From: Atopobium sp. BS2
GTDB lineage: Bacteria; Actinomycetota; Coriobacteriia; Coriobacteriales; Atopobiaceae
DNA: 64,000 nucleotides
Direction of reading: 5' to 3'
Assembly (NCBI RefSeq): GCF_000565075.1
Contig: NZ_JDFG01000033.1
Span: 62,001 to 126,000, forward strand
Below the pieces are notes generated by a model. The model did no database searches. It saw only the letters and a list, made by a program, of their open reading frames with translations, and was not told where the DNA came from. Positions 1-64,000 of the stretch are shown one piece after another (position 1 is the stretch's first letter; each line of letters begins with the position of its first letter). The position numbers and the translations under genes were made by a program.

Positions 1-757
1 TATGAATAAAGAGGAATACGACACATTTGTAGAGGAGTTACTGTCTGCTAAACGTGTTATCGGACACGATTTTGAGCAATCCGATTTGTTCCAGGCATGT
101 CAGCCAATTGAGGAAGTGGCAAGAACAGGACATGATTCAATTAGATTTGGAGCGCTAAAACCTGTTGGACTTATTGATCCCAGAACAGGTAAACGTCCCT
201 GGGCGGCAGTTCAGCTTCGTGCAGAAAATACAGCTAAAACAGCATTTAACCTGGTTGGTTTTCAGACAAACCTTACCTGGGGAGAGCAAAAACGCGTATT
301 TACGCTCATCCCAGGCTTGGAGAATGCTGAGTTTGTTCGCTATGGCGTCATGCATAGAAACTCTTTTGTTGATTCTCCTCATGCGCTTGATAGGTCATTT
401 GGAATTCCAGGCACTTCTACTATTCTTGCAGGTCAAATTACAGGTACAGAAGGCTATGTTGAGGCGATTGCCTCAGGTTTGCTTGCAGCGCTTAACATGT
501 ACGCTCGTCTGTTAGGCAAAGAGGAAGTCAAGCTTCCTTTAACAACCTCGTTTGGCTCTCTTGTGGGATATGCAACAAATCCAAATACCAAAGATTACCA
601 GCCTATGCATGTTAACTTTGGAATTTTTGAGCCATTGGACGAGCACATTAAAAGAAAAGATGAGCGCCGCAAGAAGATGGCGGAGCGCGCTCATAAAGAT
701 TTTGATGAGTATCTTGCCTCTCGCCACGAACTCTTTGATAGTGTAAAGCGTGATTAA
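1..757 (+). CDS. trmFO: TrmFO, tRNA (uracil-54-C5) methyltransferase, C-terminal part
   Basis: Partial gene cut by the left window edge; 251 residues of a protein usually about 440 long are visible. TrmFO is a flavoprotein that makes ribothymidine at U54 of tRNA using methylenetetrahydrofolate. The visible part matches the C-terminal half, with the segments GLENAEFVRYGVMHRNSF, AGQITGTEGYVEA and PMHVNFGIFEPL. The FAD-binding N-terminus with its GxGxxG motif lies upstream of the window. The stop overlaps the GTG start of xerC by 8 bases, so the two are probably translationally coupled. This order matches the gid-codV (trmFO-xerC) arrangement known from Gram-positive bacteria. The ATG at position 2 is internal and is not taken as the start. 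Confidence 0.93.
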   Translation, partial: MNKEEYDTFVEELLSAKRVIGHDFEQSDLFQACQPIEEVARTGHDSIRFGALKPVGLIDPRTGKRPWAAVQLRAENTAKTAFNLVGFQTNLTWGEQKRVFTLIPGLENAEFVRYGVMHRNSFVDSPHALDRSFGIPGTSTILAGQITGTEGYVEAIASGLLAALNMYARLLGKEEVKLPLTTSFGSLVGYATNPNTKDYQPMHVNFGIFEPLDEHIKRKDERRKKMAERAHKDFDEYLASRHELFDSVKRD

Positions 758-1676
758 TGTGGGTATTTCTAAAGTGCAGGTAAGTCACGTTGAACAATTT
801 ATTGAGTATTTAAGCAAGGTGAGGAATCTTTCTGAGAATACTTTAAGGTCATATCAAACTGATCTTTTGGCATTTGAGCAGTGGTGCAGTAGGGAAGGCG
901 TTGAGGTAACTAAGGTTGATCACAGAAACCTTCGTTTGTATTTGGCTTACCTCAAACAAGCTCAATATTCAGCTAAAACGCTTAATAGGCACTTGTCTGC
1001 ATTACGCGGTTTTTACAAGTGGATGCAGCGAGAAAAACTGATTGCAACTGATCCCGCTCTTGCACTTAGTAATCCTCGAGCGCCACGTAATCTTCCACAT
1101 ACCATGACTGACTCTGATGTAAGCAGACTTTTGGAATCATGTGATATTTCAACTGCGGTAGGGCTTAGAGATAGAGCATTTCTTGAGTTTTTGTATGCAA
1201 CAGGAGCTCGTATTTCTGAGGTGGCGTCTCTCAAGCTTGAGCAGATTGATTTACAAAATGGAACAGTACGTCTCTTTGGCAAGGGTTCTAAAGAGCGAAT
1301 TGTTCCGTTATATGAGTCTGCAGTTGAGTGGCTTAAGAAGTACCTTAGGTCTTCTCGCCCTACGCTCTTGTTAAAAGACAAATCAGGGCGTGCACATTCA
1401 GCTCTCTTTATTTCTGTCAGAGGAAATGACATGAGCGCTGACTCTTTGCGCAAGGTTTTTTCGTCGTATCTAACGGCTGCAGGACTAGACAGCTCACTTT
1501 CTCCACATGCAATGAGGCATACGTACGCCACGGAGCTTCTTGGCGGTGGAGCAGATCTTCGTGTTGTGCAGGAACTTTTAGGCCATGAGTCGCTCTCAAC
1601 TACGCAGGTTTATACACATTTGTCAGTTGATAGGCTTAAAGAAGCGGCAAAGGCAGCTCATCCAAGATCAAAATAA
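750..1676 (+). CDS. xerC: Tyrosine recombinase XerC
   Basis: A 308-residue tyrosine recombinase of normal length for XerC/XerD, which resolve chromosome dimers at dif near the terminus. It has an N-terminal SAM-like core-binding domain (about 10-95) and a C-terminal catalytic domain. The full catalytic set is visible: R154 (GARISE), K178 (GKGSKER), H253 and R256 (HAMRHTYA), H279 (LLGHESLS) and nucleophile Y288 (QVYTHL). The GTG at 750 overlaps trmFO; GTG codons at 759 and 774 are alternative starts. The trmFO-xerC-rpsB order indicates the housekeeping recombinase, not a phage integrase. XerC and XerD cannot be separated firmly by eye; synteny favours XerC. Confidence 0.9.
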   Translation: MINVGISKVQVSHVEQFIEYLSKVRNLSENTLRSYQTDLLAFEQWCSREGVEVTKVDHRNLRLYLAYLKQAQYSAKTLNRHLSALRGFYKWMQREKLIATDPALALSNPRAPRNLPHTMTDSDVSRLLESCDISTAVGLRDRAFLEFLYATGARISEVASLKLEQIDLQNGTVRLFGKGSKERIVPLYESAVEWLKKYLRSSRPTLLLKDKSGRAHSALFISVRGNDMSADSLRKVFSSYLTAAGLDSSLSPHAMRHTYATELLGGGADLRVVQELLGHESLSTTQVYTHLSVDRLKEAAKAAHPRSK

Positions 1677-1761
1677 GCTGAGCGTTGTTGCGAAATATCT
1701 TGCGCAAAGAAGTTTGATGCATTTACGCAGTATTTGTAGAGGTTATGGTCTAAATTCTTTA

Positions 1762-1791
1762 TAGACGTAGCCCTTGTTTTCCTGCTATACT
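1762..1791 (+). promoter_or_regulatory. Predicted promoter of rpsB-tsf
   Basis: The -10 is TATACT (1786-1791), preceded by an extended TG (1783-1784). The -35-like TAGACG (1762-1767) lies 18 bases upstream. Transcription would start near 1798, just before the leader hairpins. Confidence 0.55.
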
Positions 1792-1797
1792 TTCAAA

Positions 1798-1935
1798 AGT
1801 TGTGTAGAAGCACAACATGCTGTTACCAAACAGCACAAAATCGCACGTACGACTACTTGTTTGCCGTGGTGCCTAACGCTAAGCCAGGTGTTGGGTGGTT
1901 TTAACAAGGTTTGAACTCGTACGGAGGAACAACCA
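1798..1935 (+). promoter_or_regulatory. Structured 5' leader of rpsB
   Basis: About 140 untranslated bases lie between the predicted start of transcription and rpsB. Three inverted repeats are visible: GTTGTG/CACAAC (1799-1816), TGCTGTT/AACAGCA (1818-1835) and CCTAACGC/GTGTTGGG with G-U pairs (1872-1895). None is followed by a T-run, so these are not plain terminators. Ribosomal protein operons are often autoregulated through such leaders; S2 binding here is an inference. Confidence 0.4.
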
Positions 1936-1947
1936 ATGGAGGTAAAA

Positions 1948-2688
1948 ATGGCTGCAAAGATTACTATTCAGACTCTTCTGGATGCTGGTTGCCACTATGG
2001 TCACCAGACTCGTCGTTGGAACCCTAAGATGAAGCCATACATCTTTGGTGAGCGCAACGGCATTTACATTCTTGACCTTAAGCAGACCATGCTTGGCGCA
2101 GACGCTGCTTACACTTTCCTGAAGAATGTTGCATCTAAGGGTGGCCGCGTTCTCTTCGTCGGCACCAAGAAGCAGGCTCAGGAGCCAATTGCTACTGAGG
2201 CAGCTCGTGCAAACATGCCTTACATCAACCAGCGTTGGCTTGGCGGTATGCTCACCAACTTTGTCACCATGCGTTCCCGCATCAAGCGCCTTGAGGAGCT
2301 TGAGGCAATGGTAGAGGATGGCCGTATGGCAACTCTTCCTAAGAAGGAGCAGGCTCTTAAGAACAAGGAGCTTCTGAAGCTTCAGCTTAACCTCGGTGGC
2401 GTCCGTGATATGACTTCTCTTCCACAGGCTCTCTTTGTTGTTGATTCCAAGCGTGAAGAGAACGCAATCCGTGAGGCAAACCGTCTTCACATTCCAGTTG
2501 TCTCCCTGCTTGACACCAACTCTGATCCAGATGTTGTTGATTACGGCATTCCTGCAAATGACGATGCTATTCGTTCCATTTCTCTTATGTGCCAGCTTGC
2601 TGCAGACGCAATTCTTGCAGGTAGCGGCAAGGAGCAGATTTCTGCTGAAGAGATGGGCGCTGAGTCCGAGACCCCAGCTGCTGAGTAA
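1948..2688 (+). CDS. rpsB: 30S ribosomal protein S2
   Basis: S2 is a small-subunit ribosomal protein bound late near the head-body junction and needed with S1 for initiation. The family opening is visible (LLDAGCHYGHQTRRWNPKM), followed by the Rossmann-like core with GTKKQAQE, QRWLGGMLTNF and ALFVVDSKREENAI. Two in-frame ATGs each have a GGAGG site: 1936 (site 1923-1927) and 1948 (site 1938-1942). I chose 1948 because it gives the usual MAAK-type N-terminus and 246 residues. Tsf follows 55 bases downstream, the near-universal rpsB-tsf pair. Codon choice is strongly biased, as expected for a highly expressed gene. Confidence 0.96.
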   Translation: MAAKITIQTLLDAGCHYGHQTRRWNPKMKPYIFGERNGIYILDLKQTMLGADAAYTFLKNVASKGGRVLFVGTKKQAQEPIATEAARANMPYINQRWLGGMLTNFVTMRSRIKRLEELEAMVEDGRMATLPKKEQALKNKELLKLQLNLGGVRDMTSLPQALFVVDSKREENAIREANRLHIPVVSLLDTNSDPDVVDYGIPANDDAIRSISLMCQLAADAILAGSGKEQISAEEMGAESETPAAE

Positions 2689-2743
2689 CTCTTAGCAACG
2701 GGTTAAATAATTTAGTTATTCAGTAGATTTTTGGGAGGAAAAC

Positions 2744-3616
2744 ATGGCAGAGATTACCGCAGCACTTGTTAAGCAGCTTCGTGATATGACCAGCTCTCCT
2801 ATGATGGAGTGCAAGAAGGCACTCGTCGAGGCTGAGGGCGATATTGAGAAGGCAGTAGATATTCTTCGTACTATGGGCGTTGCTAAGGCAGTTAAGCGTG
2901 CTGGCCGCGACACCAACGAGGGCACCATTGCTACCTTCATCAGCCCAGACGGCAAGACTGGCGCAATTCTTGAGCTTTCCTGCGAGACTGACTTTGTTGG
3001 TACTAACCCACAGTTCACCGGCTTTGCTGGCGATCTTGCTGCAGTTGTTGTTGAGAGCAACCCAGCTGACGTTGAGGAGCTCAAGACTGCTAAGCTTGGC
3101 GACGAGACCGTTGACGAGGCAATCACCGATAAGATCCACAACATCGGCGAGAACATGCGTGTTCTTCGTTTCCAGCGTGTTGAGGCTGCAAACGGTGCAC
3201 TTGCTAGCTACATCCACCTTGGTGGCAAGCTTGCTGACATTGTTACCTTTGAGTTCAATAAGCCAGAGACCGCCGAGTCTCAGGACTTCAAGAACTTTGC
3301 ACACGACGTTGCAATGCAGGTAGCTGCAGCTGCTCCAGTTGCTGCTCGCCGTGAGGATGTTCCACAGGACATCGTTGATCACGAGCTCTCCATTTACAAG
3401 GCACAGGCTGCTGAGTCCGGCAAGCCTGAGGCTATTCAGGAGAAGATGGCTTATGGTCGTCTCGAGAAGTACTACAAGGAGTATGTCCTTACTGAGCAGG
3501 CATTTGTTAAGGACCCAGATATGACCATTTCTGAGTACGCAAAGCTGCTCTCCAAGAAGGTTGACGACGAGGTTAAGATTGTCAGCTTCGTACGTTTTGC
3601 TTTTGGTGAAGAGTAA
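2744..3616 (+). CDS. tsf: Translation elongation factor Ts
   Basis: EF-Ts is the guanine nucleotide exchange factor for EF-Tu. The 290-residue protein starts with the family N-terminus ([19 protein letters not shown]) and contains the EF-Tu contact motif [10 protein letters not shown] within CETDFV. Its length is normal. A GGGAGG Shine-Dalgarno site lies 7-8 bases before the ATG. It is co-transcribed with rpsB and closed by a strong terminator 22 bases after the stop. Codon use is as biased as in rpsB. Confidence 0.96.
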
Positions 3617-3638
3617 GACTTTTTACTTCAATTATTTT

Positions 3639-3669
3639 GAGCCGGTTGTCTTCAACCGGCTCTTTTTTT
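3639..3669 (+). terminator. Rho-independent terminator of rpsB-tsf
   Basis: Perfect 10-bp stem GAGCCGGTTG/CAACCGGCTC with loop TCTT, followed by seven T residues. Confidence 0.93.
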
Positions 3670-3681
3670 AACGCGATTCCT

Positions 3682-3710
3682 GCAAAACTTACGGTGTCGT
3701 TTGTTAAAAT
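3682..3710 (+). promoter_or_regulatory. Possible promoter of the pyrH operon
   Basis: TAAAAT (3705-3710) fits a -10 box within TTGTTAAAAT; the -35 is weak (around 3682-3687). The predicted start of transcription falls only a few bases before the pyrH ATG, which suggests a leaderless mRNA. Confidence 0.4.
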
Positions 3711-3720
3711 TGTTACAACT

Positions 3721-4470
3721 ATGGCAAACGGAGAGAGCGAGGAAGCTTTGTCTTCAGCTAAATACAAAAGAGTACTTCTAAAGCTTTCTGGTGAAGCATT
3801 GATGGGTGAGCAATCCTTTGGTATTGACCCTTCAATTCCAGAAATGCTTGCTAAAGAAATCAAGCCTGTTTGGGAGTCTGGCGTTCAGGTTGCCATTGTT
3901 GTTGGCGGCGGAAACATCTTTAGAGGTGTTTCTCAGGCAGCAGCTGGCATGGATCGTGCCCAGGGTGACAACATGGGCATGCTTGCAACTGTAATCAACG
4001 CTCTCTCGCTGCAGGATTGTTTTGAGCGCAACGGCATGGATTGCCGTGTTATGAGCGCAATTTCCATGGCCCAGGTTGCAGAGCCTTATATTCGTCGTCG
4101 TGCTATTAGACACCTTGAGAAGGGCCGTATTGTTATCTTTGCGGCAGGTACTGGTAACCCTTACTTCACCACTGATACTGCTGCAGCTCTTCGTGCTTGC
4201 GAGATTGGTGCCGAGGCACTGATGAAGGCAACAAAGGTTGATGGCATTTACGACTGTGACCCTGTTACTCATGCAGATGCAGTTAAGTATGACACCGTCA
4301 CTTACAAAGATGTTCTCGCCAAAGAGCTTAAGGTTATGGACGCTGCAGCAATTGCGCTGTGCAAAGACAATAAGATGCCAATTCTTGTATTTGACATGCA
4401 GTCTGAAGGCGTTTTCATGAAGGCAATTTCCGGAGAAGAAGTCGGTACTACTGTCGTTGAGGAGGACTAA
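3721..4470 (+). CDS. pyrH: UMP kinase
   Basis: UMP kinase phosphorylates UMP to UDP in pyrimidine nucleotide synthesis. It is a hexameric amino-acid-kinase-fold enzyme, unrelated to eukaryotic UMP/CMP kinase. Visible motifs are KLSGEAL near the N-terminus, [10 protein letters not shown], the [11 protein letters not shown] region, and [15 protein letters not shown] at the nucleotide site. With the ATG at 3721 the protein has 249 residues, close to the family norm. The frame stays open upstream to 3637, but that would read through the tsf terminator, so it is rejected. No Shine-Dalgarno site precedes 3721, consistent with a leaderless transcript. The stop overlaps the frr start by one base. Confidence 0.94.
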
Positions 4471-5015
4471 TGAGCGTTCATTCTGATAAAGCTAAGCAGT
4501 CTATGAAGAAGTGCATCGAGGCGCTTAAGAATAACTTTGGTCGTGTTCGTACTGGTCGCGCAAATCCACATGCGCTTGATCACATCAAGGTAGACTACTA
4601 TGGCCAGCCAACCCCAATTTCCCAGCTTGCAGCTATCAAGGTTCCTGAGGCATCTATGCTGCTTGTTGAGCCATGGGATAAGACCGCTCTTAAGAGCATC
4701 GAGAAGGCCATTGAGACTTCTGACCTTGGTATTACTCCATCTAATGATGGCTCTGCTATCAGGCTTCCTTTCCCAATGCCAACCGAGGAGCGCCGTCGTG
4801 AGCTTGCTAAAGAGTGCTCTCAGATTGCTGAGGAAGCTCGCGTAGCTGTTCGTAACGTCCGTCGTGACGTTAATGGCAAGATTGAGCGCGATGAGGAGCT
4901 GTCTGAGGACGATCAGAAGCGCGAGAAGAACGGTATTCAGAAGCTGACCGATACCTATATTGCACAGATTGAGTCTCTGCTTAAGACCAAGACTTCAGAA
5001 ATCATGGAGATTTAA
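4470..5015 (+). CDS. frr: Ribosome recycling factor
   Basis: RRF works with EF-G to split post-termination ribosomes. The protein has 181 residues (family about 185), with the N-terminal GRVRTGRANP motif of the three-helix domain and LPFPMPTEERRRELAK in the hinge region. It overlaps pyrH by one base (TAATG), a normal coupled arrangement. The highly charged C-terminal helix ends at the stop next to the uppS start. Confidence 0.96.
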   Translation: MSVHSDKAKQSMKKCIEALKNNFGRVRTGRANPHALDHIKVDYYGQPTPISQLAAIKVPEASMLLVEPWDKTALKSIEKAIETSDLGITPSNDGSAIRLPFPMPTEERRRELAKECSQIAEEARVAVRNVRRDVNGKIERDEELSEDDQKREKNGIQKLTDTYIAQIESLLKTKTSEIMEI

Positions 5016-5795
5016 GTGCAGTTTAATACAGACAAGCTCGTCCAGTATTTCTCTGACGCACCAGAAGATATCAGTCTTTCTGATATCAATTTAGAAACTA
5101 TTCCGTCTCACGTTTCCATCATTATGGATGGAAACGGTAGATGGGCTACGGCTCGTGGACTTGACAGAACCGAAGGTCATAAGGCCGGTGTTCTTTCTTT
5201 GCGCGAGGCTGTTACTACAAGCGTGCGCCTTGGATTGGACGTTCTGTCAGTTTATGCGTTCTCCACAGAAAACTGGAAACGTCCTCAGCGTGAGGTTGAC
5301 TTGCTCATGCGTCTGTTTGCAGAGACGCTTCTTAAAGAGCTTCCACTATTCCACCAAGAGAACGTTAAGCTGCGTTTCTTTGGTGACCTTGAGGCTTTGC
5401 CAGAGAAGACCCGCAAGACCTTCCAGCGCGGACTTGATGAGACTGCGCAAAACACTGGTATGACGTTTGCGCTGGCTGTTAACTATGGCTCTCGTGCAGA
5501 GCTAACTAGGGCAGCTGTTTTTCTCGCTCATCAAATTGCTGAGGGCACCGTGTCTGCTGACTCGGTGACTCCAGCAGATTTTGAGAAGAATCTCTATACG
5601 GCAGGTCTTCCTGATCCAGACCTGTTGATTCGTACGTCAGGAGAGCTGAGGCTTTCTAACTATTTGCTCTGGCAGCTGGCTTACTCGGAGCTGTATGTCA
5701 CGCAAACTTACTGGCCTGACTTCTCTAAGTGGGATTTTTTGCGCGCCATTAAGGACTATCAGGGTCGCGAAAGGCGATTCGGAGGAGTGAAATAG
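5016..5795 (+). CDS. uppS: Undecaprenyl diphosphate synthase
   Basis: A cis-prenyltransferase that extends farnesyl diphosphate with isopentenyl diphosphate to C55 undecaprenyl diphosphate, the lipid carrier of wall synthesis. Motif IIMDGNGRWA contains catalytic D38; AFSTENWKRP and the C-terminal DLLIRTSGELRLSN with WQLAYSELY are also visible. It has 259 residues with a GTG start directly after the frr stop. The first 30 residues are an N-terminal extension before the core. It lies beside cdsA and dxr in a conserved envelope-precursor cluster. Confidence 0.95.
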   Translation: MQFNTDKLVQYFSDAPEDISLSDINLETIPSHVSIIMDGNGRWATARGLDRTEGHKAGVLSLREAVTTSVRLGLDVLSVYAFSTENWKRPQREVDLLMRLFAETLLKELPLFHQENVKLRFFGDLEALPEKTRKTFQRGLDETAQNTGMTFALAVNYGSRAELTRAAVFLAHQIAEGTVSADSVTPADFEKNLYTAGLPDPDLLIRTSGELRLSNYLLWQLAYSELYVTQTYWPDFSKWDFLRAIKDYQGRERRFGGVK

Positions 5796-6823
5796 TGGTG
5801 GACAATACGCGCGATTCCAGAAGGCCTACCTCTAGGATTCCTGCTGATACTCAGCCTAATCCTGAAGAAACAGGTAGCGTTGGAATTGATAGACAGATTG
5901 AAAAGCTGGAGATTCGTCGCTCACTTAAAGAGCTGCAACGATCCGCTGGTAACCTTATGGGTCAGCGAGTTCGCGGCGTTACCGAGAAGCTTTTGACAAG
6001 AACTCTGTCTGGCGTAGTTTACGCAGCTATTGTGCTTGCTGCACTGTTTGTTGGCAAAGAAGCCACTATTGTTTTGATTGCTGGCATGGCATGGCTCTGC
6101 TGCTCTGAGTTCTTCCATATTTGCCGCATGGGCGGACGTATGCCAAACGAGCCGCTTGGCCTTGTCTTCTCGCTTGTTTTTCCCATAATTGCGTACTTTG
6201 GTCACGTCTTTCCGCTGGTATTTTCTCTGCTTTTGATTATTCTTTGCGGACTTTGGTATGTTTTAACACCGCGAGCAAACCTTGCAGACGTGGCAGTTAC
6301 GGCCTTTGGACCACTGTATACCTCGCTTTCACTTTCAACGGTAGTGCTTCTAAGGTCCACAGAGCCTAGTTTTTCTATTCCTTGGATTACGCTTGCTGTC
6401 ATGCTCTCTGTGTGGGCTAACGATTCATTTGCGTACTTGTTTGGATCTAAATTTGGCAAACATAAACTGGCGCCAAGAATCTCTCCAAATAAGAGTTGGG
6501 AAGGCTTCTTTGGTGGCCTTCTTGGATCAATGCTGGTGTGGTTCTTGATTGCTGCGTTTGGCGCAATTAATATGAATCCACTGTTTGCGCTGCTTTTTGG
6601 CGTAACAGAAGGCATCTTCTCTGTTGTTGGAGACCTCTTTGAGTCTCGTATTAAGCGAGGCGTAGGACTTAAAGACTCTGGTTCAATTATGCCTGGCCAT
6701 GGTGGCCTGCTTGATAGAACCGATTCGATGATTTTTGGAACTATGGCGGCGTTTCTTCTCTTCCAGCTTGCCGTGCTCTTTAGCCAGGTCAAGCTTCCTA
6801 TTGCGCTGCCGTTTGGAGCATAG
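5795..6823 (+). CDS. cdsA: Phosphatidate cytidylyltransferase
   Basis: CdsA makes CDP-diacylglycerol from phosphatidate and CTP at the membrane, the branch point for phospholipids; pgsA at 55 kb uses the product. The C-terminal family signature is clear: SRIKRGVGLKD, then PGHGGLLDRTDS. About eight hydrophobic segments follow a hydrophilic N-terminal extension of about 70 residues, longer than in the standard enzyme. The GTG at 5795 overlaps the uppS stop by one base and has GGAGGAG at 5781; GTG 5798 is an alternative. The role of the charged extension is unknown. Confidence 0.93.
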   Translation: MVDNTRDSRRPTSRIPADTQPNPEETGSVGIDRQIEKLEIRRSLKELQRSAGNLMGQRVRGVTEKLLTRTLSGVVYAAIVLAALFVGKEATIVLIAGMAWLCCSEFFHICRMGGRMPNEPLGLVFSLVFPIIAYFGHVFPLVFSLLLIILCGLWYVLTPRANLADVAVTAFGPLYTSLSLSTVVLLRSTEPSFSIPWITLAVMLSVWANDSFAYLFGSKFGKHKLAPRISPNKSWEGFFGGLLGSMLVWFLIAAFGAINMNPLFALLFGVTEGIFSVVGDLFESRIKRGVGLKDSGSIMPGHGGLLDRTDSMIFGTMAAFLLFQLAVLFSQVKLPIALPFGA

Positions 6824-6826
6824 GTT

Positions 6827-8014
6827 TTGAGCATTTTTGAAGATACCGCGCCTCGTGCTGTAAGGCATGAGCCTCTGCGTGTTGCTGTCCTTGGAGCTTC
6901 GGGTTCTGTGGGCATGCAGACGCTTGATGTATGCCGTCATTTCCCGCAAAAGGTGGAGGTTGCTGCCCTTGCGGTGAGGTCGTCGGTTGAGTTTGCCGTG
7001 AAGGCAGCAAATGAGTTCAACTGCAAATACGTTGCTTTTGCCGATGCAAGTGTCAAGGGCAATGCTCTTCTCGACAGCTTGCCTCAAGGCTGCAAAGCAA
7101 GCTTTGGCCCTGAGGCCGTTCAGGCGCTCGCTGAGCTGGATGAGGTTGACTGTGTAGTCAACGCAGTGGTAGGAGAGGCTGGCATTTACGCTGGTCTGGC
7201 CGCTGTGAAGGCTGGCAAAGTGCTGGCTTACGCTAACAAGGAGTCAATTGTTGTTGGCGGAGACCTTCTGATGCCTCTGGTTAAGCCCGGTCAGCTCATC
7301 CCTGTTGATTCTGAGCACAGTGCCATCTTCCAGTGCCTTATTGGCGAGAACCCCGCTGATATCCAGAGGATTTGGCTTACCTGCTCTGGTGGTCCGTTCT
7401 TCGGATATTCTCGCGAGCAGCTCAAACACGTTTCGGCCGACGACGCCTTGGCACATCCAACTTGGAAGATGGGCGCCAAGATTACCATCGACTGTGCAAC
7501 GCTCATGAATAAGGGCCTTGAGCTCATTGAGGCTCATCACCTCTTTGATACTCCAATGGATAAGCTTGAAGTGTTGGTACATCGTCAGAGTCGCATTCAC
7601 TCTATGGTTGAGTTTGTTGACGGCTCTGTTAAAGCGCAGCTCGGAGCCTCTGATATGAGGCTGCCTATCCAATTTGCGCTGAGCTATCCACATCGTTGGC
7701 CAGCAATTGCTCAGCCGGTTGAGTGGCAAGAAACCGCTCCTCTTACAGGCGATTATGCTGACGAGAAGACCTTTGGATGCCTGGCTCTTGCTCGTCATGC
7801 AGGAACTGTTGGCGGAACGCTTCCTTGCATTATGAATGCAGCTAATGAAGTTGCTAACCATGCATTTAGACGAGGAAGATGTTCATTTCTTGATATTGAG
7901 CGCATTGTTGCAGAGACTATGAATGCCTCTGAAGTTCAAAGGGTAGAAGACCTTCAACAATTGACGCTTGTAGACGCAGAGGCACGAGCTTTAGCCCGTT
8001 CTTTTGTGGGATAG
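6827..8014 (+). CDS. dxr: 1-deoxy-D-xylulose 5-phosphate reductoisomerase
   Basis: Second enzyme of the MEP isoprenoid pathway, converting DXP to MEP with NADPH. The NADPH site GASGSVGMQTLDV lies near residue 23. ANKESIVVGGDLL, PVDSEHSAIFQCL (metal and substrate residues) and NEVANHAFRRG are all present. It has 395 residues, slightly long because of a 15-residue N-terminal tail. TTG start with GGAG 8 bases upstream. The stop lies 7 bases before the rseP start. ispG (downstream) and ispH (23.7 kb) encode later steps of the same pathway. Confidence 0.95.
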   Translation: MSIFEDTAPRAVRHEPLRVAVLGASGSVGMQTLDVCRHFPQKVEVAALAVRSSVEFAVKAANEFNCKYVAFADASVKGNALLDSLPQGCKASFGPEAVQALAELDEVDCVVNAVVGEAGIYAGLAAVKAGKVLAYANKESIVVGGDLLMPLVKPGQLIPVDSEHSAIFQCLIGENPADIQRIWLTCSGGPFFGYSREQLKHVSADDALAHPTWKMGAKITIDCATLMNKGLELIEAHHLFDTPMDKLEVLVHRQSRIHSMVEFVDGSVKAQLGASDMRLPIQFALSYPHRWPAIAQPVEWQETAPLTGDYADEKTFGCLALARHAGTVGGTLPCIMNAANEVANHAFRRGRCSFLDIERIVAETMNASEVQRVEDLQQLTLVDAEARALARSFVG

Positions 8015-8021
8015 GAATTTT

Positions 8022-9386
8022 GTGAATTTGTTAGCTATTCTTTCACCAATTTTTTGGGGACTCTTGGTCCTCTCGCTCCTTGTATTTGTTCACGAGGCTG
8101 GTCATTACGGTATGGCTCGCCTGTGTGGCGTCCGTGTAACTGAGTTTTTCTTGGGCATGCCGTTCAAGTACAAGCTTTCTCATAAGAGCAAAAAATACGG
8201 TACTGAGGTTGGCGTGACTCCACTTCTTTTTGGTGGCTATACGCGCATCTGCGGTATGGAAGGCGAGCTAGATGAACTGCTTCCACAAGCTTTGATGAGC
8301 GTTCAAGAAGCAGGTTCACTTGAGGTTGGTGCTCTTGCAGCAAAACTTAACTGTGAGGATGAGCGTGCCTACAATCTGCTGTACACCCTTGCAGATTGGG
8401 GCTCCATTGAGCTTGTCAAAGAGTCAGATGAGCTATCGCACACCACGTTTCAGACGCTTGCGAGAGATGCTGAGCTTCGCTGTGAGTATGATCGCGGTCA
8501 CAACTTTGAGCTTGAAGGCTCTACAGCAGCAGGGGAGCCTCGTGTTCCACAGGTGTCCGCTGATGATTTCTTTGCTCAAGAAAAGGCACATACCTATGTT
8601 GGTGTAAATGTTCCCAAGCGCCTGCTCATGATTTTGGGCGGACCCTTGGTCAACATTGCGCTTGCTTTTGTGCTGGTAGTTGGCTCATTGATGTTTGTTG
8701 GCACTCCTGCTGTTCAAAATAAGGCTCAGCTTGGATCCGTTGAATCTGGCTCTATTGCTGCTATTTCAGGCCTTACTGCCGGAGACACTATTCTTACCTT
8801 TAACAAGGTAGAGGTACATACCTGGGAAGACCTTACTGCTGCTATCAAAGATGCAATGTCCAATGGAGGCAAGGATATCCCTGTCACGTATGAGCGCAAT
8901 GGCATTCAGCTTGAAACTACCATTAAGCCAGTTTTGCGTCCTGACGATAAAATCATTGGCGTGACACCTGTCATGACCACCTATCACTTCTCGTTTATTG
9001 ACGCATCAGCTGCAGCTGTATCGTATGCCGCGCAGGTTGGTCAGTTTGCGCTCAGACTGCTCATCCCAACGCAGACCATGGAAGTTCTCAATCAGTCGTC
9101 TTCTGTTGTAGGAATTTCTGTAATGGCATCAGAAGCTGCTGCAGAGGGTTTCTCGACTCTTATTATGCTGGTAGCAGCTATTTCCATGTCACTTGGATTC
9201 ATGAATCTTTTACCTATTCCACCTCTTGACGGTGGAAAGATTCTGATTGAGGCAATTCAGGTGATTATCAGAAAGCCTCTGTCTATCAAGGTTCAAAACA
9301 TTTTGTCTTACATTGGACTGGCGTTTTTCCTGTTTGTCTTTGTTGTTGCACTGAGAAACGATATTCTTCATTTACTTTTTAGGTAG
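8022..9386 (+). CDS. rseP: RseP-type site-2 intramembrane metalloprotease (M50) with an inserted domain
   Basis: A membrane zinc protease of the RseP/RasP group that cleaves substrates such as anti-sigma factors within the membrane. The active site HEAGH is H24-E25-H28 in the first membrane segment. A PDZ domain lies about residues 230-310, and the second zinc-ligand motif LLPIPPLDGGK near the C-terminus, followed by membrane segments. Odd: between GGYTRICGMEGE (about 71-82) and LLMILGGPLVNIA (about 201) there are about 115 residues, more than in typical relatives. Residues about 98-135 look like a winged-helix fold. GTG 8022 follows GGATAGG; an upstream TTG at 8004 inside dxr is less likely. 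Substrate unknown. Confidence 0.9.
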   Translation: MNLLAILSPIFWGLLVLSLLVFVHEAGHYGMARLCGVRVTEFFLGMPFKYKLSHKSKKYGTEVGVTPLLFGGYTRICGMEGELDELLPQALMSVQEAGSLEVGALAAKLNCEDERAYNLLYTLADWGSIELVKESDELSHTTFQTLARDAELRCEYDRGHNFELEGSTAAGEPRVPQVSADDFFAQEKAHTYVGVNVPKRLLMILGGPLVNIALAFVLVVGSLMFVGTPAVQNKAQLGSVESGSIAAISGLTAGDTILTFNKVEVHTWEDLTAAIKDAMSNGGKDIPVTYERNGIQLETTIKPVLRPDDKIIGVTPVMTTYHFSFIDASAAAVSYAAQVGQFALRLLIPTQTMEVLNQSSSVVGISVMASEAAAEGFSTLIMLVAAISMSLGFMNLLPIPPLDGGKILIEAIQVIIRKPLSIKVQNILSYIGLAFFLFVFVVALRNDILHLLFR

Positions 9387-9394
9387 CTGATTTT

Positions 9395-10468
9395 ATGTCT
9401 GAGATTGCTCGCACAAAAACTCATCCCGTTATGGTTGGATCTGTCCAGGTTGGCGGCGGCGCTCCCGTTTCCGTTCAATCTATGTGCACCACTAAAACAG
9501 ATGATCCAGATGCAACGCTCCTTCAGATTAAGGGGCTTGCTGAGGCAGGATGCGAGATTATCCGTGTGGCAATTCCTGATGCAAAGGCCTTGGATGGCTT
9601 TGAAGAGATTTGCAAATACTCGCCACTTCCTGTTGTTGCCGATATTCACTTTGACTATAAGCTGGCGCTTGAAGCTGCAAAGCGAGGTGCGGCAGCTCTT
9701 CGTATTAACCCAGGAAACATTGGCTCTATGGAGCGTGTTGATGCTGTCATTGAGGCAGCTAAAGAGGCACATATTCCCATTAGAATTGGCGTTAACGCAG
9801 GCTCTCTTGCTAAAGAATTTGATACAAGACAAGATATGACCCTTGTCGAGAAACTCGTGGCGTCGTCAAAGTCATTTGTAGAGCATTTTTCTTCTCGCGG
9901 TTTTGACGACATTGTCTTGTCTGCAAAAGCTCACGATGTTCCCACTACACTTGCGGTATATCGAGCGCTTTCCAAGGAGCTTCCACAGATTCCTCTGCAT
10001 GTAGGCGTTACAGAAGCCGGTGCGTTAAGGCAGGGAACGGTAAAGAATGCTGCTGCGGTGGGCATTTTGCTTGAGAGCGGTATTGGCGATACCATGCGCC
10101 TTTCTTTGACGGCCGATCCCGTAGAAGAAGTCCACGTAGCGTGGGAGCTTCTTGCAGCCCTTGGTATGCGTCGCATTAAGCCAGAACTGGTGAGTTGTCC
10201 CACCTGTGGCAGGTGTGGCGTTGATATGATTCCTATTGCAGAGGAAGTTACCAAACGCCTGGATGGCGTTCGTGCTCCAATTTCTGTAGCAGTCATGGGA
10301 TGTGTTGTTAATGGACCTGGTGAGGCTAGGGGCGTTGACCTTGGTGTAGCCTGTGGCAAAGGTCAAGCAGTGTTGTTTGAAAACGGCAATCCTATTAGAA
10401 AAGTTCCTGAAGATAAGATTGTTGATGAGTTATTCGCCGAAATCGAGAATCGTTTTGGCAAAAAATAA
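9395..10468 (+). CDS. ispG: 4-hydroxy-3-methylbut-2-enyl diphosphate synthase (GcpE)
   Basis: IspG reduces MEcPP to HMBPP, the penultimate MEP-pathway step, using a [4Fe-4S] cluster. It has 357 residues with the TIM-barrel start (VQVGGGAPVSVQSMCTTKTDD) and the C-terminal cluster motif SCPTCGRCGVD. A third conserved cysteine lies in VAVMGCVVNGPGEA. ATG start 8 bases after the rseP stop. The dxr-rseP-ispG order is conserved in many bacteria. Confidence 0.96.
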   Translation: MSEIARTKTHPVMVGSVQVGGGAPVSVQSMCTTKTDDPDATLLQIKGLAEAGCEIIRVAIPDAKALDGFEEICKYSPLPVVADIHFDYKLALEAAKRGAAALRINPGNIGSMERVDAVIEAAKEAHIPIRIGVNAGSLAKEFDTRQDMTLVEKLVASSKSFVEHFSSRGFDDIVLSAKAHDVPTTLAVYRALSKELPQIPLHVGVTEAGALRQGTVKNAAAVGILLESGIGDTMRLSLTADPVEEVHVAWELLAALGMRRIKPELVSCPTCGRCGVDMIPIAEEVTKRLDGVRAPISVAVMGCVVNGPGEARGVDLGVACGKGQAVLFENGNPIRKVPEDKIVDELFAEIENRFGKK

Positions 10469-10508
10469 GTAAACTATACGTATTACTTCATATTGAAAGG
10501 AAACTACC

Positions 10509-12224
10509 TTGAAGCACTGGATGCGCATGTCTTCTTTGTATGCACCAACACTCAAAGAAGACCCAGCTGAGGCTGTACTTGCAAGTCACCGCCTGCTCCT
10601 TCGTGCTGGCATGATCAGAAAGACCGCTGCGGGTCTTTACTCTTATCTACCACTTGCATGGCGCTCTCTTTTAAAGATTGAGGCCATCATTCGCGATGAG
10701 ATGGACGGTATTGGTGCTCAGGAGATTCTTGTTCCTATTATGACCCCTGCTGAGCTCTGGGAAGAGTCTGGTCGTTGGGATGTCTATGGTGATGAGCTCA
10801 TGCGTATGCACGACCGTCATGATCGTCAGTTTGCTCTTGGCCCAACTCACGAGGAAACCTTCACAGACCTTATAAGAAACGAGCTCAAGAGCTATAAGCA
10901 GCTTCCTGTAACGCTCTATCAGATTCAGGATAAGTTCCGTGACGAGCGTCGTCCACGTTTTGGTCTTATGCGCGGCCGTGAGTTCATTATGAAAGATGGC
11001 TATTCCTTCTCGGCAAATCAAGAGTCGCTGCAAGAGTGCTATGACCAGGAGAAGGTTGCTTACCAGAACGTTTGTGATCGCACACGTCTTAAGGCTCTGC
11101 AGGTAGTTGCAGACTCTGGTCAGATTGGTGGAGACACCTCTGTTGAGTTTATGGCGCTGGCAGACGCTGGCGAGGCAAGCCTAGTCTATTGCGATTGCGG
11201 CTATGCTGCAGATACTGAGGCAGCTGCAGCAAAGATCAACGTAGAAGAGCGTGAGTCTGGCAAGATGTGTGAGATTCACACTCCTGGTATTGGCTCCATT
11301 GATGATGTTGCTGAGTTCCTTCACGTTTCACCAGCAGCAACTCGCAAGGCTCTTGCACTTGTTGACGGAAACGGTAAGCCAGTTGTGTGCTTTGTTCCAG
11401 GTACTCATGAGCTTAATGAGGTTAAAGCTGAGCACGTCTTTGGTGACTATCACATGATGACCGATGAAGAGCTTGAGGAGTATGGTCTCATCAAGGGCTT
11501 CATCGGACCTGTTGGTCTACCTGAGGGCATCCGCGTTGTTGGAGATCTCTCTCTTGAGGATACTCAGTGGTGGCTCTGTGGCGCTAACAAGGCAGACTAT
11601 CACCTTGATCACGTTGAGCTTGGCCGTGACTTTGAGATTAACGAGTGGAAAGACCTTGTCACTTCTCAGGAGGGCGATATTTGTCCTGAGTGCGGTCTTC
11701 CTCTTCATGCTGCTCGCGGTATTGAGGTTGGCCAGGTCTTCCAGCTTGGCACCAAGTACTCTTCGGCACTTAATGCAACCTTCACCGATGAAAACGGTGA
11801 GGATAAGCCTCTTGTTATGGGCTGCTATGGAATTGGCGTTTCCAGACTGCTTGCTGCTGTTGTTGAGCAATACAATGACGAGAAGGGCATCAAGTGGCCA
11901 GTCTCTGTTGCTCCTTATGAGGTTTCTGTTCTTTGTCTCTCCGATAAAGACCCAGAGATTTGGGATGCAGCAGGTGCAGTAGCTGACGCTTGCGTTGCTG
12001 CTGGACTTGAGACTGTTGTTGATGACCGTGCAGAGCGCCCTGGCGTTAAATTTGCTGATGCAGACCTTATCGGCTTCCCATGGCAGGTAATTGTGGGCAA
12101 GAAGGGTGTTGCAAATGGCATTGCAGAAGTCAAAGAGCGCGCTACCGGCGAGCGCTTTGAGGTTGCCCTTGATGAAGTTGGCTCTTGGCTGGCCGAGAAG
12201 ATCCTTCCAGAGCGCGAGCTTTAA
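10509..12224 (+). CDS. proS: Prolyl-tRNA synthetase (bacterial type)
   Basis: Class II aminoacyl-tRNA synthetase charging tRNA-Pro. The 571 residues are standard for the bacterial form with the INS editing domain (about 225-385) between motifs 2 and 3. Motif 2 is visible in QIQDKFRDERRPRFGLMRGREF. Motif 3 is in VMGCYGIGVSRLLAA, followed by the anticodon-binding domain. TTG 10509 has AAAGGA 8-9 bases upstream; ATG 10521 is an alternative. It follows ispG by 40 bases and is the last gene of the run begun by pyrH. Confidence 0.95.
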   Translation: MKHWMRMSSLYAPTLKEDPAEAVLASHRLLLRAGMIRKTAAGLYSYLPLAWRSLLKIEAIIRDEMDGIGAQEILVPIMTPAELWEESGRWDVYGDELMRMHDRHDRQFALGPTHEETFTDLIRNELKSYKQLPVTLYQIQDKFRDERRPRFGLMRGREFIMKDGYSFSANQESLQECYDQEKVAYQNVCDRTRLKALQVVADSGQIGGDTSVEFMALADAGEASLVYCDCGYAADTEAAAAKINVEERESGKMCEIHTPGIGSIDDVAEFLHVSPAATRKALALVDGNGKPVVCFVPGTHELNEVKAEHVFGDYHMMTDEELEEYGLIKGFIGPVGLPEGIRVVGDLSLEDTQWWLCGANKADYHLDHVELGRDFEINEWKDLVTSQEGDICPECGLPLHAARGIEVGQVFQLGTKYSSALNATFTDENGEDKPLVMGCYGIGVSRLLAAVVEQYNDEKGIKWPVSVAPYEVSVLCLSDKDPEIWDAAGAVADACVAAGLETVVDDRAERPGVKFADADLIGFPWQVIVGKKGVANGIAEVKERATGERFEVALDEVGSWLAEKILPEREL

Positions 12225-12255
12225 AAAAAGAGCGCCTGGTTTTTAACCAAGCGCT
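12223..12255 (-). terminator. Terminator of the ZIP transporter gene (minus strand)
   Basis: On the minus strand the stem AGCGCTTGGTT pairs with AACCAGGCGCT (one mismatch), followed by seven T residues. It overlaps the stop codon of the minus-strand gene and touches the proS stop, so it may also limit read-through from proS. Confidence 0.8.
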
Positions 12256-13031
12256 ACATCAAGCGTCATCATAACGGTAAAGCCTAGTGCGAAGGCAAGT
12301 ACTCCAACATTTGAATGCTTGCCTTCACTCATTTCTGGAATAAGTTCTTCTACAACAACGTACATCATGGCGCCTGCGGCAAAACTGAGCAGGTAGGGAA
12401 GAATGGGAATAACAAGCTCTGCTGCAAGAATAGTGAGCACCGCTCCAATAGGCTCAACTATGCCCGATAAAATTCCCAAAATAAGTGATTTACCTTTAAA
12501 AGTACCACCCGCATGAAGAGGCATAGAAATGATGGCTCCTTCAGGAAAGTTTTGAATAGCAATGCCAAGCGCCAAAGCCATGGCTCCTGCATAGGTGATA
12601 TTAGAGTTACCCGAGATCCATCCAGCAAAAACAACGCCTACGGCCATTCCTTCAGGAATGTTGTGGAGCGTTACTGCTAACGCCATAAGCGTTGATTTTT
12701 GCCAGCTTGTCTTAATGCCTTCAGCTTCATCGTCTGTCTCACCCAGGTGAAGGTGGGGAATTACATGGTCAAGCAAAAGCAAGAAAAGAGTGCCTACCCA
12801 AAACCCAACTACCGCGGGAACAAAAGCAAACTGTCCCATTGCTTCAGAGGATTCAATGGCCGGAATCAACAAACTCCAGATAGAAGCGGCAACCATGACG
12901 CCAGCGGCAAAGCCTGTAAGAGCACGCTCTACTGTTCGATTGAGGGCCTTCTTCATAAACAGTACCATCGCTGCACCCAGCGAAGTTCCTGCAAAAGGAA
13001 TCAAAATTCCTTGTACTAGTTCTGTATTCAT
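12243..13031 (-). CDS. ZIP-family divalent metal transporter
   Basis: A 262-residue membrane protein of the ZIP family (GufA/ZupT-like), which imports zinc or related metals. About eight membrane segments are visible. The metal-binding motifs HNIPEGMAVG (fourth segment) and QNFPEGAI (fifth segment) are intact, as is EPIGA. A histidine-containing loop (DHVIPHLHLGETDDE) sits between segments three and four. The ATG has GGGAG 7 bases upstream. It is a single-gene unit convergent with proS. A Zur-like inverted repeat lies just upstream, which supports zinc as substrate; this is an inference. Confidence 0.9.
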   Translation of the reverse strand: MNTELVQGILIPFAGTSLGAAMVLFMKKALNRTVERALTGFAAGVMVAASIWSLLIPAIESSEAMGQFAFVPAVVGFWVGTLFLLLLDHVIPHLHLGETDDEAEGIKTSWQKSTLMALAVTLHNIPEGMAVGVVFAGWISGNSNITYAGAMALALGIAIQNFPEGAIISMPLHAGGTFKGKSLILGILSGIVEPIGAVLTILAAELVIPILPYLLSFAAGAMMYVVVEELIPEMSEGKHSNVGVLAFALGFTVMMTLDVALG

Positions 13032-13058
13032 CTAAAACTCCCATAAGTTTCAATTAAG

Positions 13059-13071
13059 AGTAATCATTACT
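13059..13071 (-). promoter_or_regulatory. Zur-like operator upstream of the ZIP gene
   Basis: AGTAATCATTACT is a perfect inverted repeat around a central base. Its core GTAATnATTAC matches the core of Gram-positive Zur boxes (7-1-7 type). It lies 28 bases upstream of the ZIP start codon. Confidence 0.45.
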
Positions 13072-13181
13072 ACTTGTGTACCCAGCACACTTTATGCAAA
13101 TTCGATTTATATACCATCAATTACAAAATTGTCGAGAAAAACAGAGCTTTGGTTTGCTATAGTATTTCCCGCACCACGTTC

Positions 13182-13257
13182 GGGGAATTAGCTCAGCTGG
13201 GAGAGCGCATGACTGGCAGTCATGAGGTCAGGGGTTCGATCCCCCTATTCTCCACCA
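13182..13257 (+). tRNA. tRNA-Ala (GGC)
   Basis: Complete cloverleaf. The acceptor GGGGAAT pairs with ATTCTCC; the anticodon stem CATGA/TCATG encloses CTGGCAG with anticodon GGC; GGTTCGATC is the T-loop region. The CCA end is encoded. An extended -10 TGCTATAGT lies at 13155-13163. Confidence 0.95.
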
Positions 13258-13266
13258 CGCATTCTG

Positions 13267-13292
13267 GCGGCGGCATCTGTCGCCGCTTTTTT
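13267..13292 (+). terminator. Terminator after tRNA-Ala
   Basis: Stem GCGGCG/CGCCGC (13267-13272 with 13281-13286) followed by six T residues, lying between the two tRNA genes. Confidence 0.8.
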
Positions 13293-13297
13293 CTTAC

Positions 13298-13373
13298 GGG
13301 CTCATGGCGCAACGGTTAGCGCAGGGGACTCATAATCCCTGGGTTGGGGGTTCAAATCCCTCTGGGCCCACCA
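13298..13373 (+). tRNA. tRNA with CAT anticodon (Met or lysidine-modified Ile)
   Basis: Cloverleaf with acceptor GGGCTCA/TGGGCCC, anticodon stem GGGGA/TCCCT, loop CTCATAA (anticodon CAT) and an encoded CCA. The sequence alone does not let me separate elongator tRNA-Met from tRNA-Ile2, whose CAT is modified by TilS. It lacks initiator features such as three G-C pairs at the base of the anticodon stem. Confidence 0.9.
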
Positions 13374-13383
13374 AATACACTTG

Positions 13384-13398
13384 TGGCGAGAAACCCCT
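13384..13398 (+). repeat. Interspersed motif, 15-base copy 1
   Basis: TGGCGAGAAACCCCT, identical to 44301-44315 and 57131-57145. Confidence 0.85.
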
Positions 13399-13420
13399 TG
13401 GTTTTCTCGCCATTTCTTTT
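13384..13420 (+). terminator. Terminator built from an inverted GGCGAGAAA pair
   Basis: TGGCGAGAAA (13384-13393) pairs with TTTCTCGCCA (13403-13412), followed by a T-rich tail. Both arms are copies of the motif repeated across the window. Confidence 0.8.
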
Positions 13421-13513
13421 ACCGAAACTCTTTACCGTTTAATGATTCGATTACGTAATTTATATAAAAACGGGTAAAATATCCGTCAGTTATAACTTGT
13501 AGATAGGGGATAC

Positions 13514-13891
13514 ATGACTCCTGAGACTCGTAAGATGAAGATCTTTAGTTTGACACTTTTGATCGGCGGACTTTTAGGTCTTGTTAACGTTGCGGTTCTT
13601 GTAATTGGTGCCGGTCCATCAATTGATTCCGCTCTACTTTTGCTTGCAAGTATGATTTCACTTCTTACTGGTGGTTATGCAGCTAGAGAGGCTAATGTTC
13701 CTAATAGAGCTGCAGCCGCTTATCCTATGATTTTTGGATCGTGTGTGGTTTTGGCTGTTGCTGTTGTTGCTCAGTTGATTTTGACACCTTCTGTAACTTT
13801 GCAGTTCATTGAGCTGTTTGCACTATTGGCAATGGCAAGTGCTGTTGCTCGAGGATCTCATAAAGTCAAAAAATCTCTTGAAGCCAAGTAA
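13514..13891 (+). CDS. Small membrane protein, unknown function
   Basis: A 125-residue protein with about four predicted membrane helices: residues about 10-32, 38-55, 68-92 and 97-112. It has a short basic N-terminus and a lysine-rich tail. I do not recognise a family. AGGGGA lies 4-9 bases before the ATG. The next gene encodes another four-helix protein of similar size in the same orientation, so the two may be related in function. Base composition resembles the surroundings. Confidence 0.75.
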   Translation: MTPETRKMKIFSLTLLIGGLLGLVNVAVLVIGAGPSIDSALLLLASMISLLTGGYAAREANVPNRAAAAYPMIFGSCVVLAVAVVAQLILTPSVTLQFIELFALLAMASAVARGSHKVKKSLEAK

Positions 13892-13957
13892 GTTTTTTAT
13901 TGTTCTAGCTCCGGTTGTGTACGGTTTTCTTTGTGAACTGACTTGTTGGGGGTTTGT

Positions 13958-14365
13958 ATGGATCGTGGAACTAAGTTGATGATGGCGCTTTCCTCTATGC
14001 TTGGCGCGCTTGGCGTTGCCGGTATTGTCATCTTTGCCTTCTCAGTTGGCTATGGCCGTTTCTCTTCCAGCATGATTGTGCTTCTCATGTGCAGCTTAAT
14101 GTCGGTTTATTGCTGCTATATTCTGCAGAAATGCATTAGTTTGGCCAAAGATTTTGAGAAAACCCACGGTATTGTTCGTCTTGTAGCCGGTGTTGTACTC
14201 ATTCTCTTTACTATTGAATGGGTCTTTGTTTCACAGCTTGCTTCTCAGCCAATGGTAATTGCACCAATGATTCTTCAGCTTATCTTCTTGGGAATCATTC
14301 TTGTTCAGATGAATAAGACTGTATCTACGTATTCACCGTCAAAAAAGTCAAAAGCTAGAAATTAG
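13958..14365 (+). CDS. Small membrane protein, unknown function
   Basis: A 135-residue protein with about four hydrophobic helices (about 8-32, 38-58, 72-92 and 98-118) and a basic, lysine-rich C-terminal tail (SPSKKSKARN). I do not recognise a family. ATG 13958 has GGGGG five bases upstream; a TTG at 13943 in the same frame lacks such a site. It lies between another small membrane protein gene and tRNA-Val. Confidence 0.75.
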   Translation: MDRGTKLMMALSSMLGALGVAGIVIFAFSVGYGRFSSSMIVLLMCSLMSVYCCYILQKCISLAKDFEKTHGIVRLVAGVVLILFTIEWVFVSQLASQPMVIAPMILQLIFLGIILVQMNKTVSTYSPSKKSKARN

Positions 14366-14396
14366 CTTCATTGTTTGTTATTATTGCAAGTCGTTC

Positions 14397-14471
14397 GGGC
14401 GATTGGCTCAGGGGTAGAGCACTTCCTTCACACGGAAGGGGTCGCTGGTTCAAATCCAGCATCGCCCACCA
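14397..14471 (+). tRNA. tRNA-Val (CAC)
   Basis: The acceptor GGGCGAT pairs with ATCGCCC; the anticodon stem CTTCC/GGAAG encloses TTCACAC with anticodon CAC; T arm CTGGTTCAAATCCAG; CCA is encoded. Confidence 0.95.
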
Positions 14472-14484
14472 TAGAATTTTTAAG

Positions 14485-14506
14485 GCCTAGGTTACTAGGC
14501 TTTTTT
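14485..14506 (+). terminator. Terminator after tRNA-Val
   Basis: Stem GCCTAG/CTAGGC with loop GTTA, then six T residues. Confidence 0.88.
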
Positions 14507-14601
14507 GTTAGTACTTAGTTACAGTAATGACTAATATTCATTGCCAAGCAGAAATCTTAGAGCTTCCCTTATATACTTGAGCCCTAGGAAAGGGGAGATG
14601 T

Positions 14602-14994
14602 ATGACAAAATCAACTAACAATACCCGTGCCATTAATCCAGTTGAGCAGTTTGATATGTACGTTGCTCACATTGGCATTAACGCAAGCAATACGGACGAG
14701 GCAGAAAAGATTGCAAACCTGTTTACCGCTCTTATGGGACTTCCAACTATTGAGCAGCCACCTTCATTTTTTGCAGGGACCCTGGTAGAGGTCATGAAAC
14801 AAAATGGGCGAGGCACAAAGGGTCATATTGGCTTCCACGTTAACAACATTCCTGCTGCCGAGAATTACTTTGCAGGTCGTGGCTTTGAAATTGACGAGAC
14901 TTCTAGAAGGCTTAATCCAGATGGCAGTACCTTTTTGGTCTACTTCAAAGACGAGATTGCCGGCTTTGCTATTCACCTCACCATGGATAAGTAG
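14602..14994 (+). CDS. VOC-superfamily (glyoxalase-like) protein
   Basis: A 130-residue single-domain protein with the beta-alpha-beta-beta pattern of vicinal oxygen chelate proteins. It opens with VAHIGINASN and continues with GHIGFHVNNIPAAENYF, FLVYFKDEIAGFAIHL. It resembles the accessory C-terminal domain seen in some KDPG aldolases, here as a stand-alone gene; that comparison is from memory. A likely metal ligand is H in VAHIG, but the full ligand set is unclear. AAGGGGAG precedes the ATG. Monocistronic, between tRNA-Val and a strong terminator. Substrate unknown. Confidence 0.75.
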   Translation: MTKSTNNTRAINPVEQFDMYVAHIGINASNTDEAEKIANLFTALMGLPTIEQPPSFFAGTLVEVMKQNGRGTKGHIGFHVNNIPAAENYFAGRGFEIDETSRRLNPDGSTFLVYFKDEIAGFAIHLTMDK

Positions 14995-15027
14995 CCTTAC
15001 TTCCATCAAACTCAACTGACGATTTTT

Positions 15028-15072
15028 AGCGAGAAGACCTTTCAAGCACAAGGGTCTTCTCGCTATTTTTTT
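15028..15072 (+). terminator. Terminator of the VOC gene
   Basis: 12-bp stem AGCGAGAAGACC/GGTCTTCTCGCT followed by A and seven T residues. The arms carry a one-base variant of the GGCGAGAA motif. Confidence 0.92.
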
Positions 15073-15217
15073 GCTGTTTACTGATTTATTCAGCATGCAA
15101 GATCTTCTGAAAAATTTGAGAAGTATTTGGGGAATTAAGAAACGGCTACATAACAGCTGTATTTTTATATTATCCTCTAGGCATATTCGTTGTAAGAATT
15201 TAATTCACGAGTTAAGA

Positions 15218-15982
15218 ATGAAGAGAACAAAGTCTCTATTTGTTGCTCTGCTGGTCATGGTGATGTGTGCTGTAAGTCTTGGTTTTGCCCAGCCCGCATA
15301 CGCAGCAAATGAGAATGTGTTGACCGTAAATGTTACTGACAACTATTATGGTAATCCTGTTGCTGGTGCTACCCTTAAGGCAACACCAGCCACTGAAAGA
15401 TTACCAGGATACCCATATCCCGCATGTCCTCCAGTTACGCCTGTAATTCCCGCACCAGATCTAGCCACTTTACCTGGTAGCGATACTCCTCGTGCTATGA
15501 CTCAGACACCTGAAGCACCTGGTGTTCCTTACACGCAGATCAGTCATGTTGATAGAGATGCGGATAATAACTATCTGCTTACCACTGGTCCTGACGGTAC
15601 TGTTGTTATTCCTGATTATCTTGTTGAGAGAGAATCTACTATTACTCAGCTGACAACCCCTGATGGATACACCATCGAAGACCCTAATCCTCAAACTGCT
15701 AAGATTACCAGTACAGATACTACAGCAGAGGTTGTATTTGTAAACAAGAAGAACGAGGTTCCAACTCCTGAGCCTGCTTCAGAGCTAAGTCCTGAGCCAA
15801 CTCCAGCACCAGAACCTCAGCCACAACCTCAGCCAGAGGCCCCAAAGGCTAAGAAGGTTAAGAAGTCCGCTCTTCCAGATACTGGTGATAACGCTCTTAC
15901 GCTACCTCTAATCATTGGTGTTGCTGGCGCAACTATCATTGTTGTTGGCGCAGCTCTTTTCCTTCATAAGAAGTGTCAATAA
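15218..15982 (+). CDS. LPDTG-anchored surface protein with a SpaA/Cna-B-like domain
   Basis: A 254-residue secreted protein predicted to be linked to the wall by sortase. It has a signal peptide (basic start, hydrophobic core, cleavage near AQPAYAA), then a beta-rich region starting VLTVNVTDNYYGNPVAGATL and resuming at GPDGTVVIPDYL after a proline-rich stretch. A proline/glutamate-rich wall-spanning segment (about 185-215) is followed by the sorting signal LPDTG, a hydrophobic helix and a KK tail. The halves resemble a prealbumin-like SpaA domain split by about 60 residues. No sortase gene is in the window. ATG 15218 is the start that gives a signal peptide; upstream starts in the frame would not. 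Ligand unknown. Confidence 0.88.
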   Translation: MKRTKSLFVALLVMVMCAVSLGFAQPAYAANENVLTVNVTDNYYGNPVAGATLKATPATERLPGYPYPACPPVTPVIPAPDLATLPGSDTPRAMTQTPEAPGVPYTQISHVDRDADNNYLLTTGPDGTVVIPDYLVERESTITQLTTPDGYTIEDPNPQTAKITSTDTTAEVVFVNKKNEVPTPEPASELSPEPTPAPEPQPQPQPEAPKAKKVKKSALPDTGDNALTLPLIIGVAGATIIVVGAALFLHKKCQ

Positions 15983-16076
15983 ATCTTCATAAGCTTAGCT
16001 TCATTTACATAATTCACCACGTAAATCAAGTGAATGACTTATACTTATCCAGTTCAGATATGTATGAGGAGTTCAC

Positions 16077-18095
16077 TTGATTGCTCTTGCGGATAAGATT
16101 TCTAAGTCATTTGGCGGTAGAGTCCTTTATTCAAATGCAACACTTCAGCTCAATGCAGGAGAGCGTTGGGCTTTAGTTGGCCCTAATGGTGCTGGTAAGA
16201 CTACGCTTCTAAAGATCATCATGGGCCTAGAGTCTGCTGATGAGGGAACCGTTACCTTTGCAAAAGACGCTACCCTTGGATACCTTGAGCAAGAGACAGA
16301 ACTCATGGGGGACAGAACTGCTCTCAATGAGGTCATCGAGTCTGCTCATGAGATTAAACAGTGGGAGAGAAAGGTAAATGACCTTTCACTCAAAATTGCT
16401 GAAACTCCTGAGGGTGCCACGCTTAACAAGTACCTGGAAGATTATGCTCATGCCATGGAGCGCTTTGAGCGTCTTGGTGGCTATGAGCTTGAAAGTAGAG
16501 CTCGTCAGATTCTTGCAGGTCTTGGTTTCCCAGTAGAAGATTTTGACAAGCCAGCCAAAGAGTTCTCGGGTGGCTGGCAGATGCGTATCTCTTTGTCAAA
16601 GTTGCTTCTGCGTCGTCCTGACGTCCTTCTCTTGGACGAGCCTACCAACCACCTGGACTTGGAATCTGTTCAGTGGCTTGAGAGGTTCTTATCGTCATAT
16701 GACGGCACGGTTTTACTGGTAAGCCACGACCGTTCGTTTATGGATGCTTGCGTGACTCACGTTGCAGCACTTGAGAATCGCATGCTAGTTACGTATACCG
16801 GCAATTATTCTGGTTACCTTCATCAGCGAGAAGAAAATCTTGAGCAGCTCCGTGCTAAACGTGCAGCTCAAGAGCGTGATATTGCTCATATGGAAACCTT
16901 CATTGAGCGCTTTAGGTATAAGCCAACTAAGGCAAAGCAGGTTCAAGAACGCGTAGCAAAGGTCGAGAAGATCCGTGAAGAGCTGGTAGTTCTTCCAGAG
17001 CAGTCTCACCATATGCATTTTAGGTTTCCAGAGCCTCCCCGTACCGGAGATACGGTCATTTCTCTTGAGGGTGTGGCCAAATCTTACGAGGATAACTTTG
17101 TCTACGATAACGTCGACCTTAAGCTGTATCGCGGAGATCACGTAGCGCTTGTTGGTCCTAACGGCGCTGGAAAATCCACTCTTATGAAGCTCATTGCCGG
17201 CAAGCTGAAGCCAGATGCCGGAGAAATCACTCTGGGCCAAAACGTCACTGAAGCTTACTATGCACAGCACCAGCTTGAAGAGCTCAATCCTGCAAATACG
17301 GTACTTGCAGAGCTTGATACCGTTGCTGCGGGCTGGACTACTTCTGAAGAGCGTAGATTGCTTGGAGCCTTCCTTTTCCATGGCGATGACGTTGAGAAAC
17401 GCGTAAATGTGCTATCTGGCGGCGAGCGCGCCCGTCTCGCACTTGCTAAGATGCTGGTTTCTCCAGATCCACTGTTGCTTCTAGACGAGCCAACTAACCA
17501 CCTGGATATTGACTCTGTTGACGTTCTAGAGAAGGCACTTGTTGACTTCCCAGGAACTATCATCTTAATCAGTCACGATGAGCACCTGGTTAGAGCTGTA
17601 GCTAACAAAGTTGTGGACGTTCGTGACCACAAGGTTACGGTCTATGACGGTAACTACGATTACTTCCTCTTTAAGCTGGCAGAGCTTCAAACAGCAGCTC
17701 AGGGGGAGACGTCGAGCAAGACCGTGTCCTCGTATGGAACTTCGGGTGCAAGAGCGGTTAAGAGTGCTGCTCCAGAGGCAGGTCAAGCTGCAGGATCTTC
17801 TCGCAATGTGAAGACTAAGGAGCAGAGAAGAGCTGAGGCGGAGGAGCGCAATCGTAGAAGTCGCGCGCTCAGAGAGACCAAGAAGCGCCTGGATGAGGTC
17901 GAGGCAGCGCTGACTCCTGCGCACAAACGCTACGATGAGCTCATGACGCTTATGGCTGATGAGGCTCTTTATAACGATCCTCAAAAGTTTGATGAGTGCA
18001 TGGCTGAATACCAGGCACTTTCCAAGAAGATTCCTGCTCTTGAGGCTGAGTGGTTGGAGCTTTCAGAAAAAATGGAAGCTGACATTGATGAGTAG
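16077..18095 (+). CDS. ABC-F family ATPase
   Basis: A 672-residue soluble protein with two ABC domains and no membrane segments, as in ABC-F translation factors. Domain 1 has GPNGAGKTT, signature FSGGWQMR and LLLDEPTNHLD; domain 2 has GPNGAGKST, signature LSGGERAR and LLLDEPTNHLD. The linker (about 240-300) is charged and helical. The C-terminus (about 560-672) is a coiled coil (QRRAEAEERNRRSRALRETK), like the DNA- or RNA-binding tail of Uup/YfmR types. TTG 16077 has GAGGAG five bases upstream. Probably a ribosome-associated factor; a role in antibiotic resistance cannot be shown from sequence. Confidence 0.9.
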   Translation: MIALADKISKSFGGRVLYSNATLQLNAGERWALVGPNGAGKTTLLKIIMGLESADEGTVTFAKDATLGYLEQETELMGDRTALNEVIESAHEIKQWERKVNDLSLKIAETPEGATLNKYLEDYAHAMERFERLGGYELESRARQILAGLGFPVEDFDKPAKEFSGGWQMRISLSKLLLRRPDVLLLDEPTNHLDLESVQWLERFLSSYDGTVLLVSHDRSFMDACVTHVAALENRMLVTYTGNYSGYLHQREENLEQLRAKRAAQERDIAHMETFIERFRYKPTKAKQVQERVAKVEKIREELVVLPEQSHHMHFRFPEPPRTGDTVISLEGVAKSYEDNFVYDNVDLKLYRGDHVALVGPNGAGKSTLMKLIAGKLKPDAGEITLGQNVTEAYYAQHQLEELNPANTVLAELDTVAAGWTTSEERRLLGAFLFHGDDVEKRVNVLSGGERARLALAKMLVSPDPLLLLDEPTNHLDIDSVDVLEKALVDFPGTIILISHDEHLVRAVANKVVDVRDHKVTVYDGNYDYFLFKLAELQTAAQGETSSKTVSSYGTSGARAVKSAAPEAGQAAGSSRNVKTKEQRRAEAEERNRRSRALRETKKRLDEVEAALTPAHKRYDELMTLMADEALYNDPQKFDECMAEYQALSKKIPALEAEWLELSEKMEADIDE

Positions 18096-18235
18096 GTAGT
18101 TTTGCCAATCTTGGGTAAAATTGTCTTGTATCTACAGTCTTGTGCTTACTGTTTGTACCTAACGCCTTGTACTTGAGGCTTACGTCTGTACGTGTCCGTC
18201 TGTGTGTTTTTGCAGATGTTGAGATAAGGATTGTT

Positions 18236-18916
18236 GTGCCAACTGCTTTAACATCAGTTCCATCGCTTTTGACAACGCTCGCTGAATTTGCACTGGTAAT
18301 CTTTGCCATTGTGGTTCACGAGGTTGCGCATGGCTTTGTGGCATACAAGTGCGGAGATCCTACCGCTAAAATGTCTGGCCGTTTGACGCTCAATCCACTG
18401 GCACACATTGACTTGTTCGGTACGGTTCTTTTGCCGTTTATGTTGGTATTGATGGGCGGTCCTAGCTTTGGTTACGCAAAGCCCGTTCCCTATAACCCCA
18501 ACTACCTCAAAAATCGTCGTCGTGACGAGATTCTGGTAGCGCTTGCAGGACCTACTTCCAATATTTTACAGGCATTTCTCGGCGCACTGTTGCTGCGTTT
18601 GCTTAACGCGGTAAGCATTGCTTTTGGCACGGCTTTAAATCCGCTGATAATGTACTACGTTTCTTCGCTGGTAATCTTCTACATTCAGATTAACGTAAGC
18701 CTGGCAGTCTTTAACATGCTGCCAATTCCGCCTTTGGACGGATCTAAGCTGCTACTCTATTTTCTTGGCGAGAAAAACCGTCAAAAGTTCTACGCCATTG
18801 AGCCTTACTGTATGATTGCTGTAGTGGGACTCATGTTCTTTGCGCCTGGCTTTTTCTCGTCCATTATTGGGGGCATTTCTAACGTCATTTTGAGCCTGCT
18901 TGCGAGAATCATCTAA
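18236..18916 (+). CDS. Site-2 protease family protein (M50, short form)
   Basis: A 226-residue membrane metalloprotease of the short M50B type without a PDZ domain. The zinc site HEVAH is in the first membrane segment, followed by GRLTLNPLAHIDLFGT, a feature of this subgroup. The second motif NMLPIPPLDGSK carries the aspartate ligand. GTG 18236 has AAGGA five bases before it; the frame is open to 18140, but those residues look non-coding. The stop overlaps scpA by one base. M50-scpA-scpB-rluB order is frequent in Gram-positive bacteria. Substrate unknown. Confidence 0.9.
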   Translation: MPTALTSVPSLLTTLAEFALVIFAIVVHEVAHGFVAYKCGDPTAKMSGRLTLNPLAHIDLFGTVLLPFMLVLMGGPSFGYAKPVPYNPNYLKNRRRDEILVALAGPTSNILQAFLGALLLRLLNAVSIAFGTALNPLIMYYVSSLVIFYIQINVSLAVFNMLPIPPLDGSKLLLYFLGEKNRQKFYAIEPYCMIAVVGLMFFAPGFFSSIIGGISNVILSLLARII

Positions 18917-19845
18917 TGTCGTACAAAGTAAACACCGCAACATATTCTGGCCCATTTGACCTGCTGCTTCAGCTAGTAAGTAGGCAAAAAGTTGCCATCG
19001 GCTCCATTTCTATCTCTGAGGTTGCTGATCAGTACCTGGCAGAAGTTGACGCCATGGAAGAGCTTGACCTAGACGTTGCCAGTGACTTTGTCCTTGTTGC
19101 GTCAACGCTTTTGGACATGAAAGCTCATGCCTTGGTGCCTCAAGATGTTTCGCTCAAAAATTCATACGATGAAGATGAGTATGATGACGAGCTTGACGGG
19201 CTTTCTCCTGATGAGGCTCGAGAAGTTCTTATTGCTCGCCTTATTGCCTATAAGCAGTTCAGAAATGCGGGTGCTGCGCTAGGTAGTCGTATGGAGGCAG
19301 AGTCGTACATGTTCCCACGCTCAGTGGGCCCAGATCCTGATTTTTTGAATCTCATGCCAGACTATCTTGAGGGCATTACCCTCAGAAGCCTTGCCGTCAT
19401 CTGTGCGGACATTGACTCAAAACGTGAGACATTCTTGCTTGAAGCAGAACATGTGGCGCCAAAAAGGCTCCCAGTAGCTCTGACGGTAGCTTCTGTGGAC
19501 CGACTGACGCGCTCTAAGGGCAAAGTGACGTTCTCTGAGCTCTTAGACGGTCAAGATACGCCAGAAATTGTGGTTGCAAACTTTTTGGCAGTGCTTGAGC
19601 TTTTTAAGCGCGGTCTTGTTCGTGTTCAGCAGGATGTCATCTTTGGCGAGATTGAGATTGAGCACATAGAGGGCGCAGATTCATACCAGCTTGATGAGTC
19701 GGTTCTTTTGGAACTAGAAGAACTGTCTGGTGATGAGCCAGACCTTGAAGGATTTAACTTGTCTCAAAATGCGCTCCAAGACGTCCAGCAGACGCTCTTA
19801 TCGTTAACTCAAACGCCCGATGAAGTACAGAAAGAGGCGGAATAA
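18916..19845 (+). CDS. scpA: Segregation and condensation protein A
   Basis: Kleisin subunit of the SMC-ScpAB condensin that organises and segregates chromosomes. The N-terminal motif YSGPFDLLLQLVSRQKV and the LDLDVASDFVLVASTLLDMKA region that contacts SMC are visible, with a C-terminal winged helix. It has 309 residues, longer than the usual about 250 because of an acidic insertion (YDEDEYDDELDG, about 75-88) and an acidic tail. It overlaps the protease gene by one base; scpB follows after 3 bases. Confidence 0.93.
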   Translation: MSYKVNTATYSGPFDLLLQLVSRQKVAIGSISISEVADQYLAEVDAMEELDLDVASDFVLVASTLLDMKAHALVPQDVSLKNSYDEDEYDDELDGLSPDEAREVLIARLIAYKQFRNAGAALGSRMEAESYMFPRSVGPDPDFLNLMPDYLEGITLRSLAVICADIDSKRETFLLEAEHVAPKRLPVALTVASVDRLTRSKGKVTFSELLDGQDTPEIVVANFLAVLELFKRGLVRVQQDVIFGEIEIEHIEGADSYQLDESVLLELEELSGDEPDLEGFNLSQNALQDVQQTLLSLTQTPDEVQKEAE

Positions 19846-19848
19846 CTT

Positions 19849-20523
19849 ATGGCAGAAGAGCTTACCTATTTAGATTCCGAGTCACTCAAAGGTGCACTAG
19901 AATCACTGCTTTTGGTTGCAACAGATGCAATCACTACGGCCGACTTTTCTAAGGTCACCAATGCAGCTCCTGCCGAAGTTGCCCAAGCGCTCAAAGAGCT
20001 TGCAGAGGAGTACACGCGTTGCAACAGGGGTTTTCAGCTCAGAGAGGTAGCTGGCGGTTGGCGTCTCTTTACGCACCCAGCTCACCATCAGCTGGTCAGC
20101 GATTTTGTGCTCTCCTGGGATACGCGCCGCCTTTCTCAGGCAGCTCTTGAGACGCTGGCGGTTATTGCTTATCACCAGCCCGTTACTCGTGAGGGCGTCC
20201 GTGCTATTCGTGGTGTTAACTCTGATGGTGTTATCTCTTCACTTCGCGAGAAAAACCTTGTGCGTGAAGTGGGCAAAGAGGCAGATAGGGGACAAGCTAT
20301 TCTCTATGGCACAACAGCCCTTTTCTTAGAGCGCTTTGGCCTCAAATCTTTGCGAGAGTTACCACCATTGGAAGACTTTGCTCCCGATGAAGAGTCCAAG
20401 CAGTTTATTCGCGAGAGACTCTCTGGCAGAAGCTTCACTTCAACGCTTGAAGAAGCTGCAGAAGATATTGACGATGAGCGTTCCCTTTTGGGAGACAGCT
20501 ACGATACGCAAGAGGATGCATAG
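19849..20523 (+). CDS. scpB: Segregation and condensation protein B
   Basis: Partner of ScpA in condensin, with two winged helices. Typical segments are LESLLLVATDAITTADFSK, GFQLREVAGGWRLFTH, LSQAALETLAVIAYHQPVTR and IRGVNSDGVISSL. It has 224 residues, with an acidic tail after the second domain. Spacing of 3 bases on each side (scpA upstream, rluB downstream) indicates one operon. Confidence 0.94.
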   Translation: MAEELTYLDSESLKGALESLLLVATDAITTADFSKVTNAAPAEVAQALKELAEEYTRCNRGFQLREVAGGWRLFTHPAHHQLVSDFVLSWDTRRLSQAALETLAVIAYHQPVTREGVRAIRGVNSDGVISSLREKNLVREVGKEADRGQAILYGTTALFLERFGLKSLRELPPLEDFAPDEESKQFIRERLSGRSFTSTLEEAAEDIDDERSLLGDSYDTQEDA

Positions 20524-20526
20524 GCT

Positions 20527-21366
20527 GTGGCAGAAGAGCGTATTGTTCCCATGCGCCTGCAGCGCTTTTTGGCGCGCGCAGGAGTGGCTAGCCGTCGCGG
20601 CTCTGAGCGCCTGATGACCTCTGGTCGCGTCACGGTAAACGGCCAGGTAGTCACCGAGCTTGGCAGCAAGGTTGATCCGCTGGTTGATGTTGTAGCAGTT
20701 GACGGCATTGTCTGCTCAATTGCCGAGAAACCCGTCTACTTGATGCTCAACAAACCTGCAGGGTATCTGACTACTATGAAAGACCCTCAGGGTAGACCAA
20801 CCATTGTGGACATGGTTCCCACTGACTCATACCCGGGACTTTTCCCTGTTGGACGCCTTGATATGGATACCACGGGTCTTTTGTTCTTTACTACCGATGG
20901 TCAGATGGCACAAGAGCTTTTGCATCCCTCAAAACATGTATGGAAGCACTATGTTGCTCATGTCGTAGGTACACCTACAGAAGAGCAGTTAAATCGCCTG
21001 CGCGAAGGTGTTGAGCTTGAAGACGGCCCTGCAGCTCCTGCTGAGGTTGAGATTGTTTCCAACGATGCCAAGCTGAAGGCACTTCTCGCCCCACAGGGTT
21101 TAGGAAAAACCGGTGGAGGAGAGCCAAACTCCCTGGTCAGCGTAACTATTAGAGAAGGCAGAAAGCACCAGGTCAAAAAGATGCTTCTGGCTATTCACCA
21201 TAGAGTTCTTGCACTTCACAGAGACACGTTTGGGCCGCTCCACCTTGCAGACGTTAAAGAAGGTGAGTGGAGACTTCTTACAGAAGAGGAAGTTGCCGCT
21301 CTGGAGCGCACTATTGGTAGAGAGCCTGGTGCTTCTCCCATCATGCCTTTACATGCCAGCAAGTAA
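20527..21366 (+). CDS. rluB: RluB-type 23S rRNA pseudouridine synthase
   Basis: Member of the RsuA/RluB/E/F family. It has an N-terminal S4 RNA-binding domain (MRLQRFLARAGVASRRGSE) and the catalytic motif GRLDMDTTGLL with nucleophile D112. LNKPAGYLTT and the C-terminal REGRKHQVKKML are also present. 279 residues. GTG start 4 bases after the scpB stop; ATG 20551 is an alternative, since the S4 domain starts there. The neighbourhood with scpB points to RluB, which modifies U2605 of 23S rRNA (E. coli numbering), over RsuA. Confidence 0.9.
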   Translation: MAEERIVPMRLQRFLARAGVASRRGSERLMTSGRVTVNGQVVTELGSKVDPLVDVVAVDGIVCSIAEKPVYLMLNKPAGYLTTMKDPQGRPTIVDMVPTDSYPGLFPVGRLDMDTTGLLFFTTDGQMAQELLHPSKHVWKHYVAHVVGTPTEEQLNRLREGVELEDGPAAPAEVEIVSNDAKLKALLAPQGLGKTGGGEPNSLVSVTIREGRKHQVKKMLLAIHHRVLALHRDTFGPLHLADVKEGEWRLLTEEEVAALERTIGREPGASPIMPLHASK

Positions 21367-21430
21367 TTACTAGTCGTACGATTTCTAAGCGCACGTCAAA
21401 CAGCTCAAACACGCCCAGAGAGGAGACATA

Positions 21431-22141
21431 ATGCAGCCATTTGAAGTTCCAGCTCAGGTTCATCGTATTTTGTTTATGCGCCATCCAGAAAGCGTGGCTA
21501 ATACACAGCGCTTTTTCAGTGGTAGAAGAGACGTTGAGCTTACCGAGCATGGCATTGAACAGCGAGAGCACGCTGTTCGTGCACTTGTTGCATTTCATCC
21601 AGATAGAATTTGGACCTCTCCTTTATCTCGCTGCAAAGACATGGCCCAGATGACCGCCACCGAGCTTGGTATTCCTTGTGAGGTAAAAGATGACCTTGCA
21701 GAGATGGATTTTGGCATTTTGGAGAGCAAGCGTTTTGCTGATGCAGAAGAGATTTTAAAGCCCTATGGCCTTACGTTTCCTTGGGCCTCAGACAAAAACG
21801 GCCACTCCATACCTGCTCCAGAAGCAGAGTCATACGAGCAGGTAAGAAGCAGGTGTCGCACTATTCTTAACGAACTTTCCAGTCTTTCTGGACGCACTGT
21901 TTGTATTTCTCACGGCGGCTATTTGCGCTCTATGATGGCAGAGATTTTTGGCATCCCAGGTAGTTCAAGCTGGAATGTACATCTTGCAAATGTCTCTTCA
22001 ATCTTCTTTACTAGTACAGGCAGTTCTGATTTCAAGCTTGGTGGATTTAACCTTGATCCAGAAGAGGTTATTCGCCGTTCCACTGAGCCAAGTTTTTACG
22101 ATTTTCGTGACATTTGGGGTGTCACCAAGGGGGATAAGTAA
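21431..22141 (+). CDS. Histidine phosphatase family protein
   Basis: A 236-residue phosphatase of the phosphoglycerate-mutase fold. The phosphohistidine motif is MRHPESVANTQ (R17-H18), with an atypical P where many members have G. TSPLSRCKDMAQMTA and the second histidine in CISHGGYLRSMM are present, so the catalytic set looks complete. The substrate cannot be told; relatives act on phosphosugars, nucleotides or cofactor precursors. GAGAGGAG precedes the ATG. The stop overlaps the cmk-plsC start by one base. Confidence 0.85.
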   Translation: MQPFEVPAQVHRILFMRHPESVANTQRFFSGRRDVELTEHGIEQREHAVRALVAFHPDRIWTSPLSRCKDMAQMTATELGIPCEVKDDLAEMDFGILESKRFADAEEILKPYGLTFPWASDKNGHSIPAPEAESYEQVRSRCRTILNELSSLSGRTVCISHGGYLRSMMAEIFGIPGSSSWNVHLANVSSIFFTSTGSSDFKLGGFNLDPEEVIRRSTEPSFYDFRDIWGVTKGDK

Positions 22142-23685
22142 TGATTGTTGCTATTGACGGCCCAGCAGGCTCCGGAAAGTCTACGGTAGCTCGCGCCCTT
22201 TCTGATCGCCTGGATTTGATTTTTCTTGATACAGGTGCAATGTATCGCTCCGTAACTGTAGAATGCCTGCGTCAAGGCATCGATATGACTGATACCGAGA
22301 AAATCATTCAGATAGCACGCAGCATTAGCATCTCGTTTGGTAACTCCGCAAACGGTCAGACCGTCTATGCAAACGGCTCAAACGTTACGACAGAGATTCG
22401 TACCCCAGAGGTAGATAGAAACGTTAGCGCTGTTGCAGCCATCCCTGAGGTTCGCGAGGCTATGGTCACGCTTCAGCGTCGCGCTGGCGAGAATGGCGAT
22501 GTAGTCGCAGAAGGTCGTGACATTGGCACCGTGGTATTCCCTGAGGCAGATGTAAAGGTTTTTTTGACCGCAGATTCTGCTGCTCGTGCTCACCGCCGTG
22601 CCGTTCAGCGCCAGGGTGGAGATGCAGCCACCGGAAACGATGCCCATGTAGACGCCAAGAGTGAGGAGAAGATCCTCGAAGACATCAAGGCTCGCGATAA
22701 GGCTGATTCTGAGCGTAAGGCAGCGCCACTTCGTGCTGCAGAAGATGCTCACCACATTGACTCTTCTGCGCTTTCTGTTGAAGAGGTTATTGCAGCTATT
22801 ATTGCCCTGCATCCTGGACTCGGCAAAAGAGATGCCCGCAACCACAGGGCTTCTCACCAGGGAAATGGATCAGAGAGCAGCTCTTCTGATGACGGGAAGT
22901 CTCACACGGAAGAGCCTAAGCGCTCCGAGAAAAAGTCTTCTATAGCAGCGGCATCTAATCGTTTGCGTCCTTTTGGCGGAAACTCATTTGACGATTATTA
23001 CGATACCGCGCTTGCTGATTTTCCAGCTCCAGCAAAGTTCTTTAAATGGCTGGCAGTCAGTGTGCTTGGACTGATTACAAAAATCTGGTTTAGATGGCGT
23101 TGGGACAATGATCAGCTCTTTGTTGGTGATAAGACCCCTCGCGTTCTTATCATGAATCATCCAACATTTTTGGACCCCATTGTTACTGTTGTTCACCTGC
23201 TTGTTCATGGCATTCCCGTGAGAACCATTTACAAGAGTGAGTTCAACAAATTCAAACCACTTCAGTGGGCGCTTTCTAGACTTGGTGGTATCCCAGTAGA
23301 TCGTGGAACTGCTGACATGAAGGCAATTCGACGTGCCACTACGGCTCTTTCTAGAGGAGAAATGCTTCTCATTTATCCTGAGGGTACCAGAGTCAGAAGC
23401 AACACTGAACGTGGAGAAACCCATGGCGGCTTTGCGCTTATTGCACAGCTTGCCAAAGTAGATGTTCAGCCTTTAGCAATTATTGGTGCCCTTGATATTA
23501 AGAAAAAAGGTTCTCCTCTGGTTAAGCCTGTAAAGGTGTATCTTCGCGCTGGTCAGAAGGTTTCTTTTAGTGATCTGACTTCTACAAAGCGTAAAGATCA
23601 GGCAAAAGAGATGGAAGAAGTGGCCATGGAGCGGGTATACGAACTAAGAGATGCAATGCTCAAAGAGCATCCCGGAAGGAATTAG
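22141..23685 (+). CDS. cmk: Fused cytidylate kinase and 1-acylglycerol-3-phosphate acyltransferase
   Basis: A 514-residue two-domain protein. Residues 1-225 are cytidylate kinase (CMP/dCMP to CDP): P-loop GPAGSGKST (7-15), DTGAMYR, AEGRDIGTVVFP and RDKADSERKAAPL. Residues about 226-285 form a charged, serine-rich linker. Residues about 290-514 are a PlsC-type acyltransferase: a hydrophobic anchor (about 300-317), motif NHPTFLD with H340 and D345, the GGIPVDRG region and YPEGTR. Lysophosphatidate acylation would follow PlsY, encoded 3.6 kb downstream. The frame is continuous and both domains look intact. It overlaps the phosphatase gene by one base. Confidence 0.93.
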   Translation: MIVAIDGPAGSGKSTVARALSDRLDLIFLDTGAMYRSVTVECLRQGIDMTDTEKIIQIARSISISFGNSANGQTVYANGSNVTTEIRTPEVDRNVSAVAAIPEVREAMVTLQRRAGENGDVVAEGRDIGTVVFPEADVKVFLTADSAARAHRRAVQRQGGDAATGNDAHVDAKSEEKILEDIKARDKADSERKAAPLRAAEDAHHIDSSALSVEEVIAAIIALHPGLGKRDARNHRASHQGNGSESSSSDDGKSHTEEPKRSEKKSSIAAASNRLRPFGGNSFDDYYDTALADFPAPAKFFKWLAVSVLGLITKIWFRWRWDNDQLFVGDKTPRVLIMNHPTFLDPIVTVVHLLVHGIPVRTIYKSEFNKFKPLQWALSRLGGIPVDRGTADMKAIRRATTALSRGEMLLIYPEGTRVRSNTERGETHGGFALIAQLAKVDVQPLAIIGALDIKKKGSPLVKPVKVYLRAGQKVSFSDLTSTKRKDQAKEMEEVAMERVYELRDAMLKEHPGRN

Positions 23686-23688
23686 TTC

Positions 23689-24543
23689 GTGCCTACTATC
23701 AAAATTGCCGATGAAGCAGGTGCTTGTTACGGCGTAGAAAGAGCTCTTCAGATGGTCCAGCAGGCCGTCAAAGATGCTCATGCGCCCGTGCGCACGCTTG
23801 GTCCGCTTATTCATAATCCTCGTGTTGTCACGTCCCTTAAAGACCAGGGCGTAGAGGTAGTTGATTCTGCCTCTGCGGCTAAAGGAAGTGCGCTTTTATT
23901 GCGTACTCATGGTGTAACTCCTCAAGAAGAGCAGATTGCCAAGGACGGCTGTGTTGACGTACTTGACGCAACCTGTCCGTTTGTAAAGAAGGCCCACGGA
24001 GCAGCAGAACTTCTCGCTAAGCAAGGCTATGCCGTGTACGTGGTAGGAGAGTCTGGACACCCTGAAGTTGAGGCAACGCTTGCTCACGTACCAGGCTCTT
24101 TGGCTATTGACTCTGTAGAAGAAGTTGCCGCTCAGGCAGACGCCATGAGAGCTGCAAAGAAGGTTGGCCTGGTAGTTCAGACCACCATGAGCGCCGCTAA
24201 GCTCTCTGAAGTAGTTAACGCGGTACTTCCGCTTGTTGACGAGCTTCGCGTCATGAATACTATCTGCGAGGCTACTGCGGGCCATCAGGACTCGTGCATG
24301 AGGCTTGCAAAAGAGTCTGACGTCATGATTATCATTGGCGGCAGGATCTCTGCAAATACCACTCGTTTAGCAGAGATTTCCAAGCTGTATTGCCCCGCAA
24401 CCTATCACATTGAAGGCGCAGATGAGCTAGAGGCTTCTTGGTTTGAGGGAGCAGAGCATATTGGCATTACCGCCGGTGCTTCGACGCCAGAGGCTCATAT
24501 CAACGCAGTTAAATCAGCTATTGAACAAATCGTAGGCGCCTAA
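23689..24543 (+). CDS. ispH: 4-hydroxy-3-methylbut-2-enyl diphosphate reductase
   Basis: Last MEP-pathway enzyme, turning HMBPP into IPP and DMAPP with an Fe-S cluster. The three cluster cysteines are C13 (GACYGVERA), C96 (ATCPFVKK) and C193 (NTICEATAGHQD). GESGHPEVEA and the C-terminal GITAGASTPE are standard. 284 residues, normal length. GTG start 3 bases after the cmk-plsC stop with GGAAGGA upstream. Confidence 0.95.
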   Translation: MPTIKIADEAGACYGVERALQMVQQAVKDAHAPVRTLGPLIHNPRVVTSLKDQGVEVVDSASAAKGSALLLRTHGVTPQEEQIAKDGCVDVLDATCPFVKKAHGAAELLAKQGYAVYVVGESGHPEVEATLAHVPGSLAIDSVEEVAAQADAMRAAKKVGLVVQTTMSAAKLSEVVNAVLPLVDELRVMNTICEATAGHQDSCMRLAKESDVMIIIGGRISANTTRLAEISKLYCPATYHIEGADELEASWFEGAEHIGITAGASTPEAHINAVKSAIEQIVGA

Positions 24544-24544
24544 C

Positions 24545-25927
24545 ATGGAACAGCGCGCAGACTACGGAAATACAAAATCTGGCGGACTTGGCGCACTGAT
24601 TGAGTCCGTTGAAGAGGGTAGTCCTGCGTGGAAGGCTGGCCTTGAGCCGGGCATGATTATCGAGAAGGTCAATGGTGTAGTGCCAAAAGATCTGATTGAT
24701 TGGCGTTGGGAGGCCGATGGCTCCCTCTGTGAGCTTGAAGTTTCTATTCCCGGTGATGACGCGCTCTATGAGTGTGTGCTTGAACGTGAATCCGGAGAAG
24801 ACTGGGGCGTTGACTTTGTTGATGTGCTCTTTGATGGCATCAAGACCTGCGTAAACGCGTGCCAGTTCTGCTTTATGGCTATGCTGCCAGAAGATATGCG
24901 CCCCTCGCTTTCCATTAGAGACGACGATTACCGCCTGAGCTTTTTGCAGGGTAATTTTGTTACGCTCACTAACCTCACTGATGAGGACGTTGAACGCATT
25001 ATTTCTCATAAACTTGAGCCTATGAACGTCTCTCTGCATGCAATCTCACCTGATGTTCGCCGGAATCTTATTGGTGCTCGTGCAGCTAGGGGCATTGAAG
25101 TTCTTCAGAAACTCATGGATGCTGGCATTGAGATCCACGGTCAGATTGTTTTGTGTCCTAACATCAATGACGGTGAAGAGCTTGATAAAACGCTTGATTG
25201 GGTAGAGGCTCATCAGCAGATTACCTCGTTGGCCATTGTTCCCCTTGGCTATACCAAAGACTCCAAACGCTTTACTCATTCGTATTCTGATGACGTAGAG
25301 CTATCCCGCTCTGTAGTCAAAATTGTTGAACCATACCAGGAGCGTGCACGAGCTTCTTTGGGCATTACGCGCTTCCAGCTCTCTGACGAGTTCTACGTAG
25401 ACGCCCAGCTACCTATTCCACCTGCGTATACCTATGACGGTTATCCGCAATTTTATGACGGCATTGGTATGCTCAGAAGCTTCCTCGATGAGGCTGAAGA
25501 GGTCTGTAGCACTATGCGTACCGCTCTTGATGAGGCAGATACCTATCTTTCTGCTCGTTCTCGCAAGATTTTGCTGATTGTAGGAGAAGCTGCTCAGCAA
25601 ACCATCCAGACCTTCTGCGACAGCTGGTCGGCTGATGGCAACGTTTCTACTTTTGCCGTGCGAAACGATTTCTTTGGTGGAGACGTTAATGTCACAGGAC
25701 TTATCTGCGCCGTTGATCTTCTCGCCCAGGTACCTGAAGACCTCACAGATGTTCTTGTAGTGCTCCCTGAGGTCATGTTTAACTTTGATAAGGTCACCCT
25801 TGATGGCATGTCACTAGCCGATTTAACTGCGCAGCTAGAGGAACGCGGAGCAAAAGTCATCATGTCAATTCCTGGTCCCACAAACATTGCCAAGTCGTGC
25901 ATTAAAGCGCTCAAAGAGTGGGATTAG
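24545..25927 (+). CDS. DUF512 family radical-SAM-like protein with PDZ domain
   Basis: A 460-residue protein of the DUF512 family. The N-terminal region (about 12-75) looks like a PDZ domain (LIESVEEGSPAWKAGLEPGM). A CVNACQFCFM segment (about residue 100) supplies a CxxxCxxC cluster motif of radical SAM type. GQIVLCPNINDG and the C-terminal DUF512 part follow. Its function is not established; it commonly sits next to der, as here. The ATG directly follows the ispH stop. DUF512 genes are widespread in Gram-positive anaerobes. Confidence 0.85.
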   Translation: MEQRADYGNTKSGGLGALIESVEEGSPAWKAGLEPGMIIEKVNGVVPKDLIDWRWEADGSLCELEVSIPGDDALYECVLERESGEDWGVDFVDVLFDGIKTCVNACQFCFMAMLPEDMRPSLSIRDDDYRLSFLQGNFVTLTNLTDEDVERIISHKLEPMNVSLHAISPDVRRNLIGARAARGIEVLQKLMDAGIEIHGQIVLCPNINDGEELDKTLDWVEAHQQITSLAIVPLGYTKDSKRFTHSYSDDVELSRSVVKIVEPYQERARASLGITRFQLSDEFYVDAQLPIPPAYTYDGYPQFYDGIGMLRSFLDEAEEVCSTMRTALDEADTYLSARSRKILLIVGEAAQQTIQTFCDSWSADGNVSTFAVRNDFFGGDVNVTGLICAVDLLAQVPEDLTDVLVVLPEVMFNFDKVTLDGMSLADLTAQLEERGAKVIMSIPGPTNIAKSCIKALKEWD

Positions 25928-25973
25928 CCACGTATTGCTGGTATTATTAAACCAACTGAATGAAAGGTGAGAC

Positions 25974-27299
25974 ATGGCTAAGCCCATTGTTGCTATTGTT
26001 GGACGCCCAAATGTTGGTAAGTCCACACTGGTAAATAGAATTGCCGAGAAACGCGATGCAATCGTACACGAGTCTAGGGGAGTAACCCGAGACCGCTCAT
26101 ATCACGATGCTGACTGGAATGGTCGTGAGTTTAAGCTCATTGATACCGGCGGTATTGAGTCTATCAAGTCGCAGGATCGCTTTGCTCCACACATTCGTGA
26201 GCAGGCACTTCTTGCATGCGAAGAAGCAGACGTTATTGTCTTTGTGGTAGACGGCTCTACCGGCGTTACCGATGAAGACGAAGAGGTTGCACGCATTGTC
26301 CGCAAGAGCGACAAGCCCGTGTTCTTGGTTGTCAACAAGAAAGATAACCCTGCAACTGAGCAGGACGGTCTATGGGACTTCTATGCACTTGGTTGTGGAG
26401 AGCCTCTGCCTCTGTCTGCCTCTCATGGTCACGGTACTGGTGACTTGTTGGATGATATTGTCAACGCATTTCCAGAGGTAGACGAAGAGCCAGAAGATGA
26501 CGGCATTCTGAACTTGGCAATTATTGGCCGTCCTAATGTGGGCAAGTCTTCGCTGGCAAACCGCCTGGCTAACAAGAAACGCTCTATTGTTTCTGATGTT
26601 GCTGGTACTACGCGTGACGCTATTGACACCATGATTGAATGGAAGGGAACTCCCATTCGTCTTGTTGATACCGCTGGTATTCGCAAAAAGAGCCAGGTAC
26701 ACGAGGACGTTGAGTATTACAGTCTGGTCAGAGGCCTGCAGGCAATGGACCGCGCTGACGTCTGTCTTCTTGTTGTTGACGCCTCTGTTGGCGTAACCGA
26801 GCAGGACCAAAAGCTTGCTAACATGGCCGTAGAGCGTGGATGCGCTCTGGTGCTCCTGCTTAACAAGTGGGATCTTATTGATTCTGAGGCAAAGCGTGAT
26901 GAGGTAGCAGTCTCTGTAGCAAAGCGCCTGGCCTTTGCTCCTTGGATTGCTTCCATTAACGTTTCTGCTCTTACTGGTCGCGCTATTGATAAAGTACTTG
27001 CCGCTGCTCTTTCGGCTGCAGAATCCCGCGCACTTCAGCTCAAGACTTCCGAGCTCAACGAGCTTCTCGCCCAGATTAGAGAAGGCGGACACACGGTTTC
27101 TGACCGCGGTCGCCGTCTTAAGATTCAGTACGCTACACAGACAGGCTCCAAACCTCCTGTTATCTCGTTCTGGTGTAACGCCCCAGACCTTGTTGATGAC
27201 AACTACGAGCGCTTTATTGAGAACAGACTTCGCGAGAAGTTCTCTCTGATTGGTACACCTATTCGTTTGAAGTTCCGTAAGAAGGTTGAGTCTAACTAA
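25974..27299 (+). CDS. der: Ribosome biogenesis GTPase Der (EngA)
   Basis: Tandem GTPase needed for 50S subunit assembly. G domain 1 has GRPNVGKST, DTGG and NKKD; G domain 2 has GRPNVGKSS, DTAG and NKWD. The C-terminal KH-like domain ends KFRKKVESN. 441 residues, normal length. AAAGGTGAGA precedes the ATG. The stop overlaps the plsY start by one base. Confidence 0.96.
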   Translation: MAKPIVAIVGRPNVGKSTLVNRIAEKRDAIVHESRGVTRDRSYHDADWNGREFKLIDTGGIESIKSQDRFAPHIREQALLACEEADVIVFVVDGSTGVTDEDEEVARIVRKSDKPVFLVVNKKDNPATEQDGLWDFYALGCGEPLPLSASHGHGTGDLLDDIVNAFPEVDEEPEDDGILNLAIIGRPNVGKSSLANRLANKKRSIVSDVAGTTRDAIDTMIEWKGTPIRLVDTAGIRKKSQVHEDVEYYSLVRGLQAMDRADVCLLVVDASVGVTEQDQKLANMAVERGCALVLLLNKWDLIDSEAKRDEVAVSVAKRLAFAPWIASINVSALTGRAIDKVLAAALSAAESRALQLKTSELNELLAQIREGGHTVSDRGRRLKIQYATQTGSKPPVISFWCNAPDLVDDNYERFIENRLREKFSLIGTPIRLKFRKKVESN

Positions 27300-27961
27300 T
27301 GCCTGGAATTGTTGTTGCTCTGATTTTTGGACTAATTGCATTTGGCCTTGGTGGCATTCCATTTGGCCTGATTATTGCAAGTGTTATGGCTCATGAAGAT
27401 ATTCGCAAACTTGGATCAGGAAACATTGGCACCACCAATGTTGCAAGAAATGCTGGTAAAGCCGCAGGTATTCTTACGCTTCTTTGCGATGCAGGTAAGG
27501 GCATTGTCAGCGTCATGCTGGTTCGTTGGTTCTTGGGAGCCCAGGGATTTACTCCTCTGGTCTCGGGAAATGATCACGCAGAGGCTGAGCTCATCATTTC
27601 TTTTGTGTATGCCTGCTGCGTTCTTGGTCATATTTTCTCGCCTTGGCTTCATTTCCATGGCGGTAAGGGAATTGCTGTTGGATTTGGCGGTGGCCTTGCA
27701 GTAAATCCACTTGCTGCTCTTGTAGCTCTTGCGGTGTTTATTACGCTTGCCGTGCCAACTAAGTACGTATCGCTTGGCTCCATCGGTGCGGCCGTTGCCA
27801 TTCCACTATTCTGCCTGCTATTTGGTATGGATCCTGTGGCAACCATTCCTGTCTTTGTTGTAGCAGCGGCAGTTATTTGGGCTCATCGCGAGAATATCAA
27901 TCGTCTTAATGCTGGTAGTGAGTCTAAATTCTCTTTCGGCGAAAAGAAAAAGGACAACTAA
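27299..27961 (+). CDS. plsY: Glycerol-3-phosphate acyltransferase PlsY
   Basis: Membrane enzyme that transfers acyl from acyl-phosphate to glycerol-3-phosphate, the first step of phospholipid synthesis in most Gram-positive bacteria. Motifs: GSGNIGTTNVARNAGK (phosphate-binding loop), HFHGGKGIAVG and WAHRENINRL. 220 residues with about five or six membrane helices. It overlaps der by one base; gpsA, which supplies its substrate, follows after 2 bases. Confidence 0.95.
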   Translation: MPGIVVALIFGLIAFGLGGIPFGLIIASVMAHEDIRKLGSGNIGTTNVARNAGKAAGILTLLCDAGKGIVSVMLVRWFLGAQGFTPLVSGNDHAEAELIISFVYACCVLGHIFSPWLHFHGGKGIAVGFGGGLAVNPLAALVALAVFITLAVPTKYVSLGSIGAAVAIPLFCLLFGMDPVATIPVFVVAAAVIWAHRENINRLNAGSESKFSFGEKKKDN

Positions 27962-27963
27962 TC

Positions 27964-28974
27964 ATGAAAAAAGTTGCTGTTATTGGTTCGGGATCATGGG
28001 GTACCGCGCTTTCAACACTTCTTGCTTCAACTTCTGATGAGGTAATTATTTGGTCTCGAGAGGCTGATGTTACCGAATCCATTAATAACGAGCACGTCAA
28101 CTGCAGACATCTTTCTGATTCTGAGCTTCCACACAATATTGTGTCTACCACTAGTGAAGCTGAGGCTCTCACCGGTGTAGATGCTGTTGTTATGGCGGCT
28201 CCTTCTGCGTTTTTACGTTCAGTTTGCGCTGCTTGCGCACCATATCTTGACCCTGAAGTTGATGTTTTGATTCTCTCCAAGGGTATGGAGGCAGGCTCTC
28301 ACAAGCTCATGCATGAGGTGGCTGCTGACGAGCTGGGAAATCCTTCAAGAATCGCAGTTCTTTCTGGTCCAAACCATGCAGAAGAGGTTATTAAACAGGG
28401 AATCTCTGCGGCAGTTGTAGCGTCTGAAGATGCCGAGGTTGCTAAGCGTTTCCAGGCACTGCTCTCTCGTCCGTACTTCAGAACCTACATTAGCTCTGAC
28501 GTTCGTGGTGTTGAGGCGTGTGCTGCCGCTAAAAACGTTGTAGCTATTGCCTGTGGTATTGCTGTTGGCCTGGGTAATGGCGATAACGCTCTTGCCGCTC
28601 TTATGACACGTGGCTTGGCAGAGCTTGGTCGCGTCGTATGCGCTATTGGCGGAGATCCACTCACCTGTATGGGTCTTGCTGGTATGGGTGACTTGGTGGC
28701 TACCTGCACCTCCGAGCATTCTAGAAATAGAACGTTTGGAGAAGCCCTGGTTAAGGGCAAGACGCTCCAGTCATACCAGGAAGAAACAGGCATGGTTGTT
28801 GAGGGTGCTCAGGCCGTCATTGGTCTTTATGAGCTTGGTCAGCAGATGAACGTTGAGATGCCTATCACTTCAGCTGTTCACGCTGTGCTTTATGAGGGCG
28901 CTACGCCAGAAGACATTACTTCTCGCCTCACTAACCGCCTTCCTAATGAAGAATTTTATGGAATGACTCGATAG
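27964..28974 (+). CDS. gpsA: Glycerol-3-phosphate dehydrogenase [NAD(P)+]
   Basis: Reduces dihydroxyacetone phosphate to glycerol-3-phosphate for phospholipids. N-terminal Rossmann motif GSGSWGTAL; conserved LSGPNHAEEV; the catalytic lysine in AAAKNVVAIACG; the substrate-binding LAGMGDLVATCTS and SRNRTFG. 336 residues, normal. The functional pairing with plsY is direct. rpe follows 9 bases downstream. Confidence 0.96.
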   Translation: MKKVAVIGSGSWGTALSTLLASTSDEVIIWSREADVTESINNEHVNCRHLSDSELPHNIVSTTSEAEALTGVDAVVMAAPSAFLRSVCAACAPYLDPEVDVLILSKGMEAGSHKLMHEVAADELGNPSRIAVLSGPNHAEEVIKQGISAAVVASEDAEVAKRFQALLSRPYFRTYISSDVRGVEACAAAKNVVAIACGIAVGLGNGDNALAALMTRGLAELGRVVCAIGGDPLTCMGLAGMGDLVATCTSEHSRNRTFGEALVKGKTLQSYQEETGMVVEGAQAVIGLYELGQQMNVEMPITSAVHAVLYEGATPEDITSRLTNRLPNEEFYGMTR

Positions 28975-28983
28975 GAGAGTTTA

Positions 28984-29658
28984 ATGAATAACGTCCTGGT
29001 AGCACCATCTGTTCTATCTGCAGATTTCTCCAAGCTTAAGAGCGAGCTTGATTCAATTGCAAACGCTGATTACATCCATTACGACGTGATGGATGGTCAT
29101 TTTGTTCCTAATATTTCATTTGGTCCAGATATTTTCTCGTACTGCAAAAAGTCCTCTGAGCTGCCCATTGATGTCCATCTGATGGTTACCAATCCAGCTG
29201 AGATTGCGCCTCTATTCCTGGACCGTGGTGCTGACGTTGTCACCTTCCACTACGAGGCTGAGGTTCACGCTCATCGTCTTGTTCACCTTATCAAGGATTC
29301 CGGTGCTAAGGCTGGCATTTCACTTTGCCCAGGAACTCCTGTAAGCGTTCTTGAGGATCTTATTGAAGATCTTGATTTGGTGCTTATCATGACGGTTAAC
29401 CCTGGTTTTGGTGGACAGAAGTTTATCCCTCACTCAATTGAAAAGCTCAAGGCACTCAGAGAGCTCTGCCGTAAGCACAACGTTAACCCTCTAATTGAGG
29501 TTGATGGTGGTATCAGTGCAACTAACGCAGCTGATGTTGTAGCTGCTGGCGCTGACATGCTTGTTGCAGGTAGTGCCGTGTTTGGCCAGGAAGACCGCGG
29601 TGCAACTATCGAGGCAATCCGCTCTGCTGGTGAGTCCGCGCTTACCGTTCAGGGCTAG
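28984..29658 (+). CDS. rpe: Ribulose-phosphate 3-epimerase
   Basis: Interconverts ribulose-5-phosphate and xylulose-5-phosphate in the pentose phosphate pathway. TIM barrel with PSVLSADFSKL, HYDVMDGHFVPNISFGP, DVHLMV, MTVNPGFGGQKFIP and VDGGISATNA. All metal ligands (H, D, H, D) are visible. 224 residues. GGAGAG lies 4-5 bases before the ATG. Confidence 0.96.
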   Translation: MNNVLVAPSVLSADFSKLKSELDSIANADYIHYDVMDGHFVPNISFGPDIFSYCKKSSELPIDVHLMVTNPAEIAPLFLDRGADVVTFHYEAEVHAHRLVHLIKDSGAKAGISLCPGTPVSVLEDLIEDLDLVLIMTVNPGFGGQKFIPHSIEKLKALRELCRKHNVNPLIEVDGGISATNAADVVAAGADMLVAGSAVFGQEDRGATIEAIRSAGESALTVQG

Positions 29659-29718
29659 ACTGCACTCTCAAGCATTAGTTACGCCAGACTACCAAGATTG
29701 AATCAACAGAAACACGTT

Positions 29719-30867
29719 ATGGATTACGTTTACCTAGACTATGCAGCTTCAGCACCAATGCGCACAGAAGCGCTAGATGCCGAGAAAACCTATGAGGCTT
29801 CACCTATTGCTGGGGTGAACCCAAACTCTTTGCACTCGCTTGGTCGTCAAGCGGCGCGAGAGCTTGATGGTGCTCGTAGTGTTATCGCACGCGCAGTGGG
29901 CGGCAAGTTTAGGGCTCCTGACGTGGTCTTTTGCTCTGGCGGCACTGAGGGCAATAACCTCTCTGTCATTGGAATGGCAGAAGGCATTCGCAACAAAGAC
30001 CACAAGCGCAACACAGTGGTTTTCTCGGCAATTGAACATGATTCTATTTTGGATCTAGCACCAGTTCTTCGCGAGAAGGGCTTTGAGGTAAGAATTGTTC
30101 AGCCTAACCGTCAGGGAAAGATTGAGGCTTCTGCCCTTGAGGGTCTTTTAGACCAGTCAGTAGCTCTTGTTTCCGTCATGTATGCCAATAATGAGACGGG
30201 CGTTATTCAGCCAGTTGTAGAACTTGCGCATGCTGCTCATAAGGTGGGCGCGCTTTTCCACACTGACGCGGTTCAAGCATTTGGTCGCATTCCTTTAGAG
30301 GTGGCAGACGTAGACGCCCTGACTATTGCCGCTCACAAAATTGGTGGGCCTCTTGGTATTGCTGCAGTGCTTATGCGCTCCAAAGTTCCCTTTAAGGCAC
30401 AGAGTTACGGCGGGGGACAGGAGTCTGGTAGGCGTCATGGCACTCAGGACGTGAGGAGTGCTCTCGCTTTTGCTGCTGCTGCTCAGTGGTGCCTGGAGAA
30501 CCTTACACAAACGCAGGAGAGCGTTTCTGTGCGCGCTAATAAGGTGTATGAAACTCTCTGTGCTTCTCCCAAGATTAAGCCAACTACAGAGGCTTACGCT
30601 GGCAAAGATCACATGCCTGGCACGGTAAGCATTATGGTTCCCTCAATGGATTCAGAGACGCTTATCTTAAAGCTTGATCAGGCGGGTTTTGAAGTCTCGG
30701 CTGGCTCTGCGTGCTCTTCAGGATCTCTTGACGCAAGTCATGTTCTCTCGGCTATGGGAATCTCTAGAAACGAGGCGCTGGGCAGCTTGCGCATTACGTT
30801 TGACGAGCGCGTTTCTGAGGCAAACCTTGATGCATTCTGTGCAACATTGCTGCAGATTGTTGGATAA
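29719..30867 (+). CDS. Cysteine desulfurase (NifS/IscS family)
   Basis: PLP enzyme that takes sulfur from cysteine for Fe-S clusters or thiolated tRNA. YLDYAASAPMR is at the N-terminus; SGGTEGNNLSV, NNETGVIQPV, FHTDAVQAFG and the PLP lysine in TIAAHKIGGPLG follow. The persulfide loop is GSACSSGSLDASHVLSAMG. About 382 residues. The start is uncertain: ATG 29719 and TTG 29698 both lack a clear Shine-Dalgarno site. No iscU or mnmA (tRNA 2-thiolase) lies beside it within the window, so IscS, NifS and SufS roles cannot be separated. The fairly short active-site loop suggests the IscS/NifS group. Confidence 0.88.
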   Translation: MDYVYLDYAASAPMRTEALDAEKTYEASPIAGVNPNSLHSLGRQAARELDGARSVIARAVGGKFRAPDVVFCSGGTEGNNLSVIGMAEGIRNKDHKRNTVVFSAIEHDSILDLAPVLREKGFEVRIVQPNRQGKIEASALEGLLDQSVALVSVMYANNETGVIQPVVELAHAAHKVGALFHTDAVQAFGRIPLEVADVDALTIAAHKIGGPLGIAAVLMRSKVPFKAQSYGGGQESGRRHGTQDVRSALAFAAAAQWCLENLTQTQESVSVRANKVYETLCASPKIKPTTEAYAGKDHMPGTVSIMVPSMDSETLILKLDQAGFEVSAGSACSSGSLDASHVLSAMGISRNEALGSLRITFDERVSEANLDAFCATLLQIVG

Positions 30868-30964
30868 ATTTTTCACATACTAATCTCTACATTAGTTATG
30901 TTCTGCGTCTGATACGTCCTTATTTACGGTAGACTAGATGAGTAACCGTATATGAGGAGGCCCT

Positions 30965-31684
30965 ATGAGTGAGTCTGTTAATCTGATGCAGCTCCAGGAT
31001 ATTGATTTGCAGCTGCTAAAACTCGCATCCAACTTGGCCTCAATGCCCCAGGTTCAAAAGATTAAAAACGCCCAACTTGCAGAGAAAAAGATTGCTTCTC
31101 AGCTTAAGCAGGTACTTGGCGTTAAAAAAGACGTAGAAATTGATATTTCTGACCTCAATGAGCAGCGCGCCCACTATGTTCAAAAGACGGAAGAGGTTTC
31201 TGCTGCTGTAGAAACTGCTACCAATCATCGTGCTCTTAGAGACTTTGACCAGCAGCTTTCTTCTTTGGCAAAGAATATCGAGAAGTGCGATTTTAAGCTT
31301 GCAGCAAAAGCAGAAGAGCTTGAGAAGTGCAAGAAGGCTTACCAGACAGCTCAAGACTTGCAGGTAAAGCTCATGAAGGAGCGCGAGAGCCTTTCTCAGT
31401 CTCTTGAGATTGATTCTGCGGCTCTTCGTGCAGAGATTGTAGAGCTTTCTAAGTCTCGAGAAGAACTTGCAGCTCAGATTTCTGCAAATACGCTTGAGCG
31501 TTACGAATCCGCACGTAAACGTTTTAAGGGCCTGGCAGTTGAGCACCTTGTAGGTAATGTTCCAAGTGTTTGCCGCGTCAAGCTGCAGCCAAGTTCATTC
31601 CATGATCTTCAGCATAGCTCTGAGATTGCTGAATGCCCTTATTGCCATAGGATGCTTATTACTTCTACAGCGTTTGAAGAATAA
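30965..31684 (+). CDS. Coiled-coil protein with a C-terminal zinc-ribbon-like end
   Basis: A 239-residue protein in which residues about 5-180 form a long coiled coil (many KK and EE repeats, no proline), followed by a zinc-ribbon-like tail. Families with this plan usually end in two CxxC pairs. Here the first pair is reduced to one cysteine (NVPSVCRVKL) and the second is CPYC. This leaves three cysteines plus a histidine (CPYCHRM) as possible ligands. Relatives are described as putative nucleic-acid-binding zinc ribbon proteins without a firm function. TGAGGAGG precedes the ATG; coaBC follows after 14 bases. Confidence 0.75.
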   Translation: MSESVNLMQLQDIDLQLLKLASNLASMPQVQKIKNAQLAEKKIASQLKQVLGVKKDVEIDISDLNEQRAHYVQKTEEVSAAVETATNHRALRDFDQQLSSLAKNIEKCDFKLAAKAEELEKCKKAYQTAQDLQVKLMKERESLSQSLEIDSAALRAEIVELSKSREELAAQISANTLERYESARKRFKGLAVEHLVGNVPSVCRVKLQPSSFHDLQHSSEIAECPYCHRMLITSTAFEE

Positions 31685-31698
31685 AGGAATTTCTTGCC

Positions 31699-32925
31699 AT
31701 GTTGGATAAAACCGCTCAGCCCTCTGTATGCCTTGTGGTGTGCGGAGGCATTGCTGCATATAAAGCCTGTGAAGTGCTTAGAGGCCTTCAGAAAGCGGGC
31801 TGCGACGTTCGTGTTGTTATGACAGAAGATGCAGCTCAGTTTGTTGGAAAGACTACCTTTGAGGCCCTTACGCATCATGAGGTAGTGCAGTCGCTCTATA
31901 ACAACACTGAGACTCCTGTTGCCCACGTTGACCTTGCTGACTGGGCGGATTGCCTGGTAGTTGTACCAGCTACCGCCAATATTATGGCTAAGATGGCTCA
32001 CGGTATTGCTGATAACGCTGCAAGCGCAACGCTTTTAGCTGCTCATACGCCAGTTCTTGTGGCTCCCGCTATGAATACGCACATGTGGGAAAATCCAGCC
32101 ACTCAGGCAAACGTGGCACTGCTGCGTCAGCGCGGCATCCAGATGGTTATGCCCGATTCAGGTCGCCTTGCCTGCGGTTATACCGGTGACGGAAAGCTTG
32201 CTCCGGTTCAGCAGATTGTTGACGCTGCACTTAAGGTTCTTTCCGGCAAAGATACCGCGCCAGTTACGCAAGATCTTGCAGGTAAAAAGATTCTTATCAC
32301 CGCAGGACCAACTCACGAGAAGATCGATCCAGTTCGCTTTATTGCCAACTGTTCAACAGGAAAACTTGGCTATACCGTAGCCAAAGTTGCTGCTTGTCGT
32401 GGAGCAGACGTCACACTTATCTCTGGTCCTACGCACTTGGATGCTCCTCAAGGTGTCAACGTGCAAAGGGTAATATCTGCTGAAGATATGTATAAGGCGT
32501 GCGTAGACGCTTTTGACAACGTTGATGCTGCTATTTTGACGGCAGCTGTTGCCGACTACACCCCAGCTCATCCAGCAGATCATAAGCTCAAGAAATCATC
32601 AGAGTATCTTGAGTCTATTGACCTTAAAGAAACCACCGATATTCTCGCCAGCCTAGCTAAGGCAAAGAAAGACCAGGTTGTTGTAGGTTTTGCAGCCGAG
32701 ACAAATAACGTCTTGGAGCATGCTCAAGCTAAACTTGAACGTAAAGGTTGCTCCATGATTGTGGCAAATGATGTTTCTAGACCAGATTCAACCTTTGGTT
32801 CAGACACAGACCGCGTGGCTTTTGTGACTCCTCAAGGTGTAGAACAGCTTGAGACTTTGCCGCTAGAAGATGTAGCTTCGGAGCTTTTGGACCGTGTTTC
32901 CAAGATGCTTGAGGAGCGTGCATAG
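31699..32925 (+). CDS. coaBC: Bifunctional phosphopantothenoylcysteine decarboxylase / synthetase
   Basis: Two steps of coenzyme A synthesis in one 408-residue protein. The N-terminal flavin-dependent CoaC domain (about 1-185) has [10 protein letters not shown], a [18 protein letters not shown] loop, the APAMNTHMW motif and catalytic [11 protein letters not shown]. The C-terminal CoaB domain has [29 protein letters not shown] and VGFAAET. AAAGGAATT precedes the ATG. The stop is 1 base before the nfo GTG. Confidence 0.95.
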
Positions 32926-32926
32926 C

Positions 32927-33778
32927 GTGCAGCCAGAAGAACTTTTTATTGGATGCCATCTCTCGGCGAGCAAAGGCTGGGAGGCAATGGGTAAAGATGC
33001 TCTTTCTATTGGAGCAACTACCTTTGCTTTCTTTACCAGAAATCCTCGTGGCGGCAACGCTAAAGCTTTAGATGAGGGTGATGTTGCAAAGCTACGTGAG
33101 CTCCTTGAGGTTAATCACTTTGGCCCTTTGGTTGCACACGCTCCTTACACCATGAATCTATGCTCCGCAAAAGAGGAGACCAAGGATTTTGCTCGTCGAG
33201 CGCTTGCAGAAGATCTTGAGCGTATGGAGCATCTACCTGGTAATTATTACAATTTCCATCCTGGTAGCCATGTGGGCCAAGGCTCTGACGTGGCAATTGA
33301 GCAGATTTCAAGTGCGCTCAACGATTGCCTTTTTGAAGGCCAGCACACCACCGTGCTTCTTGAAACTATGGCTGGTAAAGGCACTGAAGTTGGCAAAACG
33401 TTTGAAGAGATTGCTGCAATTCTAAATAAGGTAAACCATCCAGAACTTATGGGTGTGTGCCTTGATACCTGCCATGTTCATGATGGCGGTTATGAGATTG
33501 TAGAAAATCTTGATGAGGTTCTAGATACATTTGACCAGATAGTTGGTTTAGAAAAGCTAAAAGCCTTGCACCTTAATGACTCAAAGAATCCTCTTGGAGC
33601 TCATAAAGATAGACATGAACAGATTGGCAAGGGCTTCATTGGCTTAGAAACATTCCGCGCTGTGGTAACTAATCCGCGCATCAACACGCTTCCCATGATT
33701 TTGGAAACTCCTCATTCTGAGCTTTCTGGTTGGGGAGAAGAAATTGCATTACTTCGTTCTTTTTTAGGTGATAACTAG
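32927..33778 (+). CDS. nfo: Deoxyribonuclease IV (AP endonuclease)
   Basis: Endonuclease IV cleaves DNA 5' of abasic sites in base excision repair. A zinc-binding TIM barrel with the [11 protein letters not shown] start, [34 protein letters not shown] and [21 protein letters not shown]. 283 residues, normal length. GTG 32927 is chosen because GAGGAG lies about 10 bases upstream and the frame before it overlaps coaBC without homology. It overlaps the next ABC-F gene by one base. Confidence 0.94.
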
Positions 33779-35670
33779 TGGGAATTCTGGTAGGTTGCGA
33801 ACAAATCTCTATGGAATGGCCTGGTAAGAAGGTTCTTACCAATCAAACCATTGGCGTTAATGAGGGTGACCGTATTGGTGTTGTTGGCAAAAACGGTGAC
33901 GGCAAATCAACCCTCTTAGATCTTATCGCCCATAGAATTGAGCCCGATTCTGGCAACGTAATCTGGAGAAGTGGCATCCAAGTAGGCTATATGGGCCAAA
34001 GTGATTCACTTTCTGATACGCAAACCGTTTGTAGCGCTGTTGTAGGTGATACGCCAGAGTACGAGTGGGCATCTGACGCGCGCGTTCGTAAGATTATTGA
34101 TGAGCTCATTGGAGATCTTGACTGGAACGGCCTGGTAGGAGAGCTCTCCGGAGGTCAACGTAGACGCTGCGACTTGGCTCGATTGCTGGTAGGCACCTGG
34201 GACTTAATGCTTATCGACGAGCCAACCAACCACCTAGATCTTCACGCCATTCAGTGGCTTGCCAATCACCTAAAGAATCGCTGGTCAGAAGGAAATGGAG
34301 CGCTCATTCTGGTCACCCACGATCGTTGGTTTTTGGACGAGGTCTGTGATTACATGTGGGAAGTCCATGATGGGGTAATTGACCCGTTTGACGGCGGCTA
34401 TTCTGCCTACATTCAAGCTCGAGTTGAGCGTGATAGACAGGCAGCAGTAATGGAAGAACGTCGTCAGAACACGCTGAGAAAAGAGCTCAACTGGCTTGCT
34501 CACGGAGCAAAAGCTCGTACGTCAAAGCCTAAGTTTAGGATTGATGCCGCCATGGAGCTTCTAGCCGAAGATCCACCACTTAGAAACACGCTTGAGCTTA
34601 AGCGTATGGCGGTTTCTAGGTTAGGCAAGCAAGTCATTGAGATGCATGATGTCTCATTTGCCTATAAGAACGTCGCGACGGCTGCGGACGCAGATCCAAA
34701 TATGCAGGCAGATGCTTCAAACTCCCAGGTAGACGTTATCAAGCATGTTGAGTGGCTCATTGGCCCTGGCGACCGTTATGGCATCTTAGGCGAAAACGGC
34801 GCTGGTAAATCAACGCTTCTTGAGTTGATGACTCAGCAACTACAACCAACATCTGGCCTGGTAAAGGTAGGAAAGTCTGTCAAATTTGGATGGCTTTCTC
34901 AGCAGATTGATACGTTTGCCACTAAAGAGACCTGGACGGTACTTGAGCTTTTGAGCCAGTACAAGACAAGTTACCTGGTAAACGGCAAGATGCAAAGTCC
35001 TACGCAGCTGCTTGAAAGCCTTGGTTTTGACCGTCGAGAGTTTACCAATCGCTTGCAAGACCTCTCCGGAGGTCAGCGCAGACGTCTGGCGCTCCTGTGC
35101 GTTCTTCTGGAAGAGCCAAACGTGCTGGTACTGGACGAGCCAGGTAACGATCTGGACACGGATATGCTGGCTGTCCTAGAAGACCTACTGGACTCATGGC
35201 CTGGAACGCTTCTTGTTGTAAGCCATGATCGCTTCTTGATTGAGCGCGTTACCGACGACCAATATGCCCTCATAGACGGCCACATTCGCCACGTTCCTGG
35301 CGGCGTTGACGAGTACCTCAAGCTTGTTGATGTTGCAAAGCAAACGGCGAGAAGAGCGGGGGAGTTGTCGGATGCACGCGGCAGTTCAGATACAAATGAG
35401 CCGCAAGTAGACGGGTCTTCTCGCCAGGAGGGTGCGGTGCTGAGTAACGCTGAGCGTCGCGAGCTTAAGAAGCGCTTTGATTCGATTGAGCGTCGCATGG
35501 GCAAAGCTCAGGAGCTACCTGGACAGATTAGGAAGCAGATGAGCTCCGCTGATGCCACAGACGCGCAGCGTTTGATGGAGTTGCAGCAGCAGCTTGATGA
35601 CGCAGAAGCGGCGCTGATGGAGCTGGAAGACGAGTGGTTGAAGCTAGCAGAGAAACTTGGTGAAGCGTAA
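33778..35670 (+). CDS. ABC-F family ATPase, second copy
   Basis: A 630-residue tandem-ABC protein without membrane helices. Domain 1: GKNGDGKST, LSGGQRRRCDLAR, LIDEPTNHLD. Domain 2: GENGAGKST, LSGGQRRRLALL, and Walker B with DEPGNDLD in place of DEPTNHLD. The change from T and H in this loop occurs in some actinobacterial ABC-F members; whether it alters activity is unknown. The C-terminal coiled coil (about 555-630) is like that of Uup types. It differs clearly from the ABC-F at 16 kb, so the two are separate subfamilies, not a recent duplication. GTG start overlaps nfo by one base. Confidence 0.9.
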   Translation: MGILVGCEQISMEWPGKKVLTNQTIGVNEGDRIGVVGKNGDGKSTLLDLIAHRIEPDSGNVIWRSGIQVGYMGQSDSLSDTQTVCSAVVGDTPEYEWASDARVRKIIDELIGDLDWNGLVGELSGGQRRRCDLARLLVGTWDLMLIDEPTNHLDLHAIQWLANHLKNRWSEGNGALILVTHDRWFLDEVCDYMWEVHDGVIDPFDGGYSAYIQARVERDRQAAVMEERRQNTLRKELNWLAHGAKARTSKPKFRIDAAMELLAEDPPLRNTLELKRMAVSRLGKQVIEMHDVSFAYKNVATAADADPNMQADASNSQVDVIKHVEWLIGPGDRYGILGENGAGKSTLLELMTQQLQPTSGLVKVGKSVKFGWLSQQIDTFATKETWTVLELLSQYKTSYLVNGKMQSPTQLLESLGFDRREFTNRLQDLSGGQRRRLALLCVLLEEPNVLVLDEPGNDLDTDMLAVLEDLLDSWPGTLLVVSHDRFLIERVTDDQYALIDGHIRHVPGGVDEYLKLVDVAKQTARRAGELSDARGSSDTNEPQVDGSSRQEGAVLSNAERRELKKRFDSIERRMGKAQELPGQIRKQMSSADATDAQRLMELQQQLDDAEAALMELEDEWLKLAEKLGEA

Positions 35671-37416
35671 ATGGGAGAGTTGCTCTCTAGATTCGTATGG
35701 CCAAAGTATAGTCCCAAGAGTTTTGTTGCCTTGCTTTGTAAAGGTGTTGAGGTCATTGGTGACCTTCTTACACCTTTGATTATTGCGCGCATGATTGACC
35801 TCGGAATTCACGGGGCAAACATGTATGACATTATTCGCTACGGTATTTTGCTAGTCGTAATCGCAATTGTGGGTTTTAGTTTTACGCTTGTCTGTCAGAA
35901 AATTGCTTCTATTGTTTCTCAGCGCACGGGAACTGACCTGCGCAATGAGCTGTTTAAGAAGATTCAAGAGCTCTCAAGTGCCGATATTTCTGCACTGGGA
36001 ACAGATACGCTGGTAACCCGTCTTATCAACGATGTTAATCAGGTTCAGGTAACCGTTGCTCTAGGCATTCGACAGCTGGTGAGGTGGCCAATCTTAGCGG
36101 CCGGTTCCATTATTGCCACTCTTATGCTTGATACTCAGCTTGGTATGGTCTTTTTACTGGCAACCGTGCTAGTAGCCGCTATTTTCTTTTTTGTTGCACG
36201 TAAATCTACCGCACTCTTTACTGAGCTGCAGAAGCGCCTTGATACCGTTTCTTTATATATGCGACAAATGCTTTCTGGTATTCGTGTTATTAGGGCCTTT
36301 AGGCATGAGTCAGAAGAGAAGGAACAATTCTCCGAGGCAGTTCTTGCTCAGACAGAAACAGCAACTGATGCTGCAAATTATTCGGCTCTACTGAACCCTG
36401 CAACCTTCCTTGTTATGTACCTTGGAATTGCCGCAACGCTTTGGCTTGCGGCTCCTCAGATTACTGCAGGTACTCTATCGCAAGGAACCGTGGTGGCACT
36501 TGTCAGCTATATGACCAGTGCGCTTTTAGCTATTGGCTACGTTGCTAACCTGGTTATTATCATTACACGCGGAACTGCGTCTGCTACTCGCGTGATGGAA
36601 GTCCTGAACACTAGACCAGTGCTCTCTGATAAGGGAAACAGGCAAATCAACCTCACTGAGTCCGACTTTACTGGCACCGCTGTGGCATTCAAAGACGCCT
36701 CACTTGTCTACGACGGCGGGGGAGAACCTGCTCTTTCTGGTATCAACCTCATGCTGCAGGCTGGCCAGACGCTGGGCATCATCGGCGGTACAGGTTCTGG
36801 TAAGTCCAGTTTTGCTGCCCTCATCCCGCGTCTTTTTGATACGGAGACCGGTTCTGTAAGCGTCTTTGGCAACAACGTCAAGGCCTATACGTTTGAGCAA
36901 CTTCGCGCTCTCATTGGCTTTGTTCCGCAGCACACCTCACTGGTCAGCGGCACCATTCGCACAAACCTGTGCTGGAAAAATCCAAACGCCACAGACGAGG
37001 AGCTTTGGACAGCTCTTGAGGTTGCTCAAGCAGCAGACTTTGTGCGCGAGAAACCCGATCAGCTTGACAGCATTGTTGAGCGTGGCGGCAAGAACTTCTC
37101 GGGTGGTCAGCGCCAGCGCTTGACCATTGCTCGTGCTCTGGTAGGAAGCCCGCGCATTGTCATCTTGGATGACGCTGCCTCTGCACTTGATTTTGCTACG
37201 GATGCACACCTCCGAGCGGCACTTCGCAAGCTTAGTGCAACCACTACGAGCATCATTATTTCGCAGCGTGTAGCTGCAGTTATGCAGGCAGACAAGATCC
37301 TTGTTCTTGATCATGGCAAACAAGTGGGACTGGGAACGCACAAAGAACTTCTCGCCACGTGCCCTCTGTATAAAGAGATTTGTCTCTCGCAGCTTCGTCC
37401 TGAGGAGGTGGAGTAA
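35671..37416 (+). CDS. ABC exporter half-transporter with degenerate ATPase site
   Basis: A 581-residue exporter with six membrane helices (about 1-300) and one ATPase domain. Walker A GGTGSGKSS (about 371) and signature FSGGQRQR (about 478) are intact. The catalytic glutamate after Walker B is replaced: ILDDAASALD. The switch histidine is also replaced: IISQRVAAV where AHR is usual. These changes mark the degenerate subunit of a heterodimeric exporter; the next gene gives the other half. The ATG directly follows the upstream stop. The substrate could be drugs, lipids or peptides and is unknown. Confidence 0.93.
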   Translation: MGELLSRFVWPKYSPKSFVALLCKGVEVIGDLLTPLIIARMIDLGIHGANMYDIIRYGILLVVIAIVGFSFTLVCQKIASIVSQRTGTDLRNELFKKIQELSSADISALGTDTLVTRLINDVNQVQVTVALGIRQLVRWPILAAGSIIATLMLDTQLGMVFLLATVLVAAIFFFVARKSTALFTELQKRLDTVSLYMRQMLSGIRVIRAFRHESEEKEQFSEAVLAQTETATDAANYSALLNPATFLVMYLGIAATLWLAAPQITAGTLSQGTVVALVSYMTSALLAIGYVANLVIIITRGTASATRVMEVLNTRPVLSDKGNRQINLTESDFTGTAVAFKDASLVYDGGGEPALSGINLMLQAGQTLGIIGGTGSGKSSFAALIPRLFDTETGSVSVFGNNVKAYTFEQLRALIGFVPQHTSLVSGTIRTNLCWKNPNATDEELWTALEVAQAADFVREKPDQLDSIVERGGKNFSGGQRQRLTIARALVGSPRIVILDDAASALDFATDAHLRAALRKLSATTTSIIISQRVAAVMQADKILVLDHGKQVGLGTHKELLATCPLYKEICLSQLRPEEVE

Positions 37417-39260
37417 TGGCCGATATGTATTCTGGCGGAAGCACCTCCGCTATTGCATCAAGCGCTCCTGAGCGCGGCAAAGGCGGCTCCGCTGACGCTA
37501 TCTCCATATCCGCAGCAGAAGTCACACGCCGACTAGCTGCATGGATTTCTCCTCACAGAGGTTTTCTGGTTCTGGCGTCTGTGTCATCTATTGCAACCGT
37601 TATTCTGCAGCTCTGGGTACCCATCATTGTGGGTAGTGCCATCGACCAGCTCATCAGGCTGGTCCAGGGCGCCGAGGCAGCACTTTTGCCTACGCTCGCT
37701 CAGCTCTCACTGGTAGTTTTGCTTGCAAGTGCTACGCAGTGGCTAGCTTCTTGGTCTACCAATAAGCTTACCTACCTGGTTACACGCGATCTCAGAGACG
37801 CATCTCACGCCAAGGTTGCAAACTTACCACTCTCATACATTGACACGCATTCTCAGGGAGACTTGCTCTCTAGGGTAGTTAACGATGTTGATCAGCTGGG
37901 TGACGGCCTTCAGCAGGGCCTGACGCAGTTCCTTACGGGCATGGTGACCATTATTGGAACCTTATGCTTCATGTTCTATATGTCGATTCCTATGGGCCTT
38001 GTGGTTGCTCTAGCTACGCCGCTCTCTATTATTGTTGCTTCCGCCATTACCAAATACGCAAGCTCATCTTTTAGCAAGCAGCAGGGCTATCAGGGCCAGC
38101 TAGGCGGATACGCAGAAGAAATGGTCTCCAACCAGGAACTCATTACTGCTTTTGCCCACAAAGATGCCATTATTGAGCAGTTTGAAGCTATTAACGAGAA
38201 GCTCCGTGTAGTAGGAGAGCGTGCGCAGTTTGCCTCTTCGCTCTCTAACCCTTCTACGCGTCTGGTAAACAACTTCATTTATGCACTGGTAGCTGGACTT
38301 GGCTGCATTTGCGTTTTGACGGGCGTTCCTTCTGTGCTTACCATTGGTCAGGTACAGAGCTTCCTCTCGTATGCCAACCAGTACATGAAGCCTTTTAACG
38401 CCATTTCTGCCGTTGTTACACAGGTTCAGACAGCCTATGCAAGCGCTCGTCGAGTCTTTGATCTTCTCGACGCAAAGGAAATCAAGCCTGATCCAGTAGA
38501 CGCTGAAGCCATCCAGAATCCACAAGGCACCATTGAGTTTGATGACGTGGCGTTCTCCTATGATTCCAAGCACCCGCTGCTCAACCACATCTCATTCAGG
38601 GCAGAGCCTGGCCAGAAGATTGCTCTTGTTGGCCCAACTGGCTGCGGCAAGACCACCCTTATTAACCTGCTACTCAGGTTCTATAGCATTGATTCTGGCG
38701 CAATTTATGTAGACGGTCATAACACGCAAAAGCTCACCCGTGCATCGCTTAGAGAGCAGTTTGGCATGGTGCTACAGGATACGTGGCTCTTTAAGGGAAC
38801 CATCAAAGAGAATATCCGTTATGCAAAGCCAGACGCCACCGATGAAGAGATTATCGCTGCAGCTCAAAAGGCTCAGGCACACGAGTTTATCCAGCAGCTT
38901 TCTCAGGGTTACGACACCATGGTAGGAGAGTCTGGCGGATCTTTATCTCAGGGCCAGCAGCAGCTTCTCTGCATTGCTCGCGTTATGCTTGCCAATCCAC
39001 CTATTCTGCTTCTGGACGAGGCGACTTCAAGCATTGATACGCGAACAGAACAGCTGGTACAAAAGGCGTTTGACACCATCATGAATGGCAGAACTTCACT
39101 GGTTGTTGCTCACAGGCTCTCGACCATCCAAGGTGCAGATTGCATTCTTGTCCTCAAGGACGGCTCAATTCTTGAACGCGGCACCCATGATGAGCTTTTA
39201 GCTAAGGGCGGCTTCTACGCCAAGCTGTATGAGAGTCAGTTTGAAGGTACTAACGCCTAG
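37416..39260 (+). CDS. ABC exporter half-transporter with catalytic ATPase site
   Basis: A 614-residue partner of the preceding subunit: an approximately 30-residue N-terminal tail, six membrane helices (about 45-335) and an ATPase domain. Walker A is GPTGCGKTT (about 405), Walker B LLLDEATSSID (about 530) with catalytic glutamate, and VVAHRLSTI with the switch histidine. The signature is LSQGQQQ instead of LSGGQ (about 510). Together with subunit one this gives one complete composite ATP site (LSGGQ of one, DE and H of the other) and one degenerate site, as in TM287/288 and BmrCD. The start overlaps the previous stop by one base. Confidence 0.93.
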   Translation: MADMYSGGSTSAIASSAPERGKGGSADAISISAAEVTRRLAAWISPHRGFLVLASVSSIATVILQLWVPIIVGSAIDQLIRLVQGAEAALLPTLAQLSLVVLLASATQWLASWSTNKLTYLVTRDLRDASHAKVANLPLSYIDTHSQGDLLSRVVNDVDQLGDGLQQGLTQFLTGMVTIIGTLCFMFYMSIPMGLVVALATPLSIIVASAITKYASSSFSKQQGYQGQLGGYAEEMVSNQELITAFAHKDAIIEQFEAINEKLRVVGERAQFASSLSNPSTRLVNNFIYALVAGLGCICVLTGVPSVLTIGQVQSFLSYANQYMKPFNAISAVVTQVQTAYASARRVFDLLDAKEIKPDPVDAEAIQNPQGTIEFDDVAFSYDSKHPLLNHISFRAEPGQKIALVGPTGCGKTTLINLLLRFYSIDSGAIYVDGHNTQKLTRASLREQFGMVLQDTWLFKGTIKENIRYAKPDATDEEIIAAAQKAQAHEFIQQLSQGYDTMVGESGGSLSQGQQQLLCIARVMLANPPILLLDEATSSIDTRTEQLVQKAFDTIMNGRTSLVVAHRLSTIQGADCILVLKDGSILERGTHDELLAKGGFYAKLYESQFEGTNA

Positions 39261-39281
39261 CAAGGCTCACACACTAGATAT

Positions 39282-39315
39282 GCGGTCGGTTGTTTTAAGC
39301 AGCCGACCGCTTTTT
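39282..39315 (+). terminator. Terminator of the ABC exporter operon
   Basis: Stem GCGGTCGGTTG/CAGCCGACCGC (one G-U) followed by five T residues. Just after it is a 12-base direct repeat CTTGATTTTGCC. Confidence 0.9.
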
Positions 39316-39355
39316 GCTGCTTGATTTTGCCACTTGATTTTGCCGCTTGTACATA

Positions 39356-39367
39356 GGGTTTCTCGCC
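39356..39367 (-). repeat. Interspersed motif, 12-base copy (minus strand)
   Basis: GGCGAGAAACCC read on the minus strand. It forms an inverted pair with GGCGAGAAA at 39401-39409 around the tRNA-Pro terminator. Confidence 0.85.
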
Positions 39368-39380
39368 CTGTTTAGATAAT

Positions 39381-39403
39381 AAAAAGCCAGGAATACTCCT
39401 GGC
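39381..39403 (-). terminator. Terminator of tRNA-Pro
   Basis: On the minus strand GCCAGGA/TCCTGGC (loop GTAT) is followed by five T residues. Confidence 0.85.
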
Positions 39404-39412
39404 GAGAAATTC

Positions 39413-39489
<77 letters not shown>

Positions 39490-39501
39490 TTTGCTTTTGA
39501 T

Positions 39502-39530
39502 ACGATAGCATTCCAACATAAAATGAGCAA
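39502..39530 (-). promoter_or_regulatory. Promoter of tRNA-Pro
   Basis: On the minus strand -35 TTGCTC (39525-39530) and extended -10 TGCTATCGT (box 39502-39507) are 17 bases apart. Confidence 0.6.
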
Positions 39531-39568
39531 GCAATTCCCGGTAACCGTGAAGATAGAGTGAGCGAGAT

Positions 39569-39880
39569 ATGGACAACTTCTTTCAGCGTGCGTTTTCAGT
39601 GGTCAAGCAAATTCCTGAGGGTAGGGTTGGCACGTATGGGCAGATAGCTCGCATGATAGGGGAGCCAAGAAAAGCTCGCTATGTGGGATTTGCTATGCAT
39701 CAAAGTCCTGGAGTGGCTGGCGGTGTGCCGTGCCATCGAGTGGTCTTCAAAGACGGCTCGCTTGCTCCTGGTTTTGCATTTGGTGGACCTGATGCTCAAC
39801 GAGAGCTTCTTGAATCAGAGGGCGTGCGGTTTCTAGACAACGACAAAGTTGATATGAAGCGCTTTCTTTGGGAAGCATAA
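39569..39880 (+). CDS. MGMT-family protein (short, cysteine retained)
   Basis: A 103-residue protein covering only the C-terminal DNA-binding domain of O6-alkylguanine-DNA alkyltransferase. GRVGTYGQIARMIGEPRKAR is the helix-turn-helix region. The active-site motif is PCHRVV with C55. Short proteins of this kind are usually alkyltransferase-like (Atl), where tryptophan replaces the cysteine; here the cysteine is kept. It may be a minimal alkyltransferase or a lesion-binding protein for nucleotide excision repair. No clear Shine-Dalgarno site is visible before the ATG. It lies alone between tRNA-Pro and the lipoprotein gene. Confidence 0.85.
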   Translation: MDNFFQRAFSVVKQIPEGRVGTYGQIARMIGEPRKARYVGFAMHQSPGVAGGVPCHRVVFKDGSLAPGFAFGGPDAQRELLESEGVRFLDNDKVDMKRFLWEA

Positions 39881-39996
39881 AAAGATGAAACATTATTTTA
39901 TCTTGTGAAATATTCTCCCAGTTAAATGGCACTATTTGCTGGGTACAATCGCAGTGAGTTCCTAGTAGTTGGCACGTTCCGTTTAATGGAGGTCAA

Positions 39997-40569
39997 ATGA
40001 AGCGTAGCTCTAACATGAGCAAGTTCTTTACTGCAATTTTTGTACTACTGGTAACGTCAGCCTTGAGTGTGGGCATTTTGTCTGGCTGCTCACAAACAGA
40101 AAACAAACAAGACCAGACTAAATCCACCACGTCAGAACAAAAAGAAGAAAAGAAAGACGAGAAAAAAGAGGATTCTTCTAGCTCCTCTAGCTCCTCATCA
40201 AACAATTCAAACGCAACCGGCTATGGCACCTATCATATTCCTGATGGATTCAACTTTGATAACAGCCTGTATCCAGATCTGCAAATTACTACGCAGGTTG
40301 ATAAAGACAGTCTCTGGCCAATCATTATTCGCATTGAGGGTACAGCAGACCAGTTTGATTTGATGAGAAAAGCAACTATCGATGCAGCTCAGAGGGCTCA
40401 GGTACTTGAGTCTGCAGAAGAGATTGGCAACACTGTTGACCAAGCCCTTGCTCACCCAACAAACTACAATCTGACTGACTGCGCAATTCTCACTTCTGCA
40501 CCAGAGTCGTATCGAAAGACCTACGTTATTACGTTTACCGTAAAGAGTCACTACGAGGTCAAAAAGTAG
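39997..40569 (+). CDS. Serine-rich lipoprotein, unknown function
   Basis: A 190-residue predicted lipoprotein. The signal peptide ends in lipobox LSGC (cysteine at about residue 31). A charged stretch rich in K and E, then a run of nine serines, act as a linker. The C-terminal domain (about 75-190) runs from YGTYHIPDGFNFD to TFVTVKSHYEVKK-like ending residues, with no family I recognise. GGAGG lies 5 bases before the ATG. A -10-like TACAAT lies about 60 bases upstream. The linker design is shared with the NlpC/P60 protein at 60.6 kb. Confidence 0.8.
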   Translation: MKRSSNMSKFFTAIFVLLVTSALSVGILSGCSQTENKQDQTKSTTSEQKEEKKDEKKEDSSSSSSSSSNNSNATGYGTYHIPDGFNFDNSLYPDLQITTQVDKDSLWPIIIRIEGTADQFDLMRKATIDAAQRAQVLESAEEIGNTVDQALAHPTNYNLTDCAILTSAPESYRKTYVITFTVKSHYEVKK

Positions 40570-40742
40570 TTACTCACATCCTGTCTAACTTTCTGGGCAG
40601 TTACTACACCGATAAGGCGCGCCTGGCTAACCGCTTCAAGGAAATCGCATGGAGTGTAGGTGCCAAACAAGAAGGGAACGCAGCTACCGAGTTCGATGAT
40701 AATACGACATGGAGTGACGCAAATTTCGTGATCCGCTTGCAT
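40551..40742 (-). CDS. Possible small or remnant ORF, unknown
   Basis: The stretch between the lipoprotein gene and the next gene (40570-40838) holds only this 63-codon minus-strand frame. Its sequence looks protein-like (RIIIELGSCVPFLFGTYTP) and ends DVSNYFLTS. There is no clear ribosome binding site, and it overlaps the end of the lipoprotein gene by 19 bases. It may be the tail of a decayed gene or chance. No family recognised. Confidence 0.2.
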   Translation of the reverse strand: MQADHEICVTPCRIIIELGSCVPFLFGTYTPCDFLEAVSQARLIGVVTAQKVRQDVSNYFLTS

Positions 40743-40825
40743 CTGAAGCTCCGGATTCAGACGTGATAACCGCCTGCTGCAAAGCGCTAGCTAGCTTCAT
40801 CTTTAGCCGCTAACTACTGCACCTT

Positions 40826-40878
40826 TGTTGTGGCGACTTTAATCTTTATTAATAATCTTTATTAAGGTCGCCACAACA
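40826..40878. repeat. 17-bp inverted repeat enclosing a 13-bp tandem duplication
   Basis: TGTTGTGGCGACTTTAA (40826-40842) pairs with TTAAGGTCGCCACAACA (40862-40878), with one G-U pair. Inside, TAATCTTTATTAA occurs twice in perfect tandem (40840-40852 and 40853-40865). No T-run follows on either strand, so it is not a classic terminator. The stop codon of the minus-strand gene lies within it. Confidence 0.85.
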
Positions 40879-41270
40879 GTCACAACAAAAGGAACTACAG
40901 TTACAACAATGGCCCAAAAAGTGAAATACTGGTTCTCCCAAAAGGAGAAGTACGCTAATCGGCTGATTGGAATACATAAAAACAGCATCACGCCAGCTAC
41001 AATCAAGGCAGGAAGGTTCCTCCTTGATAAGTCTTCTTGTCTGATGCTCATTGCTGCCAGTACCGGGGCTAGGATGAAATACATAAGTATAGGAAACCCG
41101 AACTGAATCATCCTTCCTATCGATCTAGCAGGGAAATGTAGCACCCGCATCGGAATTATTGACACATATATAAGAATTATATAAACCAGGCTGGGCCTTA
41201 AAGTGATAGGCACCCTTCCGAGGGTTGCTTTGATGTCCTTTATGCTGCTTTTAATTAATAAAAACTTCAT
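40839..41270 (-). CDS. Small membrane protein, unknown function
   Basis: A 143-residue protein with about four hydrophobic segments (about 25-42, 53-72, 87-102 and 114-137). A basic loop (SIRQEDLSRRN) lies in the middle. I do not recognise a family. ATG 41270 follows AAGGGTGA; a GTG at 41276 is an alternative. Its last codons and stop are encoded by the tandem repeat and hairpin at 40826-40878. The upstream 120 bases to msrA hold a small inverted repeat CGTAAGC/GCTTACG (about 41377-41396) and nothing else I can name. Confidence 0.6.
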   Translation of the reverse strand: MKFLLIKSSIKDIKATLGRVPITLRPSLVYIILIYVSIIPMRVLHFPARSIGRMIQFGFPILMYFILAPVLAAMSIRQEDLSRRNLPALIVAGVMLFLCIPISRLAYFSFWENQYFTFWAIVVTVVPFVVTVVATLIKIINKD

Positions 41271-41391
41271 ATTCACCCTTATTGATGTAATCCGTTATGT
41301 TTTCGGATATGTACCTATAGAACATAGTTTCAAGTACATAGTTTTTGAAATCCCATCCATCAACGGCGCCTCTTAACGTAAGCTAAGCGGC

Positions 41392-41880
41392 TTACGCAAG
41401 CGGCTTATATGCGTCATCAACATTGATGTGGCAATAACCACCTGGGTTCTTCTTCAAGTAGTCCTGATGATATTCCTCAGCAAGTACGTAGTTATCTAGT
41501 GGCTCAACCTCAACGGCAAGCTTCTGACCAAAAAGAGATTCTTGTTCAGACATAATGCGATCAATGACAAGCAGGTCAGCATCGTTGGTGTAATAGATAC
41601 CTGTGCGATACTGTCTACCAACGTCGTTGCCTTGCTTATTTACTGAGAGGGGATCAATAACCCTAAAGTAGTAACGCAGAATGTCATAGAGACTTACAAC
41701 GGTCTCATCGTAAGTGACATGCACTGTTTCTGCGTGATCTGTTGCCTTCACCTCTTGATAGTTAGTATCCAAAGTTTTACCGTTTGCATAGCCAACGGTA
41801 GTTGCGGTGACGCCATTAATTCTGGAGAAGTACTCTTCAAGTCCCCAGAAGCATCCACCTGCTAAATAAATCTCTGCCAT
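41392..41880 (-). CDS. msrA: Peptide-methionine (S)-S-oxide reductase MsrA
   Basis: Repairs oxidised methionine in proteins. The N-terminal catalytic motif is GGCFWGLEEYF with the nucleophilic cysteine at about residue 10. TDHAETVHVTYD, VGRQYRTGIYY and EEYHQDYLKKNPGGYCH follow; the cysteine in GGYCH is a likely resolving residue. 162 residues. GGAGGC precedes the ATG. It lies 9 bases downstream of the Crp/Fnr-type regulator, so the two form an operon. Confidence 0.95.
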   Translation of the reverse strand: MAEIYLAGGCFWGLEEYFSRINGVTATTVGYANGKTLDTNYQEVKATDHAETVHVTYDETVVSLYDILRYYFRVIDPLSVNKQGNDVGRQYRTGIYYTNDADLLVIDRIMSEQESLFGQKLAVEVEPLDNYVLAEEYHQDYLKKNPGGYCHINVDDAYKPLA

Positions 41881-41889
41881 AAAGCCTCC

Positions 41890-42573
41890 TTAGGCCGAAA
41901 TGCTGTATAAAAGTTTGAAGTGGCTTCGCTTTACTTCAAAGACGCCTTCTTTACATAGAGAAGATATTACCGCGCTTAAGGCGCTTCTATCTACACCAAG
42001 ATAATCAGCAAGTTGTTGGCGATTGTAGGGTATATCAAACTCCGACGAACCCGCAGCTTGCGAGCGAGTGTTCAGGTACGCCATCAATTTGCCACGTATA
42101 CTCTTTGGAGCAGCATCTTGAATGCGACGACTCAGCATGATGTTTTTCTGTGCAATAGAAGCCATAAGGTTTCTGGTGATAATATCCACGCCGCCGCAGA
42201 TATCACACGTTCTGGTAGTAATCTGTCGTAGGTCAAGCAGCAGAATTGCAGACGTCTCCGTGGCAACTACCGAGGTCAAGAGTGGCACGTTTCCAAGAGC
42301 TGCATATGCCTCTCCAAAGGTTTCTCCTGTATGGAAGGCTCCCATTACAGAGATGTTGCCCTGCGCATCTGATCCCTCAACATGAATAGCGCCGGAGACA
42401 ACGATGCCAAACTGATGAGCTTTATCACCAGCACATAGAATAATCTCTCCAGGCTCATAAGTACGCACCGTCGCACGTAGATGCTTCAGCAAAGCCTCAA
42501 GCTGCTCTGGCTTTACACCCTTAAACACCACCGTATTGAGCAAAAACGAAGGCTTAATATCTTGTACGTTCAT
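41890..42573 (-). CDS. Crp/Fnr family transcriptional regulator
   Basis: A 227-residue regulator with a cyclic-nucleotide-like sensor domain (about 15-130: EPGEIILCAGDKAHQFGIVVSG, GETFGEAYA), a dimer helix and a C-terminal winged helix (IPYNRQQLADYLGVDRSALSAVI). It lacks the N-terminal cysteine cluster of Fnr. Two cysteines, in RTCDICGG (about residue 123), lie within the sensor domain. It is divergent from hcp with a 16-base palindrome between them. The likely role is control of hcp and msrA under nitrosative or oxidative stress, by analogy with HcpR. ATG 42573 has GGAG five bases upstream; a TTG precedes it directly. Confidence 0.9.
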   Translation of the reverse strand: MNVQDIKPSFLLNTVVFKGVKPEQLEALLKHLRATVRTYEPGEIILCAGDKAHQFGIVVSGAIHVEGSDAQGNISVMGAFHTGETFGEAYAALGNVPLLTSVVATETSAILLLDLRQITTRTCDICGGVDIITRNLMASIAQKNIMLSRRIQDAAPKSIRGKLMAYLNTRSQAAGSSEFDIPYNRQQLADYLGVDRSALSAVISSLCKEGVFEVKRSHFKLLYSISA

Positions 42574-42607
42574 CAACGCTCCAAAAATTTCTCTACAAGA
42601 ATCGTTT

Positions 42608-42623
42608 TGTTGTAATTACAACA
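42608..42623. promoter_or_regulatory. Predicted operator between the regulator gene and hcp
   Basis: TGTTGTAATTACAACA is a perfect 16-base palindrome, 34 bases upstream of the regulator ATG and 84 bases upstream of the hcp start. It is the size and symmetry expected of a Crp/Fnr-family site. TATAGG at 42680-42685 may be the hcp -10. Confidence 0.6.
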
Positions 42624-42706
42624 TACACTATTCCACATTCCTGCAATCATGAAACCCAGAAGAGCAAATCTCTTCTCGCTATAGGGTTTTATGGAGAGGA
42701 AAAATA

Positions 42707-44299
42707 GTGGATAACAAGATGTTCTGTTTCCAGTGCGAGCAGACTGCTGCTTGTACTGCATGTACCGGAGCTGCTGGCGTTTGCGGCAAGCCTTTTGACG
42801 TTGCGTTTGCTCAGGACGAGCTCACCGGCGCTCTGGTTGGCCTTTCTCGCACCGAGCTTGCTGCTGGCAAGCGTTCTAACCGCGCAGATCAGCTGATCGT
42901 CGACGGTCTGTTTACCTGCATCACTAACGTCAACTTTGACAAGGGTGCGGTTGACGCAATTACTGCTCAGGTTCGTGACGAGAAGAACCGTCTAGCTGCA
43001 GAGGCTGGCGTAGAGCCTGTTGAGGATCTTCCACTTGGCGGCGTTTGGTCCGACAACGAGGACATTAGATCTCTCAAGTCCCTCATTCTCTTTGGTATCC
43101 GCGGTATGGCTGCGTATGCTTACCACGCTCGCGTTCTTGGCAAGACTGATGACGCAGTTGACGCTTTCTTTGTAAAGGCTCTTGCAGCTCTTGCTACCGA
43201 GTCCTCCGTTGACGTTTTGCTGCCTCTTACTCTTGAGGTAGGCGAGGTCAACCTCAAGTGTATGGCTCTTCTCGACAGCGCAAATACCGGCGCTTATGGC
43301 ACTCCAGTTCCAACTGAGGTTCCTCTGACTATTGAGCCTGGTCCCTTCATTGTTGTTTCCGGCCACGACCTTCTTGACCTCAAGATGATCCTTGAGCAGA
43401 CCGAGGGCACTGGCGTTAACGTTTACACCCACGGCGAGATGCTCCCAGCTCACGGTTATCCAGAGCTCAAGAAGTATCCACAGCTCAAGGGCAACTTTGG
43501 TACCGCATGGCAGAACCAGCAGAAGGAGTTCAAGGACATTCCAGCTCCTGTTGTCTTCACCACTAACTGCCTCATGCCACCTCGTCCTAGCTACAAGGAC
43601 CGCGTCTACACTACTGAGCTTGTTGCTTTCCCAGAGCTCGTCCACATTGACGAGGACGCTAACGGTAAGAAGGACTTCAGTGCTGTTATCAAGCAGGCTC
43701 AGGAGCTTGGCGGATACGCTGAGGCTCAGGAGCTCACCGGTATCAACGGTGGCCACAAGGTAACCACCGGCTTTAGCCACGGTGCCGTTCTTGGCATTGC
43801 CGATAAGATCATCGATGCTGTTAAGCAGGGCGCTATCAAGCACTTCTTTGTTGTTGGCGGCTGTGACGGCGCTCGCCCTGGTCGTAACTACTACACCGAG
43901 TTTGTTGAGCAGACTCCTGCAGACTCCGTTGTCCTCACCGTTGCTTGCGGTAAGTTCCGCTTCAACGACCTTGACCTGGGCACCATTGGTGGCATCCCTC
44001 GTATTCTTGACGTTGGTCAGTGCAACGACGCTTACGGTGCTGTTCAGATTGCAACTGCTCTTGCAAATGCATTCGACTGCGGTGTTAACGACCTGCCACT
44101 GAGCTTTGTCCTGTCTTGGTACGAGCAGAAGGCAGTATGCGTCCTTCTGACCCTGCTGCACCTTGGCATCAAGAACATCAAGCTTGGACCAACCCTTCCT
44201 GCATTTGTCAGCCCTAACGTCCTTAACATTCTTGTTGAGAACTACGGTATTGGCCCAATCGGCGATGCTTCCGAGGATCTTGCTCAGATGCTTGCCTAA
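42707..44299 (+). CDS. hcp: Hybrid cluster protein (hydroxylamine reductase)
   Basis: Hcp carries a 4Fe-4S and a hybrid 4Fe-2O-2S cluster; it reduces hydroxylamine and, in later work, nitric oxide. The N-terminal cluster motif is CFQCEQTAACTACTGAAGVCG. Cluster-ligand regions THGEMLPAHGYPELKKY, TTNCLMPP, VGGCDGARPGRNYYTEF and VACGKFRFN are visible. 530 residues. GTG start with GGAGAGGA 6 bases upstream. Codon use is as biased as in rpsB and tsf, which suggests very high expression. Its regulator is divergently encoded. Confidence 0.95.
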   Translation: MDNKMFCFQCEQTAACTACTGAAGVCGKPFDVAFAQDELTGALVGLSRTELAAGKRSNRADQLIVDGLFTCITNVNFDKGAVDAITAQVRDEKNRLAAEAGVEPVEDLPLGGVWSDNEDIRSLKSLILFGIRGMAAYAYHARVLGKTDDAVDAFFVKALAALATESSVDVLLPLTLEVGEVNLKCMALLDSANTGAYGTPVPTEVPLTIEPGPFIVVSGHDLLDLKMILEQTEGTGVNVYTHGEMLPAHGYPELKKYPQLKGNFGTAWQNQQKEFKDIPAPVVFTTNCLMPPRPSYKDRVYTTELVAFPELVHIDEDANGKKDFSAVIKQAQELGGYAEAQELTGINGGHKVTTGFSHGAVLGIADKIIDAVKQGAIKHFFVVGGCDGARPGRNYYTEFVEQTPADSVVLTVACGKFRFNDLDLGTIGGIPRILDVGQCNDAYGAVQIATALANAFDCGVNDLPLSFVLSWYEQKAVCVLLTLLHLGIKNIKLGPTLPAFVSPNVLNILVENYGIGPIGDASEDLAQMLA

Positions 44300-44300
44300 T

Positions 44301-44315
44301 TGGCGAGAAACCCCT
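44301..44315 (+). repeat. Interspersed motif, 15-base copy 2
   Basis: TGGCGAGAAACCCCT, one base after the hcp stop and upstream of its terminator. Confidence 0.85.
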
Positions 44316-44331
44316 CTAGTCCTTTCCTTAA

Positions 44332-44366
44332 AACGCCTCCTAGCTATGCGCTGGGAGGCGTTTTTT
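44332..44366 (+). terminator. Terminator of hcp
   Basis: Stem AACGCCTCCTAGC/GCTGGGAGGCGTT with loop TATGC, followed by T residues. Confidence 0.92.
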
Positions 44367-44452
44367 GATCGTGAAAAATATTGGAAAGTCAAATGAGTAT
44401 GGCTATTTCTGGAGGGTAATAGCACAATATTTTTTATGTTGATTGGGGGAGT

Positions 44453-45796
44453 ATGAATAACTCAAATATTGATTACGACATCTCTGATGAGCAATCTATT
44501 ATTGAATATGCTTCTAAGCTTGTTGGCCATTCACTTCGTGAAGTAACCGACGTTGAAGTTCTTGCTGACCATAAAAAACGTCGCGGTGCCTTTGGAAATG
44601 CAGTTGAAGAACTGTATTTTAAGTATCCAATCAACAGTGATTCAAATCCTGATTTTGCCGAAGTGGGACTTGAATTAAAAACAACCCCCATGAAAGAGAA
44701 TAAAAAAGGTGATTTGGTAGCTAAAGAACGCCTTGTCATCACCATGATTGACTACAACAAAATAGTTAATGAGACATTTGAAGATAGTCATTTTCTAGGG
44801 AAGTCTTCAAATATTTTATTGATGGCCTACAAATATGAAAAAGGCGCTAACCCTATTGATTACAAGGTAATTTTGGCAAACAAATGGAATATTCCTATTG
44901 AGGATTATGCTCAAATTAAACAAGACTGGGAAACAGTTGTTGCCAAGATCCAGTCTGGTCATGCTGAGGATATTTCTGGGTCAGATACTCTATATCTAGA
45001 AGCGTGTACAAAAGCTGCCAATAGTTCAGTTAGAACTACACAGCCTTATTCAAATGTTCTAGCTAAGCCTCGTGCCTGGGCATTTAAAGCATCTTATATG
45101 ACTACCATAGAAAAACAGATGCTAGGTAACGGAGTATCTCAGATTAAAAGAAACGAATCTGAGCAAAAACTTTCGCTTATCGATCTTTTGTATAAAAGGT
45201 TTAAACCGTATTTTGGAAAAACGGAAGATCAGCTTGCAGCTGAGTTCAATATAAGTAAATCGAAAGATAAATGTGCACGTATCACTAAACATATCCTAGG
45301 TATTGCTGAAGACCAGAAAATTGAAGAGTTTGAAAAGGCTGGTATTAAGCCTAAAACGATGAGGCTTAAATCAAATGGAGTACCAAAAGAATCTGTAAGC
45401 TTTAAAGTCTTTGATTACTTTAAAGTTGCTGAAGAACCATTTGAAGAATCTGATTTATATCACGATCTTTTATGTAAATATCTATTTGTAATTTATAGAG
45501 AAAACTCAGCGGGGGATTTTGTTCTCTCAAATATTTTGCTCTGGCAAATGCCTGACTCTGATTTACTATTTGCGGAACAATGCTACCTTCAGATGCAAAA
45601 GAATATTAAAGCTGGACGAGCTGATATAAGTGTCAAGGCGTCTGAAAATAAATGTTGTCATGTAAGACCTCATGCCAGAAACAAGCTTGATACAAAACCT
45701 CAACCATATGGAAAACCTGAGGTTAAAAAGTGTTTTTGGTTGAATAGCTCTTATCTTTCAAAAGAAATATCTGAAGGGTTATCCCTTAAAGATTAA
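44453..45796 (+). CDS. Sau3AI/MutH-family type II restriction endonuclease (GATC)
   Basis: A 447-residue endonuclease of the Sau3AI type. The N-terminal MutH-like catalytic domain shows E53 (VEELYF), D67 (NPDFAEVG), E74 and K76 (LELKTTP), the D-(E)xK centre of MutH and Sau3AI. The C-terminal half resembles the second, non-catalytic MutH-like domain of Sau3AI (KDKCARITKHILG). The expected cut is before GATC; this specificity is inferred. GGGGGAG precedes the ATG. The base composition is clearly more AT-rich and AAA/TTT-rich than neighbouring hcp and nox, which suggests acquisition. The methylase gene follows. Confidence 0.88.
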   Translation: MNNSNIDYDISDEQSIIEYASKLVGHSLREVTDVEVLADHKKRRGAFGNAVEELYFKYPINSDSNPDFAEVGLELKTTPMKENKKGDLVAKERLVITMIDYNKIVNETFEDSHFLGKSSNILLMAYKYEKGANPIDYKVILANKWNIPIEDYAQIKQDWETVVAKIQSGHAEDISGSDTLYLEACTKAANSSVRTTQPYSNVLAKPRAWAFKASYMTTIEKQMLGNGVSQIKRNESEQKLSLIDLLYKRFKPYFGKTEDQLAAEFNISKSKDKCARITKHILGIAEDQKIEEFEKAGIKPKTMRLKSNGVPKESVSFKVFDYFKVAEEPFEESDLYHDLLCKYLFVIYRENSAGDFVLSNILLWQMPDSDLLFAEQCYLQMQKNIKAGRADISVKASENKCCHVRPHARNKLDTKPQPYGKPEVKKCFWLNSSYLSKEISEGLSLKD

Positions 45797-45895
45797 GTTG
45801 ATCTTCTTGGCTATCTGAATTAGACTGACTTTTTGTCCGGTTGATCGGTTAGTATAGTAAACACAAAATTGGTCCACAGCAGCGATAGGAGAAAC

Positions 45896-47170
45896 GTGGC
45901 CAAAGCAATTACTGTAGCCGAGCTCTTTGCGGGAGTCGGTGGATTTAGACTTGGCTTAGAGGGTTATAAAGACTCTTCTAATAAAGCTAATAACCTGCCA
46001 AAAGCGGGAACGTTTAAAACTATATGGGCAAATCAGTGGGAACCACCAGGATCTCCTACAAGACAGTTTGCCGCAAATTGTTATAGGACTCATTTTGGCA
46101 ATGATTCAGTCGTAAATGAGGACATTAATAAAGTTCTTAATGAGTATGAGCAGGGTCTACGCGATATTCCTTCGGTCGATATGGTCGTAGGTGGATTTCC
46201 TTGTCAGGATTACTCGGTTGCTAAACCTTTATCTCAGTCGGGAGGTATTGAGGGAAAAAAGGGTGTTCTATGGTGGGACATCTACAAATTCCTAAAAATT
46301 CAACTAGATAAATCTCCTAAAAATGCGGAGTGGTGTCTTTTAGAAAACGTTGATCGTCTCCTTAAAAGCCCAGCATCTCAGCGTGGTAGAGATTTTGCAA
46401 TTATTCTTAGCTGTCTTGCGAGCCTTGGATATTGCGTTGAATGGCGTGTGGTAAATAGTGCAGCATACGGCTTTTCACAAAGAAGAAAACGTGTCTATAT
46501 TCTCGCGCGTAGAAATGCTAATTGGGAGCTTTCAGAACGCTTAACTTCAGGAATTATGTCTCGAGCATTTCCTTTTAATCCAGTGGGCAATATCTCTTAT
46601 GTTGATATTCCTAAAGATCCGTTTGTTGCCACAAAAGACTTTAATTCTGAGGGATCTAAAACATCTCCGTTTTTAGATGCCGGTGTGATGGTAGATAACC
46701 GTGTTATTACCTGTAAAGTTGAAGAGGTTTATAAGGGTCAATTTAAAACACTGGGGGATGTTCTTTCTCCAGAAAGCGAAATCCCTGATAACTTCTTTGT
46801 TGATGATTCTCAGCTGGAGCGATGGGAAAAGCTTAAAAGTTCTAAGAGAGAAGAACGCATCAATAAGTACACAGGTCAAACCTACTTCTACTCTGAAGGT
46901 TCTATGGCATTCCCGGATCTTCTCACTAATCCTTCAAGAACAATTCTTACAGGAGAGGGGGGAACAAGTCCTTCTCGCTTTAAACACATCATTAAAATAG
47001 GCGAGAGGTATCGCAGGCTTGTCCCAGATGAGCTTGACCAGCTACAGGGTTTTCCTAAGGGTTGGACTAATACAGGAATGAGCGACAATAATCGTGCATT
47101 CTGTATGGGAAATGCTCTTGTTGTGGGTGTGGTAAATCGCATTGGAAAAGAAATATACAAGGAATTGTAA
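45896..47170 (+). CDS. DNA (cytosine-5) methyltransferase of the GATC system
   Basis: A 424-residue C5-methyltransferase that protects host DNA from the adjacent nuclease. Motif I is ELFAGVGGFRLG, motif IV GGFPCQDYSVAK with catalytic C103, motif VI LLENVDRLL, motif VIII QRRKRVYI, and motifs IX-X RRLVPDELDQLQGFPKGW and GNALVV. The target recognition region (about 270-350) resembles that of Sau3AI-type enzymes by context only. GTG 45896 has AGGAGA upstream; a TTG at 45869 in frame is less likely. A -10-like TATAGT lies at 45853. AT-rich like the nuclease. Confidence 0.92.
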   Translation: MAKAITVAELFAGVGGFRLGLEGYKDSSNKANNLPKAGTFKTIWANQWEPPGSPTRQFAANCYRTHFGNDSVVNEDINKVLNEYEQGLRDIPSVDMVVGGFPCQDYSVAKPLSQSGGIEGKKGVLWWDIYKFLKIQLDKSPKNAEWCLLENVDRLLKSPASQRGRDFAIILSCLASLGYCVEWRVVNSAAYGFSQRRKRVYILARRNANWELSERLTSGIMSRAFPFNPVGNISYVDIPKDPFVATKDFNSEGSKTSPFLDAGVMVDNRVITCKVEEVYKGQFKTLGDVLSPESEIPDNFFVDDSQLERWEKLKSSKREERINKYTGQTYFYSEGSMAFPDLLTNPSRTILTGEGGTSPSRFKHIIKIGERYRRLVPDELDQLQGFPKGWTNTGMSDNNRAFCMGNALVVGVVNRIGKEIYKEL

Positions 47171-47174
47171 GGTC

Positions 47175-47206
47175 AAGGCGTCTATCAGATTTGATAGACG
47201 CCTTTC
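47175..47206 (+). terminator. Terminator of the restriction-modification unit
   Basis: Perfect 13-bp stem AAGGCGTCTATCA/TGATAGACGCCTT with loop GATT and a T-rich end. Confidence 0.93.
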
Positions 47207-47289
47207 TTATAACCAAATTGCTTCACGAACTCCAAATATTCGATTTATTAAAGAACGTTCAAGAATGACGCTCTTCTCGATAACAGAAT

Positions 47290-47304
47290 GTGGCATAATG
47301 CCAC
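47290..47304 (+). promoter_or_regulatory. Palindrome at the nox promoter
   Basis: GTGGCATAATGCCAC is a perfect inverted repeat that contains a -10-like CATAAT. A second inverted repeat TAACA-ATTAA-TGTTA lies at 47313-47327. Both are placed to control nox; the factor is unknown. Confidence 0.45.
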
Positions 47305-47358
47305 TGTCGAAGTAACAATTAATGTTAGTCATTAGTAGCATTTAACAGAGGGGTTTCT

Positions 47359-48702
47359 ATGGCTAAAGTTGCAGTTATCGGTTGTACCCATGCAGGCGTT
47401 TTTGCCACTTCTTCAATCCTGGGCGCACACCCAGATTGGGAGGTTCACGTCTTTGAGCGCAATGACACGGTTTCCTTCCTGTCTTGCGGCATTGCTCTTT
47501 GGGTAGGTGACCACGTAAGCGATCCAAACAAGATGTTCTACAGCTCTCCAGAAGCCCTTGCAGAGGCTGGCGCTCACGTTCACATGACCACCAACGTCAC
47601 TTCCGCAGACGTTAAGACCAAGCACGTTGCTTGGGAGGATCTCAAGACGGGCGAGACCTTTGAGGATGACTTCGACTACCTCGTAGTCACCACCGGCTCT
47701 AAACCAATTGTTCCACCACTACCTGGTATTGACGGACCTCGCGTTCTTCAGTGCAAGAACTGGGCTGACGGACGCCGTATTCACGACACTATGGCAGAGT
47801 CCAAGTCCGCCATTGTCATCGGCGCTGGCTACATTGGTGCCGAGCTTGCAGAGCAGCTCTCCGAGCGTCAGAAGGCAGTCACTCTCATCGACATGCTTCC
47901 TCGCGTTCTTGCTAAGAACTTTGACAAGGCAATCACCGATCAGGTTGAGGCTGCTTACAAGGAGCACGGCGTCACGCTTGCACTTGGCGAGAAGGTCATG
48001 AGCTTTGAGGACAATGGCGATTCCGTCACCGTTGTTACCGATAAGGGCTCCTACACTGCAGATTACGCAATTCTGGGCATTGGCTTCCTGCCTCGTACTG
48101 ACCTTTTTGACGGCCAGCTTGAGATGCTTCCAAACGGCGCTATCAAGGTTGACGAGTACATGCGCACCAGCGAACCTGGCGTCTTCGCAGCTGGTGACTC
48201 TGCTTCCATCATCTTCAACGTCACTGGTAAAGAGGACTACATTCCTCTGGCAACCAACGCTGTCCGCCAGGGTCTGCACGTTGGTCCTAACATGCTTGAG
48301 CCAACCGCTGCTTATGCAGGTACTCAGGCTTCCAGTGCAGTTCAGCTCTACAACTACTCCATGGCTGCAGCAGGCCTCACCGTTGAGGGTGGCAAGGTTC
48401 GTGGCTACGAGTATGATTCCGTCTCCATCACCGAGAACTACCGTCCTGAGTTTATGCTGACCACCGAGCCTGTTACCGCAACGCTTGTCTGGGATCCAGA
48501 GACTCGCCTTATCAAGGGCGCACAGTTCTTCTCGACACATGACGATGTTGCTCAGGCAGCAAACGTTGTTTCTGTGGCTATTGCTGCTGGTATGACCATC
48601 GACAACCTTGCAGCTGTTGACCTTCTGTTCCAGCCAAACTTTACCAACCCAGTCAACTACATTGGCTCTGTTGCTATGGCTGCCTGTGCAAAGGCCAAGT
48701 AA
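47359..48702 (+). CDS. nox: FAD-dependent NADH oxidase (water-forming type)
   Basis: A 447-residue member of the pyridine nucleotide-disulfide family with a single redox cysteine (SFLSCGIALW, C42-C44 region). N-terminal FAD site VIGCTHAGVFA, NAD site VIGAGYIGAELAEQL, and the second FAD motif VFAAGDSAS. Such enzymes reduce O2 to water with NADH and help oxygen-exposed anaerobes restore NAD+; the close relative CoA-disulfide reductase cannot be fully excluded. GAGGGG precedes the ATG. Codon bias is strong, like hcp. The 190 bases upstream hold two palindromes and no gene. Confidence 0.9.
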   Translation: MAKVAVIGCTHAGVFATSSILGAHPDWEVHVFERNDTVSFLSCGIALWVGDHVSDPNKMFYSSPEALAEAGAHVHMTTNVTSADVKTKHVAWEDLKTGETFEDDFDYLVVTTGSKPIVPPLPGIDGPRVLQCKNWADGRRIHDTMAESKSAIVIGAGYIGAELAEQLSERQKAVTLIDMLPRVLAKNFDKAITDQVEAAYKEHGVTLALGEKVMSFEDNGDSVTVVTDKGSYTADYAILGIGFLPRTDLFDGQLEMLPNGAIKVDEYMRTSEPGVFAAGDSASIIFNVTGKEDYIPLATNAVRQGLHVGPNMLEPTAAYAGTQASSAVQLYNYSMAAAGLTVEGGKVRGYEYDSVSITENYRPEFMLTTEPVTATLVWDPETRLIKGAQFFSTHDDVAQAANVVSVAIAAGMTIDNLAAVDLLFQPNFTNPVNYIGSVAMAACAKAK

Positions 48703-48726
48703 ACTCCGCACATAACGCACAAAAGG

Positions 48727-48761
48727 GAAGGAAGCCGGTAGAGATGCCGGCTTCCTTCTTT
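48727..48761 (+). terminator. Terminator of nox
   Basis: Stem GAAGGAAGCCGG/CCGGCTTCCTTC with loop TAGAGATG and three T residues. It may work in both directions. Confidence 0.85.
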
Positions 48762-48842
48762 GCTATCGAGCCCAAGTCTAGCTCGATGAATGACTATTTT
48801 GCGTTTGCTCAACCTTGATCCTGCATTGCCTTGATACGGAGC

Positions 48843-49589
48843 CTATCTTGGCTTTCTGCTCACTACGGCAATGTAGTTAAGGTCATCCGCGTGATCGTTG
48901 AAGAACGTAAACATGCTAGTAAACATCTTGGTGTTCTCTGGTTTGAGACCGTTTCTAATAACCCTCAGAGCTCCGTCAGCACCCTCATCGGCAATAAGTC
49001 CTGCCGGATTCATAAGCGTCATCTTGCCGTTCTTTGTTTCTGGGCAGAAACCTGCTGACTCAAAGAGATTCTTCCAACCTGCAAGGGTTAAAGGCTTTAC
49101 GTTGACGTTGATAGTTCTTGAGAGCTCGTGAACCAACTCATCGTCTTCTTTGAGCAGAAGAACGTCATGGGTAAGCAGCACGCCACCAGGTTTAAGCACG
49201 CGTGCATACTCTTTTACCGCAGATGCCTTCTGCTGGTCAGAGAGCATGGTGAGCATAGCCTCGTTAATAACGACATCAAAGCTGTTATCAGGGTAGGAGA
49301 GGTTGGTAGCGTCTCCTTGTTCCACTGTTACGTACTCCTCGATATTGTTTCTCGCGATATTTTCTTTTGTTTTAGGTAGCACGTCTGCATTAAGGTCAAT
49401 TGCGGTTACATGGCAGTGGAAGCGTTTTGCCAGCTCAACCGTAGTGGTGCCAATATTGCACGCGACCTCAAGAATCTGAGTTTCTGGCGTAATCTCTACG
49501 GAATTAAGTAGCCAATTGGTTGCTTCAATACCTCCGGGGCGCAGTCTTGTCTTGCCCATACGGAGTAAAAACTCGTGACCAGCTTCCAT
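48843..49589 (-). CDS. Class I SAM-dependent methyltransferase
   Basis: A 248-residue methyltransferase with motif I LEVACNIGTTTVELA, motif II ATQL-like VTAIDLNADVLP, motif IV FDVVINEAMLTML and post-motif LKPGGVLLTHDV. The substrate is unknown. The start is ATG 49589, which has GGGGG 7 bases upstream; the frame is open 30 codons further, but those codons overlap a promoter-like region with an inverted repeat. It is divergent from the oleate hydratase gene. About 140 bases between its stop and nox hold only the nox terminator. Confidence 0.85.
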   Translation of the reverse strand: MEAGHEFLLRMGKTRLRPGGIEATNWLLNSVEITPETQILEVACNIGTTTVELAKRFHCHVTAIDLNADVLPKTKENIARNNIEEYVTVEQGDATNLSYPDNSFDVVINEAMLTMLSDQQKASAVKEYARVLKPGGVLLTHDVLLLKEDDELVHELSRTINVNVKPLTLAGWKNLFESAGFCPETKNGKMTLMNPAGLIADEGADGALRVIRNGLKPENTKMFTSMFTFFNDHADDLNYIAVVSRKPR

Positions 49590-49621
49590 ACTAAGACCCC
49601 CTTCATACCATGAAAGAATAA

Positions 49622-49639
49622 AGTTAGCTTTATCTAACT
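49622..49639 (-). promoter_or_regulatory. Inverted repeat upstream of the methyltransferase gene
   Basis: AGTTAG-CTTTAT-CTAACT, a 6-6-6 inverted repeat about 33 bases upstream of the ATG. It partly resembles DtxR/IdeR-type boxes (TTAGnTTAnnCTAA). Regulator unknown. Confidence 0.4.
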
Positions 49640-49771
49640 GATACAAGTTAAGCACATCATTACCTGCGAAAAAAGCCAAATTAATTGCTATTTTTGAAAC
49701 AATTTAGCAGGTAGATTGCGACAAAAAATAACCTATATGTCCAATCGTTCTTTTTGTGCATTTTCTTTAGC

Positions 49772-49789
49772 AGTTTATAAGTTTATAGT
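49772..49789 (+). promoter_or_regulatory. Predicted promoter region of the oleate hydratase gene
   Basis: TATAGT at 49784-49789 fits a -10. It is the end of an 8-base tandem repeat AGTTTATA AGTTTATA (49772-49787). The -35 is weak. Confidence 0.45.
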
Positions 49790-49856
49790 GGACGCAAGGT
49801 AAGGGCGACTTACTAATTTCCGCAGGTAATTGATGCGGAATACTAAGGAGGAAGTT

Positions 49857-51650
49857 ATGTATTACTCTGCTGGAACGTATGAATCGTTCGCTAAGCCAGA
49901 AAAGCCCAAAGATGCCGACAAAAAATCAGCCTATATCATTGGAACAGGACTTGCAGGTCTAGCTGCTGCGTTTTATCTTGTCCGCGATGGCCAGGTAAAG
50001 GGTACAAGAATTCACCTGCTCGAGAAGCTTGAGCTTGCGGGCGGAAGCTGCGATGGTCGCAAAGATGTTAGCAAGGGTTTCTATATGCGTGGTGGCCGCG
50101 AGATGGACAACCACTTCGAGTGCATGTGGGATATGTTTAGAGACGTTCCATCCATTGAAACACCTGGTGTCTCGGTACTTGATGAGTACTATTGGCTCAA
50201 CAAGCACGATCCAAACTACTCGCTCTGTAGAGCTTCCGAGAAGTGCGGCAAAGATGCCCACACAGACAAGAAATTCAAACTTGATAAAGAGTCTTCACTT
50301 GCGCTTGCCAAGCTATTTATGACTCCCGAGAAGGACCTTGAGGGCAAGAAGATTAGCGACGTACTTCCTGATTCTTTCTGGAACACTAACTTCTGGCTTT
50401 ATTGGCAGACCATGTTTGCGTTCCAAAGGTGGTCCTCAGCACTAGAGATGAAGCGCTATCTTTGCAGATTCTGTCACCATATTGACGGTCTGCCTGACTT
50501 TACCGCGCTGCGCTTTACCAAGTACAACCAGTACGAGAGCATGATTTTGCCACTAGTCAGGTATCTTGAGAATCACGGCGTAAGCGTTGACTACGGTATG
50601 GATGTCAAGAACGTCATTATCAACGACACCAATGGTAAAAAGGTAGCTACTCAAATTGTTTACGAGAAGAACGGCTCACAGCAAACCATTGATCTAACCG
50701 AAGACGATTTGGTGTTTATCACCAATGGCTGCTGCACCGATACCTCTTGCTACGGCGATCAAAATACTGCTCCTGACATTAGCAACGTCAGAAATGGCGT
50801 AGGGGAGTCCTGGGATCTGTGGAAGAACATTGCAGCTCAAGCCAAGCATGGCGAGTACGGCAATCCCGATAATTTCTGCAGTGACTTTGAGGCAACTAAC
50901 TGGATGAGCGCTACTATCCAGACAAAAGACGAAGAGATTATCAAGAAGATTATTGGCGTCTGCAAGAGAGATCCAAGAGAAGGTAAGGTCACAACCGGCG
51001 GTATTGTAACCGTCAAGGATAGTACCGATAACTGGTACCTCTCGTGGACCATCAACCGTCAGCCACAGTTCAGAGCACAGGACAAGGACACTGTACTTAT
51101 CTGGGTCTATGCACTGAGCACCAACAAGCCTGGTAACTTTGTAAAGAAGGCTATGCGTAACTGCACCGGTGAGGAAGTATGCCAGGAGTGGCTCTATCAC
51201 ATTGGTGTTCCAACCAAGAAGATTGAGGACTGGGCCAAGAACCGCTGCAACACCACTACGTGCTTCATGCCTTACATCAACGCATTCTTCCAGCCAAGAA
51301 AGGCTGAAGATAGGCCACTAGTTGTTCCTGAGGGTTCCGTTAACTTTGCCTTTATTGGACAGTTTGCCGAGACTCCTCGTGACACCATCTTTACTACGGA
51401 GTACTCAATCCGCACTGGTATGGAGTCTGTCTACACGTTGATGGATGTTGATAGAGGCGTACCAGAGGTTTGGGGTTCTCAGTACGACATCAGAGAGCTT
51501 CTAAGGGCAACCTACTATGCTCTGGACAAGAAAACGCTTGATAAGGCACCGCTCTCGTTCAAGGAGAAGATGCTCTTGAAGGTAGCTCTTAAAGCTGTTA
51601 AGGGCACCGATATTGAGCTACTGCTCAGGAACAGCGGACTGATTAAGTAG
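49857..51650 (+). CDS. ohyA: Oleate hydratase (MCRA family)
   Basis: A 597-residue FAD enzyme that adds water to cis-9 double bonds of free fatty acids, giving 10-hydroxystearate from oleate. It is formerly known as myosin-cross-reactive antigen. The dinucleotide site is IIGTGLAGLAAAF (G29-G34). The catalytic acid matches E82 in MRGGREMDNHFE. Other family segments include FWLYWQTMFAFQRWSSA and FIGQFAETPRDTIFTTEYS. The start is ATG 49857 with GGAGGA upstream. In host-associated bacteria these enzymes detoxify antimicrobial unsaturated fatty acids. It is monocistronic with its own terminator. Confidence 0.95.
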   Translation: MYYSAGTYESFAKPEKPKDADKKSAYIIGTGLAGLAAAFYLVRDGQVKGTRIHLLEKLELAGGSCDGRKDVSKGFYMRGGREMDNHFECMWDMFRDVPSIETPGVSVLDEYYWLNKHDPNYSLCRASEKCGKDAHTDKKFKLDKESSLALAKLFMTPEKDLEGKKISDVLPDSFWNTNFWLYWQTMFAFQRWSSALEMKRYLCRFCHHIDGLPDFTALRFTKYNQYESMILPLVRYLENHGVSVDYGMDVKNVIINDTNGKKVATQIVYEKNGSQQTIDLTEDDLVFITNGCCTDTSCYGDQNTAPDISNVRNGVGESWDLWKNIAAQAKHGEYGNPDNFCSDFEATNWMSATIQTKDEEIIKKIIGVCKRDPREGKVTTGGIVTVKDSTDNWYLSWTINRQPQFRAQDKDTVLIWVYALSTNKPGNFVKKAMRNCTGEEVCQEWLYHIGVPTKKIEDWAKNRCNTTTCFMPYINAFFQPRKAEDRPLVVPEGSVNFAFIGQFAETPRDTIFTTEYSIRTGMESVYTLMDVDRGVPEVWGSQYDIRELLRATYYALDKKTLDKAPLSFKEKMLLKVALKAVKGTDIELLLRNSGLIK

Positions 51651-51719
51651 GAGCAAGAAGAACAAACAGATTGACGAAATTAAAGCGTAAGCAAACTGAC
51701 ATGTACAAGTAATACAAAG

Positions 51720-51757
51720 GTGGCTGCAGACAATACGTCAAATGCAGCCACTTTTTT
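51720..51757 (+). terminator. Terminator of the oleate hydratase gene
   Basis: Stem GTGGCTGCA/TGCAGCCAC (loop 14) followed by six T residues. Confidence 0.9.
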
Positions 51758-51814
51758 ACGATTCAGATATAAAATTTACATCGAAATACAATGGTATTTT
51801 GAGGAGATTACAAG

Positions 51815-52579
51815 ATGAATGACTATATACAATTAAATAAAGATAGATGGAATAATGTGAACAATGACTATACTCAGCCATTGACGCATGAAGAATTAGA
51901 AGAAGCTAGAAACAGTCCAATTTCTGTTGCATTAACGGTCGGGAAAAAAGTTCCAACAGAATGGTTTGAAAAGGCCAACGGAAAAAAGATATTAGGCTTA
52001 GCTTGCGGTGGCGGACAACAGGGTCCCGTTTTTGCTGCTAAAGGCTATGACGTAACCATAATGGATTTTTCTTCATCACAATTACAAAAAGACGAGATGG
52101 TTGCTAAAAGAGAAGGCTTAATGATCAATACCGTTCAAGCCGATATGACAAAGCCTTTTCCATTCAAAGACGAAACTTTCGATATTATTTTTAATCCAGT
52201 TTCGAATGTATACATTGAAGACTTAGAAAACATGTATAAAGAAGCCGCTCGCGTATTGAAAAAAGGCGGGCTGTTAATGGTCGGCTTCATGAATCCTTGG
52301 ACGTACATGTATGACGCTGACGTTGTATGGGACCACCCCGATGAGGAATTACTTTTAAAGTTTTCAATTCCCTTTAATTCAAGAAAGCTTGAAGAACAAG
52401 GCAAAATAACCATAGATCCAGCATATGGATATGAATTTAGCCATACCTTAGAAGCTCAGATTAGAGGACAACTTAAAAATGGCCTTGCTATGATTGATTT
52501 TTATGAGTCATGTGATAAAAGGAATCGATTATCACAGTATGGGAATGACTATATTGCCACGCTCTGCATCAAGCTCTAA
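51815..52579 (+). CDS. Class I SAM-dependent methyltransferase, AT-rich
   Basis: A 254-residue methyltransferase: motif I ILGLACGGGQQGPVFA, MDFSSSQL, ADMTKPFPF, FDIIFNPVSNVYI and LKKGGLLMVGFMNPW. The substrate is unknown. Its codons are rich in AAA, GAA and ATA, unlike the flanking genes, so recent transfer (for example from a low-GC firmicute) is likely. GAGGAG precedes the ATG. It ends 2 bases from the convergent HAD gene. Confidence 0.85.
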   Translation: MNDYIQLNKDRWNNVNNDYTQPLTHEELEEARNSPISVALTVGKKVPTEWFEKANGKKILGLACGGGQQGPVFAAKGYDVTIMDFSSSQLQKDEMVAKREGLMINTVQADMTKPFPFKDETFDIIFNPVSNVYIEDLENMYKEAARVLKKGGLLMVGFMNPWTYMYDADVVWDHPDEELLLKFSIPFNSRKLEEQGKITIDPAYGYEFSHTLEAQIRGQLKNGLAMIDFYESCDKRNRLSQYGNDYIATLCIKL

Positions 52580-52581
52580 TT

Positions 52582-53472
52582 TTATAGAGTTCTCTTCAGG
52601 ACAGCCTGGACAACCTCAGAATCAAAGTCTCCCTGAGCCTCTGTAAGCGCCTCTAAGAGCTGAGCTACACCTTCCTCATACACGCTAGGCAGCAGATACT
52701 TCGAGACAGCCTTAGCCTCGTCAGTTCCGTTTTCCATGCAGCATGAGTGATGAGCAATCTTAAGAAGATCAAGATCGTTTTCGGAATCGCCGCACACAAT
52801 AACTTCTTCTGGCTTAAGACCTATAGTCTCAATGAGCTTCTCGAATCCCTGTGCCTTATTCCAACCACGATAATTGATGTCAAACCAACCAATATAGGGA
52901 GAAACCAACTCAACCTCTGGAACTGCACTGGTAACAGCCTCATAGATTTCTTGCGCGCGCTTTTCATCTTGGGGTAAGAGAAGACCTCCCGCATACATAG
53001 GGATATCTTTTGGAACGGACTGCGGACCAAGCCCTGGCACAAAAGTGTTAAACGAGGCTGCAAGATGATCTACTACCTCTTGAGTGGTATCAACTATTTT
53101 CCAACAAGAGGTAAATGACGTATCTAAAGGCTGCTCAAGCGGACCTTCTTGATAATACGTAAGCAAACAATCATCCATTGGAGAAATAACCTCGTAGATC
53201 TTCTCCATCATCTCGTAGGTAAATTGTTTGGTGAAAATGAGCTTGCCATTAAAGTAGAGAATCTTTCCACTAGAAAACACGCCAGTGTCTGTCAGGGAAA
53301 CGTCAGACTTTAGATAAGAAAGTGCATCATAAACTGGCCTTCCGGTAGAAAGTCCAAACGCAATACCTGCGGCTTTAAGATTATTAATTGCCTGATGAGT
53401 TCTTTCTGAAATAGCTGGAGTGTCAGCGGGTTTTAACGTTTGGTCCATATCGGAAAGAACAAGCTTAATCAT
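52582..53472 (-). CDS. HAD-superfamily hydrolase (Cof type)
   Basis: A 296-residue phosphatase of the Cof/YbiV type. The nucleophile motif is LVLSDMDQTL (DxDxT); motif II threonine lies in LSTGRP; CGDSENDLDLL supplies motif IV. A cap domain occupies about 80-195. Such enzymes dephosphorylate sugar phosphates or cofactors; the substrate cannot be predicted. ATG 53472 with GGGAG upstream gives the DxD at the expected position; an upstream start 18 codons earlier is less likely. Divergent from the M20 peptidase gene. Confidence 0.87.
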   Translation of the reverse strand: MIKLVLSDMDQTLKPADTPAISERTHQAINNLKAAGIAFGLSTGRPVYDALSYLKSDVSLTDTGVFSSGKILYFNGKLIFTKQFTYEMMEKIYEVISPMDDCLLTYYQEGPLEQPLDTSFTSCWKIVDTTQEVVDHLAASFNTFVPGLGPQSVPKDIPMYAGGLLLPQDEKRAQEIYEAVTSAVPEVELVSPYIGWFDINYRGWNKAQGFEKLIETIGLKPEEVIVCGDSENDLDLLKIAHHSCCMENGTDEAKAVSKYLLPSVYEEGVAQLLEALTEAQGDFDSEVVQAVLKRTL

Positions 53473-53599
53473 CAGGGCTCCCAAGATACGTGTGCTAAAT
53501 GAGTGTTTTGTTAATTCTACCAGCAAGAGTAGAGAAACGCGTAAAAATTGCCGTTATTATTACGTTATTAACTTAAAACTGCGAGATTAGTAGAGGTCC

Positions 53600-54997
53600 A
53601 TGAATATTTACGACCACTTTGCTCACGAGGATGAATATCCAGAGCTCAACATAGAGGCAATGTCTGAGAGACTTGCAAAGGCGCTGTCTTTTAAGACGGT
53701 GTATACCGATGCAGAGACAACCGATTGGTCTCAGTTTGATGGTCTTCAACAGCACATTGTTGATAGCTTTCCGTATGTTATGACCGCGGCCTCTAACGTT
53801 GAAGTAGTTGGTCACTCGCTCCTCATTGAGATTCCAGGATCCAACCCCAAACTTCCTGCATTGATGCTCATTGCTCACCAGGATGTGGTTCCTGTTGTTC
53901 CTGGTACAGAAGACGCATGGACGCACGATCCCTTTGGTGGAGATGTCGACGACACGTACATTTGGGGACGTGGTGCACTTGATATCAAAGACATGCTTAT
54001 GGGTGAGCTTGAGGCGCTTGAGTATCTGCTTTCACAGGGTTTCTCGCCAAGGCGCTCTATCTACCTGGCATTTGGCGAGGATGAGGAGGTTTTGAGCCAC
54101 GGCGCCACCAAGCTTGCGGAGGTCATGGCCTCGCGAGAAATGCGTGCAGCATGTCTGTTGGACGAGGGCACCACTACGTTTTTTGATGGCAGCGCTTACG
54201 GTGCGCCTAAGGCTACCGTGGCCGACATCTGCATCTCGCAAAAGGGGTTCTTGAACGTTAGACTTACTGCACCTGGCCATGGTGGACATTCCTCAAATCC
54301 ATTTGGTGGAACCTCGCTTGAGCATTTGAGCTGCGCACTAGCCGCTCTCTCTGAGGCTAAACCTCAGCCTGAGCTTAACGATATTGTTAAAGAAACCTTT
54401 AAGGTTCTTGCACCAGAAATTACCGATGAACCTTTTGCTTCTCTGGTGTGTGACGTAGATACAAATGCAGATAAGATTGCGCATGCTGCAGCCCAGATCA
54501 AAGAGCTCTATCCCTTTGTTACTACAACATATGCTTTCAATATGCTTGAGGGTTCAAGCAGTGCGGCTAACGTTATGCCTGGTAATGTCAGCGCAACTAT
54601 CAACATCAGGCTGCTTCCAGGTGTTAGTGTTGAAGAGACCCTTGAACACATCAAACAAGTAGTAGCCCAAGTTAACCCTTATATTGAGGTTGAAGCTTTG
54701 CACTCAACTCCAGCAGGAAGAATCGATTCTCCAACTGGAGCTGGCTATCAAGAGCTCAAATCCATTATGGAACACTATCATCCAGGTGTTACCTTTGTTC
54801 CGTCATTTGTGTGCGGTGGTACCGATTCTGTTCGATACGAGGGAATTTGCGATTCCATTCTGCGTATTTGTCCGTTTAGGCCAACACCAGAAGATGAGGC
54901 AAATGGCGTTCATGGCATTGATGAGCGCATCGAAAAACGCGTTTATACTCAGGGTGTTCGTGTTCTTATTTCCTTTGTTAAACAAATGTGCCAATAA
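53600..54997 (+). CDS. M20-family metallopeptidase
   Basis: A 465-residue di-zinc peptidase of the M20/M25/M40 group, closest in layout to carboxypeptidase S/PM20D1. First metal motif LIAHQDVVPVVP; the bridging aspartate in WGRGALDIKDM; catalytic EDEE in FGEDEEVLSHG; H and E ligands in later segments; dimerisation domain about 225-345. It is probably an intracellular dipeptidase or N-acyl-amino-acid hydrolase. GAGG precedes the ATG. A -10-like element lies in the 70 bases before pgsA, so pgsA may have its own promoter. Confidence 0.9.
   Translation: MNIYDHFAHEDEYPELNIEAMSERLAKALSFKTVYTDAETTDWSQFDGLQQHIVDSFPYVMTAASNVEVVGHSLLIEIPGSNPKLPALMLIAHQDVVPVVPGTEDAWTHDPFGGDVDDTYIWGRGALDIKDMLMGELEALEYLLSQGFSPRRSIYLAFGEDEEVLSHGATKLAEVMASREMRAACLLDEGTTTFFDGSAYGAPKATVADICISQKGFLNVRLTAPGHGGHSSNPFGGTSLEHLSCALAALSEAKPQPELNDIVKETFKVLAPEITDEPFASLVCDVDTNADKIAHAAAQIKELYPFVTTTYAFNMLEGSSSAANVMPGNVSATINIRLLPGVSVEETLEHIKQVVAQVNPYIEVEALHSTPAGRIDSPTGAGYQELKSIMEHYHPGVTFVPSFVCGGTDSVRYEGICDSILRICPFRPTPEDEANGVHGIDERIEKRVYTQGVRVLISFVKQMCQ
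54037..54048 (-). repeat. Interspersed motif, 12-base copy (minus strand)
   Basis: GGCGAGAAACCC on the minus strand, inside the M20 peptidase gene. Confidence 0.8.
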
Positions 54998-54998
54998 T

Positions 54999-55025
54999 TT
55001 GCTATCGCGCAACTTACGTTAAAAT
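54999..55025 (+). promoter_or_regulatory. Possible promoter of pgsA
   Basis: TTGCTA (54999-55004) and TAAAAT (55020-55025) are 15 bases apart, shorter than ideal. The -10 resembles the one upstream of pyrH. Confidence 0.35.
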
Positions 55026-55062
55026 AGACACATGTTATGTACTACAAAAGGGGAGTGAAACG

Positions 55063-55794
55063 TTGCAAACTAGGCAGCAGCTAGCTAATCAAGTAGCATC
55101 CCAAATTAAAGAAGCAGCAGACGCCGATGCAGCAAAGGCGCAGGCAGAGGGAACTATTACTGATCCAGTTGGTAGTTCTAACAACCCTTCCAACGCTATT
55201 TTTACTGTTGCAAACGTCATTACTTTTTGCAGATTGATTCTTACGATTGTCTTTCTTGTGCTCTTCTCAACAGGTGGAAATCGTTGGGTAGCACTTGGTT
55301 GTTATGTAACTGCAGCTGTTACTGACTTCCTTGACGGCCAGATTGCTCGTAGAACGCAAACCGTAAGCTGGCTGGGAAAAATCATGGATCCTATCATGGA
55401 CCGAGTCCTTCTTATCACTGGCGTCCTTGGCCTCTTGATTATTGGTGAGCTCCCTCTCTGGATTCCGTTGTTTGTTATTGGCCGAGATATTTACCTTACT
55501 TTTGGTGCACTTGCTGTGCGCAAATTCCGCAGGCGTCCTATTGATGTTGTCTTTGTCGGTAAAACTGCAACTGCTTTTTTGATGACTGGTTTTAGTCTGC
55601 TTCTTCTAGGTATCCCTGTTGTATCTGGCCTTGGTCTGGTAAACGTCAGTTGGCTTCCAGGTCTTAACTCTGAGAGCAGCGCACTGGGTATCTTCTTTGT
55701 GTATATAGGAATTGTTTTCTCGGCAATTACTGCAGTTGTTTATACTGGTGAAGCGGCTAAAATAGTTAAAGATAGTAAAAACACTCAAGCATAA
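55063..55794 (+). CDS. pgsA: CDP-alcohol phosphatidyltransferase (PgsA-like)
   Basis: Integral membrane enzyme that most likely makes phosphatidylglycerol phosphate from CDP-diacylglycerol. The family signature is complete: D88, D91-G92, A95-R96, G105, D109 and D113 (DFLDGQIARR, GKIMDPIMDR). About six membrane helices follow a hydrophilic N-terminal tail of about 45 residues. TTG 55063 is chosen because GGGGAG lies 8 bases upstream; the open frame extends to 54988 within the peptidase gene. Phosphatidylinositol-type activity is an alternative. Confidence 0.88.
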   Translation: MQTRQQLANQVASQIKEAADADAAKAQAEGTITDPVGSSNNPSNAIFTVANVITFCRLILTIVFLVLFSTGGNRWVALGCYVTAAVTDFLDGQIARRTQTVSWLGKIMDPIMDRVLLITGVLGLLIIGELPLWIPLFVIGRDIYLTFGALAVRKFRRRPIDVVFVGKTATAFLMTGFSLLLLGIPVVSGLGLVNVSWLPGLNSESSALGIFFVYIGIVFSAITAVVYTGEAAKIVKDSKNTQA

Positions 55795-55806
55795 GTTAGG
55801 TTGTTT

Positions 55807-57030
55807 ATGACTTTCCTTAAGCACAACCATGTTTCTTTGCGCCAGCTCTCTGATAAGACGCTGGCTTTTCTTGTTAGCTTGCTGCTTGTTTTTGTTTTAG
55901 CTACTCCTTTTGCTCCTGCAACTACGGTTTTGGCTGAAAATACCTCTTCTCACAAGTCTTCTGTAACAGATGAGCCAAAACTTACTGAGGCAACTACCGC
56001 CATTGTTACTGATGCTCAAGGAAACGTTCTCTGGAGCAAAAACCCAGATCAAGAGCTCCCTATGGCATCCATCACCAAAGTTATGACTGCAATTGTTGCG
56101 CTTGATTCTGGCGTTAATCTTGATGAGCCTTGTGAAATCACAGTTCCAGATCTTGAAGAGGGTTCTCAAGTTGCAGGTTTGACCTCGGACGATACGCCTA
56201 CACTCAGGCAACTTATTATGATGATGCTGGTGTATTCCGCAAACGATGCGGCTTATAACATCGCCGTCAATGTATCTGGCTCTCAACAGGCCTTTGTTGA
56301 CCAAATGAACAAGAAGGCTGCTGAGATTGGCATGACTCACACGCAGTTCCAGAATCCTCACGGCTTAGATGCTGATGGTCACTATTCAACCGCGCGTGAT
56401 CTTGCTCTAATGGGTCGTTATGCACGCGAGCACTATCCACTTATCGCAAGCGCTGTGCATACCAGGTCATACACTACAACGGTAGGAGGGGAGCAGCGCA
56501 CGTTCCACTCAACCGATGACCTTATGGACACCTACCGAGGTCTTCTCGGCATTAAAACAGGTGCTGAAGACTCTGGTACTGCCTTCTTGGGCGCTTCAAA
56601 GCGTGGAAACATTACGCTCTACACCTGCGTGCTTGGTTGCGAGACAACGCAAGGTCGTTTTGACGATACTGCCATTCTGATGAACTGGGCTTATCGCAAT
56701 TACAATCGCGTAAGCATTCAGCGTTCTGACCAGATTGTGCAGATTCGTACGAGCGAGGACAACTTCTTGCTCTCTGCAGTGGTTAAACCAGCAACTTCTA
56801 CCACGTATATGGTATGGCCTGGCTCTAAAGACTTCACCTACCAGACCTCCATGCTTTCTCCCAACTATCCAGTAGCTAACAACCAACTGGTTTCTTCAAC
56901 TGACTGGTCCCAAGATTCCTCGCAGGTAGGCACCACCATTACTCAGGCACATCTGACGCTGTGGACTATTCCGGCCTACAACCTCTTTGACCTATATTCG
57001 GTTGCTCCGTATCTCTTTGGGAGAAAGTAA
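55807..57030 (+). CDS. dacA: D-alanyl-D-alanine carboxypeptidase (DacA type)
   Basis: Penicillin-binding protein 5 type enzyme that removes the terminal D-Ala from peptidoglycan stem peptides. Signal peptide about 1-43 (cleavage near TTVLAE). Catalytic SITK at S88-K91, SAN triad member in VYSANDAAYN, and KTG in GIKTGAEDSG. It has 407 residues; the C-terminal part (about 300-407) ends with a short tail without an obvious amphipathic anchor, and the hydrophobic end is weak. ATG 55807 has only a weak AGG; TTG 55801 is an alternative. The stop overlaps the next ATG. Confidence 0.93.
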   Translation: MTFLKHNHVSLRQLSDKTLAFLVSLLLVFVLATPFAPATTVLAENTSSHKSSVTDEPKLTEATTAIVTDAQGNVLWSKNPDQELPMASITKVMTAIVALDSGVNLDEPCEITVPDLEEGSQVAGLTSDDTPTLRQLIMMMLVYSANDAAYNIAVNVSGSQQAFVDQMNKKAAEIGMTHTQFQNPHGLDADGHYSTARDLALMGRYAREHYPLIASAVHTRSYTTTVGGEQRTFHSTDDLMDTYRGLLGIKTGAEDSGTAFLGASKRGNITLYTCVLGCETTQGRFDDTAILMNWAYRNYNRVSIQRSDQIVQIRTSEDNFLLSAVVKPATSTTYMVWPGSKDFTYQTSMLSPNYPVANNQLVSSTDWSQDSSQVGTTITQAHLTLWTIPAYNLFDLYSVAPYLFGRK

Positions 57031-57872
57031 TGTCTGAGCAGAAACGCTCTATCCTTCATACCGAGCTTGAATATCTTGGCGCACAATTCTCAACCTCAAC
57101 TGAAGGCTTCAACTTAGCCCAATCTTTCTATGGCGAGAAACCCCTTGAGGAAGCTCTGAAAGATTGCGCTCTTATTGACCTGAGTGGTATCGGCTACACG
57201 CTTGTAAGTGGAGTTGCAGCTCAAAATTTTGTTGAAGCTGTCTTTGCAGGTAAACAGCTTGAGGCAGGAGAGACTTCATTTGAGTGTGCACTTACGGGAG
57301 ACGGATCTCTGTCTTCCATCAGTCTTCTCGCGCGCTCTGGTCAAAACGAGTACGTGGTACTTGATGCATCTGAGCGCTCTCTTGTTCTAGACGAGTGGCT
57401 TTCTATCATTGCGTCTGTCGAACAAAACGGTGTAGCTCCTTATGCAGAAGTGTCTTTAGAAGACGCAACTCCGCTGCTTACTCCGCTTCTTCTTGCTGGT
57501 AAAAAGGCCAAGAAGGTCCTTATGGACTACCTGGGAGAACAGAGACTTCCAGAAGACTCAAAGCTTTGTAATCTTATGCTTGACCAAACAATCCCTGCAC
57601 TTGTGGCCAATGTTTCAACCAAGAAAGTTCCCGCGTATCTGGTTATGGTCCCACCGGTACATACGGTAATTCTTTTTAGAAGCTTGCTTTCTTTTGAAAC
57701 AGTCCATCCTCTTGGACATAAGCAACTCATTGAAGGCCTTAAAACATATCTTCCATGGTTTTCAGAACTTGCAAGTAACACTAAAGTAGTAGTAGCTAAA
57801 GATAAACTTGAGGGTTGGGGTTTACTTAGAGCCTCTGATGATTTCATTGGCGCAAGGGGTGATCTTCTATGA
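57030..57872 (+). CDS. GcvT-like folate-binding-domain protein, unknown function
   Basis: A 280-residue protein with the fold pattern of the aminomethyltransferase GcvT and related YgfZ proteins. ALIDLSGIGYTLVSG matches the first motif region, and a TGDGSLSSISLLAR segment follows. The KGCYxGQ motif of YgfZ is absent, and the C-terminal domain of GcvT is incomplete. A folate-dependent transfer reaction is possible but not shown. It overlaps dacA by one base and ridA by four (ATGA), so translation is coupled. It carries a 15-base copy of the GGCGAGAA motif. Confidence 0.6.
   Translation: MSEQKRSILHTELEYLGAQFSTSTEGFNLAQSFYGEKPLEEALKDCALIDLSGIGYTLVSGVAAQNFVEAVFAGKQLEAGETSFECALTGDGSLSSISLLARSGQNEYVVLDASERSLVLDEWLSIIASVEQNGVAPYAEVSLEDATPLLTPLLLAGKKAKKVLMDYLGEQRLPEDSKLCNLMLDQTIPALVANVSTKKVPAYLVMVPPVHTVILFRSLLSFETVHPLGHKQLIEGLKTYLPWFSELASNTKVVVAKDKLEGWGLLRASDDFIGARGDLL
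57131..57145 (+). repeat. Interspersed motif, 15-base copy 3
   Basis: TGGCGAGAAACCCCT, within a coding region (reads GEKPL). Confidence 0.85.
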
Positions 57873-58249
57873 AATATGCAATTAATGCAGTAGGTGTTCC
57901 TGCTCCTATGGGACCATACTCTCAGGGTACTACTGCAGGTAGATTGGTATTTGTCACAGGTCAAATTGCGGTCTCTGCAGAAGACCCAAAGGAGCTAATT
58001 GACGGAGGAATTGAAGAGCAGACTACTCGTGTCATTCATCTTGCTCAGTCAATTCTGGCAGAGGCAGGATGCACCCTTTCTGATGTTGCTCAGACAACTA
58101 TCTACCTTGCTGATATCAATGATTTGCCTAAGGTAAACGAAATTTATAGGCAGTACTTTGTTCTTCCTGCACCTGGCAGGGCAGTTGTTGAGGTTTCTGC
58201 GTTGCCACTCGGTGCGCTTATCGAAATGGACTGCATTGCTTGTCGTTAA
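57869..58249 (+). CDS. ridA: RidA family enamine/imine deaminase
   Basis: A 126-residue trimeric protein that hydrolyses reactive 2-aminoacrylate formed by PLP enzymes. Typical segments: PMGPYSQGTTAGRLVFVTGQI, SILAEAGCTLSDV, TIYLADINDLPKVNEIY, and the arginine-containing PAPGRAVVEVSALPLGALIEMD. The catalytic arginine is present. The start overlaps the upstream stop by 4 bases. It ends 38 bases before garA. Confidence 0.94.
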   Translation: MKYAINAVGVPAPMGPYSQGTTAGRLVFVTGQIAVSAEDPKELIDGGIEEQTTRVIHLAQSILAEAGCTLSDVAQTTIYLADINDLPKVNEIYRQYFVLPAPGRAVVEVSALPLGALIEMDCIACR

Positions 58250-58287
58250 GCGTTATTATTATCTTGTAACCAAATTAAGGAGAAACC

Positions 58288-58704
58288 ATGTCAACTGACG
58301 ACATCAAACAGCAGTCACCAGACTCAACAGAGATTTTCCGCATGCCATCAGCTGACGCTACGGTTCCAGACCTTATGGCTCAACAAAAGCCAGCTCACCC
58401 TGTCCTTACTATTGTCAAGGGACCACAGACTGGTCAGACTTTTGAGCTCAATTTACCTCAGATTTCTCTTGGTAGAGACCCAAAGAGTAGTGTTTTCTTG
58501 AACGACATGACAGTTTCCAGAAATCATGCCACCATTGATCTCTCTAATCTTGCTCTTGGTTATGCAACTATTGAAGACCTTGATTCTCTCAATGGTACCT
58601 GGGTCGATGGTGCCATTATTAACAAGGCTACCTTGCGCGATGGCTCAACCATTCAGATTGGTACCTTCCGCATGGTCTTCCATACCAGCAGAGTTTCAGC
58701 TTAA
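58288..58704 (+). CDS. garA: GarA-like FHA domain protein
   Basis: A 138-residue protein with a forkhead-associated domain (about 40-135: ISLGRDPKSSVFLND, VSRNHATID, DSLNGTWVDG). Its N-terminus has T14 in DSTEIFR, at the position of the phosphothreonine motif (ETTSVFR-like) of mycobacterial GarA/OdhI. In those bacteria phosphorylation by PknB/PknG toggles binding to 2-oxoglutarate-metabolising enzymes. No kinase is in the window. GGAG precedes the ATG. The next gene is an FtsR-like MerR regulator, the same pair as in mycobacteria. Confidence 0.88.
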   Translation: MSTDDIKQQSPDSTEIFRMPSADATVPDLMAQQKPAHPVLTIVKGPQTGQTFELNLPQISLGRDPKSSVFLNDMTVSRNHATIDLSNLALGYATIEDLDSLNGTWVDGAIINKATLRDGSTIQIGTFRMVFHTSRVSA

Positions 58705-58721
58705 GGTTAAAGGATAGCTTT

Positions 58722-59585
58722 ATGGCTGATTCAGGCTTTCTTACCATCGGTAAAGTAGTCAAGAAATTACAGACTCTCTATCCTGACTTGAGTGTTTCTA
58801 AAGTCAGATATCTGCAGGATGAAGGTTTGCTTACTCCTACCAGAACTGCTGGTGGTTATCGTCTGTATTCCCAAAAAGACGTTAAGCGACTTGAGACTAT
58901 TCTGTATCTGCAAAAAAGCCGTTTTATGCCGCTCTCAGTTATTAGAGAAGAGCTTGATAGGCAAGATAAAAACCCTGAAGCTGAACAACAGGTCAAAGCT
59001 CAGACTGACGAGGTAACTGGTGCTGAGGCTCAGGCTGCACCTGAAGCTCAAAGTTCTTCTCGCCAGGCTCAACCTCAGCTTGATGGAAAGCAAGTATCTC
59101 AGGCTATTCTTGGTGCCACACATGCTGATGCTATTGTGGTACCTGTAGATGACCCTGAGGTTGTTCAGAAATATCACGCTATTGATCGCATCCCAGAAAT
59201 TGTGGGATGCTCTGTAGGCTTTGTTCGTCAGCTTTCTGAAGCAGGCGTCATTACTTTAAAGCGCTCTCCTCATGGCAGAGACCTTGTAGATGGCAAAGAC
59301 CTTACGCTGATTCGCCTTTGTAGCGAACTTCGTCACTTTGGTTTTGAGCCCAAGAACCTGCGTCAATACGTTATGGCTGCAAACCGAGAATCTAGTATGT
59401 TTGCCAAGTCGCTTGTCGTATACGCTAAAAAAGGCGGGGGAGTTGAAGTTGACCATACTGACGAGACTCGTCAGAAGTTTATGGCCGCTTTAACCCGCAT
59501 GTTAGGCCTTACCAATGCGGTCAGAAATGAACTTATCACTAAATTAGTTCGTGAATCTTTTAAGGATATGCACTTAGACGAGTAA
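58722..59585 (+). CDS. ftsR: FtsR-like MerR family transcriptional regulator
   Basis: A 287-residue protein with an N-terminal MerR winged helix (TIGKVVKKLQ, SVSKVRYLQDEGLLTP, GGYRLYSQKDVKRL). A glutamine/alanine-rich, low-complexity stretch (about 80-115) comes next. A second MerR-like half follows (about 145-200: YHAIDRIPEIVGCSVGFVRQL). This two-part plan and the position after garA match Rv1828/FtsR, which activates ftsZ in corynebacteria. The linker is longer than in known members as I remember them. It is separated from garA by 17 bases. Confidence 0.85.
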   Translation: MADSGFLTIGKVVKKLQTLYPDLSVSKVRYLQDEGLLTPTRTAGGYRLYSQKDVKRLETILYLQKSRFMPLSVIREELDRQDKNPEAEQQVKAQTDEVTGAEAQAAPEAQSSSRQAQPQLDGKQVSQAILGATHADAIVVPVDDPEVVQKYHAIDRIPEIVGCSVGFVRQLSEAGVITLKRSPHGRDLVDGKDLTLIRLCSELRHFGFEPKNLRQYVMAANRESSMFAKSLVVYAKKGGGVEVDHTDETRQKFMAALTRMLGLTNAVRNELITKLVRESFKDMHLDE

Positions 59586-59636
59586 TCTAGGTATATATAA
59601 CTATTCATTGATTTTGATTTTGAATGTGAGGACATT

Positions 59637-60170
59637 GTGTCTACGTATGATTATGAGAGTCATATCATTAGCATTCCTGATTATCCAGAGCCAGGCGTTA
59701 TCTTTAAAGATGTAACTCCACTTTTTAAAGATCCTGAGTGCTTCCACGCAGTTGTTGATGACATTGCAGAGCACTTTGCTGATGCAGGAATCACCAAGGT
59801 TATTGGTGCTGAGGCTCGTGGTTTTCTTGTTGGAACCCCTGTAGCCTACAAACTGGGCGCAGGCTTTGTTCCTGCTCGTAAGCCAGGCAAGCTGCCTCGT
59901 GAGGTCTACGCACAGGCTTATGACCTGGAGTACGGTACCAGCGAGCTTCAGATTCACACCGATGCTCTTACCCCAGACGACGTTGTTCTTATTGCTGATG
60001 ACCTGGTTGCTACTGGCGGTACCTGCGTTGCTTGTGCTCAACTTGCCGAGAAGGCCGGTGCAAAAGTAGCTGGCTTTGCATTTGCGCTTGAGCTTTGCTA
60101 TCTGCACCCAAGGGAGATTATTGGCAAGTGCTTTGACCAAGAGGTCTACACCCTTATCAAGGTTCAATAA
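59637..60170 (+). CDS. apt: Adenine phosphoribosyltransferase
   Basis: Salvages adenine to AMP with PRPP. The PRPP-binding motif is VVLIADDLVATGGTCVA, with GAEARGFLVGTPVAY and the adenine-site PGVIFKDVTPLF segment. 177 residues. GTG 59637 has GAGGAC upstream. A terminator follows 43 bases after the stop. Confidence 0.95.
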   Translation: MSTYDYESHIISIPDYPEPGVIFKDVTPLFKDPECFHAVVDDIAEHFADAGITKVIGAEARGFLVGTPVAYKLGAGFVPARKPGKLPREVYAQAYDLEYGTSELQIHTDALTPDDVVLIADDLVATGGTCVACAQLAEKAGAKVAGFAFALELCYLHPREIIGKCFDQEVYTLIKVQ

Positions 60171-60212
60171 GCTAAATCACTTACATCAGACTTACTTTAA
60201 CCTGACAATTTT

Positions 60213-60247
60213 GGCTGGCAAGACTACGTGCTTGTCGGCCATTTGTC
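60213..60247 (+). terminator. Terminator of apt
   Basis: Stem GGCTGGCAAG/CTTGTCGGCC (two G-U pairs, loop ACTACGTG) and a T-rich tail. Confidence 0.75.
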
Positions 60248-60420
60248 TTATTTACATAAGCATTTTGTTAATCACAGTAAACTTGTTTGCAATACATAGA
60301 ATTTCTCCATAATTGCAGGTCAAAGATAAATTTATGCAATGATATTTGCCACCTCCATGCTATATAACTGCACTAATAGTCTTTTGAATTTGTATTAAAT
60401 GTCATTTTCGGGGTAAACTA

Positions 60421-60575
60421 TTCAAATACTCGATAGGGTAGCTTCCCAATAACAAGGGTTTCTCGCTAAGAAATCGGCGAGTTGACTTTGATTTTTTATC
60501 AAATGAGCTATCCTAGATGGCAAAGCAAAGCAACACGTTGCCCAATTGATTTCGTGCTTTGCGGAAGGAGCTTAT
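60421..60575 (+). promoter_or_regulatory. Structured upstream region of the NlpC/P60 gene
   Basis: The 400 bases between apt and the hydrolase hold no gene. Near the hydrolase are several inverted repeats: CTAT/ATAG around 60429-60445, two competing hairpins TTTCT/AGAAA and CTCGC/GCGAG (about 60460-60483), TTTGAT/ATCAAA (about 60487-60503), and GCAAAGCA/TGCTTTGC (about 60520-60562). TTGACT at 60483-60488 may be a -35. No known riboswitch class matches. Upstream, 60250-60420 is AT-rich with nothing I can name. Confidence 0.35.
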
Positions 60576-61763
60576 ATGTCACAGCGCCGATCTTTCACAA
60601 GACGAGACGCTCTCTTATTTGCAGGTCTTGGTGTAGCTACTACGCTGCTTACCCCAGTCAAGCTATTCGCAGACCCACAAAGCGATCTTGAGGCCGCATC
60701 TGCCCAGCTAGACTCCCTTGGTGCAGCTCTTGCAGAGGCCATGGATAACCTTAACGAGAAAACCTATGCACTTGACGCCACCAACAACAAGATTGGTGAG
60801 GTTCAGGAACAGATTGCAGAGACTACAGACCAGCTCAATAAGCAGCGTCTTGTCCTTTCTGCAGCAATGAAGAGTGCTTATAAGGCAGGCCCACAGGAGA
60901 CTTTGGACTTCCTCCTTGGAGCATCTAGCCCAGAGGACTTTGTCAGCCGCGTCTACTATATGGACCGCACCAGCAAGCAGGAGGCTGACTCCATCAATAC
61001 TGTCAAGGCTCTTGGTGACCAGCTTCAGGCTCAACAGCTTGAGCTTCAGGCTGAGCAGGAGAACCTTCAGGCTCAGGTCGCTGAGATGAAGACAACTGCA
61101 GATGGCCTTCAGAGCCAGGTTGCAGAGGCTAAGGCTTACTACGACTCCCTTGATGCAGAGGTAAAAGCACAGCTTGCTGCTCAGGAGGCTGCATCAGCTA
61201 ACAACAACGTTGCTTATGCAATTGAGACTGTTACTCGTGAGACTCCTTCTAACAGCTCTGAGTCTAACGATAGCTCCTCTAACGATTCCAGCTCCAGCTC
61301 TTCAAGTTCCAGCTCTTCTAGCTCCTCAAGCTCTTCTAGCTCTAGCAGCTCCAGTAGCAGCTCTAACTCTGGCGGCGGATCATCATACTCCGGCGGTGGC
61401 GGTGGCTACCCAGCTGCAGGCGGTGGCGTTGCTACAGCTTATGCTTGCATTGGCTATCCATACGTTTGGGGCGGAGCTTCCCCTGCTACAGGCTTTGACT
61501 GTGGTGGCCTAATCTATTACTGCTTCCTCGGCTACCGTGCAGGTACCGCAGGAACCATTGGCCGTGCTATTCGCGCTGCTGGTAACTGGCATGATTCCCT
61601 AGACGAGCTCAACTATGGCGATATTGTCTTTACCCGTGCAGGCTATGAGCACGTTGGAATCTACATCGGCGGTGGCCGCATGATTCACGCAGCTAACGAG
61701 TCTGTCGGTGTTATCGAGGGTCCTGTTTATGCTTGCTATGGTGGAGGACCATTCTCCGGCTAA
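60576..61763 (+). CDS. Secreted NlpC/P60 cell-wall hydrolase with coiled coil
   Basis: A 395-residue peptidoglycan peptidase. Twin-arginine-like signal (SFTRRDALLF, hydrophobic core to about 30). Coiled coil about 35-205 of the PcsB/RipC type, which commonly autoinhibits and couples to FtsEX. A run of 26 serines (238-263) and a glycine-rich stretch form a linker. The catalytic domain is C309 (GFDCGGL) with H359 (YEHVGIY) and a third polar residue near H371. ATG 60576 has GGAAGGAG five bases upstream. The FtsEX link is an inference; no ftsX is in the window. Confidence 0.93.
   Translation: MSQRRSFTRRDALLFAGLGVATTLLTPVKLFADPQSDLEAASAQLDSLGAALAEAMDNLNEKTYALDATNNKIGEVQEQIAETTDQLNKQRLVLSAAMKSAYKAGPQETLDFLLGASSPEDFVSRVYYMDRTSKQEADSINTVKALGDQLQAQQLELQAEQENLQAQVAEMKTTADGLQSQVAEAKAYYDSLDAEVKAQLAAQEAASANNNVAYAIETVTRETPSNSSESNDSSSNDSSSSSSSSSSSSSSSSSSSSSSSSSSNSGGGSSYSGGGGGYPAAGGGVATAYACIGYPYVWGGASPATGFDCGGLIYYCFLGYRAGTAGTIGRAIRAAGNWHDSLDELNYGDIVFTRAGYEHVGIYIGGGRMIHAANESVGVIEGPVYACYGGGPFSG
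61287..61364 (+). repeat. Poly-serine coding tract
   Basis: Twenty-six consecutive serine codons using a mix of AGC, AGT, TCC, TCT and TCA. The mixture argues against simple slippage of one codon and for selection on the protein. Confidence 0.9.
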
Positions 61764-61794
61764 CGTACAATTTTTGCACACAGTTTTAACTCAC

Positions 61795-61840
61795 GCACGT
61801 AAAGTCGTACAATATCCAAGTACGCTTTACGTGCTTTTCT
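61795..61840 (+). terminator. Terminator of the NlpC/P60 gene
   Basis: Stem GCACGTAAAG/CTTTACGTGC with an inner CGTAC/GTACG extension, followed by TTTTCTTTT. Confidence 0.88.
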
Positions 61841-61870
61841 TTTACTCACATACAATAGCTAGGGGAGATT

Positions 61871-63457
61871 GTGGCGTTTCATCTCAAACATAAGACAAAC
61901 GTTATTGAGCGTCATTTTTCTCGTAGGTTTCAGGTAGCTCTCATTGGAGAAGGCCTGCTTGTTGGCTTTTTGGGTGGCGGCGTAGTCACACTGTATCGCC
62001 TTTGTCTTTCTTTTGCAGAAGCTCAGATGCGCTCCATTACTCAATCAATCGCAGGTAATTGGCCTTATATGGCTCTCTGGTTTGGTGTTCTGATTATTCT
62101 TATGGCGGCCGTTTGCCTACTCATGAAGTTTGAGCCCTACACCGCAGGCTCTGGAATCCCTCAGACCAATGCTGAGGTCATGGGATCTGCCGATATGCCC
62201 TGGTATCGCGTTCTTCCTGTTAAGTTTATCCAGGGCGTTCTAGTTGCCTTTGGTGGCCTTTCTATGGGTCGAGAAGGCCCAGCAGTCCAGTTAGGCGCTG
62301 TTTCTGGTAAAGCGGTCTCAAAATTCCTTAAACGCAAAAGGGGAGAAGAACGTCTTCTGGTAACCTGTGGCGCAGCTGCGGGTATGTCAGCCGCTTTTCA
62401 TGCCCCTCTCACCGGCACACTTTTTGCTATCGAAGAGATTCAGAAAGAGTTTCATGCTCCACTGATTATCTCGGCAATGACCGCATCAGTAGGCGCTGAC
62501 TTCCTGGTTTCTAACGTCCTTGGTATGAAGCCTGTCCTTCAGCTTCCTTACGTAGCACCATTACCTCATGTCGACTTTGCATTTGTTCTTATCGTCGGTT
62601 TTATCTGTGGTTTATTAGGAGCGCTCCACAATAAGGGAATGTTCTTTGCCCAGGGGCTGTACAAAAAGATAACTAAGTTTGTGCCTTTCTCGAGGCTCAT
62701 TATTCCATTCATGCTAGCTGGAATTATGGCTTTTATCTGGCCAGATCTTCTTTGTGGCGGTGACGCCATTATCGAGAAAATCAAAGAGCCAGCAACACTT
62801 ACTGAGCTCATGGTTATAGCGCTTTTGCTGGGCAAATATTTCTTTACCACAACATGTTTTGCTGCTGGAACGCCTGGCGGAACTCTCTTTCCGATGGTTG
62901 TTATGGGAACGCTAGTTGGAACGCTGTTTGCCCTGGTAGCAACCCATATTTTTGGCATCCCGATGGCATATGCGCCAAACTTTATTGCCATGGGTGTTGC
63001 GGGCATTTTTGCTGGAGCAGTAAGAGCGCCCGTCACCGGAGTAGTGCTCATATTTGAGCTCACAGGTTCTCTTGAAGCTCTTATGGCTATGTCTGCAGTT
63101 GCAATCGTATCCTATGTAACCGCAAACATCCTACGTGTTGACCCATTCTACGAGCACTTACTTGCAGAATTCTTGGCTTCTCAGCAAGGGGAGTCTAAAC
63201 CAACACTTGATTCTGGCGAGAAAATCCTTCATGAGTTCACTATTGGCCAAGGAAGTCCCATTGAGGGCAAATTGCTCCAAGATATCCCATGGCCTGACAA
63301 AGTGAGGGTTGTAACTATTGATCGTGCGGGCTTGGAGATTATTCCAACCGGCCAAACTGAATTGATGGCACTCGACAAGATTCTTGTAATTTTTGATGAG
63401 ATGTATGAAAGCGATGTCATGATTAAATTGAATGTCATGACCGACTCATCGGTATAG
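61871..63457 (+). CDS. ClC-type chloride channel/transporter with TrkA-C-like tail
   Basis: A 528-residue membrane protein. Anion-selectivity motifs are GSGIPQ, GREGPAVQ (gating glutamate present) and GTPGGTLFPM. The FAIEEI segment holds the second glutamate, typical of H+/Cl- antiporters. About ten or more membrane helices span 25-430. The C-terminal part (about 450-528) resembles a TrkA-C regulatory domain (IDRAGLEIIPTGQTELMALDKILVIF). GTG 61871 has AGGGGAG upstream. Likely a role in acid resistance or ion balance. Confidence 0.92.
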   Translation: MAFHLKHKTNVIERHFSRRFQVALIGEGLLVGFLGGGVVTLYRLCLSFAEAQMRSITQSIAGNWPYMALWFGVLIILMAAVCLLMKFEPYTAGSGIPQTNAEVMGSADMPWYRVLPVKFIQGVLVAFGGLSMGREGPAVQLGAVSGKAVSKFLKRKRGEERLLVTCGAAAGMSAAFHAPLTGTLFAIEEIQKEFHAPLIISAMTASVGADFLVSNVLGMKPVLQLPYVAPLPHVDFAFVLIVGFICGLLGALHNKGMFFAQGLYKKITKFVPFSRLIIPFMLAGIMAFIWPDLLCGGDAIIEKIKEPATLTELMVIALLLGKYFFTTTCFAAGTPGGTLFPMVVMGTLVGTLFALVATHIFGIPMAYAPNFIAMGVAGIFAGAVRAPVTGVVLIFELTGSLEALMAMSAVAIVSYVTANILRVDPFYEHLLAEFLASQQGESKPTLDSGEKILHEFTIGQGSPIEGKLLQDIPWPDKVRVVTIDRAGLEIIPTGQTELMALDKILVIFDEMYESDVMIKLNVMTDSSV

Positions 63458-63485
63458 TACCCATCGCTGTCTCACATGTTACCGC

Positions 63486-63518
63486 AAAGGAGAGGGGTTT
63501 ATAATTCTTCTCCTTTTT
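63486..63518 (+). terminator. Terminator of the ClC gene
   Basis: Stem AAAGGAGAG/TTCTCCTTT with one G-U pair, followed by T residues. Confidence 0.75.
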
Positions 63519-64000
63519 CTTCAATTCATTAGTTTACATAATATCGATTATCAGACTTTTATATATTAGAACTGCAAGAAAGGCCTCTTATTCATCAAGA
63601 TAGCCAGAATACCTTAACCCTGCCTCAACTTTCAAACTCTACGTCTAATTACTTCAAATTTTGAGCCTCTGAGAGCCGTTTTAAGCCACGTTCTTAATCT
63701 GTCATGAGTATTTATACCTCTAGTAATTTAAGCTTAACTACGGCACCTCTTTTATATATTGTTTTTGCTACTTTATAGATCTACTTACTTATAAAGAACT
63801 CCGACACTCTATGACTTCTCTGTATGAAGATATTCAAAAATCCATTTTAATTTTGCCTGATGAGTTCAGCTAGAAATTTGTAAAAACTATTTAAGTCTAT
63901 TGAGACATTTAGATTAAGTTCTTACCTGAATATCAAAATAAAAAGATTTTAGATTCCCCGTAATGTTGTTTCTGATAAGTTTTATTCATTGTTCTAGTCA
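63519..64000. other. AT-rich stretch without a recognisable gene
   Basis: No frame of useful length on either strand, no tRNA, no repeat array and no clear terminator. It is markedly AT-rich compared with the genes upstream. It may be the flank of an accessory element beyond the window. Confidence 0.6.

Follow-up and report, generated by a model that had tools for sequence, protein, structure and literature searches.

A short motif with the core CGAGAARnnC recurs throughout the genome that contains the window (the whole 64-kb stretch of DNA analysed here), and we propose that it is probably a DNA-uptake sequence of the Coriobacteriales, a putative assignment made from sequence. The best explanation is an uptake-sequence system that is independent of the Neisseria DUS and the Pasteurellaceae USS and for which terminators are one tolerated site. 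The initial annotation of this DNA had leaned on terminators in raising the idea of an uptake sequence. Terminators by themselves make a weak argument, and the idea is partly supported, mainly by other marks: high copy number, lack of replication-strand bias, presence in genes with enrichment between them, dialects that share the core, conservation, scarcity in stretches with phage genes, and encoded competence machinery (comEA, comEC and a Tad set), together with inverted pairs at terminators in this genus.

In the 383 kb of this genome sampled for word counts, the window among them, copies follow the consensus TGGCGAGAARnnC; the final C is present in 73% of those with the core CGAGAA and in 88% of those with the core GGCGAGAA, and the flanks carry a weak signal rich in A and T. 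The top words of this sample are TGGCGAGAA (104 copies against 4.2 expected, z 48) and CGAGAAACCC (47 against 0.5). Over the whole 1.6-Mb genome GGCGAGAARNNC occurs 626 times, or ~0.4 per kb, and its reversed pattern 17 times, while TGGCGAGAA occurs 499 times and the reversed word 41 times; all four congeners analysed contain 453–516 copies of GGCGAGAARNNC. In the window, the 10-mer TGGCGAGAAA has 31 matches with at most one mismatch against 4.3 expected, a number reached in none of 100 shuffles. Besides the hairpins described below, these include the following features:

18766–18775, + strand: single motif copy TGGCGAGAAA, exact match
39359–39409, no strand assigned: outward-facing motif pair GGGTTTCTCGCCC ... 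TGGCGAGAAA beside tRNA-Pro; both arms retain GGCGAGAA in G002
44301–44310, + strand: single motif copy TGGCGAGAAA, intergenic, exact match
54040–54049, − strand: single motif copy TGGCGAGAAA, exact match
57131–57140, + strand: single motif copy TGGCGAGAAA, exact match
63214–63223, + strand: single motif copy TGGCGAGAAA, exact match

Among 6-mers, TACCAG/CTGGTA has the strongest over-representation in the window (86 copies against 22.5 expected); it is unrelated to the motif.

Placement relative to genes was analysed in 374,699 bases with an approximate, purpose-made gene caller; the sample is 85% coding (83% before the short or rRNA-like loci L006, L013 and L018 were dropped). Of the TGGCGAGAA copies, 64 of 102 (63%) lie in genes, with 7 at stretch ends unclassified, and the density rises from 0.20 per kb in coding DNA to 0.90 per kb between tandem genes. 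The shorter word GCGAGAA lies inside genes in 220 of 294 copies, in both sense and antisense orientation. The reversed-pattern control is not codon-matched and inflates in-gene motif counts for motif-poor genomes of high GC content; for the codon question, permuted cores took its place, with intergenic, antisense and sense copies counted separately. Relative to eight permuted cores, the core is enriched 18-fold between genes, 8-fold in antisense and 12.5-fold in sense orientation in this genome. The intergenic enrichment is 13–24-fold in G004, G136 and G086, and 0.9-, 1.7- and 1.1-fold in the motif-poor genomes G084, G101 and G052; the 3.2-fold value of G077, also motif-poor, comes from 2 copies. 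Because motif-poor genomes still show a 3–9-fold sense and a 3–5-fold antisense excess over permuted cores, the intergenic class is the decisive one, and the 8-fold antisense excess here is only partly due to the motif. The antisense excess of the motif-rich genome G070 (4.2-fold) is no higher than in motif-poor genomes. Codon usage yields part of the motif counts, and the case rests on the intergenic copies.

The motif occurs in dialects, GGCGAGAA or GCCGAGAA, around the shared core, and is present in some genera of the Coriobacteriales and absent from others. Unsupervised word counts in 100-kb samples return this core with differing 5' parts, namely as GGGCGAGAA in G136 and G086 and as TGCCGAGAA in G070. 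The GGGCGAGAA dialect is also found in G177 and the TGCCGAGAA dialect in G038, and CCGAGAAG is present more weakly in G016 and G020, without being the top word of G016. Among the words listed in these counts for G084, G077 and G101, none is related to the motif. Other words stand out in two of these genomes: TCACGGAAAAGCGCA and GTGTACACAAAT are strongly over-represented, both by overlap, in the motif-free G077 (genus g7, L054–L058), and a palindrome-like word around TCCCCGGGAA is over-represented in the motif-poor G101 (RUG13125, L084–L088). At intergenic copies, the two bases before the core are GG in 44 of 81 cases in this genome, 16 of 33 in G136 and 14 of 21 in G086; in G070 they are GC in 16 of 21 and never GG. 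A 40-kb sample of G036 (genus g33), with TC three times and GC three times among 7 intergenic copies, perhaps represents a further dialect variant.

Across 140 genomes of the family, GGCGAGAARNNC is high in genera g1, g4, g30, g16, g12 and g29, intermediate in g6, g26 and G081, and low in most other genera. GCCGAGAARNNC clearly outnumbers GGCGAGAARNNC in three genera (g23, g33 and g10); it is frequent in g4 and g29 too, partly by codon usage; whole-genome dialect counts include such a codon-driven share, and intergenic counts are used beside them. Identical counts indicate that genus g4, which comprises 31 species in these data, includes Thermophilibacter provencensis and the Olsenella isolates An733 and An270. 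The counts are 2042 against 110 for GSCGAGAARNNC in T. provencensis, where 110 is the control level. Genome G051 has 525 against 97. Outside the family, the motif is carried by G177 and G178 (f10), with GG as the commonest intergenic form, and by G038 (f3), with GC in 16 of 22 intergenic copies; it is absent from G052 (f10).

Copies of the motif are conserved between species. In 116 kb aligned with G002 at 88.6% identity, TGGCGAGAA is intact at 27 of 33 positions (random 9-mers, 36.6%) and GCGAGAA at 77 of 93 (random 7-mers, 44.8%), and four of the six changed TGGCGAGAA copies differ by a single base.

The core is also scarce around phage genes. Stretches surrounding three phage-portal genes from three motif-rich genomes contain 22 copies in 84 kb (0.26 per kb), and nine host stretches from the same genomes contain 229 in 180 kb (1.27 per kb), which gives a ratio of 0.21; the portal stretches are undelimited and probably contain some host DNA. 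This ratio is the lowest of 48 core arrangements: each of the 47 permuted cores that reach 10 or more host copies is higher (median 1.07), with two close by at 0.214 (1 versus 10 copies) and 0.226 (2 versus 19). The reversed pattern is likewise rarer near phage genes, with 8 copies in 84 kb and 44 in 180 kb (ratio 0.39). Among the 50 genomes of the motif-rich genera g1, g4, g12, g16, g29 and g30, 3 contain the phage portal family PF04860, compared with 23 among the 90 others (Fisher p 0.006, uncorrected for kinship); as the species are non-independent, this contrast is no more than suggestive.

Long motif-free gaps were considered as possible mobile DNA and are not clearly so: among 10 proteins scanned, ABC proteins and a TetR regulator (GC 0.56) lie in one gap, and ABC exporters or ordinary genes in others. 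A motif-free, G+C-richer stretch of 8.5 kb (L020, 5809–14287), which encodes an ABC exporter pair, a further ABC protein and a TetR regulator, has perhaps been acquired recently. Separately, a dispersed inverted repeat of ~47 nt, TGAACTGCCTCCCATTTCTT...AAGAAATGGGAGGCAGTTCA, occurs at positions 317–363, 5377–5423 and 5793–5839 of L003, in L009, L012, L017, L018, L021 and L022 of this genome, in L069 (G136) and in L098 (Collinsella stercoris). Its 18-base arm is found in 9 of 202 sampled loci, two other genera among them, and the repeat may represent the end of a mobile element or a small element of hairpin type.

Two hairpins in the window are built from facing motif copies, one of them after the second of two adjacent tRNA genes:

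13182–13257, + strand: tRNA-Ala (GGC), ARAGORN
13298–13373, + strand: tRNA-Met (CAT), ARAGORN; second of the two adjacent tRNAs, 10 bases upstream of the hairpin
13384–13393, + strand: left hairpin arm, motif copy TGGCGAGAAA, exact match
13403–13412, − strand: right hairpin arm, inverted copy of TGGCGAGAAA, exact reverse complement, kept in G002
15028–15039, + strand: left arm of the second terminator, one-base motif variant AGCGAGAAGACC (TAGCGAGAAGACC in context), read from the sequence
15053–15064, − strand: right arm of the second terminator, GGTCTTCTCGCT, which pairs with AGCGAGAAGACC (fold and terminator scan)

The first hairpin has the form TGGCGAGAAA-N9-TTTCTCGCCA, followed by TTTCTTTT, and its RNA folds with −18.2 kcal/mol (z −5.9). 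The second folds with −25.0 kcal/mol (z −6.8) and is followed by A and seven T; for each of the two, 0 of 200 shuffles were as good. The initial annotation had described the former as an inverted motif pair and the latter as a terminator formed by a one-base variant, and both descriptions are correct. At 15027–15065 a terminator scan finds a match with 16 pairs, and the site has the stable G+C-containing stem, the T-run and the gene-end position of an intrinsic terminator. This pattern scan accepts loops of 3–8 bases and does not list the hairpin at 13384–13412, probably owing to the 9-base loop that the uninterrupted stem encloses. The T-rich tail of this hairpin and its position 10 bases past tRNA-Met make it the likely terminator of that gene. 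Both hairpins appear to be ordinary gene terminators made of two facing motif copies. The scan also finds a motif-free terminator-like hairpin at 13266–13287, 3' of tRNA-Ala. Two small proteins encoded between tRNA genes (125 and 140 aa; 13514–13891 and 13943–14365) have no Pfam match at E 1e-5.

Inward-facing pairs (GCGAGAA-N3..30-TTCTCGC) are in excess in each of five genomes of the genus, with 44 in this genome (G000) and 35, 31, 32 and 33 in G001–G004, against 3, 1, 1, 1 and 1 for the reversed control. In a context-matched permutation of 375 kb of this genome, 6 inward pairs compare with a mean of 1.8 (reached in 5 of 500), which scales to ~8 expected genome-wide; in 380 kb of a congener, 8 compare with 1.9 (0 of 500). 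Outward pairs (2 versus 1.75 here, 4 versus 1.8 in the congener) and direct pairs (3 versus 3.6, and 7 versus 3.9) show no clear excess. Only 2 inward pairs of the exact 10-mer exist genome-wide, the one at 13384–13412 included. In 100-kb samples there is no inward-pair excess in G136 (0, null 0.6) or G070 (1, null 0.4) and a weak excess in G086 (2, null 0.4; 28 of 500); with so few pairs, these three samples have low power.

Pair placement was assessed for 34 listed pairs which, less one duplicate, occupy 33 places in five species, some of them orthologous. With the approximate gene caller, 23 of the 33 are intergenic and 10 lie inside genes. In 10 of the 33, a protein-gene end has a T-run on its right side, against 18% of random intergenic places per given side; the pair at 13384 after the tRNA and its G002 counterpart are additional to these. 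The initial annotation had called for a genome-wide count of inverted pairs near gene ends, with the lack of an excess as the refuting outcome. That outcome did not occur, since the excess is present in this genus and mostly intergenic, although it is unseen in the small G136 and G070 samples. Inward pairs hold ~7% of copies (44 pairs against ~1,260 GCGAGAA copies, the latter a projection from the 375-kb sample). The terminator placement therefore points in the direction that had been claimed for it and is weak support for an uptake motif; other evidence carries the case.

The pairs could also be read differently, with the motif as a building block of intrinsic terminators that is selected at the RNA level as hairpin arms. 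Such selection would fit the excess over both the reversed and the context-matched controls, the two strong window hairpins, and the exact facing arm found at 15 of 74 intergenic copies (2.5% for random intergenic 7-mers, which are unmatched in composition). However, the 294 GCGAGAA copies form only 17 neighbour pairs spaced by no more than 60 nt, of which 7 face inward; genes contain between two thirds and three quarters of all copies, in both orientations; and the motif-rich G136 lacks a pair excess in its 100 kb. The same tRNA-Met provides a direct comparison: G002 keeps the motif hairpin, whereas the terminator is CCTGGCAAGATA..TATCTTGTCAGG-TTTTTT in G004 and G001 and CCTGGCAGGATTTTTATCTGTCAGG-TTTTTC in G003, with arms that are not motif copies, so that in these three congeners the hairpin is independent of the motif. 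As most copies are singletons, termination is not the main role of the motif, and that role is largely refuted; we consider this reading very improbable. Terminators are a favoured but minor motif site in this genus. Slighter still is the chance that the word reflects codon usage or a common peptide (Gly-Glu-Lys, Ala-Glu-Lys). The preference of sense TGGCGAGAA copies for the frame T|GGC|GAG|AAR (35 of 39), and the sense and antisense excess that persists in motif-poor genomes, are what codon usage would leave, and it explains part of the in-gene counts. As a full explanation it is refuted by the intergenic enrichment, which is lacking in the motif-poor G084, G101 and G052, and by the 26 antisense copies, which are spread over all three frames.

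Motifs of the Chi or KOPS type, which act in recombination or replication, are present in high copy, conserved and scarce in foreign DNA, and the motif described here resembles them in these respects. Chi and KOPS are strand-skewed, however, and in the complete congener G004 the core is evenly distributed (leading 201, lagging 196, p 0.84; GGCGAGAA 80 versus 76), based on 19 of 20 fetched stretches with L034, 60% masked, excluded. Patchy loss among genera and intergenic enrichment would also be unusual for Chi, and we regard a signal of this kind as quite improbable. The strongest rival is a chromosome-wide 'self' mark read by another protein, such as a nucleoid protein, a methyltransferase or a defence system. 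Enrichment in the own chromosome, conservation and scarcity around phage genes would fit such a mark as well as an uptake sequence. Methylation sites are usually not enriched, though, and the fixed-core dialects, the occurrence in both orientations, the inverted pairs at gene ends and the in-gene share closely resemble uptake sequences; this rival is unlikely, albeit less so than the other three.

The genome encodes machinery that could serve an uptake sequence. Contig C47 carries a comEA-like gene (SLBB and helix-hairpin-helix) and comEC upstream of holA; the best named ComEC matches are to Atopobiaceae. Contig C1 carries a Tad/Flp-like set with SAF/CpaB-like, CpaE-like and TadE-like proteins, a TadA-like ATPase, two single-domain T2SSF proteins and a 62-aa Flp-like pilin; several NCBIfam names for machinery genes score below the family cut-offs. 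A search of this genome with PF00482 finds only the two adjacent single-domain proteins and no two-domain PilC. Of the 140 family genomes, 137 have ComEC, among them motif-poor ones, and 138 have T2SSF (PF00482). Both are nearly universal, and possession of comEC or T2SSF therefore does not set the motif-rich genera apart. Their presence in motif-poor relatives means that the machinery does not track the motif; it permits an uptake reading without proving it.

We hypothesize that a candidate surface DNA receptor of the Tad/Flp-pilus and ComEA/ComEC apparatus prefers motif-bearing DNA. Transformation by such DNA would spread the motif over the chromosome and keep its copies conserved, newly arrived DNA would stay without it, and lineages would drift into one dialect or the other. 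Two facing copies would form a stem, and pairs may therefore accumulate at terminators in this genus, as has been discussed for Haemophilus and Neisseria. Cell competence, motif-preferring uptake and the assignment of a reader protein are parts of this hypothesis, while the motif with its copy numbers, symmetry, conservation, dialects, pair excess and scarcity around phage genes, the terminator folds and the comEA-comEC and tad genes are direct observations.

To our knowledge, sequence-tagged uptake of 'self' DNA has so far been reported only in two Gram-negative families. We lean towards regarding the system described here as a third, independently evolved case of sequence-specific uptake, and as the first known from a Gram-positive host or from any group other than Neisseriaceae and Pasteurellaceae. 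It would operate via a Tad/Flp pilus, and its dialects, of which there are at least two, would extend over several Coriobacteriales families, with loss or silence in others. Among the matches listed in our literature searches, which covered few papers of subscription journals and no bioRxiv preprints, there was no report of an uptake sequence or of competence in this bacterial group, and the proposal predicts competence there. If it is correct, uptake tags evolve repeatedly, sequence choice can be tied to a Tad/Flp pilus, and the natural dialects offer material for studying joint change of tag and receptor. A tag added to DNA would also give a practical handle on these commensals.

The closest parallel for the machinery is transformation in the actinobacterium Micrococcus luteus, for which parts of one report describe that comEC deletion abolishes transformation and that tad genes are required (PMC4322843). 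Both organisms combine actinobacterial comEA/comEC with tad genes and a small Flp-like pilin; M. luteus has two tad clusters (PMC4322843), and one T2SSF pair was found here. The terms 'uptake sequence' and 'sequence-specific' are absent from the text of that paper (PMC4322843).

For the motif itself, the comparison is with the two known families of uptake sequences. Like the Neisseriaceae DUS, as described in sections of PMC3630211, it is a short word with hundreds to thousands of copies and with dialects around a conserved inner core, and some genera of the family lack the word. The density is lower here, at the value per kb given above for GGCGAGAARNNC, the host is a monoderm actinobacterial order with a Tad/Flp-like pilus in place of the two-domain PilC, and the uptake system here is a putative one. 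The Pasteurellaceae USS shares the placement of about two thirds of copies in genes, below the coding share (in H. influenzae 65% in genes versus 86% coding, in the relevant section of PMC2346458). It also shares a favoured orientation in the reading frame with no general orientation bias, and some inverted intergenic pairs (sections of PMC2346458 and PMC12616744); the terminator explanation of the USS is called contentious in part of PMC2346458. The Gram-positive host and the weak A/T-rich flank differ from the USS. The known cores, CTG in the DUS and GCGG in the USS (part of PMC12616744), are not shared by the core CGAGAARnnC. As the word differs, the motif is a member of neither the DUS nor the USS, and it would work like them if our interpretation holds.
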